Shown here one piece after another: positions 1-41,773 of a DNA stretch of 41,773 bases. The stretch is from the IMG/VR virus record IMGVR_UViG_3300010401_000020, positions 1 to 41,773 of that record; one strand, written 5' to 3'. The notes beneath the pieces are model-generated. The model worked only from the letters and a program-made list of their open reading frames with translations. It did no database searches and was not told the origin of the DNA. The position numbers were made by a program, and so were the translations under genes. Source of the DNA: a virus. Positions within the stretch are counted from its first letter, which is position 1; each line of letters starts with the position of its first letter.

Positions 1-26
1 CGCCATGATCATGCCACCAGCCGGTC
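1..26. repeat. Terminal direct repeat, left copy
   Basis: These 26 bases are identical to the last 26 bases of the window. The overlap most likely comes from assembling a circular or circularly permuted molecule and is probably not a physical terminal repeat. A leftward gene reads through the joined ends without interruption, which supports circular closure. Confidence 0.9.
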
Positions 27-121
27 TCACCAGTGCCTCGGCGCATGAACACGAACTCGCCTTCGCGGCGAACCTCCCGCCACGAAACTGTTGCTGTAGC
101 ACGCCTGAGATACTCATCCAT
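1..121 (-). CDS. Hypothetical protein spanning the circular join (5' part)
   Basis: This is the N-terminal half of a 78-residue protein that begins with ATG at 119-121, reads leftward to base 1 and continues at 41747 down to a TGA at 41632. It starts MDEYLRRATATV, has a charged, Trp- and His-rich middle (GWWHDHGEGDF) and ends with a Cys pair, ICRTCDRVW, that looks like a small zinc knuckle. The start overlaps the stop of the preceding leftward gene by 8 bases. No family is recognised. A shorter product could start at the internal ATG at 41722-41724, which has a strong GGAGG upstream. Confidence 0.6.
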   Translation of the reverse strand, partial: MDEYLRRATATVSWREVRREGEFVFMRRGTGETGWWHDHG

Positions 122-275
122 TGTCCGGTGTCTCTTCACCGCTCAGCGCGCGAAGTGCGATCCGCACCCAACCGATATCGCCTTTGGACAATTCCGCGTA
201 TTTCCCGGAGCACAGGTCCTGCAGGACAACCTCGAGGTTTTCGACGGCTTCTTTGATTTGGTCTTTAGTCAACAT
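114..275 (-). CDS. Hypothetical small protein, 53 aa
   Basis: The ATG at 273-275 is preceded by GGAG at good spacing, which decides this start over longer in-frame extensions. The predicted product (MLTKDQIKEAVENLEVV...) is mostly helical and acidic to neutral, with no Cys pair or membrane segment. It overlaps the upstream gene by 11 bases and the downstream join-spanning gene by 8 bases, as in a compact phage operon. Function is unknown. Confidence 0.6.
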   Translation of the reverse strand: MLTKDQIKEAVENLEVVLQDLCSGKYAELSKGDIGWVRIALRALSGEETPDNG

Positions 276-459
276 GACTTTCTCCGGATGTATTCGTACG
301 ACCTTTGCGCGCAGCCGCCAGCCCAGCACGGTAGCCAGTCCCGTATCCCAGGAGCCACTTCCACCAGCCACTATCGTCGAAGTCGGCTTGATAGTCCTGA
401 CGCCAGCGCTTCTTGTAAGCGGCGAGGGCGCGCGGTGTGAAGCTGTTAGCCTTTTTCAC
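265..459 (-). CDS. Hypothetical basic protein, 64 aa, GTG start
   Basis: I place the start at the GTG at 457-459. It overlaps the TGA of the upstream gene as GTGA and has AAGGGG upstream. The product begins VKKANSFTPRALAAYKKRW and contains a Trp/Gly-rich stretch, WWKWLLGYGTGYRAG, that could be a short amphipathic or membrane-associated helix. It is not recognised as a known family. The longer ATG-started version would overlap the upstream gene heavily and is less likely. Confidence 0.5.
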   Translation of the reverse strand: MKKANSFTPRALAAYKKRWRQDYQADFDDSGWWKWLLGYGTGYRAGLAAARKGRTNTSGESHVD

Positions 460-734
460 TCTGGCCCCTTGAATGTCCCCGGTTCGATGAAGTATCCCGA
501 TCGCCAGCAGTACGCGCCTTCGTTGACTTCGGGGCGGCATGTCTTTGCCGCGCAGTTGCATTCGGTGGGGGCGGCGAACGGTTGCGTGGCCTGCGCTTCC
601 GTCCCCATGGCCTCGCGGCCCGGAACTGCCCCAGTCCCATCACGTTGGGCGCTATTGAGGTTCCCTGCCTCGGAGCCCTTAGCGGCCGACTCCGGCGGAT
701 TCATAACCTCGGCCCGTTGGGTGTAATCGTTCAT
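456..734 (-). CDS. Hypothetical protein, 92 aa
   Basis: The ATG at 732-734 overlaps the upstream TGA as ATGA, so translation is probably coupled. Only a weak GAGG lies upstream. The N-terminal 50 residues are Gly/Ala/Asn-rich and look disordered. The C-terminal part has three closely spaced Cys (CNCAAKTCRPEV), a fourth Cys and aromatic residues. No family is recognised. Confidence 0.45.
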   Translation of the reverse strand: MNDYTQRAEVMNPPESAAKGSEAGNLNSAQRDGTGAVPGREAMGTEAQATQPFAAPTECNCAAKTCRPEVNEGAYCWRSGYFIEPGTFKGPE

Positions 735-958
735 GACGGTGAGCCTCGCCCACGGGTGCCGGCATTACCGGATACACCCGTGGGGTCAGCCCTTCTCTCG
801 CTATGGCGGGGCTCGGCACCGCAGGCGACTCCGGTGATGTGGGGCGTCCCCCTCCAGCCGGCTACAGAGAGCGCTCCAGGCCTGCGGACCTTGCGCTCGG
901 TATGACTCTGCCAGGGCATCAAATCCCCGAGAGCCCCTATGGTATTCGTTGAGTTCAT
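731..958 (-). CDS. Doubtful hypothetical protein, 75 aa
   Basis: The frame is joined to its neighbours on both sides by 4-base ATGA overlaps (ATG at 956-958, TGA at 731-733), the main argument that it is a gene. Against it, the composition is Arg/Gly/Pro/Ser-rich with little predicted structure, like a chance frame, and no clear Shine-Dalgarno is seen. It fills an otherwise empty gap in the operon. Function unknown. Confidence 0.4.
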   Translation of the reverse strand: MNSTNTIGALGDLMPWQSHTERKVRRPGALSVAGWRGTPHITGVACGAEPRHSERRADPTGVSGNAGTRGRGSPS

Positions 959-1170
959 CGCGGCTTCCTCCACTCGTCCGCCTGGGGACACGTGGAAAAG
1001 TGTGAGACGTGCCGTTTTAGGTCCAACTGATGCTCGGCATCGGTCGGGCGTGTGGTCTTTGCGTCCACCGGCATGCGCTTGCCGGTCTTCGTGCGAAACC
1101 AGACCACGGGCTGGCCGCAGGACTTGCAGGGCACCTCGAAGGGATGTTTCTGGCGAATCTCTTCATCCAT
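955..1170 (-). CDS. Small zinc-ribbon-like phage protein, 71 aa
   Basis: The sequence carries CKSCGQPVVWFRTKTGKRMP near the N-terminus and HVSHFSTCP near the C-terminus. This CxxC...HxxxxxC arrangement is typical of a widespread family of small phage zinc-binding proteins of unknown role. It starts with ATG at 1168-1170. A non-coding gap of about 105 bases separates it from the upstream gene, so it may have its own start signal, though no convincing promoter is visible there. Confidence 0.7.
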   Translation of the reverse strand: MDEEIRQKHPFEVPCKSCGQPVVWFRTKTGKRMPVDAKTTRPTDAEHQLDLKRHVSHFSTCPQADEWRKPR

Positions 1171-1275
1171 ATCGTCGACCTACTAAGGTGTTGATTAGCT
1201 TGGCGTTTGTCATGGAAAAGGCCCAAAACAGGCTATTTGGTCGACAGTCCACCGTCGTGGAAGTGAGCGGCTCAT

Positions 1276-1485
1276 TCATGGCATACCCTCGACCATGTAG
1301 CGCACCATTGCCTCCGCCTGCGTGGCGTCGAACAGGTTGGTGCCGCTGGGTTGGTGCTTCATCGGGTGCGGCGTGTGCTCGTTGAACTCGGCCTTGAAGC
1401 TGATTCCGGCGTCGGGGCTGAAATTCTCCGGTAGCCGCCAGCCCAAGAAGCGGTTCACCATGTGCTTGATTTGCTCGTCAGTCAT
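1276..1485 (-). CDS. Conserved phage hypothetical protein, 69 aa
   Basis: The product begins MTDEQIKHMVNRFLGWRLP and ends with LFDATQAEAMVRYMVEG, a pattern I recognise from many phage and prophage hypothetical proteins with no known function. GGAG lies 7 bases before the ATG. The upstream gene stops one base before this ATG, so the two are almost certainly co-translated. Confidence 0.75.
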   Translation of the reverse strand: MTDEQIKHMVNRFLGWRLPENFSPDAGISFKAEFNEHTPHPMKHQPSGTNLFDATQAEAMVRYMVEGMP

Positions 1486-1486
1486 A

Positions 1487-1846
1487 TCAGTACTCCGTGC
1501 AAGCGAACAGTTCAGGCTTCGATAACCCGGCCGCTACACGCTGGGCCAGCTCTACTCGAAAGGTGCGGCGGGACTTCTTGATGGGCCGCTCACGTTCATC
1601 GACATCCACGAAGTGGAACTTGTCCAGTTCCTGCTCGGTCAGCTCCCGCGCGTCCTCAATGGCCTCGTCATCGACGCCGGTCTGATGCTGGTAACTGGCC
1701 TTGGCTTCCTCCAAGGTATGCGCGACCCACCAGTCACAGTCATCCATGCGGAATACGCGCCACGGAAGCGGGGCAGTCATGCCGGGAGTTTGCTGCACCG
1801 TAAGCAACTCCTCAGTGGTGAGCGGCTCGCTGTTGGATGTAGTCAC
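1487..1846 (-). CDS. Conserved phage hypothetical protein, 119 aa, GTG start
   Basis: GTG at 1844-1846 overlaps the TGA of the DHH gene as GTGA and has GAGGTG upstream. The centre contains a conserved-looking block, FRMDDCDWWVAHTLEEAKA, followed by a very acidic segment (DDEAIEDARELTEQELDKF) and a basic C-terminus. Similar proteins occur in phage accessory regions without known function. No membrane segment or enzyme motif is seen. Confidence 0.7.
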   Translation of the reverse strand: MTTSNSEPLTTEELLTVQQTPGMTAPLPWRVFRMDDCDWWVAHTLEEAKASYQHQTGVDDEAIEDARELTEQELDKFHFVDVDERERPIKKSRRTFRVELAQRVAAGLSKPELFACTEY

Positions 1847-2763
1847 TGTTGCACCTCGAATTGGCCCAGGTCCGCGTATGCGATACGGAAGCCACTCGCG
1901 TTGCGATGTCCGCCGCCACCGTACTGCTTGGCGATAGCCGACACGTCAACCCCGTCATCCGTGGAGCGCAGCGAGAACACGCGACCCTCCGGCGTATCCC
2001 AGTAGCAGCCGGCGAAAGGTGTACCGGGCGTACAGAGCGCATGTCCGGCATCACTGGTTAGCGTGTAGGGCAGGTTGGCCATGGGGACGATGTACCCGCC
2101 AACGCTCATACGCCGCGTGACGACGCCGAGCAGCTCGTGGATATCCTTGAAGTGCTTGCGCTCGATCGCCTCGCCCTCGGTGCGTAATACAGCCAGATCG
2201 GCCTTGAACAGCATGTCCCACGTATCGAAGTCGTAGGGATAGGAGAACACTGCGGCCTGAATGGCTCGGGTATCGGGATAGGCGAACCGCCACAGATCCC
2301 GATCCTCAATGCGATTGATCAACTCGGGGCGTAGGCAGCCGGGATTAAAGAAGTCCCACGTCAGCCCCGCGCCGGATCTGTTCTGATCGAACACGGTGTA
2401 GATGCGCGGTCCGCCCTCGACCGAATCCAGCGCCACATTGTCCAGGAAGCGCGCCCAGTCGAGACGCCCCTGGTACTTGCCCATATCAATGATGAAGCAG
2501 CCATCGGCGCTCAGGTCTTCCACAGCGCTCTTGTGATGATCCAGCACGAGCACTGCGTGAGTCTTCTTGGCCATCTGCAGTAGCACGTCGCGCTTGTAGC
2601 TGAAATCCACGAGCACCACGAGCCGGCCGGACACGTCTGGTGGCGTGTTTTGGTAGACGCCCGCGTGGAAATCGACTTCGCCCCCGAAGTATTTGCGAAC
2701 GACCCACGCAGAGCCGAAGCCGTCGGCGCAGTTCCCGTGGTAAATGCAGAGAGGTCTTGTCAT
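1843..2763 (-). CDS. DHH-family phosphoesterase (NrnB-like)
   Basis: This 306-residue protein has the full DHH/DHHA1 layout: motif I YHGNCADGFGSAW (H9, D14), VLVDFS (D53), the signature VLDHH (D75-H76-H77), an Asp in RIEDRDLW (D154), and the C-terminal glycine motif YGGGGHRNASG (residues 281-291). Family members are metal-dependent nucleotide phosphodiesterases that degrade short oligonucleotides or cyclic dinucleotides. This layout is closest to oligoribonuclease NrnB-type proteins. The ATG at 2761-2763 follows AGGTG, which rules out the longer in-frame start. It sits in the accessory operon near attP, so it may salvage nucleotides or remove signalling nucleotides (inference). Confidence 0.9.
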   Translation of the reverse strand: MTRPLCIYHGNCADGFGSAWVVRKYFGGEVDFHAGVYQNTPPDVSGRLVVLVDFSYKRDVLLQMAKKTHAVLVLDHHKSAVEDLSADGCFIIDMGKYQGRLDWARFLDNVALDSVEGGPRIYTVFDQNRSGAGLTWDFFNPGCLRPELINRIEDRDLWRFAYPDTRAIQAAVFSYPYDFDTWDMLFKADLAVLRTEGEAIERKHFKDIHELLGVVTRRMSVGGYIVPMANLPYTLTSDAGHALCTPGTPFAGCYWDTPEGRVFSLRSTDDGVDVSAIAKQYGGGGHRNASGFRIAYADLGQFEVQQ

Positions 2764-2813
2764 TGTTTCACCTGTGAAGGGACTCGGTAATCGGCCATAC
2801 CTGCAACTGTCAT
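2760..2813 (-). CDS. Possible 17-aa coupling peptide upstream of the DHH gene
   Basis: The frame MTVAGMADYRVPSQVKQ starts with ATG at 2811-2813, overlapping the TGA of the 29-aa membrane peptide. It ends with a TGA that overlaps the ATG of the DHH gene. Both joints are ATGA. It may be only a device that carries ribosomes from one gene to the next. Too short to judge by composition. Confidence 0.3.
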   Translation of the reverse strand: MTVAGMADYRVPSQVKQ

Positions 2814-2899
2814 GATTGCGGATCCACAAAGTTCATGAAGCGGTACCACGCCCACACGAACACAACATCCGCCGCGAGCCAGGCGAGCAACCAGATCAT
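2810..2899 (-). CDS. Tiny single-span membrane protein, 29 aa
   Basis: The frame MIWLLAWLAADVVFVWAWYR plus nine residues starts with ATG at 2897-2899, overlapping the TGA of the sigma-like gene as ATGA. Residues 2-19 are almost all hydrophobic or aromatic with one Asp (D11), so it is a likely inner-membrane micropeptide. Its position directly behind a sigma region 4 protein suggests co-expression. Function unknown. Confidence 0.5.
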   Translation of the reverse strand: MIWLLAWLAADVVFVWAWYRFMNFVDPQS

Positions 2900-3222
2900 G
2901 GGCTGGCCATCCGCTCCAGCAGATACTCCATCGCGCGCTCGACCAGCTTCTTGGCTGTCCTCGCATCCGTTCCCAACTCCGCGCCGATCTGCTCATAGCT
3001 CGCGCCGCCGCCCGCCAGGCGCAGGGCCAGCCGAGTCCTCGGCGGCAACTCCTCGACTGCCCGTTGCAGCGCCGCGAGCTCAACTGCGGTCATTGGCTCT
3101 TCCACCGCTGCCCTCGACAGTGCGCGACCCAGCGCGCGAAACGGCCACGTGAGCACGGCCCAGAGAGGCGCCCTCCCTGATGCGCTGCCGCAGTCGATCA
3201 GGAATTTATTTTCAGATTGCAT
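2896..3222 (-). CDS. Sigma-70 region 4-like DNA-binding protein, 108 aa
   Basis: Residues 47-103 resemble the region 4 helix-turn-helix of ECF-type sigma factors: AVEELPPRTRLALRLAGG, then ASYEQIGAELGTDARTAKKL and an arginine/glutamate-rich final helix. There is no region 2, so it cannot act alone as a normal sigma factor. It could bind -35 DNA or compete with sigma on RNA polymerase. The N-terminal 44 residues hold a hydrophobic stretch (PLWAVLTWPFRALGRAL). AGGAG lies before the ATG at 3220-3222. It is the first gene inside attP and leads the accessory operon. Confidence 0.7.
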   Translation of the reverse strand: MQSENKFLIDCGSASGRAPLWAVLTWPFRALGRALSRAAVEEPMTAVELAALQRAVEELPPRTRLALRLAGGGASYEQIGAELGTDARTAKKLVERAMEYLLERMASP

Positions 3223-3537
3223 GCATGATCTCCTGGCTCAGACGTCTTGTAGTGACGGAGCGCAATGACAAGGACGTTCCTTTCCTCGGCAGGCGCAATA
3301 GCGGCCGTCTAATGGGCTGGCGCCGATCGGGGAGGGCGAACGAGGGTCGAGGGTCGCGTGTTTTCCGTGTGCCTCCCGATGTACACGGAGGTGGACCGGA
3401 ATGGCCTGTTTTGGTCCGGTTTGACTGACCTAAGTGGTTGATATCTTTAGAATCGGCCGCCCTTACAAGGCGAATGTCGTAGGTTCGATCCCTACAGCGC
3501 GCACCATCTATTTTTATAGGGTTTCCGTGCATTGTAC
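3223..3537. other. Non-coding attachment region between int and the sigma-like gene
   Basis: No convincing gene lies in this 315-base gap. It holds the tRNA-like attP core. A small inverted repeat (accgga ... tccggt, about 3397-3422) could be an integrase arm site or operator. A short AT-rich palindrome (ctatttttatag, 3508-3519) follows the tRNA half. The promoter of the leftward accessory operon should lie in the 3223-3430 part, but no consensus -35/-10 pair stands out. Confidence 0.6.
3458..3506 (+). other. attP core: 3' half of a tRNA-Val(TAC)
   Basis: The sequence folds as the anticodon arm and T arm of a tRNA: stem CGCC/GGCG around loop cttacaa with anticodon TAC, T stem gtagg/cctac around ttcgatc, then agcgcgc, discriminator a and CCA at 3504-3506. 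No matching 5' half (acceptor gcgcgct, D arm) is present upstream. The phage therefore carries only the 3' part, as integrating phages do to restore the target tRNA. The integrase gene ends 32 bases away. Exact crossover limits cannot be set without the host sequence. Confidence 0.8.
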
Positions 3538-4554
3538 TCACGCTGATTTCTTGAGGGCGTGTGCTACCGTTTGTCCAACCACTTTCGCCGCTGTCGCCAC
3601 ATTTGCGGGCGCCAGATGGGCGTAGATCTGCACCGCCTTGTAGCTCTTCCAGTTCCCCAGCTCCATCAACTCCTGCAGCGTCACGCCGTTCTGGACCGCC
3701 CAGGATGCGCCCGTATGCCGCAGGTCGTGCCAGCGTAGGGGGAGCACTCGCGCCCGCCGTGCGGCCTTCTTGAAGGCTGCCGTGTGGAAGTTCGCCACCG
3801 GTTTGCCGTCGTACCGGAAGACCCGTTCGCCGGTCGGCCAGAGTTGCTTGCACTCCTGCAGGATTTCGACTGCTTCGTCCGAAAGTGAAATCCCAAAGGG
3901 CTTGCCGGTTTTGGTTTTCTCGCCCGGTATCCACGCCCAGCGCTTCTCGATGTCCACGCGATCCCACGTGAGGCGTGACTGCGCCGTCTTGCGCAGGAGG
4001 GTGAGGACCGCAAACCGGGCCGCGAGGCTCAGATGCTCGGGCAGTTCGGCACAGAACGCGCGGAACTGTGGCTCTGTGAGGAACCGGGGTTCTGCCTCCG
4101 GATCGCCGTGCATCGGCACGTAAGGCTGGTCGATCTCCTTGCGCTTCCAACAGGAGCGCAGCACGGAGCGCACCGTCCTCATCATGCGATCGACCGTCGA
4201 TTGTGCCCAGCCTTCCGCCAGTCCGTCCTCGCGCAATTGATCCAGTACCGCCGAATCCGCCACGTCCCGCACCGCCTCGTTGCCGATATTGGGTTGCAGC
4301 CACTTCAGAAATTCGCGATCCCGTACTCGGGAGCGTTTGGAGGTTTTCAGCCATCGCTCAGCTGCCTTCTGCCAGGAAATGGCACCACGGTCTCCGAGCT
4401 TGTGTCGTCGCCAGAGCCGGTCTCGCTCGGTCTGCTCGAATTCCTCCGCTCGCTTGCGATCCTTTGTGCCCGTCGTCTTGCGAGTCTTTCGGCCAATCCG
4501 GACCCACCAGACTCCGCCTGGCTTGCGTTTATAAAGCGGCATCGGTCCCACCAT
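3538..4554 (-). CDS. int: Tyrosine site-specific integrase
   Basis: This 338-residue integrase recombines attP with attB in a host tRNA gene. Catalytic residues are visible: R188 in TLLRKTAQSRLTW, a lysine in KTKTGKP (about 215-218), H276 and R279 in RWHDLRHT, W302 in LGNWKS and the nucleophile Y311 in IYAHLAP. The N-terminal part has the basic arm-binding segment (MPLYKRKPGG) and a core-binding domain. The conserved Glu three residues after the first Arg is Ala here, a minor deviation. The start may be the ATG at 4552-4554 or the one at 4540-4542. The first 200 bases overlap the upstream HTH gene in another frame. Confidence 0.95.
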   Translation of the reverse strand: MVGPMPLYKRKPGGVWWVRIGRKTRKTTGTKDRKRAEEFEQTERDRLWRRHKLGDRGAISWQKAAERWLKTSKRSRVRDREFLKWLQPNIGNEAVRDVADSAVLDQLREDGLAEGWAQSTVDRMMRTVRSVLRSCWKRKEIDQPYVPMHGDPEAEPRFLTEPQFRAFCAELPEHLSLAARFAVLTLLRKTAQSRLTWDRVDIEKRWAWIPGEKTKTGKPFGISLSDEAVEILQECKQLWPTGERVFRYDGKPVANFHTAAFKKAARRARVLPLRWHDLRHTGASWAVQNGVTLQELMELGNWKSYKAVQIYAHLAPANVATAAKVVGQTVAHALKKSA

Positions 4555-4694
4555 TGGTTAAAGTCTTCTTCTCGGACGACCCACTTGCGCCCAACTTTGA
4601 TGCCGGGCACATCGCCTGCCTTCATGAGCTTGCGCATCGTGTCCGGATGACACTTCGCAAGGGCCGCAGCTTCCTTGATGTCGAGTGTATTCAC
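4347..4694 (-). CDS. Excisionase-like helix-turn-helix protein, 115 aa
   Basis: Residues 4-50 form a compact MerR/excisionase-type HTH: LDIKEAAALAKCHPDTMRKL, then DVPGIKVGRKWVV and EEDFNQWW. This matches the HTH_17 pattern found in Xis and AlpA-like proteins. The GTG at 4692-4694 overlaps the TGA of the GIY-YIG gene as GTGA. The C-terminal 60 residues are Ser/Arg-rich, probably disordered, and encoded within the start of int. The position directly before int fits a role in directing excision. Controlling int expression is an alternative. Confidence 0.75.
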   Translation of the reverse strand: MNTLDIKEAAALAKCHPDTMRKLMKAGDVPGIKVGRKWVVREEDFNQWWDRCRFINASQAESGGSGLAERLARRRAQRIASERRNSSRPSETGSGDDTSSETVVPFPGRRQLSDG

Positions 4695-5077
4695 TTGGAG
4701 TTCATTCCAGCCAACATCTTGAGCAAATTCATAGCGAGTGATGGATCGCAGTTGAACCATTCGCCGCCCACGCAAAACTGCCTGAGTTCGGTATGGATTA
4801 ATCCCTCAACTTTATAGGCATCCTTTTCTTCGAACTGAACTGTCAGTAGCGGTTCGTCGATCATCGGATTGCCCACTCTCAGGCCGCTTAAACGCCTACC
4901 GATATTTTTAGCAACGCCAACTTTGAAAATTTCGCCAGCCGGAATCACATACACGAATGCTTTGCGGGGCGGCGGCGCGACCGGCTCCGGTAATCGAAAT
5001 CCAACTGGAAGGAAAGTAAACCCTCTGCGCCTAAAGAGCTTTTGTATATTCCCAAACGTAGGATGATCATCGCTCAC
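4691..5077 (-). CDS. GIY-YIG nuclease-like protein (T5orf172 type)
   Basis: The 128-residue product has a short N-terminal extension, then a compact GIY-YIG-type fold. The first beta strand is KAFVYVIPAGEIFKVGVAKN, followed by GRRLSGLRVGNP, a later Glu in KVEGLIHTELR and GGEWFNC. This arrangement matches the T5orf172/Bacteriophage T5 type, found in phage nucleases and DNA-binding proteins. The GTG at 5075-5077 overlaps the Ref-like TGA and follows GGAGGG. It lies in the recombination operon, so a nuclease role in DNA processing is likely, though unproven. Confidence 0.75.
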   Translation of the reverse strand: MSDDHPTFGNIQKLFRRRGFTFLPVGFRLPEPVAPPPRKAFVYVIPAGEIFKVGVAKNIGRRLSGLRVGNPMIDEPLLTVQFEEKDAYKVEGLIHTELRQFCVGGEWFNCDPSLAMNLLKMLAGMNSK

Positions 5078-5442
5078 GCCACATCCCTCCGCGATAAAAT
5101 CTTGCTCAGCGGCCACGCCGTCGAAAGATTCAGCCGCCGCTGTACCGTCTCCCACATCTCACGCTCAGACGGGTACACCCGTGTAAAGGCTTTACGGCCA
5201 TCCGAGATCGCGACTCGCTGGTGCGGCTCGATCAGCTCCAACTGCTCGGGTGACCACGCGCCGCGGTGATGCCCCGGGCACAGGAAAATGGAATACCAGT
5301 GCCCCGCTCGCACGCCTCCGATCAGGATGTGGTGAAGGTCACAGCCCACATTCACGATCTCGAGGAATGCGCACGCGGGGCAGCCCAGCCGCTTCATACG
5401 GTCAATCCGCTCTTGCTCGGCCTTTGTGGGTGCGTCACTCAT
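5074..5442 (-). CDS. Ref-like HNH nuclease (RecA-dependent type)
   Basis: The 122-residue protein has the zinc and HNH pattern of the phage P1 Ref family: GCPACAF (C21, C24), CDLHHILIGG (C34, H37, H38) and LCPGHHRGAW (C55, H58, H59). P1 Ref is a RecA-dependent endonuclease that cuts within displacement loops, and relatives often sit beside phage annealing proteins. Here it lies three genes from int and one gene after ERF, joined to both neighbours by 4-base overlaps. It should act in phage recombination. Confidence 0.8.
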   Translation of the reverse strand: MSDAPTKAEQERIDRMKRLGCPACAFLEIVNVGCDLHHILIGGVRAGHWYSIFLCPGHHRGAWSPEQLELIEPHQRVAISDGRKAFTRVYPSEREMWETVQRRLNLSTAWPLSKILSRRDVA

Positions 5443-5768
5443 TTGGATGCCACCCGTCTGGATGCCGCATTCGTGCGATAGACATCAACCTTGATCACTT
5501 GCAACTCCCGCTTGGCCTTCAGCGCTTCAAACTCGCCTATGGCTTCGACGTGCCGCTGGTCGGCGGAAATGACGTCTGGGTGAACCTCAGCGAATGCTTC
5601 ACGTTGCGCCACTGATCCGTCTGGAGCGGTAAGGAAGATTCGCTTTCGCGTGCGCTTGGCCAAGATGGCTGAGCGCTCCAACTCTGATTTTGCCGCCGCA
5701 ATCGCATCGCACGTCTCCGCTAGAAACTGCAGTGCCGCATCACAATCGTCGGGAGTGAGCCCCATCAC
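5439..5768 (-). CDS. Conserved recombination-operon protein of unknown function, 109 aa
   Basis: The protein matches a family I recognise between annealing-protein and nuclease genes in many phages. It has a helical N-terminus (DDCDAALQFLAETCDAI), a middle GSVAQREAFAEVHP and a C-terminal signature KVDVYRTNAASRR. No enzyme motif is known. It is probably a long helical hairpin. The GTG at 5766-5768 overlaps the ERF stop, with an in-frame ATG immediately after. Its constant company with ERF suggests a recombination accessory factor (inference). Confidence 0.75.
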   Translation of the reverse strand: MMGLTPDDCDAALQFLAETCDAIAAAKSELERSAILAKRTRKRIFLTAPDGSVAQREAFAEVHPDVISADQRHVEAIGEFEALKAKRELQVIKVDVYRTNAASRRVASK

Positions 5769-6406
5769 GCCGCTTTCGACCGGTCAATCAGCTCTTTGAT
5801 CTGTCGGCGCATGCCCGAGGGCAGCATTCCCCACACCGCGCGATAGAGTTCCTCGTCCTCGCGCAGCTCGGTGTTGAGATCAACCACCGCTTGGTCGATC
5901 CCCACCTCGAACGCATCGTGGAAGCGCTTGGCGTACTCCTTGACGCGCTTGTCATGAGTTCCGTTGCGCTGCTCAGGCTGCTTGGTCACTTCGTGCGTAT
6001 TGCCTTCTGCCGCGTTCCCGTCGTCATCGTCATCGGCGGAGATACACAACAGCAGTGTTACGCCGTACCGGCGCGCGTAGGTCAGGGCAGAGCCGTAGGC
6101 TTGCGGACCATCGTCGCGCACAAAAATGGGAATCATGTTCGTGAGCACTTCCCCGCTCGCATGCCGCAGCGTGGTCTCGACAAACTCTTTGCCGGACTCC
6201 AGCGCTTTCGTCGCCTGCGTGAGCGCAAGTCCGTGCTTGCTTAGCGCAGGCGTCACCGCGCGCAGAATCGATTCCAGCGGGGCATAGCTGAAGGAGTACT
6301 TGCCGCCCGATTTCATGGTGACCGTCACGCTTTTGTCGCGGCGGATCTGCTCAAACTCGCCTTGGGCGGCAGCGAGTGAGGCGTGTAGGTTTTCAGTGGT
6401 TTCCAT
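5765..6406 (-). CDS. erf: ERF-family single-strand annealing protein
   Basis: The 213-residue protein has the ERF core: SFSYAPLESILRAVTPALSK near residue 38, GEVLTNMIPIFV near 85 and the family signature YGSALTYARRYGVTLLL (about 104-120), followed by a poly-Asp run. ERF proteins anneal complementary single strands, and in P22 they promote genome circularisation and recombination. GAGGA precedes the ATG at 6404-6406, which excludes the longer in-frame start. The C-terminal third is charged and probably binds partners. It lies inside the PL operon, next to Ref-like and RusA-like functions. Confidence 0.9.
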   Translation of the reverse strand: METTENLHASLAAAQGEFEQIRRDKSVTVTMKSGGKYSFSYAPLESILRAVTPALSKHGLALTQATKALESGKEFVETTLRHASGEVLTNMIPIFVRDDGPQAYGSALTYARRYGVTLLLCISADDDDDGNAAEGNTHEVTKQPEQRNGTHDKRVKEYAKRFHDAFEVGIDQAVVDLNTELREDEELYRAVWGMLPSGMRRQIKELIDRSKAA

Positions 6407-6407
6407 G

Positions 6408-6611
6408 TTATTCCTCGTCGAAATCTGAGTCGTCGTCAAACCCGTGTTCAATGTAGGGCGGTAGGTCCTGGCCGCCGATGTCCCGACTGTCGTAAACATC
6501 CGCGCAATCCGGATGCGCATAGTCATGGTTCACGACCGCGTGGGGAGCATGCGTGTCTACGGAGCATTTGCACAGACAGCAGATCGCAGTCGGGTGAACC
6601 TGGATGTCCAT
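6408..6611 (-). CDS. Small Cys/His protein with acidic tail, 67 aa
   Basis: The N-terminal half has Cys and His residues spaced like a zinc knuckle (ICCLCKCSVDTHAPHAVVNH, then HPDCADV). The last 12 residues are strongly acidic (DDDSDFDEE). AAGGAG lies 7 bases before the ATG at 6609-6611, and the TAA ends two bases before the ERF start. The acidic tail could mimic DNA or bind a basic partner, but no family is recognised. Confidence 0.65.
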   Translation of the reverse strand: MDIQVHPTAICCLCKCSVDTHAPHAVVNHDYAHPDCADVYDSRDIGGQDLPPYIEHGFDDDSDFDEE

Positions 6612-6612
6612 G

Positions 6613-6798
6613 TCAGTCTCCTTGCCTGCGGGCCAGCCCCGGCAGATTCACGCGCCAGTCGCCAGTGCGCTCGCACAGGATCGACGGCGGCGGCATACGC
6701 CTCTTCGACGGCTTCGTTCGCAGATGCTCGGCCAAGAACTGACAAAGCCAGAGCGCAGCCAAGCACCACAATCCAAAGTCCATGAGCTTGTGCGCCAT
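6613..6798 (-). CDS. Small membrane protein, 61 aa
   Basis: The product begins MAHKLMDFGLWCLAALWLCQ. Residues 5-22 form one hydrophobic segment followed by a basic region (HLRTKPSKRR), so it should be inserted with the C-terminus in the cytoplasm. GGGAGG precedes the ATG at 6796-6798, which overlaps the upstream TAA as TAATG. Such small PL-operon membrane proteins are often host-interaction factors. No specific role is visible. Confidence 0.6.
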   Translation of the reverse strand: MAHKLMDFGLWCLAALWLCQFLAEHLRTKPSKRRMPPPSILCERTGDWRVNLPGLARRQGD

Positions 6799-6968
6799 TA
6801 CTGCAGCCTCCCGCAAACCGCCCGCAGCTCCAGCGCGATCTGCAGCGCCCGCATTTCCTCCTGCACCAGCGCTTGGGATTTCTCGCCGGCCAACTTGCGC
6901 AGCTCCACGTCAATGCGGATGCGCGTGAGCTCACCGTGGAGGAACTGGCGGGTGTTGGTGAGGTTCAC
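6798..6968 (-). CDS. Short helical hypothetical protein, 56 aa
   Basis: A GTG at 6966-6968 overlaps the upstream TGA as GTGA and opens a 56-codon frame starting MNLTNTRQFLHGELTRIRI. The whole sequence is amphipathic and charged (VELRKLAGEKSQALVQEEMR), predicting a single long helix or coiled coil. It fills exactly the space between two other genes with 4- and 1-base overlaps, good evidence that it is real. Function unknown. Confidence 0.6.
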   Translation of the reverse strand: MNLTNTRQFLHGELTRIRIDVELRKLAGEKSQALVQEEMRALQIALELRAVCGRLQ

Positions 6969-7153
6969 TTGACCACCCTCAGCGGTGTGACAGCAGAGCC
7001 CGCATATCCCTGAGTCAGCTTCTGCGAGAATGTCAGCGCACCTTCGATCCTGCCGCGCGTGAACACCATCTCGAGGATGGCGCGATACAAAGCCTCGCTA
7101 TGCGGCACGCCGTAGTTCTGGAGGGTCTCTTCGGCCATTTGCTCAGCAGTCAT
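6965..7153 (-). CDS. Hypothetical protein, 62 aa
   Basis: The ATG at 7151-7153 follows AGGAG at 7-base spacing and overlaps the upstream TGA as ATGA. The product (MTAEQMAEETLQNYGVPHSE...) is mostly helical and soluble, with no metal or membrane motif. It is the second gene of the PL operon. No family is recognised. Confidence 0.6.
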   Translation of the reverse strand: MTAEQMAEETLQNYGVPHSEALYRAILEMVFTRGRIEGALTFSQKLTQGYAGSAVTPLRVVK

Positions 7154-7383
7154 GAAAACGCTCCTACCAACAGGTAAACCAACCCCGAGGCCACCACCAA
7201 CGTCAGATACACGCGCCACCAGCGGACCCAGTAACCGTCATCCAATCGAGCCGGCGCACCGCAGCTCAGGCAATGTCCCTGCCATAGACCGGCATGGCAC
7301 CAGCAGCTAGGCCGCGCACCCCGAGGCACACCGATCCTGGCGAGGTTTTCTTGTCCGGTGGACTTGTCAGGGTGCGAGGCCAT
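7150..7383 (-). CDS. First PL-operon gene: Cys-rich protein with C-terminal membrane anchor, 77 aa
   Basis: The product has two Cys pairs (SCWCHAG and CLSCGAP, about residues 26-42) that could bind zinc or form disulfides. A hydrophobic C-terminal helix follows (VYLTLVVASGLVYLLVG, about 59-75). There is no Shine-Dalgarno: the ATG at 7381-7383 lies 8 bases after the PL -10 box, so the mRNA is probably leaderless or nearly so. Its position corresponds to the first gene under PL in lambdoid phages, but it resembles neither N nor CIII. Confidence 0.65.
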   Translation of the reverse strand: MASHPDKSTGQENLARIGVPRGARPSCWCHAGLWQGHCLSCGAPARLDDGYWVRWWRVYLTLVVASGLVYLLVGAFS

Positions 7384-7391
7384 GGGGAGAT

Positions 7392-7419
7392 ATCATATTC
7401 AAGCGTGAATGAAAGTCAA
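7392..7419 (-). promoter_or_regulatory. PL promoter
   Basis: On the minus strand, TTGACT (7414-7419) and TATGAT (7392-7397) are separated by 16 bases. The expected start of transcription is about 7385, one or two bases before the ATG of the first gene. The repressor operator occupies the spacer and the first base of the -10 box. The geometry is the same as in PR. Confidence 0.75.
7397..7410. promoter_or_regulatory. Operator OL, attcaagcgtgaat
   Basis: This 14-mer is an inverted repeat ATTCA-N4-TGAAT that lies between the PL -35 and -10 boxes. The identical 14 bases occur once more in this switch, at 8008-8021 in PR. Sequence identity and placement strongly imply that CI or Cro binds it to block RNA polymerase. 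Confidence 0.8.
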
Positions 7420-7432
7420 GTCATTCGTGAAT
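7407..7432. promoter_or_regulatory. Possible secondary operator upstream of PL
   Basis: Two related elements lie beside OL: gaatga-N8-tcattc (7407-7426), which spans the PL -35 box, and attcgtgaat (7423-7432). Both reuse the ATTC/GAAT half-site but with different spacing from OL. They could be weaker repressor or Cro sites. This is inferred from sequence similarity only. Confidence 0.45.
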
Positions 7433-7485
7433 AATAAGTGGCATGACGGCGGGATGCCGCAGAGCAGCGGGGAACGGAAGTTCAG

Positions 7486-7944
7486 TTAAGTTCGCTTGCG
7501 GTCGATGGAAGTGATGTTTGTGCCCTGCAGTGCTCGCTGCAGCTCAGCTTCGCGTTTTTCGATTTCTTCGAGCTGGATCAGAAGCGCCCGACGATCGCCG
7601 GACTTGAGGCGAGAGATACGTTCGGCGAGGAAAAGGTCCTCTAAAGGCGAGCGGGTCAGGGCGGTCTCAAGTTCGGCACTCATGTGCTCGCCTTCCAATA
7701 ATTCGCGTGGAATACGGAAAGCTGCGGTCAATGCAGCAATCGTTTCCGGGTCCGGTTTATGGCCCTCCGGGCCTCCGGCCCTGTAATGCCTGGAAAGCGT
7801 CGGCTGCGATACAGGGAATCCCCGCTTTGCACAATAATCCGCAACGCGACTCAGCACGAGACGGCCCTCTGCGGTGCGCAAACTGGGCATATGCTGCGTG
7901 ACGCCTTCCAAGACGTCGCGGAACGATAATCGCTTCTTCGACAT
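7486..7944 (-). CDS. CI-like repressor without a cleavage domain, 152 aa
   Basis: The protein faces cro across the operators, as a lambdoid repressor does. An HTH is visible around residues 33-52 (RVADYCAKRGFPVSQPTLSR). The C-terminal 60 residues form a charged coiled coil (LEEIEKREAELQRAL) that could dimerise. There is no LexA/S24 peptidase domain with Ser-Lys catalytic pair, so RecA-stimulated self-cleavage is not expected. I chose the ATG at 7942-7944, preceded by GGGGAC. An in-frame ATG at 7993-7995 lacks a ribosome site. The gene stops with TAA, and a weak GGCAT/ATGCC hairpin follows. Confidence 0.75.
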   Translation of the reverse strand: MSKKRLSFRDVLEGVTQHMPSLRTAEGRLVLSRVADYCAKRGFPVSQPTLSRHYRAGGPEGHKPDPETIAALTAAFRIPRELLEGEHMSAELETALTRSPLEDLFLAERISRLKSGDRRALLIQLEEIEKREAELQRALQGTNITSIDRKRT

Positions 7945-7998
7945 GTGGCAATTGTCCCCAACGGCCACGGCTGCGTCGAAAATCTGTTCATCCATGCA

Positions 7999-8026
7999 TT
8001 GACAAGCATTCAAGCGTGAATAGAAT
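7999..8026 (+). promoter_or_regulatory. PR promoter
   Basis: TTGACA (7999-8004) and TAGAAT (8021-8026) are separated by 16 bases, close to sigma-70 consensus. The expected start of transcription is 8032-8034, which coincides with the cro ATG at 8033, so the transcript is probably leaderless. The operator fills the spacer exactly as in PL. Confidence 0.8.
8008..8021. promoter_or_regulatory. Operator OR, attcaagcgtgaat
   Basis: This site is identical over 14 bases to OL. It lies at the same distance from the -35 box (3 bases) and shares one base with the -10 box, as OL does in PL. Repressor binding here would block PR. It also lies 64 bases upstream of the chosen cI start, so it could affect cI expression. 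Confidence 0.8.
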
Positions 8027-8032
8027 GAGGGC

Positions 8033-8245
8033 ATGGAGAAGCCCGAGGTTCTAGTCCGCCGACTCAAACGCCGACACAAGATGTCGGAGTCCAAAATCGT
8101 CGCAGAGCTCGCCAAGCTGGGAGTGAAGACCTCCCAGCCCACCATCAATCGCCTATCACGCGGGGAAGCACGTCGTTCGAGTTTCGATCTTGCCGTCGGT
8201 TTGGATCAGCTGCACGAGCAGCTGAGCCAAACAGTTTCTGGTTAG
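8033..8245 (+). CDS. Cro-like repressor, 70 aa
   Basis: The small basic protein opens the rightward transcript and has an HTH around residues 18-42 (SESKIVAELAKLGVKTSQPT, then INRLSRGEARR), followed by a short dimerisation-like tail. Size, position and orientation opposite CI match Cro. No separate Shine-Dalgarno can be used if transcription starts at the PR-predicted site. The 225 bases after it, up to 8470, hold only weak short frames and no gene I can support. Confidence 0.8.
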   Translation: MEKPEVLVRRLKRRHKMSESKIVAELAKLGVKTSQPTINRLSRGEARRSSFDLAVGLDQLHEQLSQTVSG

Positions 8246-8470
8246 TTTTTCTTGTGACCACTGTGCCATACCGCACACAGCCGTACGGCGCGAATCGACA
8301 TAACTTAGATGAATCCACCAAGCGAAGGGGGAATAACCGCGATGTAAGCGCGGAGCGATGCTGTTATGTCGCGACAGTCCCGGGGACGCCTGGGTCATAT
8401 TCGTGGTCCGACCCGAGCGAGGATGCTTGGACACCGGCCGGCAATTGCATCGCTTTCCCCCGTAATGTAG

Positions 8471-8674
8471 TCAGCGTTGCTGCACCCGCCTCTGGAAGCT
8501 GTCTAGGGCGTGCTGAAGCTCCGGTTTCAGCAGCGAATCGCTGCCTTCCAGCTGCTGTGCAAGGCGCTGAAAGACCGTGTCTAGCGGTTGGGTTTGAGCC
8601 AGTTCGATCACGAATCGCTCCAGGATCTGGAGGCGGACCGTGAGATCGAGCAGATGCGAATCCATCGGTTCCAT
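8471..8674 (-). CDS. Leftward helical protein between cro and the early genes, 67 aa
   Basis: GAGGA precedes the ATG at 8672-8674. The product (MEPMDSHLLDLTVRLQILER...) is a leucine-rich amphipathic helical protein with a second helix rich in Gln/Leu. It is transcribed against the rightward genes. Its mRNA, if not terminated, would run antisense through cro and then into cI in the sense direction. A lone -10-like TATACT (8714-8719, minus strand) without a -35 box lies 40 bases upstream, as in activator-dependent promoters. No family is recognised. Confidence 0.6.
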   Translation of the reverse strand: MEPMDSHLLDLTVRLQILERFVIELAQTQPLDTVFQRLAQQLEGSDSLLKPELQHALDSFQRRVQQR

Positions 8675-8829
8675 GTCGGTTCCTCGCGTGAGCGCTGGGT
8701 GGGTTGCACCTCCAGTATATCGCGAGAGGAGCCGGCCCCTTTCTTCGCCCGTCCACGGCACGAACTCACACGAGCGTTGTAGCCGGAGCCTGCGCTCCCG
8801 GGCGTCCTTCCCTACCACGAGGACATTAC

Positions 8830-9141
8830 ATGGCCATAGGTACCACTATCTCGAACACGTACGGCGTTCCGCTCGCTACCCCGACTTCGCCACCGCAGCC
8901 GGGCGCGTTCGAAACTATAGAGAGGCGGATCGATGTCGCCTGCGATGCCGCAGCCGCTTTGACCCAACGCTTGGCCACGCTCGCCGATCGCGTGCTGGGT
9001 TCACGTCCGCAGGCGGTCCAGGAAGGACAGAAAGCAGGCGATCCAGGTTCAGCGCTGGCGCGGATCGATGCGAACGCCAACCGCCTCGAGCACTGGCTCA
9101 ACTGCGCTTCGGAAGAGCTGGCGCGTCTCGAAAGGCTCTAA
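8830..9141 (+). CDS. Hypothetical early protein, 103 aa
   Basis: GAGG lies 7 bases before the ATG at 8830-8832. The N-terminal 30 residues are Thr/Pro-rich and probably flexible (TPTSPPQPG). The rest is helical with heptad-like Ala/Leu spacing (ERRIDVACDAAAALTQRLA and ARIDANANRLEHWLN), suggesting a coiled-coil oligomer. It diverges from the leftward gene ending at 8471. No family or enzyme motif is recognised. Confidence 0.65.
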   Translation: MAIGTTISNTYGVPLATPTSPPQPGAFETIERRIDVACDAAAALTQRLATLADRVLGSRPQAVQEGQKAGDPGSALARIDANANRLEHWLNCASEELARLERL

Positions 9142-9201
9142 CCCTTCGTTTTACGCAGGATTTCGCCTTCGGCGACTGCCCTGCTGCTTCTCCAAATGAA
9201 A

Positions 9202-9233
9202 AACCCCCGGTGGTGGAAGTCCATCCGGGGGTT
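9202..9233 (-). terminator. Strong GC hairpin, probable terminator
   Basis: AACCCCCGG (9202-9210) pairs with CCGGGGGTT (9225-9233) around a 14-base loop, with a possible TGG/CCA extension inside. On the minus strand the stem is followed by a run of Ts (the A-run at 9199-9203), giving a classical terminator for leftward RNA. On the plus strand only TTCT follows. It may work in both directions. Confidence 0.65.
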
Positions 9234-9253
9234 CTGATACGACGAGCGAACGT

Positions 9254-9300
9254 CTATCGAGATCGAAGTTTCGATAGCCATTCTGTATCAGTTTCGATCG
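9254..9300. repeat. Inverted TCGAT repeat cluster
   Basis: CTATCGA (9254-9260) pairs with TCGATAG (9271-9277), and GATCGAA (9261-9267) pairs with TTCGATC (9294-9300). The two palindromes interlock within 47 bases of non-coding DNA. They could be a protein-binding site or part of an origin. Confidence 0.45.
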
Positions 9301-9491
9301 GACTTCAAGGTGGCGACCCGAATACGCACACAGCGGGGCACTTACATGCGCGACGGGCAACCGCAACACGCGTGGTTCCGACCCTGGTGGAGATTGAGAG
9401 CGGTACACCGACAACCTGACAACCGAACCAGTGCAGTGTCGAGAGCGCTTCCAAAGGGAACGCTGTCGAGACAGTAAAGGCGGCCGGAGGC

Positions 9492-9629
9492 GTGAATCTT
9501 CCGGTGGGCGTTTGGCTCACGATACGAGCAGTCAGGCTAAAGCAGCTCTCCGAGCATGAATGCCGTAAGAGCCCCTACGGGGGCTGGCTGGGCTACGGAA
9601 TGGAATGGTTTTGTCTGGAGGTTTTGTGA
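9492..9629 (+). CDS. Hypothetical protein, 45 aa
   Basis: A GTG at 9492-9494 opens a 45-codon frame (MNLPVGVWLTIRAVRLKQLS ... YGGWLGYGMEWF) whose TGA overlaps the next gene's GTG as GTGA. A GGAGG precedes the GTG but is very close, so the ribosome site is poor. The Gly/Trp-rich end looks protein-like. Support rests mainly on the coupling. Confidence 0.45.
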   Translation: MNLPVGVWLTIRAVRLKQLSEHECRKSPYGGWLGYGMEWFCLEVL

Positions 9630-9832
9630 TCGAGAAACGCACACGTGAATTCACCTCGACATGGCGTCCACCGAAGGATGTTAGGGCAGCGCTTCGTCAT
9701 GGCGAGAGACGGTTCAAAGCCTTCTTGGCTACGCCGCCCGTTTCCCCAACAGTGCCAGCAGAGCCGCCTCGTGATGTCCATGCAGTGCGCACGGCAGATC
9801 CTGCGTTCGAAACGCCAGGGGATAGGCAATGA
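9626..9832 (+). CDS. Hypothetical protein, 68 aa
   Basis: The GTG at 9626-9628 follows GGAGG at short spacing and overlaps the previous stop. The N-terminus is basic and helical (EKRTREFTSTWRPPKDVRAA). The C-terminus is Pro-rich. Its TGA overlaps an ATG at 9829, which opens a 16-codon frame ending at 9879, possibly a coupling peptide for the next gene. No family is recognised. Confidence 0.5.
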   Translation: MIEKRTREFTSTWRPPKDVRAALRHGERRFKAFLATPPVSPTVPAEPPRDVHAVRTADPAFETPGDRQ

Positions 9833-9887
9833 CGAGCTGGAGCAGGGCGTTCATGGTGTTTTCCACTTCTGCAGTGTAGCAAAAACA

Positions 9888-10190
9888 ATGCCGTACCCAA
9901 AATCAGCGCTGACCCCGCCCGAGCCGAAACTGAAGACCCAAGGCCAGATGATGGCGCTGTTGAAGGAACGGTCCGCCGCTCGGGCGCAACTGCAGTGGAA
10001 CAAGCCGGTGCGCAACGCAGATGACACCGGACATCAGACTGCGGCGGGCACGGACTACGAGATTCGCAAGACCCTCACTAAAGGGCAGGCGATGTACTGG
10101 GCATGGCATGCCAAGAAGCTGTTGGGTTATTCGGCGGATGTTGAGATCGCACGTACTCACTGTGAATCGCATCACTTGGGGGCAACATGA
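9888..10190 (+). CDS. Hypothetical protein upstream of RusA, 100 aa
   Basis: The product starts MPYPKSALTPPEPKLKTQGQ and contains TDYEIRKTLTKGQAMYWAWH and a final CESHH motif. It is soluble and basic. No Shine-Dalgarno precedes the ATG at 9888-9890. Ribosomes may arrive from the 16-codon frame ending 8 bases upstream. The stop overlaps the RusA start as ATGA, which supports co-translation with the resolvase. Function unknown. Confidence 0.65.
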   Translation: MPYPKSALTPPEPKLKTQGQMMALLKERSAARAQLQWNKPVRNADDTGHQTAAGTDYEIRKTLTKGQAMYWAWHAKKLLGYSADVEIARTHCESHHLGAT

Positions 10191-10549
10191 TCACTCTGTC
10201 AATTCCCGAGGCCTCCCCGAGTTTGAACGAACTCAAGGGCAAGCACTGGAGCCACCATCACCGCATGCGCCGGCACTGGTCGATGTTGGTACTGATTGCC
10301 AAGAACGAAGCGCGGGTCAGCATGGCGGCGCCTCCGGAGCAGGTCACGGTGCAGATCACGCGGGAGGGCCGGCGAAAACTGGACGAGGATAACTTGGCCG
10401 GGGGGCTGAAATGCCTGATTGATTCGCTGCGTGAACAGCGGCTGATCGTGAATGACGATCCGCAGCACATGACCTTGCTACCCCCGCTACAGGTCTTGAT
10501 CCCGAAGACGGCCTATCCGCGCACCCTGGTGCAGATTTGCAGAAAGTAG
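10187..10549 (+). CDS. rusA: RusA-like Holliday junction resolvase
   Basis: The 120-residue length fits the RusA family. The acidic active-site residues are visible: D66 and D68 in LDEDNLAGGLKCLIDSL and D90/D91 in RLIVNDDPQH, with K75 between them. The N-terminus (SLNELKGKHW) matches the usual first strand and loop. RusA resolves four-way junctions by paired cuts, needed here for ERF-mediated recombination and for branched DNA before packaging. It lies at the end of the early rightward genes. Confidence 0.9.
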   Translation: MITLSIPEASPSLNELKGKHWSHHHRMRRHWSMLVLIAKNEARVSMAAPPEQVTVQITREGRRKLDEDNLAGGLKCLIDSLREQRLIVNDDPQHMTLLPPLQVLIPKTAYPRTLVQICRK

Positions 10550-10583
10550 CTCACTGCGAAAAAAGTGAGTATATGGACATGCC

Positions 10584-10895
10584 ATGAAAATCGAAATCGA
10601 TCACGCGGAAATGGAGGCGCTCATTCGAGCCCTCGGGCGTGACGGTCCGTTCTCCCAACTGCTGTTGTCGAAACTGGAGAAAATCATGGCGACTTTGGAC
10701 GATGTGGTTGCGAAGGTGGCTGCGCTGGGTACGGTTGAGGACAGCGTGGTTGCGCTGCTGACGGATCTCAAGACCAAGCTGGATGCGGCCATTGCCTCGG
10801 GCGCCGATCCTGCGAAGCTGCAAGCGCTGTCGGATGCGATCGGCGCCCAGACAGACAAGCTCGCCAAGGCCGTGACGGACAACACCACGCCGTAA
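10584..10895 (+). CDS. Coiled-coil protein upstream of the fibre genes, 103 aa
   Basis: The C-terminal 69 residues (MATLDDVVAKVAALGTVEDS ... LAKAVTDNTTP) match a common small phage protein found next to tail-fibre or spike genes, an alpha-helical coiled coil probably forming a trimer. An internal ATG at 10686 has GGAG upstream and would give that shorter form. The longer ATG at 10584 has only GGAC. The extra N-terminus (KIEIDHAEMEALIRALG) could be an attachment segment. Function is probably structural. Confidence 0.65.
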   Translation: MKIEIDHAEMEALIRALGRDGPFSQLLLSKLEKIMATLDDVVAKVAALGTVEDSVVALLTDLKTKLDAAIASGADPAKLQALSDAIGAQTDKLAKAVTDNTTP

Positions 10896-10896
10896 T

Positions 10897-12357
10897 ATGG
10901 CGCTGGCGGCCCGCTCGTTCCACTGGGTTCCCAACTCCGATGCCACCTTGGACGGCCGGTGGCGGCGGGGCAATAAGCCGACGGTCGTCGCGAGCTCGTT
11001 GGGCATCGATCTCGTGGCCTTTAACGCCGCGAACATCGTGCTCACGGGCTTGGCCCCCAGCGCGCAGAGTTTCAACTACCGCCAGTACCTGACCGGAACC
11101 TCGTCCGCCACCGCCACGCTCTCCGTCAATGCCGCGAGTGGCTCGTTGGGTGGGTGGACGATCAGCGGCAGCAATCTGACCAATACCGGGGTGGTGGGCA
11201 ATGGATCGCTGTTCGTCTCTGCCGATGACGGGGCAGGGACGGTCGTTAATTTCCCGATCCAGAGCTGGTCGATCATTGCGGTCAGCACCGGCTACAAGGC
11301 CCACCGGGGTCACTACGCCTGGAACACCGGCTGGAAGCCGGACGTCACGATCGACGGGCCGTTTCTCAAGTCCGCCAACATGACGAAGTTCAAGGGCATC
11401 CAGATCGAGCCACGCTGGAATGCCTTGGAGGGCAATACGCAGGGCGATTACTCCAAGGCGGATGCGCTGATCGATAGCTATCTTTCCGCCTGCCAGAGCG
11501 CCGGCAAGCGGCTCATGGTGAAGATGAACGAGCGGGTGTTTGGAACGCCCAAAGGCACCAACCCGGGCGGTTTCCCCACCTACGCGGTCAACGGGGGAAT
11601 GGTCACAATTCCGGCGTCCGGGTCCGGGGCCGGATTCCAAGCGATTGCCTCTGTCTGGCAGGACAACTGCGCACAGGCCATTCAGAACCTGTGGACGCAC
11701 ATCCTGCAACGCTACGACGGCAATCCGTACTTTGAGATGGCCTGCCCGTACGAAGAGACCACGATCAACTGGACCGGGTTAGGCGGTGATCACGCAACGG
11801 CGTGGTATCAGATCCTCAAGGACAACTACACCGCCTGGCGCAAGGTCGGCTCACAAACATTGTTGCGCTTCTTGTGCAACTTCGTGGAAGGTGACCCCGC
11901 ACTCCTATCGCTCTTCGCCGTGATGAAACAACTGGGCGGGATTGTGTTTGGCGGCCCCGATCCACAAGTGCCCAAACAGGGCGTTACGCATTATCCGATC
12001 GTGGTCGGAGCCAACTTTCCGAGTCAGTTCCGTACTATTCAGGCGTCCAATGTCTTTCGGGGTTATCAGGTGACCGGTAACGGAACTGCCATCGCGCAAA
12101 ATTATCAGGATCTCGGAGACCAACAACTTTGGATCGCCGAAGTGCAAAACCTCGGCATTGGTTATAGCTCGATTAACTCACCCACGGAACTCCTGACCTA
12201 CGCGAGTACCTTCCAGAAAGCCCAATATCACGTGTGGGATACGTACACGGGAGCCGATGGAACCTACAAGTTCAGTCCTGACATCGTGAACGCGGTGAAT
12301 GCGGTGAATGGTGATGGATTGAGAGCTCTCCCGGCCGGCAACTGGAATACCACCTGA
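10897..12357 (+). CDS. Putative virion-associated glycoside hydrolase-like protein, 486 aa
   Basis: Residues 1-125 are beta-rich and resemble phage fibre Ig-like domains (LTGLAPSAQSFNYRQYLTG). Residues 130-480 look like a TIM-barrel glycosidase: KGIQIEPRW, KRLMVKMNERVF, YFEMACPYEETTINW with a candidate acid/base Glu, and LWIAEVQNLG with a candidate nucleophile Glu, then AQYHVWDTYTG. This would cut host surface polysaccharide. No signal peptide is present, which fits a virion part better than secretion. The start is one base after the upstream TAA and has no clear ribosome site. The assignment is from fold-like pattern, not a precise family match. Confidence 0.55.
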   Translation: MALAARSFHWVPNSDATLDGRWRRGNKPTVVASSLGIDLVAFNAANIVLTGLAPSAQSFNYRQYLTGTSSATATLSVNAASGSLGGWTISGSNLTNTGVVGNGSLFVSADDGAGTVVNFPIQSWSIIAVSTGYKAHRGHYAWNTGWKPDVTIDGPFLKSANMTKFKGIQIEPRWNALEGNTQGDYSKADALIDSYLSACQSAGKRLMVKMNERVFGTPKGTNPGGFPTYAVNGGMVTIPASGSGAGFQAIASVWQDNCAQAIQNLWTHILQRYDGNPYFEMACPYEETTINWTGLGGDHATAWYQILKDNYTAWRKVGSQTLLRFLCNFVEGDPALLSLFAVMKQLGGIVFGGPDPQVPKQGVTHYPIVVGANFPSQFRTIQASNVFRGYQVTGNGTAIAQNYQDLGDQQLWIAEVQNLGIGYSSINSPTELLTYASTFQKAQYHVWDTYTGADGTYKFSPDIVNAVNAVNGDGLRALPAGNWNTT

Positions 12358-15353
12358 TGGCCCGCAGTTGTCCAGCCCTGACCGATAATCTCACGAGTTC
12401 GTCGCCCTTTGCGACGGGACTGCCGCTCACGCTTGCCTGTTGGGTGAAGCCGACTTCTACGGGTGCCAACCGGGCCTACATGGGCATTGGCGTCAGCGGG
12501 TCTGCATTCAACCGTCATACGCTGTCGCTGGATTTCAACGGAACCAACTTCGTCTCCGCGCAGACCACCGGTGCTTCCTCGACGGTTGAGTCGGTCACGA
12601 GTGCCGCCATTACCACGGGTGCGTGGCACTTACCGAGCGCGTCTTGGACGTCGGCCACTTCGCGCAACTCCTACCTGGATGGCGCGAGCAAAGGAGGAAG
12701 CGGTTCCAACCAGGGGCCGACCGGCATCAATCATTTCCGGGTCAGTGGTCGATCGGATGGCTCAGGCGGTGCGGTGGCGGGTCTCATCGCCCATCTGATG
12801 GGCTGGCTACGGGTGCTCACGGATCTGGAGCACGCGACCTTGGGCGCTGGGGCCCATCCCCGGGCGTTGGCTTGTGACTACTACTGCCGGCTGAACCAGA
12901 ACGCTTCCCCTGAAACCGCTGATGTGGGGAGCATGTCGCTGACGGTCACGGGTACGACCTTCAGCAACGCCGACATGCCGGTCGTGGGAACGTGGTGGAC
13001 CGCAGCAGCACAAGGGAATCTGTCCTATACGCAGGGCACGCCGATTGCGGCGATTGATCTGGCGACGAAGTTCGAGGATGTCTCGAGCGCCTTTACTGGG
13101 TCGGTGCGGCAGCTCTCGGCGCCCGGAGCGGCCACGACAGCCAATGGAGCAGGCACGGCGAGCAATACGCTGGTGGTGACCTCCGCGGCGGGATTTGCCG
13201 CCAACAGTTACTGCTCGATCACCAATTCCACCACCCCGACCCTGATTCTCGCGATCTCGGGCACCACGTTGCTGCTGGCCACCACCCGCACCTGGGCGAA
13301 TGGGGATTCCGTCTATCCGATCGCCCACACGGCCAAGACGTTCACCGGGCTCACGTTCACCGGAAACTCCTTCGGTGGTACGCCGGCGGCGGGGGATGTC
13401 GGCAGCTACACCGGACTCTTCTTCCGTGCCACGAACAATACAACGGCCACCCTGATCGCGGATTCGGCGATCTTCAACATGACGGTGGCATCCTCGGGGG
13501 CGGCCGCCTCCTTCACCGCCGGCCCCACGCTCACGGGTCCTACGACCGATGGATACGCCTTCAGCGCCACGAGCAACCAGACCGCCACGTGGTGGCAGGC
13601 CGCCTATCTGAAAGGCTCAGCGACGCCCACCGCGACGAACATCATTAATGGAACCGGTACGGGCTACGTCGCCCATCAGTCCACCGCGCTGACGCTGAAT
13701 ATCGCGGGGACGAATACGATCACGGGTCTGACCTTGCCGGTCTACGACGTCTATCACTGCCTGACCAACGGCAATGGCAATTCCGCGGTCGTGCCCTTCA
13801 CCGATCAGCTGAAAAGCCCGCCGTCCGGCAAGCAATACGTGCGTGCCGTGATGACGCCCATCACCGCGATCACCAAAGCTAATCCCGCCGCGGTGACGTG
13901 TGTCGGCCACGGACGCTCGACCGGGGATGACGTGGAGATCTTCGGTGTCGGAGGGATGACGCAGATCAATAACGCCTTGACCACCCTCACTAAGGTGGAC
14001 GCCGACCATTTCACCCTCGATGGCATCGATTCGACTGGGTACCCAACCTATACCTCCGGCGGGTTTGCGACTTGGGGGCAATCGGTGGCCAATGGATCTT
14101 CCACCGCCATTGTGACGGGCGATGTGTTTGTGTGCGATGCAGCGGATCAGGGTGGAGTACCGATCACGCTCACGGCTCAAGGTGTCCCCAGCATGGCTAC
14201 CGTGGGAGACGGATCGCGGCGCAAAGCGGTGTTCGATGCATACAGCGTTTCCTTGGGCGCGCTGATTGGGGCGGCGACCGACTACGTGAACAACCGGGTG
14301 CCGATCGCGCCGAACTCTCCGAATGTGACGCCGGCGGTCTTTCTGCCGCTCAACACGGCTGCGAGCGTCACCATCGCCACGCTCGCGGTGGATCCGGAAG
14401 GCGACACCCTGGCTCCTACTACCAGCTCGAGCTATCCCGCCGGTTTATCCGGAGCGCTGACCGGCACTCCCACGGTGGCCGGCATCACGACCATGACCTG
14501 GACGTGGACCGATGCGGCCAATGAAACCGCGACGGGAGATCTGAATATCGTCACGGGCAACGTGACCGTCCCGAATCTCATCGGTAAGACACAAAGTCAG
14601 ATCGATTCCGCCTTGGCCGCGGTTTACCTCAGCGCGAACTACGGGAATCAAGACGATCCCAACCCGGCGGGACCGGCCGCTGCCGGTTTGTCGATCTTCC
14701 AGAATCCCCTGGCTTCCCAAGCGGTCGCGCCCAATTCCAGTGTGAACGTGACGCTCTCCACTGGGCTCGCACAGGCCACCACGACGCCTCCTGCGGTGCT
14801 GGCGCCCATCAGCAAGTCCACCCAACTGCTGTTCGAAGAAGGTCTGGGTGCTTTGAGCCCGTACACCGAATTCGCACCCTTTGGCCGCATCGTCATGAGC
14901 AGCACCGATCCGGTGGGCCAGATCTATCGATTCTGCCGCCTGCCTGCCTCCGCTCAGATCATGGAACTGCAGATCATGAACGATGCGAATCCGGCAGGCT
15001 CAAGCTACAAGGTAGGTGTCATGCTGCCCAATGGCGGGGCACTGGTGACTCCTAACTCCGATGGCATTCTCATGCCCGCCGGCCTGTCCCTAGACATCCC
15101 ACGACCGTATTGGACCAACCTGTTCGCTCCCACGATCGTCGGTTCCATCACCTCATTGGGGAATATCGGCAAGCGCGTATGGGAGCTCCTAGGGATGACT
15201 CAGGACCCCTCACTACCGAGCCAAGACACTCTCTACGACGTCGTTATGGTGGCTATCACCCCAGGACAGACCGGAGGGGTGGTCAACTTGCGTATTCGCT
15301 ACCTGCGTGCCCCTGATCGAGGGCTGATCGCTGCCTCCAGCATCCGTTATTGA
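12357..15353 (+). CDS. Large modular tail-fibre or adsorption protein with LamG-like and PASTA domains
   Basis: This 998-residue protein is modular. Residues about 12-170 look like a concanavalin/LamG jelly roll (LTLACWVKPTSTGANRAYMG, then HTLSLDFNG and AGLIAHLMGWLRVL). Threonine-rich beta repeats follow. Residues about 660-730 look like a cadherin/Ig fold (VDPEGDTLAP ... GALTGTPTVAGITTMTWTW). Residues about 735-805 match a PASTA repeat (VPNLIGKTQSQIDSALAA ... VAPNSSVNVTLSTG). The last 180 residues form a further domain. The ATG overlaps the upstream TGA. It probably binds sugars and peptidoglycan at the cell surface. Confidence 0.65.
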   Translation: MARSCPALTDNLTSSSPFATGLPLTLACWVKPTSTGANRAYMGIGVSGSAFNRHTLSLDFNGTNFVSAQTTGASSTVESVTSAAITTGAWHLPSASWTSATSRNSYLDGASKGGSGSNQGPTGINHFRVSGRSDGSGGAVAGLIAHLMGWLRVLTDLEHATLGAGAHPRALACDYYCRLNQNASPETADVGSMSLTVTGTTFSNADMPVVGTWWTAAAQGNLSYTQGTPIAAIDLATKFEDVSSAFTGSVRQLSAPGAATTANGAGTASNTLVVTSAAGFAANSYCSITNSTTPTLILAISGTTLLLATTRTWANGDSVYPIAHTAKTFTGLTFTGNSFGGTPAAGDVGSYTGLFFRATNNTTATLIADSAIFNMTVASSGAAASFTAGPTLTGPTTDGYAFSATSNQTATWWQAAYLKGSATPTATNIINGTGTGYVAHQSTALTLNIAGTNTITGLTLPVYDVYHCLTNGNGNSAVVPFTDQLKSPPSGKQYVRAVMTPITAITKANPAAVTCVGHGRSTGDDVEIFGVGGMTQINNALTTLTKVDADHFTLDGIDSTGYPTYTSGGFATWGQSVANGSSTAIVTGDVFVCDAADQGGVPITLTAQGVPSMATVGDGSRRKAVFDAYSVSLGALIGAATDYVNNRVPIAPNSPNVTPAVFLPLNTAASVTIATLAVDPEGDTLAPTTSSSYPAGLSGALTGTPTVAGITTMTWTWTDAANETATGDLNIVTGNVTVPNLIGKTQSQIDSALAAVYLSANYGNQDDPNPAGPAAAGLSIFQNPLASQAVAPNSSVNVTLSTGLAQATTTPPAVLAPISKSTQLLFEEGLGALSPYTEFAPFGRIVMSSTDPVGQIYRFCRLPASAQIMELQIMNDANPAGSSYKVGVMLPNGGALVTPNSDGILMPAGLSLDIPRPYWTNLFAPTIVGSITSLGNIGKRVWELLGMTQDPSLPSQDTLYDVVMVAITPGQTGGVVNLRIRYLRAPDRGLIAASSIRY

Positions 15354-15375
15354 TCAATTAGGTAACCCATAGAGT

Positions 15376-15639
15376 ATGTCCCGCCCCCCCGGTGTCAAAA
15401 ACAAGGCTAGCAAGACCGCCAAGGAGAATGTGCTCGCGGTCTTTACCCGCTTGGGTGGTACGGCTGCGATGGCCAAGTGGGCGAAGGATAACCAGAGCGA
15501 TTTCTACAAGCTCTACGCCAAGCTGATCCCGCAGCAGATCGACATGGACGTGAATGTGAAGCCCAAAGACGTGACCGCAGAGCCGTTGAGTCCAGAGGCG
15601 TGGGATGCCGAACACGGCGCTGAACAGCGAGCCAATTGA
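15376..15639 (+). CDS. Probable terminase small subunit, 87 aa
   Basis: The protein is short, basic at the N-terminus (MSRPPGVKNKASKTAKEN) and has a helical core (TAAMAKWAKDNQSDFYKLYA then KLIPQQIDMD), a pattern common to small terminase-like proteins directly before terL. Small subunits recognise phage DNA and load the large subunit. It overlaps terL by 35 bases. Its size is at the low end for the family, so identity rests partly on position. Confidence 0.7.
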   Translation: MSRPPGVKNKASKTAKENVLAVFTRLGGTAAMAKWAKDNQSDFYKLYAKLIPQQIDMDVNVKPKDVTAEPLSPEAWDAEHGAEQRAN

Positions 15640-17041
15640 GTACTCATGGAGACCTCAACTCGGTCCTCAGAAAGCGCTCGTGGATTGCCCCTATCCGGAG
15701 ATTCTGTTCGGTGGTGCGAGGGGCGGCGGCAAGACCGACGGCATCCTGGGCAAGTACGCCATCAAGGAGAAACGCTGGGGCAACGGATTCAACGCGGTGT
15801 TCTTCAGGAAGGAGATGCCGCAGCAGGACGATCTGATCGAGCGTGCCAAGGAGATCTATGTCCCAACAGGGGCGCGCTTTAATGAGTACAAAAAGCAATT
15901 CGCCATGCCCCATGGAGGACGAATTAGATTCCGTCCTTTGGAAAGCATCGCAGATGCTGAGAAGTATCAGGGGCAGTCACTATCCGACGCTGCAGTTGAA
16001 GAGGCAGGCAATTACCCCATGTCTGCGCCAATTGACCGACTCTTTGGCTGCCTTCGATCAAGCCATGGCGTCCCCATCCAACTCATCCTCAGCGCCAACC
16101 CCGGAGGACCGGGACACCACTGGATCAAGCAGCGCTTCATCGATCCCGCCCCTCTCGGGAGAAAGCGATTGATACGCCTGCTCCCCAACGGCAAAGAGCA
16201 TCACGCGGTCTACATCCCGTCCAAGATCGCGGATAACCGCGTGCTGTTGGCCAAGGATCCTGACTACATCAATCGACTCTACCTTGTGGGCAGCGTGGAA
16301 CTCGTACGCGCTTGGCTCGAGGGTGACTGGAATGTCATCGCAGGCGCGTTCTTCCCTGAGTTCTCGTTGGAGCGCCATGTCTGCGCGCCCTTCGCAATCC
16401 CTGAACACTGGGCGCGCATCCGCATGGGCGATTGGGGATCCGCCAAGCCATTCTGCATTCTATGGGCGGCTGTCAGTGATGGCGAACTAACGTCAGTTCC
16501 ACGTGGAACGCTTGTTATATATCGCGAGTGGTATGGTTGGAATGGGAAGGCCAACGAAGGTTGCATGATGACCGCGCAGGAGGTAGGGGCACGCATCAAG
16601 CAGATTGAGTCGGAACAGACTGAGAAGATGGCTGATGAAGTAATTGACCCTGCGGCATTTGCGCGTGATGGTGGCCCGAGTATCGCTGAGCGCATGGACC
16701 TGAACTGGCGTCGCGCCGACAACAGCCGTGTTGCGAAATTGGGTGCTATGGGCGGTTGGGATGAGGTGAGGCAACGCCTGAAAGCTGAGGCGGGACTGAA
16801 GATCTTCAGCACGTGCACGCATCTGATCCGCACGCTGCCCGCGCTCCAACATGACCCGCATAAGGCGGAAGACGTGGACACCAACGGCGAGGACCACGCA
16901 CCCGATGCATTGCGCTATGGCTGCATGTCCCGCCCCTTCATCCGCGACAAGCCCAAGGACCAACCACGCAAGTGGCCTACGGATATGACCATCAACGAGA
17001 TGATCAAGCGTCAGACGCAGAAGCGCCTGCAGGAGGGGTGA
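15605..17041 (+). CDS. terL: Terminase large subunit
   Basis: The 478-residue motor has a clear Walker A, FGGARGGGKT (residues 35-44), a Walker B-type AAVEEAGNY (about 129-137) and a C-terminal RNase H-like nuclease with acidic motifs GDWGSAKPFC (about 278) and GEDHAPDALRYG near residue 434. It pumps DNA into the prohead through the portal and cuts the concatemer. The TerL-portal spacing is unusual: a secreted fibrous protein gene is inserted between them. No cos site was recognised, so headful packaging is likely (inference). Confidence 0.93.
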   Translation: MPNTALNSEPIEYSWRPQLGPQKALVDCPYPEILFGGARGGGKTDGILGKYAIKEKRWGNGFNAVFFRKEMPQQDDLIERAKEIYVPTGARFNEYKKQFAMPHGGRIRFRPLESIADAEKYQGQSLSDAAVEEAGNYPMSAPIDRLFGCLRSSHGVPIQLILSANPGGPGHHWIKQRFIDPAPLGRKRLIRLLPNGKEHHAVYIPSKIADNRVLLAKDPDYINRLYLVGSVELVRAWLEGDWNVIAGAFFPEFSLERHVCAPFAIPEHWARIRMGDWGSAKPFCILWAAVSDGELTSVPRGTLVIYREWYGWNGKANEGCMMTAQEVGARIKQIESEQTEKMADEVIDPAAFARDGGPSIAERMDLNWRRADNSRVAKLGAMGGWDEVRQRLKAEAGLKIFSTCTHLIRTLPALQHDPHKAEDVDTNGEDHAPDALRYGCMSRPFIRDKPKDQPRKWPTDMTINEMIKRQTQKRLQEG

Positions 17042-17042
17042 G

Positions 17043-18995
17043 ATGCTCAGGATAGCAGCGCTCATAATTGGACTGTTCGGTTGTATGGCTTCGTGGGCCG
17101 CGCCCTTCAGCTTCGATGGAAGCGGCGCGCTACTGGTCACGGGCACTCCAGTCACCCCTGTGACATGGCAGAGCGGGTTTCAGTTCGATGCCAACGGGTA
17201 TCTTGTGGTGTCTGTCTCAGGTGTTCCGAGCACCATTCCTGACGGCACCATCCTCGGCAACACCAGCGGCTCGACGGCGGCGCCGAGTGCGATCAATGCT
17301 CTGGGATTGTCGGCAACGACAACCGGCAGTGTTGCAAGCGGTCTTTCTACCAATCAAATCACGGTTGCGGATTCGTCGAACCCAGGGAATGGGAACGCCA
17401 CGATGGGCTTTGCCCTCAGGGATAATGTCGGTGGTACGGGTTCCAACGGGACGAAGATCGGATTTGCGACGTTCACAAATCTGATCAGTGCTGCAGGCAC
17501 TGATGCTCAAATGGTTGGCATTTGGGGAGTCGCCGAACAAAAATCCGCGCTCACCACGGCTTCATTCACCGCGATGAATCCCCAGGTTATCGTAGACGCG
17601 AACGATACTGTGAATGGCGCAACCGGCGTTGAGGCGGATGTCAGCGTGCGTACAGGAGGGCACGCAACCACCAAGATTGGAATAGGGATTGTCTCATCTG
17701 GAGATGATGCTGTTCACGCCTCCAGCCGTGATGCAGGCTTGGCGTTTTGGGCTGGAAGTGCAGGCGTTGGATTCAACAACGGCATTCTATTCTCGAATCT
17801 CGGTGGGGGTCAGCCGGTTCCCACGACCGGCACGTTGATGAATACCGAGGGCGCGTACACGTACGCATCCGGCATCGATCTAAGCAATTCGACGTTTACG
17901 TCCAACGCTTTCAAGTCAACAGGCTTTACGGTCGATGGCACCGGGAAGGTAGGGGGAGCAGGGTTTGCGGTCACGACTGATCCGGGTTCTTCAGTCGGCA
18001 ATCAATATACAGGATTCGGGTCGGGCGTGGTCATATCGGGAGCGACGTTCAGTACTGGCTTTGGCTATAAGACGCTGAATGCGCAAACATCTTCAAACTC
18101 CAATACAGCATTCGGATATGAATCCCTTCTCAAAGTTGTCACGGGAAATACCAACACGGCGGTAGGTGCTTTCGCGTTGGCGAATAGCACGACCTCCGGT
18201 GGTAGCGCCCTTGGGTTCAATGCGGGCTTAAGTTTCACCGGCGCGGGCGCGATCGATGCATTTGGCTTCAATGCTTTGGAGTTCGATACTTCTGGAGTTA
18301 GAAACTCCGCGTTCGGCTCCAACGCCCTGACTGGAATTACCGGAACTCCAATTACCGGGTCGGATAACGCGGCCTTTGGCAATTCATCCTTGAAGAACTG
18401 CCAAGGAGGTTGTGGGTCCAATGTAGCTATTGGCAGTCAAACGGGTGTAGCCCTTACGACGGGGACCAATAACACACTCATCGGTTCGTATGTCGCCAAT
18501 GGAACGCTCACGACGGGCGGCGGGAATGTCCTGATAGGTGCAGGCACGAGCTGCACAACGGCTGCATCCGGCACCAGTAACACGATTGGAATATGCGGCA
18601 CCAGCACGGCGGTCTGGTCTGCAACTGGAACGAATACCCCCAGCACTTCAGCTACCACCATTGCTGGCAATCTAACAGTCGCAAGCGGCATCATTTCAGC
18701 TGGAACGAAGTTCACAGCGGCTGGTACGGGCTGCACTGTGGGCACAACCACGGGCGGCGCGACTGCTGGAACCTTTACACTCGCGGCAGGGCCCTGCACT
18801 TCAGTTGCAATCACAATGAATGGTGCGACAGGTGTTACGGCCCCCAATGGCTGGACATGTCAGGCCCATGATCGTACTGCCCCCACGGTGTTGATCGGCG
18901 GCGAATCCTCCAGCACCACCACTACGGCGACCATCACCATTCCCGCAGGCGCGGGCGCAACGGATGTGATCAGCTTTTCATGCACCGGTTACTGA
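17043..18995 (+). CDS. Secreted fibrous beta-repeat protein, 650 aa
   Basis: Residues 1-20 form a signal peptide (MLRIAALIIGLFGCMASWAA, then PFS). The rest is Gly/Thr/Ser/Asn-rich beta structure. Residues about 353-500 hold repeats of the kind seen in trimeric autotransporter heads: NTAFGYESL, NTAVGAFAL, NSAFGSNAL, NAAFGNSSL, NVAIGSQTG, NTLIGSYVA, NVLIGAGTS. The C-terminal 120 residues have regularly placed Cys (TGCTVG, GPCTSVAI, WTCQAHD, FSCTGY) that could form disulfides in the periplasm or outside. It starts one base after terL. It is either an exported fibre or a virion fibre with an unusual leader. Confidence 0.65.
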   Translation: MLRIAALIIGLFGCMASWAAPFSFDGSGALLVTGTPVTPVTWQSGFQFDANGYLVVSVSGVPSTIPDGTILGNTSGSTAAPSAINALGLSATTTGSVASGLSTNQITVADSSNPGNGNATMGFALRDNVGGTGSNGTKIGFATFTNLISAAGTDAQMVGIWGVAEQKSALTTASFTAMNPQVIVDANDTVNGATGVEADVSVRTGGHATTKIGIGIVSSGDDAVHASSRDAGLAFWAGSAGVGFNNGILFSNLGGGQPVPTTGTLMNTEGAYTYASGIDLSNSTFTSNAFKSTGFTVDGTGKVGGAGFAVTTDPGSSVGNQYTGFGSGVVISGATFSTGFGYKTLNAQTSSNSNTAFGYESLLKVVTGNTNTAVGAFALANSTTSGGSALGFNAGLSFTGAGAIDAFGFNALEFDTSGVRNSAFGSNALTGITGTPITGSDNAAFGNSSLKNCQGGCGSNVAIGSQTGVALTTGTNNTLIGSYVANGTLTTGGGNVLIGAGTSCTTAASGTSNTIGICGTSTAVWSATGTNTPSTSATTIAGNLTVASGIISAGTKFTAAGTGCTVGTTTGGATAGTFTLAAGPCTSVAITMNGATGVTAPNGWTCQAHDRTAPTVLIGGESSSTTTTATITIPAGAGATDVISFSCTGY

Positions 18996-19059
18996 CTCAC
19001 GCCGCTCGATAGGCGCATAGCAGCGGCAGGGAGCCGCATACGGAACATCGAGAGATTGA

Positions 19060-21267
19060 ATGACTAGAACCGCTTCACAACCTGCCCGCGAAGCCCGCCA
19101 GTGGAAGAAAGAGCTGCAGCTTTCTACCAAGCGCGAGAAGAACTGGCGTGACGCGGCTGAGAAGGTCGTTGCGCGCTATCGGGGCGAGGAGCGCAAGAAG
19201 AACCGTTTCAACGTGCTCTGGAGCAATACCGAAACACTGAGACCGGCGATCTACAACAGCCGGCCCAATCCCGACGTGCGCAGACGCTTTCGCGATGCCG
19301 ATCCGCTGGGCAAGGCGGTCAGCGAAGTGCTTGAGCGCTCGCTCATGGTCATGATCGACTATGAGTGCACCGACCAGACGCTGAAGAACGACACGCTCGA
19401 TGGCCTGCTCTGTGGCCGTGGCCTCAGTCGTATCCGCTATATTCCGTCGCTCAAGCAAGTGGGGGAAGGCGCCAATACGCCCCGCGAGCAAACCGAACAA
19501 AGTGGGGGTCATGATGACGATAATGACGAAATCGGGGTGCAGAGTGGGGAGGAGCAGGAAGAGGTCGAGTACGAACAGGTGCTCCCCGAGCATGTGGACT
19601 GGCGTGACTTTCGTCATGGATTTGGCCGGGTATGGGATGAAGTGCCCTGGGTGGCCTTCCGGCACAAACTCACGCGTAGCGATGCACTGAAGAAGTTCGC
19701 CGAGGAGGATCTCAAACCTATCAAGTTCGCAGTCCCCGAGAAACAGGAAGGCCAGACCGAGGAACAGAGCGAGACCGGCAAGGTCGCCGAATTCTGGGAG
19801 TTCTGGGACAAGATCGGCGAGCGCGTATTCTTCACACAGGAGGAATGTGAGGAGCTGCTATTCCCAAAGGACAACCCGGAGGGTGCGCCTCCCATTGCGT
19901 TTACCGGATTCTTCCCGGTCCCTGAGCCGCTCAAGATCATCGAGGATACCGGTTCACTGCTTCCGGTCATTCCTTTCAGCCTGTATCAGAACCAGGCGGA
20001 CGAACTCGATCGGATCTCTGCCCGTATTGACAAGATCGTGGCGGACATGCGCTTGCGGGGCATGTATGACTCCAAGCTCACCGAGTTGGCCGACCTGATG
20101 ACGGCGGATGACGGGGAGATGATTGCCGTCCAGAACGCCCAAGCGTGGCTCGAGGCGGGCCTGGATAAGGCCATCTCCTGGGTGCCGGTGGAGAAAGCGG
20201 TGGCCATCCTGGAGGCGCTCTACGAAGCGCGGGACCGGCAGAAAGCCATCATCGATGAGCTGACGGGCATCAGCGATATCATCCGCGGTGTTACCGATCC
20301 GGAGGAGACATTGGGGGCGCAGGAGCTCAAGCAGACCAATCACTCGGTGCGTTTGAGCCGCATGCAAAAGGAAGTGCAGCGCTACGCCAAGGATTTGATC
20401 CGCCTTGCTGGGGATGCGATGTGCGCGAAGTTCGAGCCGTCCACTTTCGCGGAGATGACCGAGCTCAACTTTCCCACGGCGCAGCAGAAAGCCCTGGCAC
20501 AAATGCAGGGCCAAACGCAGCCTGGTCAACCGCCGGCACCACCAAATCCGATACTCCAGATGCCCACGTGGGACGACATCATGGGGCTGATTCGCTCGCC
20601 CAGTCTCAAGCGGCGTTTCAAGGTGGATGTAGAGACCGATTCCACGGTGGCGGCCACCCTGCAATCGGACATGCGCGGCCTCACCGAGGTGATGACCGGT
20701 ATTGCGGCCATGCTGGAGAAGCTCGCGCCGATTGTGGCCTCCGGGTCCATGCCGATCGAGGCTGCGAAAGAATTGGTGATGGCCGTCATCCGCCGCGCTC
20801 GCATGGGCATTGCGGTGGAGGATGCGTTTGAGAAGCTGAAGGCACCGAATCCTCCCGGGCCGCCTGAAGCGGTACAGGTCGCGCAGATCAAGGCGCAGAC
20901 CGATCAGCAGGCTAATCAGCAGAAAGCGCAGTTGGACGCGCAGAAGACTCAGATCGAGCAGCAGGCGCAGACCGCCAATCGACAGGCGGAACTGCAGATG
21001 GAAGCGCAGAAAGCGCAGATGGATGCGGAAATCGAACTGCAGAAGGACGCGCAGGCCAAGCAGCATGAACTCGCTTTGAAGCAGGCCGAGGGCGATATCC
21101 GCCTGCGGGAACTGGCGATGCAGCTGGAGAACGAGCGGCTAATCGCCGATGCGAACAACCAGACGAAGATTCAGGTGGCAGAGATTGCGGCGGCGGCTCA
21201 ACAAGCGGTCGCTGCCCAGAAGGCCGCTGAAAGCGCGAAGGCTGAAAGTGGGGCATTGAATGCGTAG
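19060..21267 (+). CDS. Portal protein, P22-like size
   Basis: The 735-residue protein has the expected portal layout: basic N-terminal helices (REKNWRDAAEKVVARYRGEE), an early conserved NVLWSNTETLRPAIYN, a central crown and stem, and a C-terminal coiled coil of about 120 residues rich in Gln, Ala and Lys (residues about 610-730). Such C-terminal barrels extend into the capsid in P22-like phages. An acidic insert (GGHDDDNDEIGVQSGEEQEE) lies at about residues 149-168. Portals form the dodecameric DNA entry ring. The next gene overlaps its stop by 8 bases. Confidence 0.88.
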   Translation: MTRTASQPAREARQWKKELQLSTKREKNWRDAAEKVVARYRGEERKKNRFNVLWSNTETLRPAIYNSRPNPDVRRRFRDADPLGKAVSEVLERSLMVMIDYECTDQTLKNDTLDGLLCGRGLSRIRYIPSLKQVGEGANTPREQTEQSGGHDDDNDEIGVQSGEEQEEVEYEQVLPEHVDWRDFRHGFGRVWDEVPWVAFRHKLTRSDALKKFAEEDLKPIKFAVPEKQEGQTEEQSETGKVAEFWEFWDKIGERVFFTQEECEELLFPKDNPEGAPPIAFTGFFPVPEPLKIIEDTGSLLPVIPFSLYQNQADELDRISARIDKIVADMRLRGMYDSKLTELADLMTADDGEMIAVQNAQAWLEAGLDKAISWVPVEKAVAILEALYEARDRQKAIIDELTGISDIIRGVTDPEETLGAQELKQTNHSVRLSRMQKEVQRYAKDLIRLAGDAMCAKFEPSTFAEMTELNFPTAQQKALAQMQGQTQPGQPPAPPNPILQMPTWDDIMGLIRSPSLKRRFKVDVETDSTVAATLQSDMRGLTEVMTGIAAMLEKLAPIVASGSMPIEAAKELVMAVIRRARMGIAVEDAFEKLKAPNPPGPPEAVQVAQIKAQTDQQANQQKAQLDAQKTQIEQQAQTANRQAELQMEAQKAQMDAEIELQKDAQAKQHELALKQAEGDIRLRELAMQLENERLIADANNQTKIQVAEIAAAAQQAVAAQKAAESAKAESGALNA

Positions 21268-21595
21268 ACGATACCGCTGGGATGCTGTCAGCAAGAGCAT
21301 GGTTGAAGTACCGTGGGATTCACGCCAGCACGCCTTGGCGCCTGCGATCTGGGATGACCTCCCGGCCTATGAATCCCCCATCGACGGACGGGTTGTGGAC
21401 GGCCGTAGGCAGCGCAGGAACGACCTTGCGCGCTCCAACTGCCGACCCTATGAGGGGCGTGAGCAGGAGCAGAAAGAAGCCGACAGGCGACGTATGGAAT
21501 TGGACCGGCAGTCTGATCAGTTGGCCGAAAAGATGGCTCATCGCGCGTGGAGTGATGCTCCAGAGCGCATTCGCAAAGTATTCAGAGGTAGGTAA
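21260..21595 (+). CDS. Conserved protein between portal and scaffold, 111 aa
   Basis: The product contains a signature I recognise from phage head operons: RRNDLARSNCRPYEGREQEQ, followed by a charged helix (EADRRRMELDRQSDQLAEKM). The N-terminus, MRRRYRWDAVSKSMVEV, starts like short zinc-less rubredoxin-like segments. It overlaps the portal gene by 8 bases and the scaffold gene by one base. It is conserved at this position but its role in head assembly is unknown. Confidence 0.75.
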   Translation: MRRRYRWDAVSKSMVEVPWDSRQHALAPAIWDDLPAYESPIDGRVVDGRRQRRNDLARSNCRPYEGREQEQKEADRRRMELDRQSDQLAEKMAHRAWSDAPERIRKVFRGR

Positions 21596-22755
21596 TGGCT
21601 CTCAACGACGCAGACATCAATGAATCGATGGCCAAGGACTGGGAGGCGATCCGCGAGAAGTTCGCGGTGGAGGAGCCTACACCCGAGCCAGCCACTCCTG
21701 ACCCTGTTGATACGAAGGTCGAGCAAGCGCCGGCCAAAGAGCCGGAAGAGGGGCGCGATGAGCGGGGCCGGTTCACGCCAAAGGCGAAAGATGAGAAGGT
21801 CGAGCCTACAAAGGCCGATGATTCCGCCGGAACACCTGCACCTGCTCAGGCTGCATCTGAAACTCCAGTTGTTGGATCTCCAGGAGCAATTGCAGAGCGG
21901 GACATTAATCGGGCGCCTTCTACGTGGAAGCCCGCCGCGCGGGTAGATTTCGAAAAACTACCGCAGCATACGAGGGAAATGATTCATCGCCGTGAAGCTG
22001 ACTTCATGGCCGGCCAGGCTCAATTGCTCCCGGATGCCCAGTTGGGCAAGTCCATGCGCGAGGTGGTGGCGCCCTACAAAGCGTTGATCGATGCGGAAGC
22101 GGGCGGCCGGCCGGATGTCGCCTTCGCCGAACTCATGAAGACCGCCGCCATCCTGCGCATGGGCACACCGCAGCAAAAGCGCGATGTCGTCTTGCGGGTG
22201 GCGCAGCAATATGGGGTGGACCTGGGACAGCAGCCCCCGCAGCAGCCCCCGCAGCAGCCCGGTCAGCAACCTGCTCAACAGCCGCAGACCTTCCAAGATC
22301 CACGGGTTGACCAACTGTTGCAGCACCTGAATCAGGAACGCCAGCAAGCGGCGGCCCGCGAGCAACAGGCTTTGGAGGCCTCGGTCACCACTTGGATGAC
22401 GGAGGTGGATGAGAAGGGGCAGCCCAAGCATCCCTACATAGGGGATGTGCAGAACGAAATGAGTGCACTGGTTCCGCAGATTCGGCAGGCAAACCCTAGC
22501 TTAGCGCATAACGAAGTGCTACAACGTGCCTACGATACAGCGACTTGGGGCAACCCCGAGATTCGCGCACTGCTACAGCAGGCCCAAGGGACTGGGCAAG
22601 TACCGGTGGCTGATAACCAGACCCGCGTACGTGATGCCAAACGAGCCGCGAGCGTGAATGTACCTCGACGCGCGTCCACTCCGAGTCCCGGTAAACCCGG
22701 AACGATAGATGAGACGATCGCCGAGACGGCACGTGAGTTGGGACTCATCACGTAA
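21595..22755 (+). CDS. Scaffolding-like protein, 386 aa
   Basis: The sequence is acidic, Pro/Ala/Gln-rich and mostly disordered or helical: an N-terminal Glu/Pro segment, helical cores (QHTREMIHRREADFMAGQAQ and MREVVAPYKALIDAEAGG), a QQPPQQPPQQPGQQPAQQPQ tract encoded by CAG/CCC repeats at about 22228-22285, and a basic C-terminal tail that usually binds the capsid protein. It sits directly before the major capsid gene. Scaffolds nucleate procapsid assembly and leave before or during packaging. Confidence 0.8.
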   Translation: MALNDADINESMAKDWEAIREKFAVEEPTPEPATPDPVDTKVEQAPAKEPEEGRDERGRFTPKAKDEKVEPTKADDSAGTPAPAQAASETPVVGSPGAIAERDINRAPSTWKPAARVDFEKLPQHTREMIHRREADFMAGQAQLLPDAQLGKSMREVVAPYKALIDAEAGGRPDVAFAELMKTAAILRMGTPQQKRDVVLRVAQQYGVDLGQQPPQQPPQQPGQQPAQQPQTFQDPRVDQLLQHLNQERQQAAAREQQALEASVTTWMTEVDEKGQPKHPYIGDVQNEMSALVPQIRQANPSLAHNEVLQRAYDTATWGNPEIRALLQQAQGTGQVPVADNQTRVRDAKRAASVNVPRRASTPSPGKPGTIDETIAETARELGLIT

Positions 22756-22778
22756 CCGTATGAACTGGAGTCACCACC

Positions 22779-23762
22779 ATGCCCGCGGGCATTACCTCAC
22801 TCTTCACGGCGTGGACCGAGCTCGCGTCCACGACGTTCCGCAAGCACCGTACCGAAGTCGCTGACAACGTCAGCAAGCACAACTGGCTCTACCGGCGCCT
22901 CATGGCCAAGGGCCGCATCCGCACGGAAGACGGCGGACTGTCGATCGTCGCTCCGCTGGAATATGCCAGCAACTCGACTTACCAGCGCTATTCGGGCTTT
23001 GATGCGCTGGCAATCAACGCGGTCGATGTCCTGACGGCCGCGGAGTATGCGTGGCGTCAGGTTGCGGTGAACGTGGCGGCCAGCGGTCTTGAGCTGCGCA
23101 CGAACATGGGCGAAAGCCGGATTATCAACTTCACCAAGGCGAAGCTGCGCAACGCCAACAACAGCTTCAAGAACGGCATGTCCACGGACCTATACTCGGA
23201 CGGTACGGCTGCGAACCAGATCAACGGCATTCAGGCACTGATTGCGGACACCGGGTTGGGTACGGTCGGACAGATCAACTCAACCTCCTTCCCGTTCTGG
23301 CAGAACATCGTGCAGTCCGCCGCCGCCCCGCTACAAGGCGGTGGTGCGTTAACCTTGGGACCCTCTACGATCGAATCCCTGATGCTGGCGCTGTACATCA
23401 AGCTCACCCGCGGCAGTGACATGCCGGATGTCGGGGTGTTCGCGGATGATCTATTCACCTTCTACGAGCAGAGCCAGACGTCCATCAAGCGCTACACCAC
23501 GAATGAGACCGCAGACGGTGGGTTCATCACCCTGAAGTACAAGGGAATGGATATTGGCTTTGACTCCTCGGGAGGAATTCCGGCAACTCATGGATACTTC
23601 ATCAACACCGAGTACTTCGAGGCCGTCGCCCACCGGGATGCCAACATGACCATCATGGACGAACTGCACAGCGTCAACCAGGACGCGGTCGTGATCCCAG
23701 TATTGTGGATGGGCAATCTCACCTGCAGTAACCGCAGCCTACAGGGAGTTTTGAAGGCCTAA
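22779..23762 (+). CDS. Major capsid protein
   Basis: The 327-residue product has the length, composition and position of an HK97-fold capsid protein. N-terminal segments TSLFTAWTELASTTFRKH and NKHNW-like DNVSKHNWLYRRLMAKGRI are typical of capsid proteins beside P22-like portals. There is a long Gly/Asn/Thr-rich middle and a C-terminal NMTIMDELHSVNQDAVVIPV block. GGAG lies ahead of the ATG. It follows the scaffold gene and precedes a likely decoration protein. No protease domain is visible. Confidence 0.88.
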   Translation: MPAGITSLFTAWTELASTTFRKHRTEVADNVSKHNWLYRRLMAKGRIRTEDGGLSIVAPLEYASNSTYQRYSGFDALAINAVDVLTAAEYAWRQVAVNVAASGLELRTNMGESRIINFTKAKLRNANNSFKNGMSTDLYSDGTAANQINGIQALIADTGLGTVGQINSTSFPFWQNIVQSAAAPLQGGGALTLGPSTIESLMLALYIKLTRGSDMPDVGVFADDLFTFYEQSQTSIKRYTTNETADGGFITLKYKGMDIGFDSSGGIPATHGYFINTEYFEAVAHRDANMTIMDELHSVNQDAVVIPVLWMGNLTCSNRSLQGVLKA

Positions 23763-23787
23763 TAAGCCCTCAGAAGGAAAATCACAC

Positions 23788-24504
23788 ATGTTTGCAGCAA
23801 TTTGCCCTGTTGTCGGCACGCAGCCGTTCAACGATTGGTTCGCTCCCGACACCGTACAGCGCCAGCCCCTGGGCATGGAAGTCACCGCCGTCGATAACTA
23901 CTGGGGCACCGGTGTTTTCATCTATCTCAAATCCAATGATGCTGTCCTGAAAGGATCGGCGGTCTGTTGGGATGAGACCTATCAGGCAACGCTCTTGCCA
24001 TCCGCGGTCACGCAAGGATTCCCGTTTGCTGTTGCGATGGCCCCTGCGGCCTCGGGTACCTATTTCTGGGCACAGCATTCAGGACGTGCGGTCTATAAGA
24101 CCAACGCGACCGTAGCGGCGGATGGTGTACTCGCGGTGGCCGCGGCCGGGATTCTCGGTGCGACTGCGACAGGCAAGCAAGTCCTCGGCATTCGTAATCG
24201 TATTGCCGCGACCGGTACGGTGACCGTTTCGGCACTCACGACCAACGGCAACAATGTTCTGCTGTGTCAGAAGGGCTATGACGGGTTTTTCTTGGGCATG
24301 GCGCTCTCCGGTACGGGCATTCCCGCCTCAACGGTCGTGGCGGGCCTGGATCCGGATGGCAAGCGCATCTACACCGGTTCGGCCATCGGGACGTTCGGGG
24401 ACAAGAACTCGACCGCCTCCGGGCAGGTGACGATCACCGGAACCTACACCGGTTATGGGTCAGGCATTCTGAACCGACCCTCCTGCATGCAGATCGTGAC
24501 CTAA
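23788..24504 (+). CDS. Probable capsid decoration or head protein, 238 aa
   Basis: The protein is beta-rich and small-residue-rich, with no membrane segment or enzyme motif. Its N-terminal 120 residues (PVVGTQPFNDWFAPDTVQRQ, then GVFIYLKSNDAVLKGSAVCW) resemble proteins encoded directly after major capsid genes in related phages. The C-terminal half has Ig-like beta repeats (TVTVSALTTNGNNVLL, SGQVTITGTYTGYGSG). AAGGA precedes the ATG. A role in decorating or stabilising the shell is inferred from position. Confidence 0.65.
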   Translation: MFAAICPVVGTQPFNDWFAPDTVQRQPLGMEVTAVDNYWGTGVFIYLKSNDAVLKGSAVCWDETYQATLLPSAVTQGFPFAVAMAPAASGTYFWAQHSGRAVYKTNATVAADGVLAVAAAGILGATATGKQVLGIRNRIAATGTVTVSALTTNGNNVLLCQKGYDGFFLGMALSGTGIPASTVVAGLDPDGKRIYTGSAIGTFGDKNSTASGQVTITGTYTGYGSGILNRPSCMQIVT

Positions 24505-24514
24505 GGAGACGATT

Positions 24515-24883
24515 TTGACCATTCAAGCGCGTCTTACAGTGGCGGGTCTGTCGGCGGTGACAGCGAAAGCCATCACGGGCACCACAGCCAACGCCCTCAC
24601 GGCCACCGGCAGCACGCAGGCAGGTGCGCTGCCGCTGCCGGCCGATACCTGCAAGTTCACCACGGTGGGTTCAGGCACGGGTGCTTTGATTCCGCCCTCC
24701 AATCCGGGGGATGCAGGCACGGTCTACAACGGAGGGGCGAATGCGCTGCTGCTATATCCACCGGTGGGCGGCACGATCAATGGACTATCCGCGAATGCGG
24801 GTTATTCGATCGCCACCGCAACACCGTACTGCGAATGGGTCTGTGTGGATCCGGTGACGTTCCTCGCCTCTCAAGCCGCCTGA
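24515..24883 (+). CDS. Head-associated beta protein, 122 aa, TTG start
   Basis: TTG at 24515-24517 follows AAGGAG at good spacing and is the only start that fits. The product is Ala/Gly/Thr-rich with predicted beta strands (TVYNGGANALLLYPPVGGTI, then NAGYSIATATPYCEW), like small head-decorating or vertex proteins. It sits between the decoration-like gene and a conserved head-completion gene. The stop lies inside a perfect RNA hairpin. Confidence 0.7.
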   Translation: MTIQARLTVAGLSAVTAKAITGTTANALTATGSTQAGALPLPADTCKFTTVGSGTGALIPPSNPGDAGTVYNGGANALLLYPPVGGTINGLSANAGYSIATATPYCEWVCVDPVTFLASQAA

Positions 24884-24900
24884 CGGTTAACCCGTCAGGC
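24878..24900 (+). other. Intercistronic RNA hairpin
   Basis: GCCTGACGG pairs perfectly with CCGTCAGGC around a 5-base loop, and the stem contains the stop codon of the upstream gene. No T-run follows, so it is not a standard terminator. It could stabilise the upstream capsid mRNAs, be a processing site, or lower expression of the genes beyond it. Confidence 0.55.
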
Positions 24901-24919
24901 CTAACAGGAGACAACCTCC

Positions 24920-25540
24920 ATGCCGATTGGTTTAGCCAAAGAGATCATGCCGCATGTGCGGTTCGAAAATCGTGACTACGGCCGTGACGAGGAGGCTTCG
25001 ATCAAAGCCGGCCGTCACATCCCCAGAACCGCCACCTTCATCATCATCACGAGTCACGGTAGTAAGGACTCGTCCGACCAGATCGCCGATGAATGGCTGC
25101 CCCGAAAGCGCCGGGAAGCCTCGCAGGGCGCCTACAACATCGAATGGGTGGAGCACTTCGAGCGCCAGTACAAAGCCTGGCGGGAAGGTCATGAGCTGCC
25201 CCGTGATGGGACTCCCATCATGACTTGGCAGTGTGTGAGTGCTGAGCAGAACACCCGCCTGCGGGCTCTGGGCATCACGGTGGTGGAGGATTTGGCCGCC
25301 ATTCCGGATGGGGGCTTGGCCGAATACGGACTGGATGCGCGGTATATGCGCGACCTGGCTCGAGCCTGGATCGCCGAAGGCCAGCAGAAGGGCATCAATG
25401 CCCAGGAGCTCGCGCGTGCCAAGTCGGAGATTGAGCGCCAGCGCGATGTGATTGCACGGCAGGAAGAGCGTTTGCAGAAGCTCGAGGCGCGATTGGAGGA
25501 CGAGCCGAAGGGCCGCAAGCGGCGCGAGGAAGCCGCGTAG
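24920..25540 (+). CDS. Conserved head-region protein, 206 aa
   Basis: The N-terminal part contains PHVRFENRDYGRDEEASIKA and IWQ-like PIMTWQCVSAEQNTRLRALG. The C-terminal third is a coiled coil rich in Glu, Arg and Gln (ELARAKSEIERQRDVIARQE). I recognise the pattern from proteins located between capsid and tail-adaptor genes in podovirus-like phages. The exact role is unknown. AGGAG precedes the ATG. Its TAG is followed by the ribosome site of the next gene. Confidence 0.7.
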   Translation: MPIGLAKEIMPHVRFENRDYGRDEEASIKAGRHIPRTATFIIITSHGSKDSSDQIADEWLPRKRREASQGAYNIEWVEHFERQYKAWREGHELPRDGTPIMTWQCVSAEQNTRLRALGITVVEDLAAIPDGGLAEYGLDARYMRDLARAWIAEGQQKGINAQELARAKSEIERQRDVIARQEERLQKLEARLEDEPKGRKRREEAA

Positions 25541-25550
25541 GAGATGCATC

Positions 25551-26258
25551 ATCAGCCTGCTGTCGGTTGTTCAATCGATCGCCCTCAAGGTGCTCTCGAC
25601 CAAACCGACAGCCGCCGCGGCCTCGGCTGATCCGAAAATCCTGCAGGCCGTTGAGTATGTGAATGAAGCCGGGCAGGAATTGTGCGCGCGACACTCCTGG
25701 CAGGTGATGACGCGGGAAGCGACATTCTTGAGCGTGGCGGCTGAAGTTCAAGGCACGATCCAATCGATCGCGGGGACTGATTTCAACTTCATCATCAACG
25801 AGACGATGTGGAATCGCACCCAGCGTCGTCCGCTGTTTGGTCCCAAATCTTCCGCCGAATGGCAGAATCTCAAAGCGCAGTTCTCATCCGGTCCCTGGGC
25901 GTCCTATCGGCTGCGGGGTAATCAACTGCTCTTCTTCCCCATTCCCACGGCAGGACAATCGGTCTATTTCGAATGGTGCAGCAAGTTCTGGGTGACGAGC
26001 AGTGGAGGGACGCCGCAGATTGGCATTCAGGCGGATACCGATGTGGCGTTGCTCGATGAGCGGCTGATCGCGCTCGATGGACTGTGGCGGTTCAAGCGCG
26101 CGAACAAGCTCTCGTATGATGAGGACTACGACAAGGCGCAAGCGGCCATCGATGACGCGATTAGTCGCGATGGCAGCAAGCCGCGGTTGAATCTCGCCGG
26201 TCCGCCGAACGAGCTACAGCCGGTCGTCGTTGTGCCGATCGGCAACTGGGGGCTTTGA
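25551..26258 (+). CDS. Tail tubular/adaptor-like protein with a rare start codon, 235 aa
   Basis: The product (SLLSVVQSIALKVLS ... LCARHSWQVMTREATFLSV ... NETMWNRTQRRPLFGP ... FFPIPTAGQSVYFEWCSKFW) matches a conserved phage protein located beside the stabilisation gene and thought to be a gp4-like head-tail adaptor. No ATG, GTG or TTG lies at the expected N-terminus. AGGAG (25539-25543) is placed 7 bases before an ATC at 25551, which I take as the start. A CTG at 25557 is the alternative. A nearby ATG at 25544 is in another frame and ends quickly. Confidence 0.72.
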   Translation: MSLLSVVQSIALKVLSTKPTAAAASADPKILQAVEYVNEAGQELCARHSWQVMTREATFLSVAAEVQGTIQSIAGTDFNFIINETMWNRTQRRPLFGPKSSAEWQNLKAQFSSGPWASYRLRGNQLLFFPIPTAGQSVYFEWCSKFWVTSSGGTPQIGIQADTDVALLDERLIALDGLWRFKRANKLSYDEDYDKAQAAIDDAISRDGSKPRLNLAGPPNELQPVVVVPIGNWGL

Positions 26259-27812
26259 GTGGCCTTCGGACGCTCCACACGCCGCGCGCCGGATCGCAGT
26301 CAGGAGCCGGAAACGTCCTCCATCCCGGCCCCCATCGGGGGCGTCAATGCGCGGGACGCTTTGGCGCAGATGCCGCCGACTGATTGTGTCTCTGCGGTCA
26401 ACTGTTTTGGTACGCCGTCCTATATCCAGATTCCGCGCAGTGGCAATCAGGTGTGGGCGTCTGGGCTCATCGGACACGTTGAAACCGTGATGGCCTACAA
26501 CGGCCTCACCTCACGCAAGCTCTTTGGTGTTTCCAACAACAGTATCTACGACATCACCGCGCAGGGTGCCGTGGGAGCAGCCCTCGTATCGGGCATCGGT
26601 AATTCCCGACTGCAACATCAGATGTTCAATGCGGGCGGCGGTAATGTGCTGGTGTGGGTCAATGGCGGTGTCCAGCCGCAATACTATGATGGAACAACGT
26701 GGGCCAACACCACGATTTCCGGGACCGGATTGACGCCCGCCAATCTCATCACCGCGACCGTCTTCAAACAACGGATGTGGTACATTGAGAATAACTCGAT
26801 GAACGTCTGGTATTCGGGTGTATCCGCATTCCAGGGCGCGCTCACACAGTTACCGCTCGGCCAGCTCTTCAAGAAGGGCGGCATTCTCATGCAAATGGCC
26901 ACCTGGACCATAGACAACGTTTCGGGCATCGATGACTACGCGGTCTTTATCACGAGTGAAGGGGAAGTCGCGGTCTATAAGGGCTACGATCCTTCAGCGA
27001 TTGCAACTTGGAGTCTGGTGGGTATCTTCAACATCGGGCGTCCCATTGGGCGGCGGTGTTATGCAAAGCTTGCCTCTGATCTGGTCGTGATCACAGCGGA
27101 TGGGTTGACTCCGCTGTCCAAGGCCATGCTGACGGATCGCACCCAGGCCGATACCCAGCTCACCTACAAGATCATTAATGCGCTGAACACGGATGTACAG
27201 TTGTTCAATGCCAACTTTGGCTGGCAGGTGATCGACTATCCCCTGGGAAACAAGCTGATTTTGAACGTACCCGAGTCCACGACGGTCTCACATCAGTGGG
27301 TGATGAACTCGGTCTGCAAGTCTTGGTGGCCGTTTCGGGCTTGGAATGCCTGTTGTTGGGAACTGCAGCAAGATGCGTTGTACTTCGGTGAGAATGGCCG
27401 GGTGTTCCTGGCCGATACGGGAGTATCCGATGCGGGTGCTGCGATCTCCGTGGACTGTAAGCCGGCGTTCTCGTACTTCAACTCTCCGGGGCAGCTGAAG
27501 AACTTTCTCATGGCGCAGCCGATCTTTCAGGCCAGCGCCCAGATCAACCCGCAGATCACGCTCGATGTGGATTACAACGACGCGGTGAACCCCTCCCCGC
27601 CGTTTCTGTCCACGGGCTTGGCTCCTTGGGATACGAGTCCCTGGGATACCACCCCTTGGGGGGATCTGTCGCCGACGTTGCCCATCAAGAACTGGCAGGG
27701 CGTTACAGGATTGGGATATGCCGCAAGCGGACGGATCAGTCTTCAGGCCAAAGGGCTCATCGCTCAATGGTTCGCGACCAACTATCTCTATGAAGACGGA
27801 GGGCCGCTCTAG
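26259..27812 (+). CDS. P22 gp10-like stabilisation (tail-closure) protein, 517 aa
   Basis: The beta-propeller-like sequence follows the pattern of packaged-DNA stabilisation proteins: FCVNAR-like GGVNARDALAQMPPTDCVSA, repeated strand-turn segments, GEVAVYKGYDPSAIATWSLV and a C-terminal repeat PWDTSPWDTTPWG. These proteins plug the portal after packaging and attach the tail needle or spikes. GTG starts immediately after the upstream TGA with GGGG upstream. The gene overlaps the GNAT-like gene by 23 bases. The position after the adaptor gene is the standard one. Confidence 0.82.
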   Translation: MAFGRSTRRAPDRSQEPETSSIPAPIGGVNARDALAQMPPTDCVSAVNCFGTPSYIQIPRSGNQVWASGLIGHVETVMAYNGLTSRKLFGVSNNSIYDITAQGAVGAALVSGIGNSRLQHQMFNAGGGNVLVWVNGGVQPQYYDGTTWANTTISGTGLTPANLITATVFKQRMWYIENNSMNVWYSGVSAFQGALTQLPLGQLFKKGGILMQMATWTIDNVSGIDDYAVFITSEGEVAVYKGYDPSAIATWSLVGIFNIGRPIGRRCYAKLASDLVVITADGLTPLSKAMLTDRTQADTQLTYKIINALNTDVQLFNANFGWQVIDYPLGNKLILNVPESTTVSHQWVMNSVCKSWWPFRAWNACCWELQQDALYFGENGRVFLADTGVSDAGAAISVDCKPAFSYFNSPGQLKNFLMAQPIFQASAQINPQITLDVDYNDAVNPSPPFLSTGLAPWDTSPWDTTPWGDLSPTLPIKNWQGVTGLGYAASGRISLQAKGLIAQWFATNYLYEDGGPL

Positions 27813-28209
27813 GCTGGTCTTTGGCGATGACATATGTGTTGCAAACTGGTGTCGCGAGCGCTTGCCGAACTTCCTGGGATGGAATGGCCATTATGTTGCG
27901 ATCGGTTATGAACGAGGCGGAACTCTCAAGGGTGCGATTGTTTTTACGCAGTACTCAGGCTCAAACATCGTTATTGCGTGTGCGCTCGAAGCGCCTCTCA
28001 CGCGCCGGTTCTTGCGCGCTATCTTCTATTATCCCTTTCTGCAACTCGGATGTCGGCGAGTCACCGCCCTCATCGATGAGGACAACGCTCGATCCCGCCG
28101 ACTCGTTGAATCGGCTGGCTTCGAGCTCGAGGGCCGAATGAGACAGGCCACACTCCAGGGGGACGTGCTGATCTACGGCCTGCTCAAGGAGCATTGCAAA
28201 TGGCTCTGA
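27790..28209 (+). CDS. GNAT-like acetyltransferase domain protein, 139 aa
   Basis: The second half has the GNAT fold signature, though the acetyl-CoA loop is degenerate: PLTRRFLRAIFYYPFLQLGC, then RRVTALIDEDNARSRRLVES and AGFELEGRMRQA, matching strands 4-5 and the alpha4 motif. Phages of this type commonly carry such a protein inside the tail block, where it may modify a virion or host protein. The ATG at 27790 lies inside the end of the upstream gene. The stop overlaps the next gene by 10 bases. Confidence 0.75.
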   Translation: MKTEGRSRLVFGDDICVANWCRERLPNFLGWNGHYVAIGYERGGTLKGAIVFTQYSGSNIVIACALEAPLTRRFLRAIFYYPFLQLGCRRVTALIDEDNARSRRLVESAGFELEGRMRQATLQGDVLIYGLLKEHCKWL

Positions 28210-29195
28210 GATTCCGCGGCCTCGACGGACCGTTAGAGACGGTTTACCGCAAAGACTCCGGGTCGCCTCCGCAAGCGGTGGACCCCTATACGCAAGCCGC
28301 GGCTCAGTATGGCCTTTCGACCGGCACGGCGCGATTCAACGCAGGACTCAATCGCACCAATCAAGTCAACCCCATGGGGAGCTCCACGTGGAGCGCTTCC
28401 TCTCCCGCTGCACAACCGAGTCCCGTTGGTGGTTCTGGGCCAGTCGGGTATCAGGGGCCAGTGGGACGGTCCGCCTCAGGTCCCGGCGCAACCATTCCTT
28501 TTGGAGGTACTTCCAACGGCTATGGAGGGGTGCCGTTTGGATTGGGTGGACAGGTTCCCAATGCGCCAACCTATGGCGGGTCGGCGGATGCCTCGGGCGG
28601 GGCGCCGACGTATACGCAGACGACTCAACTTGCACCGCAGTTCCAGAGCCAGTTGGATAAGCCCATTGACACCTCGGGTCTTGCGGGTATGCCGGGTGGC
28701 CCATCCACCACTCAGGATTTGCAGAGTACGCGCGATGCGCTCTATCAGCAGCAGATGCAATACCTGCAGCCAGAGCAGACTCAAGAACGCAGCGAGCTGG
28801 AGAGTCGGCTGGCGAATGAGGGCGCGATGCCCGGTTCTCCTGCCTACAAGACGGAAATGGATCGACTCTCCCGGGAACAGGAATTTCAGACCTCCAACGC
28901 GCGTACCCAGGCTATTACCGGGGGGGGCGCAGAACAATCCCGCTTGTTTGGGCTCGGCACTCAGGGACTGCAGAATCAGATCACGACGCGCGACACGCCG
29001 CTCAAGGAGTGGGCCGCGCTGACCGGTCCGAGCGGGGGAACCTCGCAAGCACTGACTCCCGACATCTCGGGCGCATTCGGCCAGCAGCTGCAGAGTCAGT
29101 TGGCCGGTTACAACGCCAATGTCGCCTCCAACAACGCCACAACCCAGGACGTGACATCGCTCGCCGCCTTGGCCGCGATGTACTTCATGATGTGA
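28200..29195 (+). CDS. Internal virion/ejection-associated protein, 331 aa
   Basis: AAGGAG lies 8 bases before the ATG at 28200-28202. The first 150 residues are Gly/Pro/Ser-rich and probably disordered. Residues about 150-250 are Gln- and Arg-rich helices (QQMQYLQPEQTQERSELESR, then LSREQEFQTSNARTQAITG). The C-terminus ends with a short hydrophobic run (SLAALAAMYFMM). This mixture is typical of proteins ejected with DNA by podoviruses, and it stands in the correct place, but no exact family is recognised. Confidence 0.65.
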   Translation: MALRFRGLDGPLETVYRKDSGSPPQAVDPYTQAAAQYGLSTGTARFNAGLNRTNQVNPMGSSTWSASSPAAQPSPVGGSGPVGYQGPVGRSASGPGATIPFGGTSNGYGGVPFGLGGQVPNAPTYGGSADASGGAPTYTQTTQLAPQFQSQLDKPIDTSGLAGMPGGPSTTQDLQSTRDALYQQQMQYLQPEQTQERSELESRLANEGAMPGSPAYKTEMDRLSREQEFQTSNARTQAITGGGAEQSRLFGLGTQGLQNQITTRDTPLKEWAALTGPSGGTSQALTPDISGAFGQQLQSQLAGYNANVASNNATTQDVTSLAALAAMYFMM

Positions 29196-29398
29196 TGTAC
29201 GTCGAAATCACACACCCGAAACGTAATCTGCTGGTCAACTGGATGGCCCGGCAGGAGCGCGCACGGCAGGTGATGGTCCGCCGCCGTCTCATTCCGTGGT
29301 CTGTTCGCCGCGATCCAGACGCTGCACAAACCCTATTCACTCAAATCGACGCGGCGCTCAAACAGAACGCACGCGACTATGTACGAGGAGCCCCATGA
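29195..29398 (+). CDS. Small basic protein in the ejection block, 67 aa
   Basis: ATG at 29195-29197 overlaps the upstream TGA. The product (MYVEITHPKRNLLVNWMARQ...) is Arg-rich with one predicted helix and a Tyr-Val beta start, suggesting nucleic-acid or protein binding. Its TGA overlaps the next ATG. Function unknown. Confidence 0.6.
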   Translation: MYVEITHPKRNLLVNWMARQERARQVMVRRRLIPWSVRRDPDAAQTLFTQIDAALKQNARDYVRGAP

Positions 29399-29619
29399 GC
29401 GCCAATCCCCAAGCAATGGCCCAGATGTTGGCGGCCGGTCTCGGACCCCAGCCATCCGGACAAGGCTCTCCCATGGGGGCCGGGGCTGAACTCGCTCAGA
29501 AGCTGATGTTGATGCGGGCTCTGCAGCAGGGGCAGCCGCAGAATCCGATGATGCCGCCGGGTATGCCGCAATCCCAGGGGCCCAATGCCATGCCGATGCC
29601 GGGGGGCGTCAATGCCTGA
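29395..29619 (+). CDS. Small Met/Gln/Pro-rich protein, 74 aa
   Basis: GAGGAG precedes the ATG, which overlaps the upstream stop as ATGA. The sequence is low in complexity (QNPMMPPGMPQSQGPNAMPM) after one helix (AELAQKLMLMRALQ). It overlaps the following gene by 8 bases. Similar low-complexity proteins accompany podoviral ejection proteins. No function can be assigned. Confidence 0.55.
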   Translation: MSANPQAMAQMLAAGLGPQPSGQGSPMGAGAELAQKLMLMRALQQGQPQNPMMPPGMPQSQGPNAMPMPGGVNA

Positions 29620-31270
29620 TCCGAGCGGGTTAGCCCCGCCCTATCTAGACCCCTCGCAGTACCCGGCGTACCTGGATCTGCAAAGAAAACAGATGCTGGC
29701 TCAGGCCTTAATGCAGGGCAGCCAGCAGATGAACCAGACGCCGCAGGACTGGAACAGCATGCGCGTGGTCCCAAGGCGCTCGGCGCTCTCGTCCATCGCG
29801 CCGGTCCTGGCCGCGGGATTGGCGGGCAAGACGCAAAGCAAACTCTCGCAGGCCGAAAACAATTACTTCCAAGGGCTGATGGGGGGGAATGCTCCTCCAC
29901 CGACCGCTGCCGCCTCTGCGCCGTCGACGCCTCCCTCAGCCCCTGGAATCGCCCCACTCACGGCGCAGATGCCGCCGACCGCGAGTCCACAAGGACCGCC
30001 GAGTCAGGCTCAACAGTCCAACCCCCAGCAATCCATGCTCCTGACGGGCGATCCACGCTCGAGCCAAGCCCTACTCACCATGATGGGCCCGCAGGAGTAT
30101 GCCAAAGCGCTCGCCGGCCGCTATGCGCCGACCGATTTGGAGAAGCTAGGCCGGACGGCTGGACTGAGCGAGGAGCAGATTCAGACCATGGCTCGCCTGA
30201 GCTTGGCGAAACAGACCACGAACGTTGAGAACGTCCGTCCCGGAGGAACGGTCTTCGATCTCACCCAGGGCAAGCCCATCTTTAGTGCACCGCAGAATGG
30301 ACAGCAGGTGCAGTACGGCCCGAATGGTCCGAGTGTGGCCCTGCTGCCTGGTGCTCCTGAGGCTATTGCGGCCCAGAAGGGCGCTGAAACGGCCGGTGAA
30401 GTGAGCAACAAGTACTCCATCCTGCCCACGGCAGGAGGCGGCAGTACAGTGGTTGGCGGGCCGCATACGGGGCTGCCTGGAGCGCCCGCTGCGTCTCCCA
30501 CCGCAGGCCGCCAAGCCCCGCGCGTCGCGCAGCCCTCCGCAACTCCAGCAGCGCCTACTCCGCAGGGATGGGAGGGCATGCCGAGACTGCCGGTCTCGAG
30601 CGCCATTGGAGCGCCCGATGCCTTTACCCATGGCCGATTGCAGGCCGCAGGGGCGAAGGATGCTGAGTTGTCGAGCCAGTACGGCAAGGAAGCGGACCTG
30701 GCCGATCAGAAAATGCAATACAACACGGATGCCCGCAAGGTGCTCGAAAGCGCCGAGGTAGGACCGTCCTCGGAATGGCTCACGGAGAACCGTGCGCGGC
30801 TCCTGGAGTGGGGGGTACCCGAGAATCTCGTTCCCGGGTCCGGCGCGGTCACTCCCACCCTCGAGCTCAACAAGGTCCTGAAGCAATCTGCGCTCCAGGG
30901 TGCGCGGCAGATCTTCGGCTCTCGGATGACGCAAAACGAGGTGCAATTGCAACATGAACAGTTGTCGCCATCCCCCTCGATGACGCGTGATGCCATCAAG
31001 AGCCTGATGCGCCAGGACGACATCAAGCAGATGTATGCCAAGCAACGGGCGGATGACTACGGCAAGTACATCCAGGCCAAGGGTGATCCGCTGCGGTTTG
31101 AGTCCTGGTACTCGAAAACCCATCCGCTCACGGAGTTTGCAAAGCAGCAGGAGGCACCGGAAGCACCCAAGGCCGCACAGACCACCGCTCCGGCAGCCGC
31201 TCTGACTCACTTGAAGCAGCACCCGGAGCTAGCCGATCAGTTCAAAGCGAAATACGGATATTTGCCCTGA
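29612..31270 (+). CDS. Large internal virion protein, 552 aa
   Basis: I start this gene at ATG 29612 with a G-rich ribosome site. The N-terminal 150 residues are Gln/Pro/Ala-rich. The middle contains helical segments (TDLEKLGRTAGLSEEQIQTM) and a beta segment. The C-terminal 200 residues are helical and charged (TQNEVQLQHEQLSPSPSMTR, then FESWYSKTHPLTEFAKQQ). Size and position, directly before another ejection-like protein, suggest a component of the trans-envelope channel. No lytic transglycosylase motif is visible. Confidence 0.65.
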   Translation: MPDPSGLAPPYLDPSQYPAYLDLQRKQMLAQALMQGSQQMNQTPQDWNSMRVVPRRSALSSIAPVLAAGLAGKTQSKLSQAENNYFQGLMGGNAPPPTAAASAPSTPPSAPGIAPLTAQMPPTASPQGPPSQAQQSNPQQSMLLTGDPRSSQALLTMMGPQEYAKALAGRYAPTDLEKLGRTAGLSEEQIQTMARLSLAKQTTNVENVRPGGTVFDLTQGKPIFSAPQNGQQVQYGPNGPSVALLPGAPEAIAAQKGAETAGEVSNKYSILPTAGGGSTVVGGPHTGLPGAPAASPTAGRQAPRVAQPSATPAAPTPQGWEGMPRLPVSSAIGAPDAFTHGRLQAAGAKDAELSSQYGKEADLADQKMQYNTDARKVLESAEVGPSSEWLTENRARLLEWGVPENLVPGSGAVTPTLELNKVLKQSALQGARQIFGSRMTQNEVQLQHEQLSPSPSMTRDAIKSLMRQDDIKQMYAKQRADDYGKYIQAKGDPLRFESWYSKTHPLTEFAKQQEAPEAPKAAQTTAPAAALTHLKQHPELADQFKAKYGYLP

Positions 31271-32892
31271 TGCCTAATCCTTTCGATCAATTCGATACCG
31301 CTGCTCAGGTCGCTCCTGCGCGAAATCCTTTCGATCAATTCGATCGGATGGCTAAGCCGACCCCGGCAACTTGGCGGGATCGTTTACAAGCCGGGGAGGC
31401 TGGTCTGCTCAAGGGGACAGCTTATCTGGCTGGAGCCATTCCTGATGTACTGCCTAACGTGGCGGGTTTGGGTACAGCGGCTTATGACGCATTCCAACAC
31501 TATGCGCGTGGGAAGGACTGGGCGGACCTTCCGCGTCCGGTCAAGCCCAATGCTATTTCTCAGGCGATCACCGGAGTGATGGACAAATCGCCCATTACCA
31601 CGACACAGGTCGTGCGCCCTGATGACACAACCTCGCGATATCTGTCCACCGCAGCCAGCGTAGTCCCTGGAGCTTTAGTGGGCGGCGGGAATGTCGTGAG
31701 AACGGCCGCGAGCGCGATTCCGCCCGCACTGGCGGGGCATTTCGTCGCAGAAGCCAAACCCTTCAAAAGTGACATGGCCAATCAAGTGGCCTCTATTGTG
31801 ACACAACTTGCAGCCCAGTCGGCTATGCCGCGAGGACAAGTTGAGAGGCCTGGGAATAAAGTCGCCAATCAGACCCTGCGAGATGCCCAGGAACAAGGAT
31901 TGGTAATTCCGCCGGCCACTACCAACAATTCCATCGCCAACCGACTGGTGGAAAGTCTGGCCGGAAAGCGCAATGTCGAGCAACGCGCCGCCGTGATGAA
32001 TACGCAAGGTCTGAATCAGGCAGGGCGCAACGATTTGCAGCTTGGAGGTCAAGGACAGATTACAGAGGCGGAACTGGCTCAAGTCAGAGCGCAGGCAAGG
32101 CCGGCCTATCAAGCGATGCGACAAGCGGGTCCTATTCAAACAGGATCGGATCCTGCGTTTGCTCAGGTATTGGCCGACGCTCAGCAGCGCTATGCGGGGG
32201 CATCGCGAGTATTGACCCAATCTGGAGCGCAACCCTTGACGCGGGATATCGCAGATATCTTAAATCAACCTACACATGATGCGGGAGATCTGTTGGATAC
32301 GGTTGCGGTGCTACGCGATCGAGCTAACACCGCATTTCGAGCGGGCGATAACGGCATCGGAGCCGCTTACCGACAGGTCTCGGGTGCCATTGAGCAGCAG
32401 ATTGAAAATAGCTTGACGCAGGCGAATGGTGGCATTCTGACAGACATCGTGCAGAACTTCCGCAACGCGCGTCAGCGGTTGGCTATAGCGCATACGATTG
32501 AAGATGCGCGAAATGAAGGCAGCGGAAATATCAGCGGTCAGCGCTTAGCCACGATGCTGGGTCATGATGTGCCGATCCAGGGTGAGTTGGGAGTAGCCGC
32601 ACGAGCCGCATCCTTGGCTCCCCGAGCCTTCGCACCCACCACGCATAGCTCAGGCGTCAATCATCTGGGCCTGTGGGGGACGATTCTGGGCGGTATGGCC
32701 TTAGGACATGAAGCGGCTCCGGGCGGGCTGGGGTTGGCCTTGGGCGCGGTTCCTGGAGGACTCGCATTAGGCCGGGAGGGCGCTGCTCGATATGCCTTAG
32801 GGCCGGGACAGCAGAATGCTATCCCGATGCAGCGGCAGCCTTTGGATCCTCGGGTTTTAGCCGCGGCACTGGCTTCGGCGCGTGCTCAATGA
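31270..32892 (+). CDS. DNA ejection/internal virion protein with tandem NPFDQFD motif, 540 aa
   Basis: The N-terminus repeats NPFDQFD twice (residues 3-9 and 19-25), a motif that introduces many podoviral internal proteins. Hydrophobic segments follow at about residues 42-68 (GLLKGTAYLAGAIPDVLPNV) and 132-155. A long helical, Gln-rich body leads to a Gly-rich hydrophobic C-terminus (GLWGTILGGMALGHEAAPGG). Such proteins leave the head with the DNA and line a channel through the envelope. Start overlaps the upstream stop as TGATG. Confidence 0.7.
   Translation: MPNPFDQFDTAAQVAPARNPFDQFDRMAKPTPATWRDRLQAGEAGLLKGTAYLAGAIPDVLPNVAGLGTAAYDAFQHYARGKDWADLPRPVKPNAISQAITGVMDKSPITTTQVVRPDDTTSRYLSTAASVVPGALVGGGNVVRTAASAIPPALAGHFVAEAKPFKSDMANQVASIVTQLAAQSAMPRGQVERPGNKVANQTLRDAQEQGLVIPPATTNNSIANRLVESLAGKRNVEQRAAVMNTQGLNQAGRNDLQLGGQGQITEAELAQVRAQARPAYQAMRQAGPIQTGSDPAFAQVLADAQQRYAGASRVLTQSGAQPLTRDIADILNQPTHDAGDLLDTVAVLRDRANTAFRAGDNGIGAAYRQVSGAIEQQIENSLTQANGGILTDIVQNFRNARQRLAIAHTIEDARNEGSGNISGQRLATMLGHDVPIQGELGVAARAASLAPRAFAPTTHSSGVNHLGLWGTILGGMALGHEAAPGGLGLALGAVPGGLALGREGAARYALGPGQQNAIPMQRQPLDPRVLAAALASARAQ
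31276..31344 (+). repeat. Two 21-bp direct repeats encoding NPFDQFD
   Basis: The copies at 31276-31296 and 31324-31344 are identical at the DNA level and 48 bases apart, keeping the reading frame. Identity over synonymous positions points to recent duplication or to selection on sequence. Confidence 0.7.
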
Positions 32893-33020
32893 CGCATCAG
32901 TACCCAATACCACGAAGCACCAATGATGCCCCACGCCAGCATGGGACTGAAAAGATTGACGAATTCGACCAGCCCGAGAAATACCAGGGGCGGTCCCAAG
33001 ATATAGAGGATTGCTAGCAT
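32886..33020 (-). CDS. Possible leftward two-span membrane protein, 44 aa
   Basis: On the minus strand an ATG at 33018-33020 opens a 44-codon frame, MLAILYILGPPLVFLGLVEF ... MLAWGIIGASWYWVLMRH, with two clear membrane helices separated by a short polar turn. It fills exactly the 126-base gap between two rightward genes. No strong ribosome site precedes it, and it is the only leftward frame in the late region. The opposite strand has a competing frame of similar extent, so only one may be real. Confidence 0.35.
   Translation of the reverse strand: MLAILYILGPPLVFLGLVEFVNLFSPMLAWGIIGASWYWVLMRH
32889..33017 (+). CDS. Possible rightward polar protein in the same gap, 42 aa
   Basis: The frame MTHQYPIPRSTNDAPRQHGT ... 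starts at ATG 32889, overlapping the upstream TGA as ATGA, the usual joint in this genome, and stops two bases before the tailspike start. The sequence is hydrophilic with no motif and has several rare codons (ATA, CGA). The antisense membrane frame is the alternative reading. Confidence 0.35.
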   Translation: MTHQYPIPRSTNDAPRQHGTEKIDEFDQPEKYQGRSQDIEDC

Positions 33021-34851
33021 GGCTTTCGATGGCAATGGCGTCTTTACGCGCCTCTACAACTGGGTCACGGACAAGGTCAACGGAATCAACATTACCGCAT
33101 CCCGCATGGATGGGGAAATGGATGGGTTCGCAGCGGGCCTCACCAATTGCGTCACCAAGGACGGGCAGGGGAAGCCGGCCAGCCATCTGGTGCCCGGAGC
33201 AGCCAATACTTATGATCTTGGATCGGCGCTCGTTCCCTGGCGAAATCTGTACGTTGGGCTCATCAACGGGGCCTTTTCCTCGACGAACATCTCCTATGCG
33301 CGCAATGCCGCAGAGATTGCAGCGGGAGTAACGCCTGCCAATTTGACTTATGACTATCCCTACATCGAGCGTCAGGGTGCAGCAGCCGATTATCCGACCA
33401 CCGATGACCTCGCGGCGATCAATAAGGCGATCTCAGTCAATACACGGCGGGTCAAGAGCTACGACGGCAACTTCAAGGTCTCCGCTGCGCTGACCAACCC
33501 GAACGGGATCCAGTTCGAGGGTACCGGGGCTATTCTTCAGCCCACGGCCTACACCTTCCCGCAGCAGCTCAATACCTATGCTGATCTACACAAATACTTC
33601 ATCGGGCGCGAGTATCTGTTCCGCGTTGACCTTCGCTTTTCGGTATCTGCGCCGACCAGTGGTTCACCGCTGGGAGTATTTCTCTACGGGGATAGCACGA
33701 TCGCCAACTCAGGTGTAACCAACCCGGTGCTCTATGCGCAGACCCTAATCCCGACGTTAGCCAATCACAAAGGCATTGGCGTGCAGTTCAATGTTACGAA
33801 TCGCGGAGTCAGCGGTACGGATGTCAGTTCTCTGAATGTTATCCCAGATCTATCAGCATCCACCGATTTCATCATCATCAAGTACGGCATCAATGATGGG
33901 GCGCTGCCAGCAGCCACGCGGCTCAACACGTTCTCCACCACGCTACGCAGCAAGCTGGCCGCCATTCGCGCCGATTCCAACGGTATCTTGCCGCACCTGG
34001 CTATCCTCTTAATGGGCCCTAACGCCACTGCCGATGACGTGCAGGGGCGTAATGAGCAGTGGTACGAGCAGCTACGCGGGATCTTTGTGCAGGCGGCCCG
34101 GGACTATAACTGCGCCTACTTCGACACCTATGCATTTTGGAAAGACGCTCGACCGGCAGCAAACAACTGGATGGACGCCAACACGATCGGTGGTCAAACG
34201 AACGTCCCGATCCACCCCAACAACCTCATGCAGGCGTGGATGTGGGGCGCGGTCATGGACTTCGTGTTCCCTGATACGTGGATGGACCCGTATCGAACGA
34301 ACTTTCTGCAGAATATTCCGCAGGCCATCAAGACGTACACAGCCGCTAGCTTGGAATCCGCTTTTGACTGGGGCGTAACGATATCGCGCGCGACCGTCGC
34401 TGATGGCTGGCCTGTGGAAGGCGTGGTCATGACGACTCGTCATACCAACGGCGCGGCCATTCAGACGCTATTCCCAAATTCACAAATTGTTCAGATCTAT
34501 CAGCGCACCGGCAACAATGCAGCCTGGAGTATCTGGTACGCCGAAGATACGGTTACCCCCACATTGCTCAATAGCTGGGCGGCCTTTGCTGCCGGGGAGG
34601 ACATTAAGGCAATCAAGGGCAGTAAGATCGTGACTGTAAATGGGCTTATCAAAAGCGGCACTATTACCAATGGCACAACACTGTGCGTTTTGCCTGTGGG
34701 TTTCAGACCCCGTGCGACATACTGGTTTACGTGTCCGACCAACGCAGGATCGGCCAAAATCAGTGTCGATTCTGGTGGTAACGTTATCGGACAAGCGGGC
34801 CTCGATGCGACGTTCACCGCTGTCTCGTTGAGTTTTGAGGCCGTGAATTAG
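33019..34851 (+). CDS. Tailspike with SGNH hydrolase core
   Basis: The first 110 residues (FDGNGVFTRLYNWVTDKVNG) match the virion-attachment domain of podoviral tail fibres. Residues about 215-415 form an SGNH/GDSL esterase: FLYGDSTIANSG (nucleophile S226), NRGVSG (G263), KYGINDG (N292) and VPIHPNN (His 399). This core fits removal of acetyl groups from a surface polysaccharide. The C-terminal 180 residues look like a fibre-tip module (AWSIWYAEDTVTP, CVLPVGFRPRATYWF). It is the last gene of the rightward structural block. Substrate cannot be read from sequence. Confidence 0.8.
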   Translation: MAFDGNGVFTRLYNWVTDKVNGINITASRMDGEMDGFAAGLTNCVTKDGQGKPASHLVPGAANTYDLGSALVPWRNLYVGLINGAFSSTNISYARNAAEIAAGVTPANLTYDYPYIERQGAAADYPTTDDLAAINKAISVNTRRVKSYDGNFKVSAALTNPNGIQFEGTGAILQPTAYTFPQQLNTYADLHKYFIGREYLFRVDLRFSVSAPTSGSPLGVFLYGDSTIANSGVTNPVLYAQTLIPTLANHKGIGVQFNVTNRGVSGTDVSSLNVIPDLSASTDFIIIKYGINDGALPAATRLNTFSTTLRSKLAAIRADSNGILPHLAILLMGPNATADDVQGRNEQWYEQLRGIFVQAARDYNCAYFDTYAFWKDARPAANNWMDANTIGGQTNVPIHPNNLMQAWMWGAVMDFVFPDTWMDPYRTNFLQNIPQAIKTYTAASLESAFDWGVTISRATVADGWPVEGVVMTTRHTNGAAIQTLFPNSQIVQIYQRTGNNAAWSIWYAEDTVTPTLLNSWAAFAAGEDIKAIKGSKIVTVNGLIKSGTITNGTTLCVLPVGFRPRATYWFTCPTNAGSAKISVDSGGNVIGQAGLDATFTAVSLSFEAVN

Positions 34852-34954
34852 ATGCCCGACATATCCTACTGGGCCGCCATCGGCAAGTGAGTCAGTTCAT
34901 GGTTTGCGATCGGTCGTTAACATACCGGATCTCAGCGGCCTTTACGGATGAATA

Positions 34955-35212
34955 ATGCCCGACTACGTGATCCCTCTGGCGAGTATTGTGATTGGACTCG
35001 TCAGCGGATGGGTAGGGGCTTACCTTGGTCTAAAGGTCGGTGTCGCGAAACTTGAGTGGAACGCGGATGAAATGAAGAAGAAAGTCGAAAATCTCACCAA
35101 ACGCTCGGAAGCGTACAACGAGGATTTGTTGATACACGATCTGGAGCTGGAAGATGTGATGCGTAAATTGGAACTCCCACGCAAACGGCGGCAGAACTGG
35201 CGGTTTGACTAA
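34955..35212 (+). CDS. Membrane-anchored coiled-coil protein, 85 aa
   Basis: An N-terminal membrane helix (VIPLASIVIGLVSGWVGAYLG, residues 5-25) is followed by a charged coiled coil (NADEMKKKVENLTKRSEAYN). This single-span design resembles small spanin or holin-associated proteins, but no diagnostic motif is present. The 103-base gap before it carries only a 12-codon frame (34852-34890). It opens the lysis and membrane block, and its TAA overlaps the next ATG. Confidence 0.6.
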   Translation: MPDYVIPLASIVIGLVSGWVGAYLGLKVGVAKLEWNADEMKKKVENLTKRSEAYNEDLLIHDLELEDVMRKLELPRKRRQNWRFD

Positions 35213-35742
35213 TGGCCGAGAACGAAGGTGATTTCCCCACGACAGATGACAACCTGGCCGCTAGTACGAAGCGTCTGGCCGATTGGACATTTTCCCTCCA
35301 GGGAGTTGGGGCGGACCTCAAGCAGCTCATGAACGAGTTCAAAACCTACTGGCGCGGACTCATGCCGGCCACAGCCGAAGGCACTATCATGGCGGCGCTA
35401 ATTCCCGAGTCTAAAGAAACCGCCCACAGCATCTCGATGCGTCAAGGGATTCAGCGTCAATCGATTCGCTTCGCGCTTCCCAAGGCATCAAGGGAGACTG
35501 CTGTGATTATCGTCTTGTTCGTACTGTTGATTGTGTCTCTGACAATCAACGCACTGGATTATGCGCGCAATGCGCGCAATGACGTAATGTTGAAGCAAGC
35601 GATCGATGGCAGAGCAGATGCGGAACGCGCGGCGGCTACAGAATTGGCGCTGCGCAGGTACAATTTGGATTGGTTCCGATCTCACGAGTTTGCAGAACTC
35701 GAGGTAAAGGTCGGCGTTTTGGAGAAAACTTGCAGGAGATGA
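35212..35742 (+). CDS. Single-span membrane protein of the lysis block, 176 aa
   Basis: A single hydrophobic helix (AVIIVLFVLLIVSLTINALDY, about residues 97-117) separates an acidic N-terminal domain from a C-terminal helical domain with a final Cys (LEVKVGVLEKTCRR). The C-terminal helices would lie on the opposite side of the membrane, as in a spanin-like or superinfection-related protein. No specific family is recognised. ATG overlaps the upstream TAA. Confidence 0.6.
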   Translation: MAENEGDFPTTDDNLAASTKRLADWTFSLQGVGADLKQLMNEFKTYWRGLMPATAEGTIMAALIPESKETAHSISMRQGIQRQSIRFALPKASRETAVIIVLFVLLIVSLTINALDYARNARNDVMLKQAIDGRADAERAAATELALRRYNLDWFRSHEFAELEVKVGVLEKTCRR

Positions 35743-35746
35743 TCAC

Positions 35747-35941
35747 ATGGGCGGCGGGACTATAATCATCATTCGAGATGCGATCAAACAGACATTGAGC
35801 AATCCTGTGGTGCACGGGGCATTGCCAGCCGACATGCGAGCCGAGGTTGATCCTATCCTCGCCAAGGATACGAGCGCGTGGACCGAGAACGAGGACTGCC
35901 TCGCGTTTGCGGCCTTCCACTGGGCACATGCGCACAGCTGA
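35747..35941 (+). CDS. Hypothetical protein, 64 aa
   Basis: AGGAG precedes the ATG. The product (MGGGTIIIIRDAIKQTLSNP...) is a small soluble protein with one Cys and a His-rich end (AAFHWAHAHS). No family is recognised. It lies between two membrane proteins. Confidence 0.5.
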   Translation: MGGGTIIIIRDAIKQTLSNPVVHGALPADMRAEVDPILAKDTSAWTENEDCLAFAAFHWAHAHS

Positions 35942-35942
35942 T

Positions 35943-36272
35943 ATGGGCGAAGTGGTCTCTCTGCGCGAGTACGTCGATACGCGATTTGCTTCGCAAGAAA
36001 AGGCCGTCGAATCGGCGCTCACGTCCGCCAAGGAAGCCGTCATCAAGGCTGAGATGGCGACTGAGCGCCGCTTTGAAAATAGCAACGAATGGCGTAACAC
36101 CGTGGAGACCCTGCAACGTACTTATATGCCCCGCACCGAGTCAATCCAGTTGAATAGCTCCCTAACAGAGAAGATCGACGCAGTCCAGAAGATGCTCTGG
36201 ATCGGCATGGGCGTGATATTGGCGTTTCAGTTCTTTCTAGGTATTGCTCTCGTGTTGTGGAAACACACATGA
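35943..36272 (+). CDS. Membrane-anchored coiled-coil protein, 109 aa
   Basis: The N-terminal part (VSLREYVDTRFASQEKAVES, then RRFENSNEWRNTVETLQRTY) matches a widespread phage family with a coiled coil and a C-terminal membrane helix (MLWIGMGVILAFQFFLGIALVL, about residues 84-105). Relatives lie in lysis or tail-associated blocks and have no proven function. An alternative ATG at 35928 would add five residues. Its TGA overlaps the next ATG. Confidence 0.65.
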   Translation: MGEVVSLREYVDTRFASQEKAVESALTSAKEAVIKAEMATERRFENSNEWRNTVETLQRTYMPRTESIQLNSSLTEKIDAVQKMLWIGMGVILAFQFFLGIALVLWKHT

Positions 36273-36556
36273 GCTGGCGCGACTGGTGGAAAGAGATCAA
36301 GGATTTGGTGAATAAGCCGGATCCAAAACCCTGGTTGCCGCCGCATTCCTGGCCGCATGACAAACCTTTGCACCTCCACCGAAGGATAAGAAGTGATCGA
36401 AACACTCGGCCAACGACAGCGTCGATTCCTCCCGCTCGTCGCCAAGCTGATCGACTTCGCATATGCGCAAGGATTCGAGCTGACCGCCGGCGAACTCTAT
36501 CGCACGCCCGAGCAGGCGGCGCTCAACGCAAAGACCGGAGCGGGCATTGGGCATAG
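36269..36556 (+). CDS. Doubtful Trp-rich protein overlapping the endolysin, 95 aa
   Basis: The first 40 residues look genuine (MSWRDWWKEIKDLVNKPDPK, then PWLPPHSWPH), and the ATG overlaps the upstream TGA as ATGA. The remaining 55 residues are Arg-rich and lie inside the endolysin gene in another frame, for 164 bases. Either it is a real overlapping gene, or the true product is shorter and the frame is fortuitous beyond 36393. Confidence 0.4.
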   Translation: MSWRDWWKEIKDLVNKPDPKPWLPPHSWPHDKPLHLHRRIRSDRNTRPTTASIPPARRQADRLRICARIRADRRRTLSHARAGGAQRKDRSGHWA

Positions 36557-36743
36557 CCTGCACACACAGCGCCTGGCGGTCGATCTGCAGCTGTTTAAGG
36601 ATGGGGTATATCTCACCCAGACAGACGCGTATAAGTCACTAGGGGAGTTCTGGGAGGGCCTTGATCCGGATGCGGCCTGGGGCGGTCGGTTCACGCGCGC
36701 GGACGGTAACCACTTTTCGCTTAGCTTTGGCGGGGTCAAATGA
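36393..36743 (+). CDS. Endolysin, M15 (VanY/Ala-Glu peptidase-type)
   Basis: The 116-residue enzyme has the M15 zinc ligands: SLHTQRLAVDL (H57, D64, within SxHxxxxAxD) and DGNHFS (H107). These peptidases cut the L-Ala-D-Glu or D-Ala bonds of the peptidoglycan stem. There is no signal peptide, so export depends on the holin. GTG at 36393 follows AAGGA at suitable spacing. It overlaps the holin-like gene by 4 bases. Confidence 0.88.
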   Translation: MIETLGQRQRRFLPLVAKLIDFAYAQGFELTAGELYRTPEQAALNAKTGAGIGHSLHTQRLAVDLQLFKDGVYLTQTDAYKSLGEFWEGLDPDAAWGGRFTRADGNHFSLSFGGVK

Positions 36744-37261
36744 GTAGTTTTGGCGAGAAGGCAAAGCAGATCATCGGCACCGTAGCTCCGATGCTGGGGA
36801 CGCTTTTGGGCGGTCCGCTGGGAGGCCTGGCCGGGAATGCGCTCGCAGAGGCGCTCGGCACGAACGATCCTAAGGCCCAAGAAGCGGCCATCGTTGCCAG
36901 CAACCCAGACACCTTGCTCAAGCTCAAAGAGGCGGAGAGCGGTCTCAAGGTGAAGCTACGGGAGTTGGATATCGATGAGGAGAAACTGCGCTTTGAGGAT
37001 ACTGCCGATGCTCGAGCGCGCGAGATCGCGATCAAGGACTCGACACCGCGGTACCTTGCGTATCTGACCACCGCTGGCTTCTTCCTCTCATTGGTCGGCG
37101 CGTTTCTGGTGCCGATTCCAGACTCATCGAAGGGAATCGTATTCAGCATGATTGGCAGCTTGGGGACGGTGTGGATTACTCAGCAGGGGTACTATTTCGG
37201 TAGCTCAAGCGGGTCCGCATCCAAGTCTGACGCGTTGAATAAGATCGCTGTCGCCAAATAG
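36740..37261 (+). CDS. Holin, three-span GTA/phage type
   Basis: The N-terminal Gly-rich amphipathic segment (APMLGTLLGGPLGGLAGNAL, about residues 16-35) precedes a charged helix. Two membrane helices follow (LAYLTTAGFFLSLVGAFLV and IVFSMIGSLGTVWITQQ), then a polar tail (YYFGSSSGSASKSD). The layout matches the 3TM holin family first described for gene-transfer-agent release. It would open the membrane for the endolysin immediately upstream. ATG overlaps the endolysin TGA. Confidence 0.8.
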   Translation: MSSFGEKAKQIIGTVAPMLGTLLGGPLGGLAGNALAEALGTNDPKAQEAAIVASNPDTLLKLKEAESGLKVKLRELDIDEEKLRFEDTADARAREIAIKDSTPRYLAYLTTAGFFLSLVGAFLVPIPDSSKGIVFSMIGSLGTVWITQQGYYFGSSSGSASKSDALNKIAVAK

Positions 37262-37269
37262 GTGCAACC

Positions 37270-37425
37270 ATGACCTTCTCCATCGGAATCGTGATTTTGC
37301 TCGCCATTATCGCAGGCGTTCTAGCCATCCTGGCGTTGCTCGGGAAACCCAACGGGTTGGTGCTTGTATCCGTGGGAGTTCTATTGGAAGCGATTGCCCT
37401 CCTTGTCGAACACGCCCCTCACTAG
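37270..37425 (+). CDS. Two-span membrane protein, 51 aa
   Basis: The frame MTFSIGIVILLAIIAGVLAI ... is almost wholly hydrophobic, with a short turn (GKPNG) between two helices and an acidic end (LLVEHAPH). It starts 9 bases after the holin stop. The position suggests a second holin or antiholin, but short hydrophobic frames are easily mis-assigned. Confidence 0.6.
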   Translation: MTFSIGIVILLAIIAGVLAILALLGKPNGLVLVSVGVLLEAIALLVEHAPH

Positions 37426-37434
37426 GAACTCCCC

Positions 37435-38094
37435 ATGAAAGCCCTCATCGCTTTATTGCTCCTGCCTGCACTTGCGCTCGCGCAAACCAAAGTCACCATT
37501 CCGGCTCAGACGGTCACGATTCCCGCGCAGACATCGGTGTGTGTGGCGCTCAACACCAATCCGCCGCAGACCTTGTGTGGTCCGGCGCTGACGGTCTCCA
37601 GCAGTTCCTCCAGCTCATCGAGCTCCTCGTCCATCTCATGGGTCTATCACAACGGCCAGTTTCTATGGCCTGGAGACTGGTCGTTTCAGGCGGTTCCGAA
37701 CTATCAGGACACCGCGGGCGCCGCTCCCTCGGGTCATGATATCGCGATCACACTTACGGGCCAGTGGGGCGGTTGGCTTCCCTATGCCCCGGGGCAAAGT
37801 TTCAGCCTGGCGCCCTACTCAGCCATTACGTTCGCATTGAGACCCGCACAGCCTGGAGCGGCGGCGCAGGTCTATTTCGTGAAAGCCGGTGATGTACCGG
37901 TAGGTAACGCAGTGAACCCATTCTCCGGCGCCTATGGACCTACCCCGATCGTGGGGCGGTGGGGAATCTATCGAATCCCACTGAGCGCCCTTGGCGTGAG
38001 CGGCGTGACGATCTTGAAGTTTGCTGTGCAGGATCAGACGGGGCGCTCGAGCGGGGTGGCGTTTTATCTCGATGATGTCGGCTTTGTTCAGTAG
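37435..38094 (+). CDS. Secreted protein with serine linker and carbohydrate-binding-like domain, 219 aa
   Basis: Residues 1-16 are a signal peptide (MKALIALLLLPALALA). Two copies of VTIPAQT (about residues 20-35) follow, then a Cys-bearing segment, a run of 13 serines within about 14 residues (54-67) and a beta-sandwich domain (WVYHNGQFLWPGDWSFQAVP, then GWLPYAPGQSFSLAPYSAIT, RWGIYRIPLSALGVSGVTIL and AFYLDDVGFVQ) resembling family-like carbohydrate-binding modules. AGGAACT precedes the ATG. The serine linker is typical of bacterial polysaccharide-binding enzymes. It is probably exported late in infection or by the lysogen. Confidence 0.7.
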   Translation: MKALIALLLLPALALAQTKVTIPAQTVTIPAQTSVCVALNTNPPQTLCGPALTVSSSSSSSSSSSSISWVYHNGQFLWPGDWSFQAVPNYQDTAGAAPSGHDIAITLTGQWGGWLPYAPGQSFSLAPYSAITFALRPAQPGAAAQVYFVKAGDVPVGNAVNPFSGAYGPTPIVGRWGIYRIPLSALGVSGVTILKFAVQDQTGRSSGVAFYLDDVGFVQ

Positions 38095-38113
38095 CTTCGC
38101 GATCGGCTCCGTT

Positions 38114-38257
38114 TCACCCAGATTCAGAATCCCCCGGCTTCCATGGGTTATGCCCCGGCAGCTTTGCCCAGCCGCGATACCACACGTGATATCGGATCGA
38201 TGGCAGAAACCAGTGCAGCACGAGCGTCAGTGCACAAATCGCGATTGTTGTCTTCAA
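38114..38257 (-). CDS. Small single-span membrane protein, 47 aa, TTG start
   Basis: TTG at 38255-38257 follows AAGGAAGGGG at good spacing. The product (MKTTIAICALTLVLHWFLPS ... GHNPWKPGDSESG) has one N-terminal membrane helix and a polar, Trp-rich tail. It converges with the secreted-protein gene, 19 bases apart. The longer GTG start at 38294-38296 is less likely. No family is recognised. Confidence 0.5.
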   Translation of the reverse strand: MKTTIAICALTLVLHWFLPSIRYHVWYRGWAKLPGHNPWKPGDSESG

Positions 38258-38402
38258 GGCGTCCCCTTCCTTTTTTCTTCTACTCGACCCTATCACCCCA
38301 ATCGTGTTGAGTCATTCTGCGGTGCCTTCATTGCCTCGCAGCAAAAATAGTTCAGCGGTTTTGAGTGCTTCGCAGACACTTACCCTATAGGAGCGCAGGG
38401 AC

Positions 38403-38675
38403 TCATCCTGGCGGGTGTATTGATTCGCTGTCCGGGGTAGAGTTGTGGGCAGATAGACATGTTTCAGGTCTCCACTCGTTTGCCATCAACGACTGCGCCT
38501 TCTCATTATCCCACCACAGACGATAGACCCAAACTCCGAACTCATTCTGGCGCCGGTCCCTCACTGTCGCCAAATAACCACCCCACCATGAGTCCATGGG
38601 CCTCCAATAGATTTCCGGGATGATCGCCACAAAGACCTTATCGCCTTGGTTGAATTTCGCTTCTGTGTTATTCAT
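38403..38675 (-). CDS. Hypothetical Trp-rich protein, 90 aa
   Basis: The ATG at 38673-38675 follows AGGG. The product (MNNTEAKFNQGDKVFVAIIP, then WRPMDSWWGGYLATVRDRR and GVWVYRLWWDNEKAQSLMAN) has a short SH3-like beta pattern with many Trp and charged residues. It may be a small nucleic-acid or protein-binding domain. No specific family is recognised. Confidence 0.6.
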   Translation of the reverse strand: MNNTEAKFNQGDKVFVAIIPEIYWRPMDSWWGGYLATVRDRRQNEFGVWVYRLWWDNEKAQSLMANEWRPETCLSAHNSTPDSESIHPPG

Positions 38676-38685
38676 CTGTGAAGCC

Positions 38686-38898
38686 CTATGGAGCATCGCT
38701 TCCGCTAGACGAAGCTCTAAGCGCATAAAGCCGCTCCAACCGCGCTCGATCCCGCTTCACGGTTTTCTCCATGCGCGGCAGAGAATCCTCTAGTGACACA
38801 ATCTCACACTCGATACAGTCCTCGGTCCACAACTTGCCGTGACCGCACTGGTCTGCCAGTGGAACGTCTAGTCGGAAAGGTAGGTTTGTGTGTTTCAT
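38686..38898 (-). CDS. Small Cys/His protein with coiled coil, 70 aa
   Basis: A cluster DQCGHGKLWTEDCIECE (C18, H20, C28, C31) could bind zinc and precedes a basic helical tail (MEKTVKRDRARLERLYALRA). The ATG at 38896-38898 has no clear ribosome site. It follows the upstream stop by 3 bases. Similar short phage proteins are common and unassigned. Confidence 0.55.
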   Translation of the reverse strand: MKHTNLPFRLDVPLADQCGHGKLWTEDCIECEIVSLEDSLPRMEKTVKRDRARLERLYALRASSSGSDAP

Positions 38899-38901
38899 AT
38901 G

Positions 38902-39057
38902 TCAGCGGATAATCGGGAAAGGCCCATTGAAAGGAGCAAGCTTCGCGCCATCGTACCTTACGACCCGGCATTCGCGTGCTATAGCTAGTTGGTACGCGGC
39001 CCTCAGTTTTTTTACCTGGCCGGTCGCTCCTTTCAATGGGTCTTCAGAGATGCTCAT
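38902..39057 (-). CDS. Hypothetical protein, 51 aa
   Basis: ATG at 39055-39057 overlaps the upstream TGA as ATGA. The product (MSISEDPLKGATGQVKKLRA ... APFNGPFPIIR) is basic with one predicted helix and a hydrophobic C-terminus. Support is mainly the coupling. Function unknown. Confidence 0.5.
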   Translation of the reverse strand: MSISEDPLKGATGQVKKLRAAYQLAIARECRVVRYDGAKLAPFNGPFPIIR

Positions 39058-39362
39058 CGACGCTCCGAAGGTCTCTCTGGCACTTTCAGCATACTGAGGA
39101 TCATCGAACCATGGCCGTGCTTCTCGGCATGTCGTTGCGCTGCGATGATGAATGAATCGACGTTGCCGTGAGCCTTGACACCCCAGTAGGCCATCAGACT
39201 CTTGATACCGGAATTCTTCGGTAAGGCGCAGGTTTCCAGCGTGTCTTCGGGTCCGTATTGGACACAGGATACAAACGGCAACCCGCGTTCTTCGCATAGT
39301 TTCGCCAGCCGCATCAGTTCCGGCGCAATCTGCTCGTCAACAAACTTTTCATCGTCAGTCAT
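39054..39362 (-). CDS. Conserved phage hypothetical protein, 102 aa
   Basis: GGAG precedes the ATG. The product (DEKFVDEQIAPELMRLAKLC ... NSGIKSLMAYWGVKAHGNVD) follows a pattern I recognise from phage and prophage hypothetical proteins, with a His-rich helix (AAQRHAEKHGHGSMILSML). It is soluble and has no enzyme motif. The stop overlaps the next gene's start. Confidence 0.65.
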   Translation of the reverse strand: MTDDEKFVDEQIAPELMRLAKLCEERGLPFVSCVQYGPEDTLETCALPKNSGIKSLMAYWGVKAHGNVDSFIIAAQRHAEKHGHGSMILSMLKVPERPSERR

Positions 39363-39377
39363 GAGCCGCTCCGGTTC

Positions 39378-39806
39378 TCAACTCGCCTCTATTGGGCGCC
39401 ACTCATGCTTCGATACGTTCTGACCATGCACGCCACCGTAGAAATAGCCGTCTCCGGGCCATGATAGGTTGCCGCCGTAATAGCCGTTGGAATCGTTGCG
39501 GTAGTCAATCACGATGTCACCGCGGTCGGTAACGACCTTGCAGCCATAGAACGCCAGCACGTCTGGGTTCTCATGAAACTTGGACGGCACGGTGGTCTCT
39601 GGCATCTCAAGGTCCTCGACCTTTAAGACGATGGCCGGGAATCCTAGTGCCGGCAGTTCGATGTGCTCCACCCATGTATACGAGCAGCAATCGGCGTCAA
39701 CGTTGACGACAAGCTCGCCCTCAGTGGTCTCGAACAGCAATGCCTGACGGTCCTGAGCGATCTTCATGCCAGTCAGCGTCTTTCCAATCAAGGGATTCTG
39801 CGTCAT
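39378..39806 (-). CDS. Conserved phage protein (DUF7448-like), 142 aa
   Basis: The sequence TGMKIAQDRQALLFETTEGE, then LVVNVDADCCSYTWVEHIEL, resembles a phage family I know as DUF7448 (assignment from memory), with a final YRNDSNGYYGGNLSWPGDGY segment. It is beta-rich and may bind a metal through its Cys and acidic residues. GGGAG lies before the ATG at 39804-39806. The next upstream gene overlaps its start. Function unknown. Confidence 0.65.
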   Translation of the reverse strand: MTQNPLIGKTLTGMKIAQDRQALLFETTEGELVVNVDADCCSYTWVEHIELPALGFPAIVLKVEDLEMPETTVPSKFHENPDVLAFYGCKVVTDRGDIVIDYRNDSNGYYGGNLSWPGDGYFYGGVHGQNVSKHEWRPIEAS

Positions 39807-40108
39807 TGACTTCTCCCGAATGCCAGTTGTCTCGCGCGGGCGTGTATCTCCACGGCCTGCGCCCTGGTGGAGCATCGCTCCTGATAGTCGTTATGAGGAC
39901 CGCCGAAAATCATTGTCTCGTACAGCAGCGGATCCCCCTCGCTAAACGAATGATCCAGGCCGAGGAAGACAGTAGAGACCTTCACGCCGTCGATCTCTTC
40001 CTGTTTCACGATGCGCTCGGCCGTATGGCTTTCGAACCATTGCCCCCACTGCCGCGCTGATTCGACCTGCACAGGATCTCCGTCCACCAGAATGTAAAAA
40101 TCACTCAT
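39803..40108 (-). CDS. Conserved phage hypothetical protein, 101 aa
   Basis: The pattern DFYILVDGDPVQVESARQWG, VSTVFLGLDHSFSEGDPLLY and ETMIFGGPHNDYQERCST is one I recognise in many phage genomes, always without assigned function. It is soluble. GGAAGG precedes the ATG at 40106-40108, and its stop overlaps the next start as ATGA. Confidence 0.75.
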   Translation of the reverse strand: MSDFYILVDGDPVQVESARQWGQWFESHTAERIVKQEEIDGVKVSTVFLGLDHSFSEGDPLLYETMIFGGPHNDYQERCSTRAQAVEIHARARQLAFGRSQ

Positions 40109-40671
40109 TGACCACCTTCCGATTTCAGACTATGCCATTCATCCCGAACTGACTGCAGGAGCTGCGTGGCTTCGAACTGGCCAATCTTCTGCTGGAGCAG
40201 GGGACGAATGAGGTTCAATGCGGTCTCAAACGTTTCTGCAACGCACGTCTGACTCGCTCCCGGTTCGTGAGCAGTTCCCTGAGCGCGCAACGCGATGCAT
40301 TCCGCCTCCTCGAGCGTATCTGCGCCCACGACCTGCCTGAGTGCTGTAAGTAGCCGTTCGATCTCGTCATCTTTTGTTTTAATCAGATGCTGCCACTCGA
40401 GCGATGAAAGAATTGGCTTATTCGGTTCGGACGCTTTACCTTTGGCCGCGAGGAATGCATTAACCTCCCGCTGGAGGCGCTGATTCTCGCGCAACACCTT
40501 GTCGTACTCCTCAGCCCACACGACCTGAATCCGCATGCGAGGCTGCTGCAGATCGGCAGGGGAATCGACTTCCCAGCGGAGCACATTCTTTGTCAAACTC
40601 TGAGCGTGACTGCAACTGAGCTTGTGTGCTCCGGCGCTCATGTGACATTCGCTACAGATACTCGTGCTCAT
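40105..40671 (-). CDS. Zinc-knuckle coiled-coil protein, 188 aa
   Basis: The N-terminus (SICSECHMSAGAHKLSCSHA) has C6, C9, H10, H16, C20 and H22, a likely zinc site. A long coiled coil follows (YDKVLRENQRLQREVNAFLA), and the rest is helical. The pattern suggests an oligomer with a small metal-binding head. GAGG precedes the ATG. Function unknown. It overlaps the downstream gene by 4 bases. Confidence 0.6.
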   Translation of the reverse strand: MSTSICSECHMSAGAHKLSCSHAQSLTKNVLRWEVDSPADLQQPRMRIQVVWAEEYDKVLRENQRLQREVNAFLAAKGKASEPNKPILSSLEWQHLIKTKDDEIERLLTALRQVVGADTLEEAECIALRAQGTAHEPGASQTCVAETFETALNLIRPLLQQKIGQFEATQLLQSVRDEWHSLKSEGGQ

Positions 40672-40686
40672 CGAGATGCCTCTGAG

Positions 40687-40839
40687 TTAACCGATGTCGT
40701 TACTAGGAATCGCGTCCCTAGCAATCTGCTCCAGCCGCGCCGCATAGGCGTTGCGCTCGGGATTGAACTCGTTGCTTAGCCGCGCGATTTCCTGAAGAGC
40801 CGCCAACATCTTGGAGTGCTCGGCGTCTTTATCCCTCAT
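40687..40839 (-). CDS. Helical hypothetical protein, 50 aa
   Basis: The ATG at 40837-40839 follows AGGAG at good spacing. The product (MRDKDAEHSKMLAALQEIAR ... RLEQIARDAIPSNDIG) is one long amphipathic helix or a helical hairpin with Glu/Arg pairs. It overlaps the upstream gene by 11 bases. Small helical phage proteins of this kind are common, but no role is known. Confidence 0.6.
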   Translation of the reverse strand: MRDKDAEHSKMLAALQEIARLSNEFNPERNAYAARLEQIARDAIPSNDIG

Positions 40840-41056
40840 GACTTGCTCCTAGTTGGGACGGTGAGCATCCGCACATCAGCTCGCCGGTATATTGATGGGC
40901 TGTCATGCGATGGCAGACTGGGCATTCCCCAGCATATGGGCCGGCTTGCTGCTCCGGCGTGCACGGGTTCAGATGACGGGCATCGATCAGCGCCGAATAT
41001 CGCGTGGCATGATCATCGCCCGCAGAATCAGCCCAGCATTTCTCGCAACTGCTCAT
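40829..41056 (-). CDS. Conserved phage zinc-finger protein, 75 aa
   Basis: The protein matches a widespread phage family: SCEKCWADSAGDDHATRYSA, then LNPCTPEQQAGPYAGECPVC and HQYTGELMCGCS. Multiple Cys pairs should hold two zinc ions. Family function is unknown. The ATG overlaps the upstream TGA as ATGA, and there is no strong independent ribosome site, so translation is coupled to the RHH gene. Confidence 0.8.
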   Translation of the reverse strand: MSSCEKCWADSAGDDHATRYSALIDARHLNPCTPEQQAGPYAGECPVCHRMTAHQYTGELMCGCSPSQLGASHEG

Positions 41057-41256
41057 TGGTTGGACAAGCGACGTGTCGGCTTCTTCAGCTCCCTCAGAAC
41101 CGTTCGCGCCATATGTTGCACCACGATTAGGCCGATGCCCGCGCTCGCGTTCCCGTCGCCCACCTTCCGCAAGTACTCGTATGTCGCTGGTTCGAGCATG
41201 AGGTTCACACGCCGCTTCTTCTCTTTGCCTTGTTTCGGTCTGCCTGCTGGTGCCAT
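41053..41256 (-). CDS. Ribbon-helix-helix-like regulator, 67 aa
   Basis: A basic N-terminus (MAPAGRPKQGKEKKRRVNLM) leads into a likely RHH fold: strand RRVNLMLEP, helix ATYEYLRKVGD, turn and helix GIGLIVVQHMARTVLREL. Such proteins bind DNA as dimers and often repress their own genes. CAGGAG lies before the ATG. Two near-identical 14-bp direct repeats spaced 21 bp lie in the promoter directly upstream, which fits autoregulation. Confidence 0.7.
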   Translation of the reverse strand: MAPAGRPKQGKEKKRRVNLMLEPATYEYLRKVGDGNASAGIGLIVVQHMARTVLRELKKPTRRLSNQ

Positions 41257-41279
41257 CGGTGTCTCCTGAGTTCGGAAAC

Positions 41280-41308
41280 ACTATACACACCTAATTCGAT
41301 AATGTACA
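41280..41308 (-). promoter_or_regulatory. Promoter of the RHH operon
   Basis: On the minus strand, TGTACA (41303-41308) and TATAGT (41280-41285) are 17 bases apart, a reasonable sigma-70 match. Transcription should start near 41273, giving a 17-base leader with a strong ribosome site. Both boxes are flanked or overlapped by the tandem RHH repeats. Confidence 0.6.
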
Positions 41309-41318
41309 CACGTAATTC
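41284..41318. promoter_or_regulatory. Tandem operator repeats for the RHH regulator
   Basis: TACACACCTAATTC (41284-41297) and TACACACGTAATTC (41305-41318) differ at one base. Their 21-bp offset is two helical turns, so bound dimers would lie on the same DNA face. They overlap the -10 and -35 boxes, as expected for repression of this promoter. Confidence 0.65.
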
Positions 41319-41408
41319 ACAATTTGCGTGTTTTCACCGGATGCGGCACCCCGGGCTCAAAACTGGTCCAGAGGAGGAGCAGCATGATCAGTCTCGAACT
41401 TCCCATGG

Positions 41409-41639
41409 TCAAACAGCATCACCTCCCTTCTGAGCTTCGGACACGGTTGGAGTGTAGCTAGCAGCGTTGAGAGCTGCGGCGATCTTCTCAGCCCTGGCTT
41501 TGTCATCTTCAAGTGTGCCGCCTTCGATGCGAATCTTGTGCGGGCCGAACCAGCCCCACGAGGCATGCGGCTTTCCGTAACAGACCGACACCTCAAAGCT
41601 GCCGCGAGATCCCTTGGCCTCAGCTACCCACTCAGCCAT
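41409..41639 (-). CDS. Conserved phage hypothetical protein, 76 aa
   Basis: AAGG precedes the ATG at 41637-41639. The product (VSVCYGKPHASWGWFGPHKI, then RIEGGTLEDDKARAEKIAAA) resembles small phage proteins with a short beta sheet and a C-terminal helix. It overlaps the upstream join-spanning gene by 8 bases. The 150 bases after it are non-coding apart from a possible 20-codon frame ending at 41357, and hold the RHH promoter. Confidence 0.65.
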   Translation of the reverse strand: MAEWVAEAKGSRGSFEVSVCYGKPHASWGWFGPHKIRIEGGTLEDDKARAEKIAAALNAASYTPTVSEAQKGGDAV

Positions 41640-41773
41640 CGTGGCTACCTTCTGCGCTGGGAGGTAACCACACGCGATCGCATGTCCGGCAGATCAGAAT
41701 CTTGCCTTCGGTTTCGCGGTCCATGGGGTTACCTCCAAAGTCACCTTCGCCATGATCATGCCACCAGCCGGTC
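41632..41773 (-). CDS. Hypothetical protein spanning the circular join (3' part)
   Basis: This is the C-terminal part of the 78-residue protein that starts at 121 on the other side of the join. It carries the Cys pair ICRTCDRVWLPP and ends at the TGA at 41632-41634, overlapping the next ATG by 8 bases. An internal ATG at 41722-41724, with GGAGG 7 bases upstream, could give a 30-residue form. The last 26 bases of the window duplicate the start. Confidence 0.6.
   Translation of the reverse strand, partial: TGWWHDHGEGDFGGNPMDRETEGKILICRTCDRVWLPPSAEGSHDG
41748..41773. repeat. Terminal direct repeat, right copy
   Basis: These 26 bases are identical to 1-26. Removing one copy gives a circle of 41,747 bp with an intact reading frame across the join. 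Confidence 0.9.

Follow-up and report, generated by a model that had tools for sequence, protein, structure and literature searches.

Two operators at each early promoter and start codons close to the -10 boxes in a predicted lambda-like immunity region

Genes of the immunity region

The region described here lies in a stretch of viral DNA of 41,773 nucleotides, which was analysed at its full length and is called the window; this environmental phage is probably a temperate caudovirus. A minus-strand gene at 7486-7944 encodes P0001, a protein of 152 aa with a helix-turn-helix (HTH) N-terminus followed by C-terminal helices. To its right, on the plus strand at 8033-8245, is located the gene for the 70-aa Cro-like HTH protein P0002, which matches phrog_6831 (transcriptional regulator, E 2e-6). 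The AlphaFold model of P0002 (pLDDT 90) shows an HTH fold, with weak matches that include 434 Cro, P22 c2 and SinR. The model of P0001 is of low-to-moderate confidence (pLDDT 68), its best PDB match being EspR (E 5e-3), and no Pfam or NCBIfam family matched this protein. Neither did a self-cleaving S24 domain, the C-terminus of the 152-aa protein being helical. P0001 and P0002 have in common a recognition-helix motif, SQPT-I/L-xR (hhalign E 7e-6), which would be in line with a shared operator, although it is no proof of one. From its position, fold and motif P0001 is presumed to be the repressor, while belonging to no named family. An in-frame ATG (MDEQIFDAAV...) is present at 7995, 17 codons before the start presumed for the repressor, and falls inside the operator candidate O2R described below.

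On the left side, the first ATG after the promoter PL opens P0003, an ORF of 77 aa (7150-7383, minus strand) that overlaps the next gene through an ATGA. The left operon continues with this second gene (62 aa; 6965-7153, minus strand), which is preceded by the Shine-Dalgarno (SD) sequence TAGGAG and has a homologue, identified by ORF comparison, in the related contig L015. The coding character of P0003 is weak (GC by codon position 0.60/0.58/0.68), and no convincing homologue of it was found among phages. No Rfam element was found, nor any tRNA in the window.

Two mirrored promoters with shared operators

The rightward promoter PR (TTGACA-N16-TAGAAT) occupies positions 7999-8026 of the plus strand, with its -35 box at 7999-8004 and its -10 box at 8021-8026. 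The leftward promoter PL (TTGACT-N16-TATGAT) occupies 7392-7419 of the minus strand, with the boxes at 7419-7414 and 7397-7392. An earlier note on this DNA had placed both promoters and described their common N16 geometry, and its coordinates are exact to the base. At PR the 6-nt discriminator GAGGGC leads directly into the cro ATG at 8033 (8027-8035, plus strand); at PL the 8-nt discriminator ATCTCCCC leads into the first ATG, at 7383 (7381-7391, minus strand). In a scan of the region with the sigma-70 consensus the two best sites were PR (11/12) and PL (10/12). The pattern TTGAC-N15-18-TANNAT-N5-8-RTG has two matches in the window, PR and PL, against 0.065 expected under a Markov model. No convincing candidate for a PRM promoter was found.

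Each spacer houses the same 14-mer, ATTCAAGCGTGAAT. The copy in PR, O1R, spans 8008-8021 (plus strand) and has base 8021 in common with the -10 box, and that in PL, O1L, spans 7397-7410 (minus strand), base 7397 being common with the -10 box. These are the only exact copies in the window. At both promoters the 14-mer begins 3 bases past the -35 box and shares a single base with the -10 box, just as the earlier note had claimed. Its form needs a correction: it reads ATTCA-N4-TGAAT around an asymmetric centre, and is thus an imperfect palindrome. With up to 3 mismatches allowed, 10 matches occur in the window where 3.2 were expected, a number reached in none of 100 shuffles.

A second, weaker operator, overlooked earlier, is found at each promoter 22 bp upstream of O1. 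On the left, O2L (ATTCACGAATGACT in minus-strand reading; 7419-7432) deviates from ATTCA-N4-TGAAT by 1 mismatch and shares base 7419 with the -35 box; on the right, the O2R candidate (GTTCATCCATGCAT; 7986-7999, plus strand) deviates by 2 and has base 7999 in common with the -35 box. Both sides follow one order, O2, -35, 3 bp, O1, -10, and no third operator with up to 2 mismatches was found near either promoter. As in a lambda-type region, shared operators (O1 and O2 at each side) overlap both early promoters. On the evidence of the DNA and its relatives, PL and PR would form a mirrored promoter pair under operators of the repressor/Cro type, an assignment that is well supported.

Conservation in relatives

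The comparative evidence comes from three sequences representing two independent lineages. The close relative, L015/L004, is a 9.5-kb contig whose repressor is 91% and whose Cro is 97-99% identical to those of the window; the distant one, L005 (L131), is a 42-kb contig with 33% identity in the repressor and 33-39% in Cro. Short exact peptide patterns retrieved no relatives of Cro or the repressor from 50,697 phage records or from GTDB genome contigs. Profiles of the two proteins had no match in 48 records that carry the terminase of the window, which indicates that the immunity module is absent from parts of the phage group.

In L015 the PR promoter is identical to that of the window, and PL reads TTGACT-16-TACTAT followed by the discriminator TGGTCCCC and ATG. 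The counterpart of O2L is ATTCACGCGTGACT. Between the two phages O1L and O2L differ by 5 substitutions, every one of them within the central 4 bp; the 20 arm positions are unchanged, a distribution with a chance of C(8,5)/C(28,5) = 6e-4. From 7942 to 8121 the window and L004 share a run of 180 nt with zero differences, covering the repressor start, O2R, PR and the first 30 cro codons. In the surrounding alignment 69 of 781 columns differ, and none of 20,000 random placements gave such a run, which reflects either a recent exchange or a strong constraint at the nucleotide level.

In L005 the cro promoter is TTGCAA-16-TAGAAT-6-ATG and PL is TTGACA-16-TAATAT-7-GTG, with the discriminator AGCTCCC. 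A longer operator occupies the same place, ATTCATACGGCGGTGAAT at PR (ATTCA-N8-TGAAT) and AATCATGCGGCATTGAAT at PL. Since the L005 promoters keep their geometry with this different operator, the geometry has outlived a change in operator sequence.

A strict leaderless-promoter pattern was matched, among 50 phage records, only by the immunity regions of L015 and L005, the reversed-pattern control giving 0 matches. A scan of viral contigs for the PR signature returned 28 loci, and all but L015 and L005 look like coincidences within coding sequence. The matches to ATTCA-N4-TGAAT in a promoter spacer, also sought in viral contigs, belong to unrelated phages. Five of them (L010, L012, L014, L018 and L019) have it inside a 16-bp spacer, but their -10 boxes lie 20-31 nt from the start codon; in L010 and L019 the ORF after the promoter is HTH-like. 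The operator form is thus more widespread than the leaderless geometry.

Two further elements were observed outside the promoters. A different 14-mer, CTCGCCAGGATCGG, is located about 40 nt past the PL start, at 7331-7344 in the window (minus strand) and at 7563 in L015 (plus strand). It is kept in both despite differing flanks and different reading frames, and may possibly act in the left operon as an element at the RNA or DNA level. As to transcription termination, a site resembling an intrinsic terminator separates the repressor gene from PL in L005 (4413-4398, minus strand); no such site turned up in the window.

Start codons and the predicted ends of the early transcripts

The distance from the -10 box to the start codon is 6 nt at PR in the window, L015 and L005, and 8, 8 and 7 nt, respectively, at PL. 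Sigma-70 promoters usually have their start zone 7-9 bases downstream of the -10 box and prefer purines there. PR is predicted to initiate at the A of the cro ATG, which comes 7th after the -10 box and forms part of a C/A step; in all three phages this A has the same position. Messages that begin directly with the start codon are rare, but a precedent exists in the telomere phage PY54, whose cro promoter (CATAAT-AAATGT-ATG) has the same 6-nt gap and where RACE puts the start of the only cro mRNA at the AUG (PMC4488713). Given the geometry in three phages, the pattern matches confined to immunity regions and the PY54 precedent, a leaderless start of the cro mRNA at PR is well supported as a prediction.

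In the start zone of PL, the window and L015 have their first purine at the A of the ATG (9th base), and L005 has it at the leading G of the GTG (8th base); in the three phages a run of C precedes the start codon. The start of P0003 offers no SD pairing (+0.4 kcal/mol). A leaderless PL is plausible on these grounds, and less certain than a leaderless PR, because the ORF that it opens lacks conservation and all three phages have SD-led starts downstream of PL. Specifically, the PL ATG of L015 opens a different frame, which after 30 codons reaches an ATG with an SD in front of it; in L005, 27 nt separate the GTG from another ATG of this kind. The earlier note had proposed both promoters to be leaderless; of this, the part concerning PR is strengthened, whereas that concerning PL stays plausible only.

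These observations give real weight, somewhat short of an even chance, to an arrangement in which PR is leaderless but the PL mRNA carries a leader with an AUG or GTG at its 5' end, the first real gene being the SD-led one at 7153. Messages with a 5'-terminal AUG are a known class; E. coli has documented examples that also carry an SD-led gene, and most of those tested support some translation (PMC4965119). Against such a leader, the first ATG and the CCCC discriminator are conserved in L015 while the sequence beyond diverges, and P0003 stays open over 77 codons before it meets the next gene in an ATGA overlap. For the PL message, a leaderless form, a leadered form with a 5'-terminal AUG, or both may apply.

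Ordinary leaders on both mRNAs, either through starts farther upstream than the boxes identified above or through the use of GAGG as the SD of cro, are improbable. A consensus scan would miss unusual promoters, but it detected no further sigma-70-like site in the right orientation less than 100 bp from either start. In favour of an SD, GAGG does precede the cro ATG (-6.1 kcal/mol); it lies inside the predicted discriminator, upstream of the predicted +1. It was rejected as the cro SD because 2 nt from the ATG is too close for normal use and because L005 has CGGGGG in place of GAGGGC. Finally, the probability that chance, or a mere duplication of no regulatory consequence, accounts for the 14-mers and promoter boxes is negligible even with the small number of known relatives, considering the two pattern matches against the expectation quoted above, the conserved operator arms around a free centre and the recurrence of the architecture in L005 with another operator.

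Discussion

The region resembles that of lambda (J02459) in that the repressor gene lies between outward-firing PL and PR with cro first on the right, and in that at both promoters O1 sits in the spacer and reaches the -10 box while O2 lies at the -35 box. It differs from lambda in several respects. There, three operators of 17 bp serve each promoter, PL and PR are about 2.4 kb apart, and the -10 box of PR is more than 20 nt from a cro ATG provided with an SD; here, two operators of 14 bp were found per promoter, the distance is about 600 bp and the gap is 6 nt. Lambda-type regions have a repressor with the self-cleaving S24 domain, whereas the one presumed here is small, of no known family and has no S24 match.

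Leaderless regulator messages are already known from lambda cI and from PaaR2 (PMC8630535). The Cro of PY54 binds only one site, OR3, which lies apart from its own promoter, unlike the operators predicted here inside both promoters, and the part of the PY54 report considered describes no PL (PMC4488713). The PaaR2/YdaS region of CP-933P likewise has a leaderless regulator message in a divergent, cI/cro-like setting, but that message is the repressor on the PRM side and does not come from a lytic promoter (PMC8630535). The divergent promoters PL1 and PR2 of Cluster O mycobacteriophages (Corndog) are predicted to be leaderless; they are not a known immunity switch, there being no stable lysogens and no integrase, and the host is mycobacterial (PMC4351075). 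A leaderless pair of lytic promoters, called unusual in the earlier note, is therefore less so in its parts, as a leaderless cro and divergent leaderless promoters are both on record, but the considered portions of the PY54 and Cluster O sources contain no leaderless lambda-type pair of PL and PR. A switch whose PL and PR mirror each other, are filled by operators and each have a -10 box next to the start codon was not found in the open-licence papers searched, which does not prove its absence.

The region is probably an immunity switch of lambda-like layout with two operators per promoter, a leaderless PR and a PL start at or near the AUG. With the 152-aa HTH repressor encoded between them, PR would fire towards cro, and PL towards genes for an Erf-like recombinase and an integrase. 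We infer from the layout, with O1 filling the spacer up to the -10 box and O2 in contact with the -35 box, that a bound dimer of repressor or Cro would cover DNA needed by the sigma-70 RNA polymerase and so block it, with feedback by Cro as in lambda. Once derepressed, PR would give a cro mRNA that begins with the A of the AUG and is translated without a leader. Initiation at PL would occur at its AUG or not more than 2 nt from it, and this AUG might serve the left operon as its main start or be merely a 5'-terminal upstream AUG.

A more far-reaching proposal, rather unlikely on present grounds, is that both early transcripts are truly leaderless and that the geometry was selected at PL and PR alike. 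Entry into the lytic cycle would then need initiation of the leaderless (70S-type) kind and could be sensitive to the state of the ribosomes in stressed hosts. If true, this would add both early promoters of a single switch to lambda cI and the one cro of PY54 as cases of leaderless translation, and a compact system would result, with operator, promoter and start codon packed into about 60 bp. Such a switch would be useful for testing whether leaderless messages aid the lytic start of prophages when normal initiation is impaired. Moreover, ATTCA-N4-TGAAT would be a small operator code that can be read in metagenomic phages.
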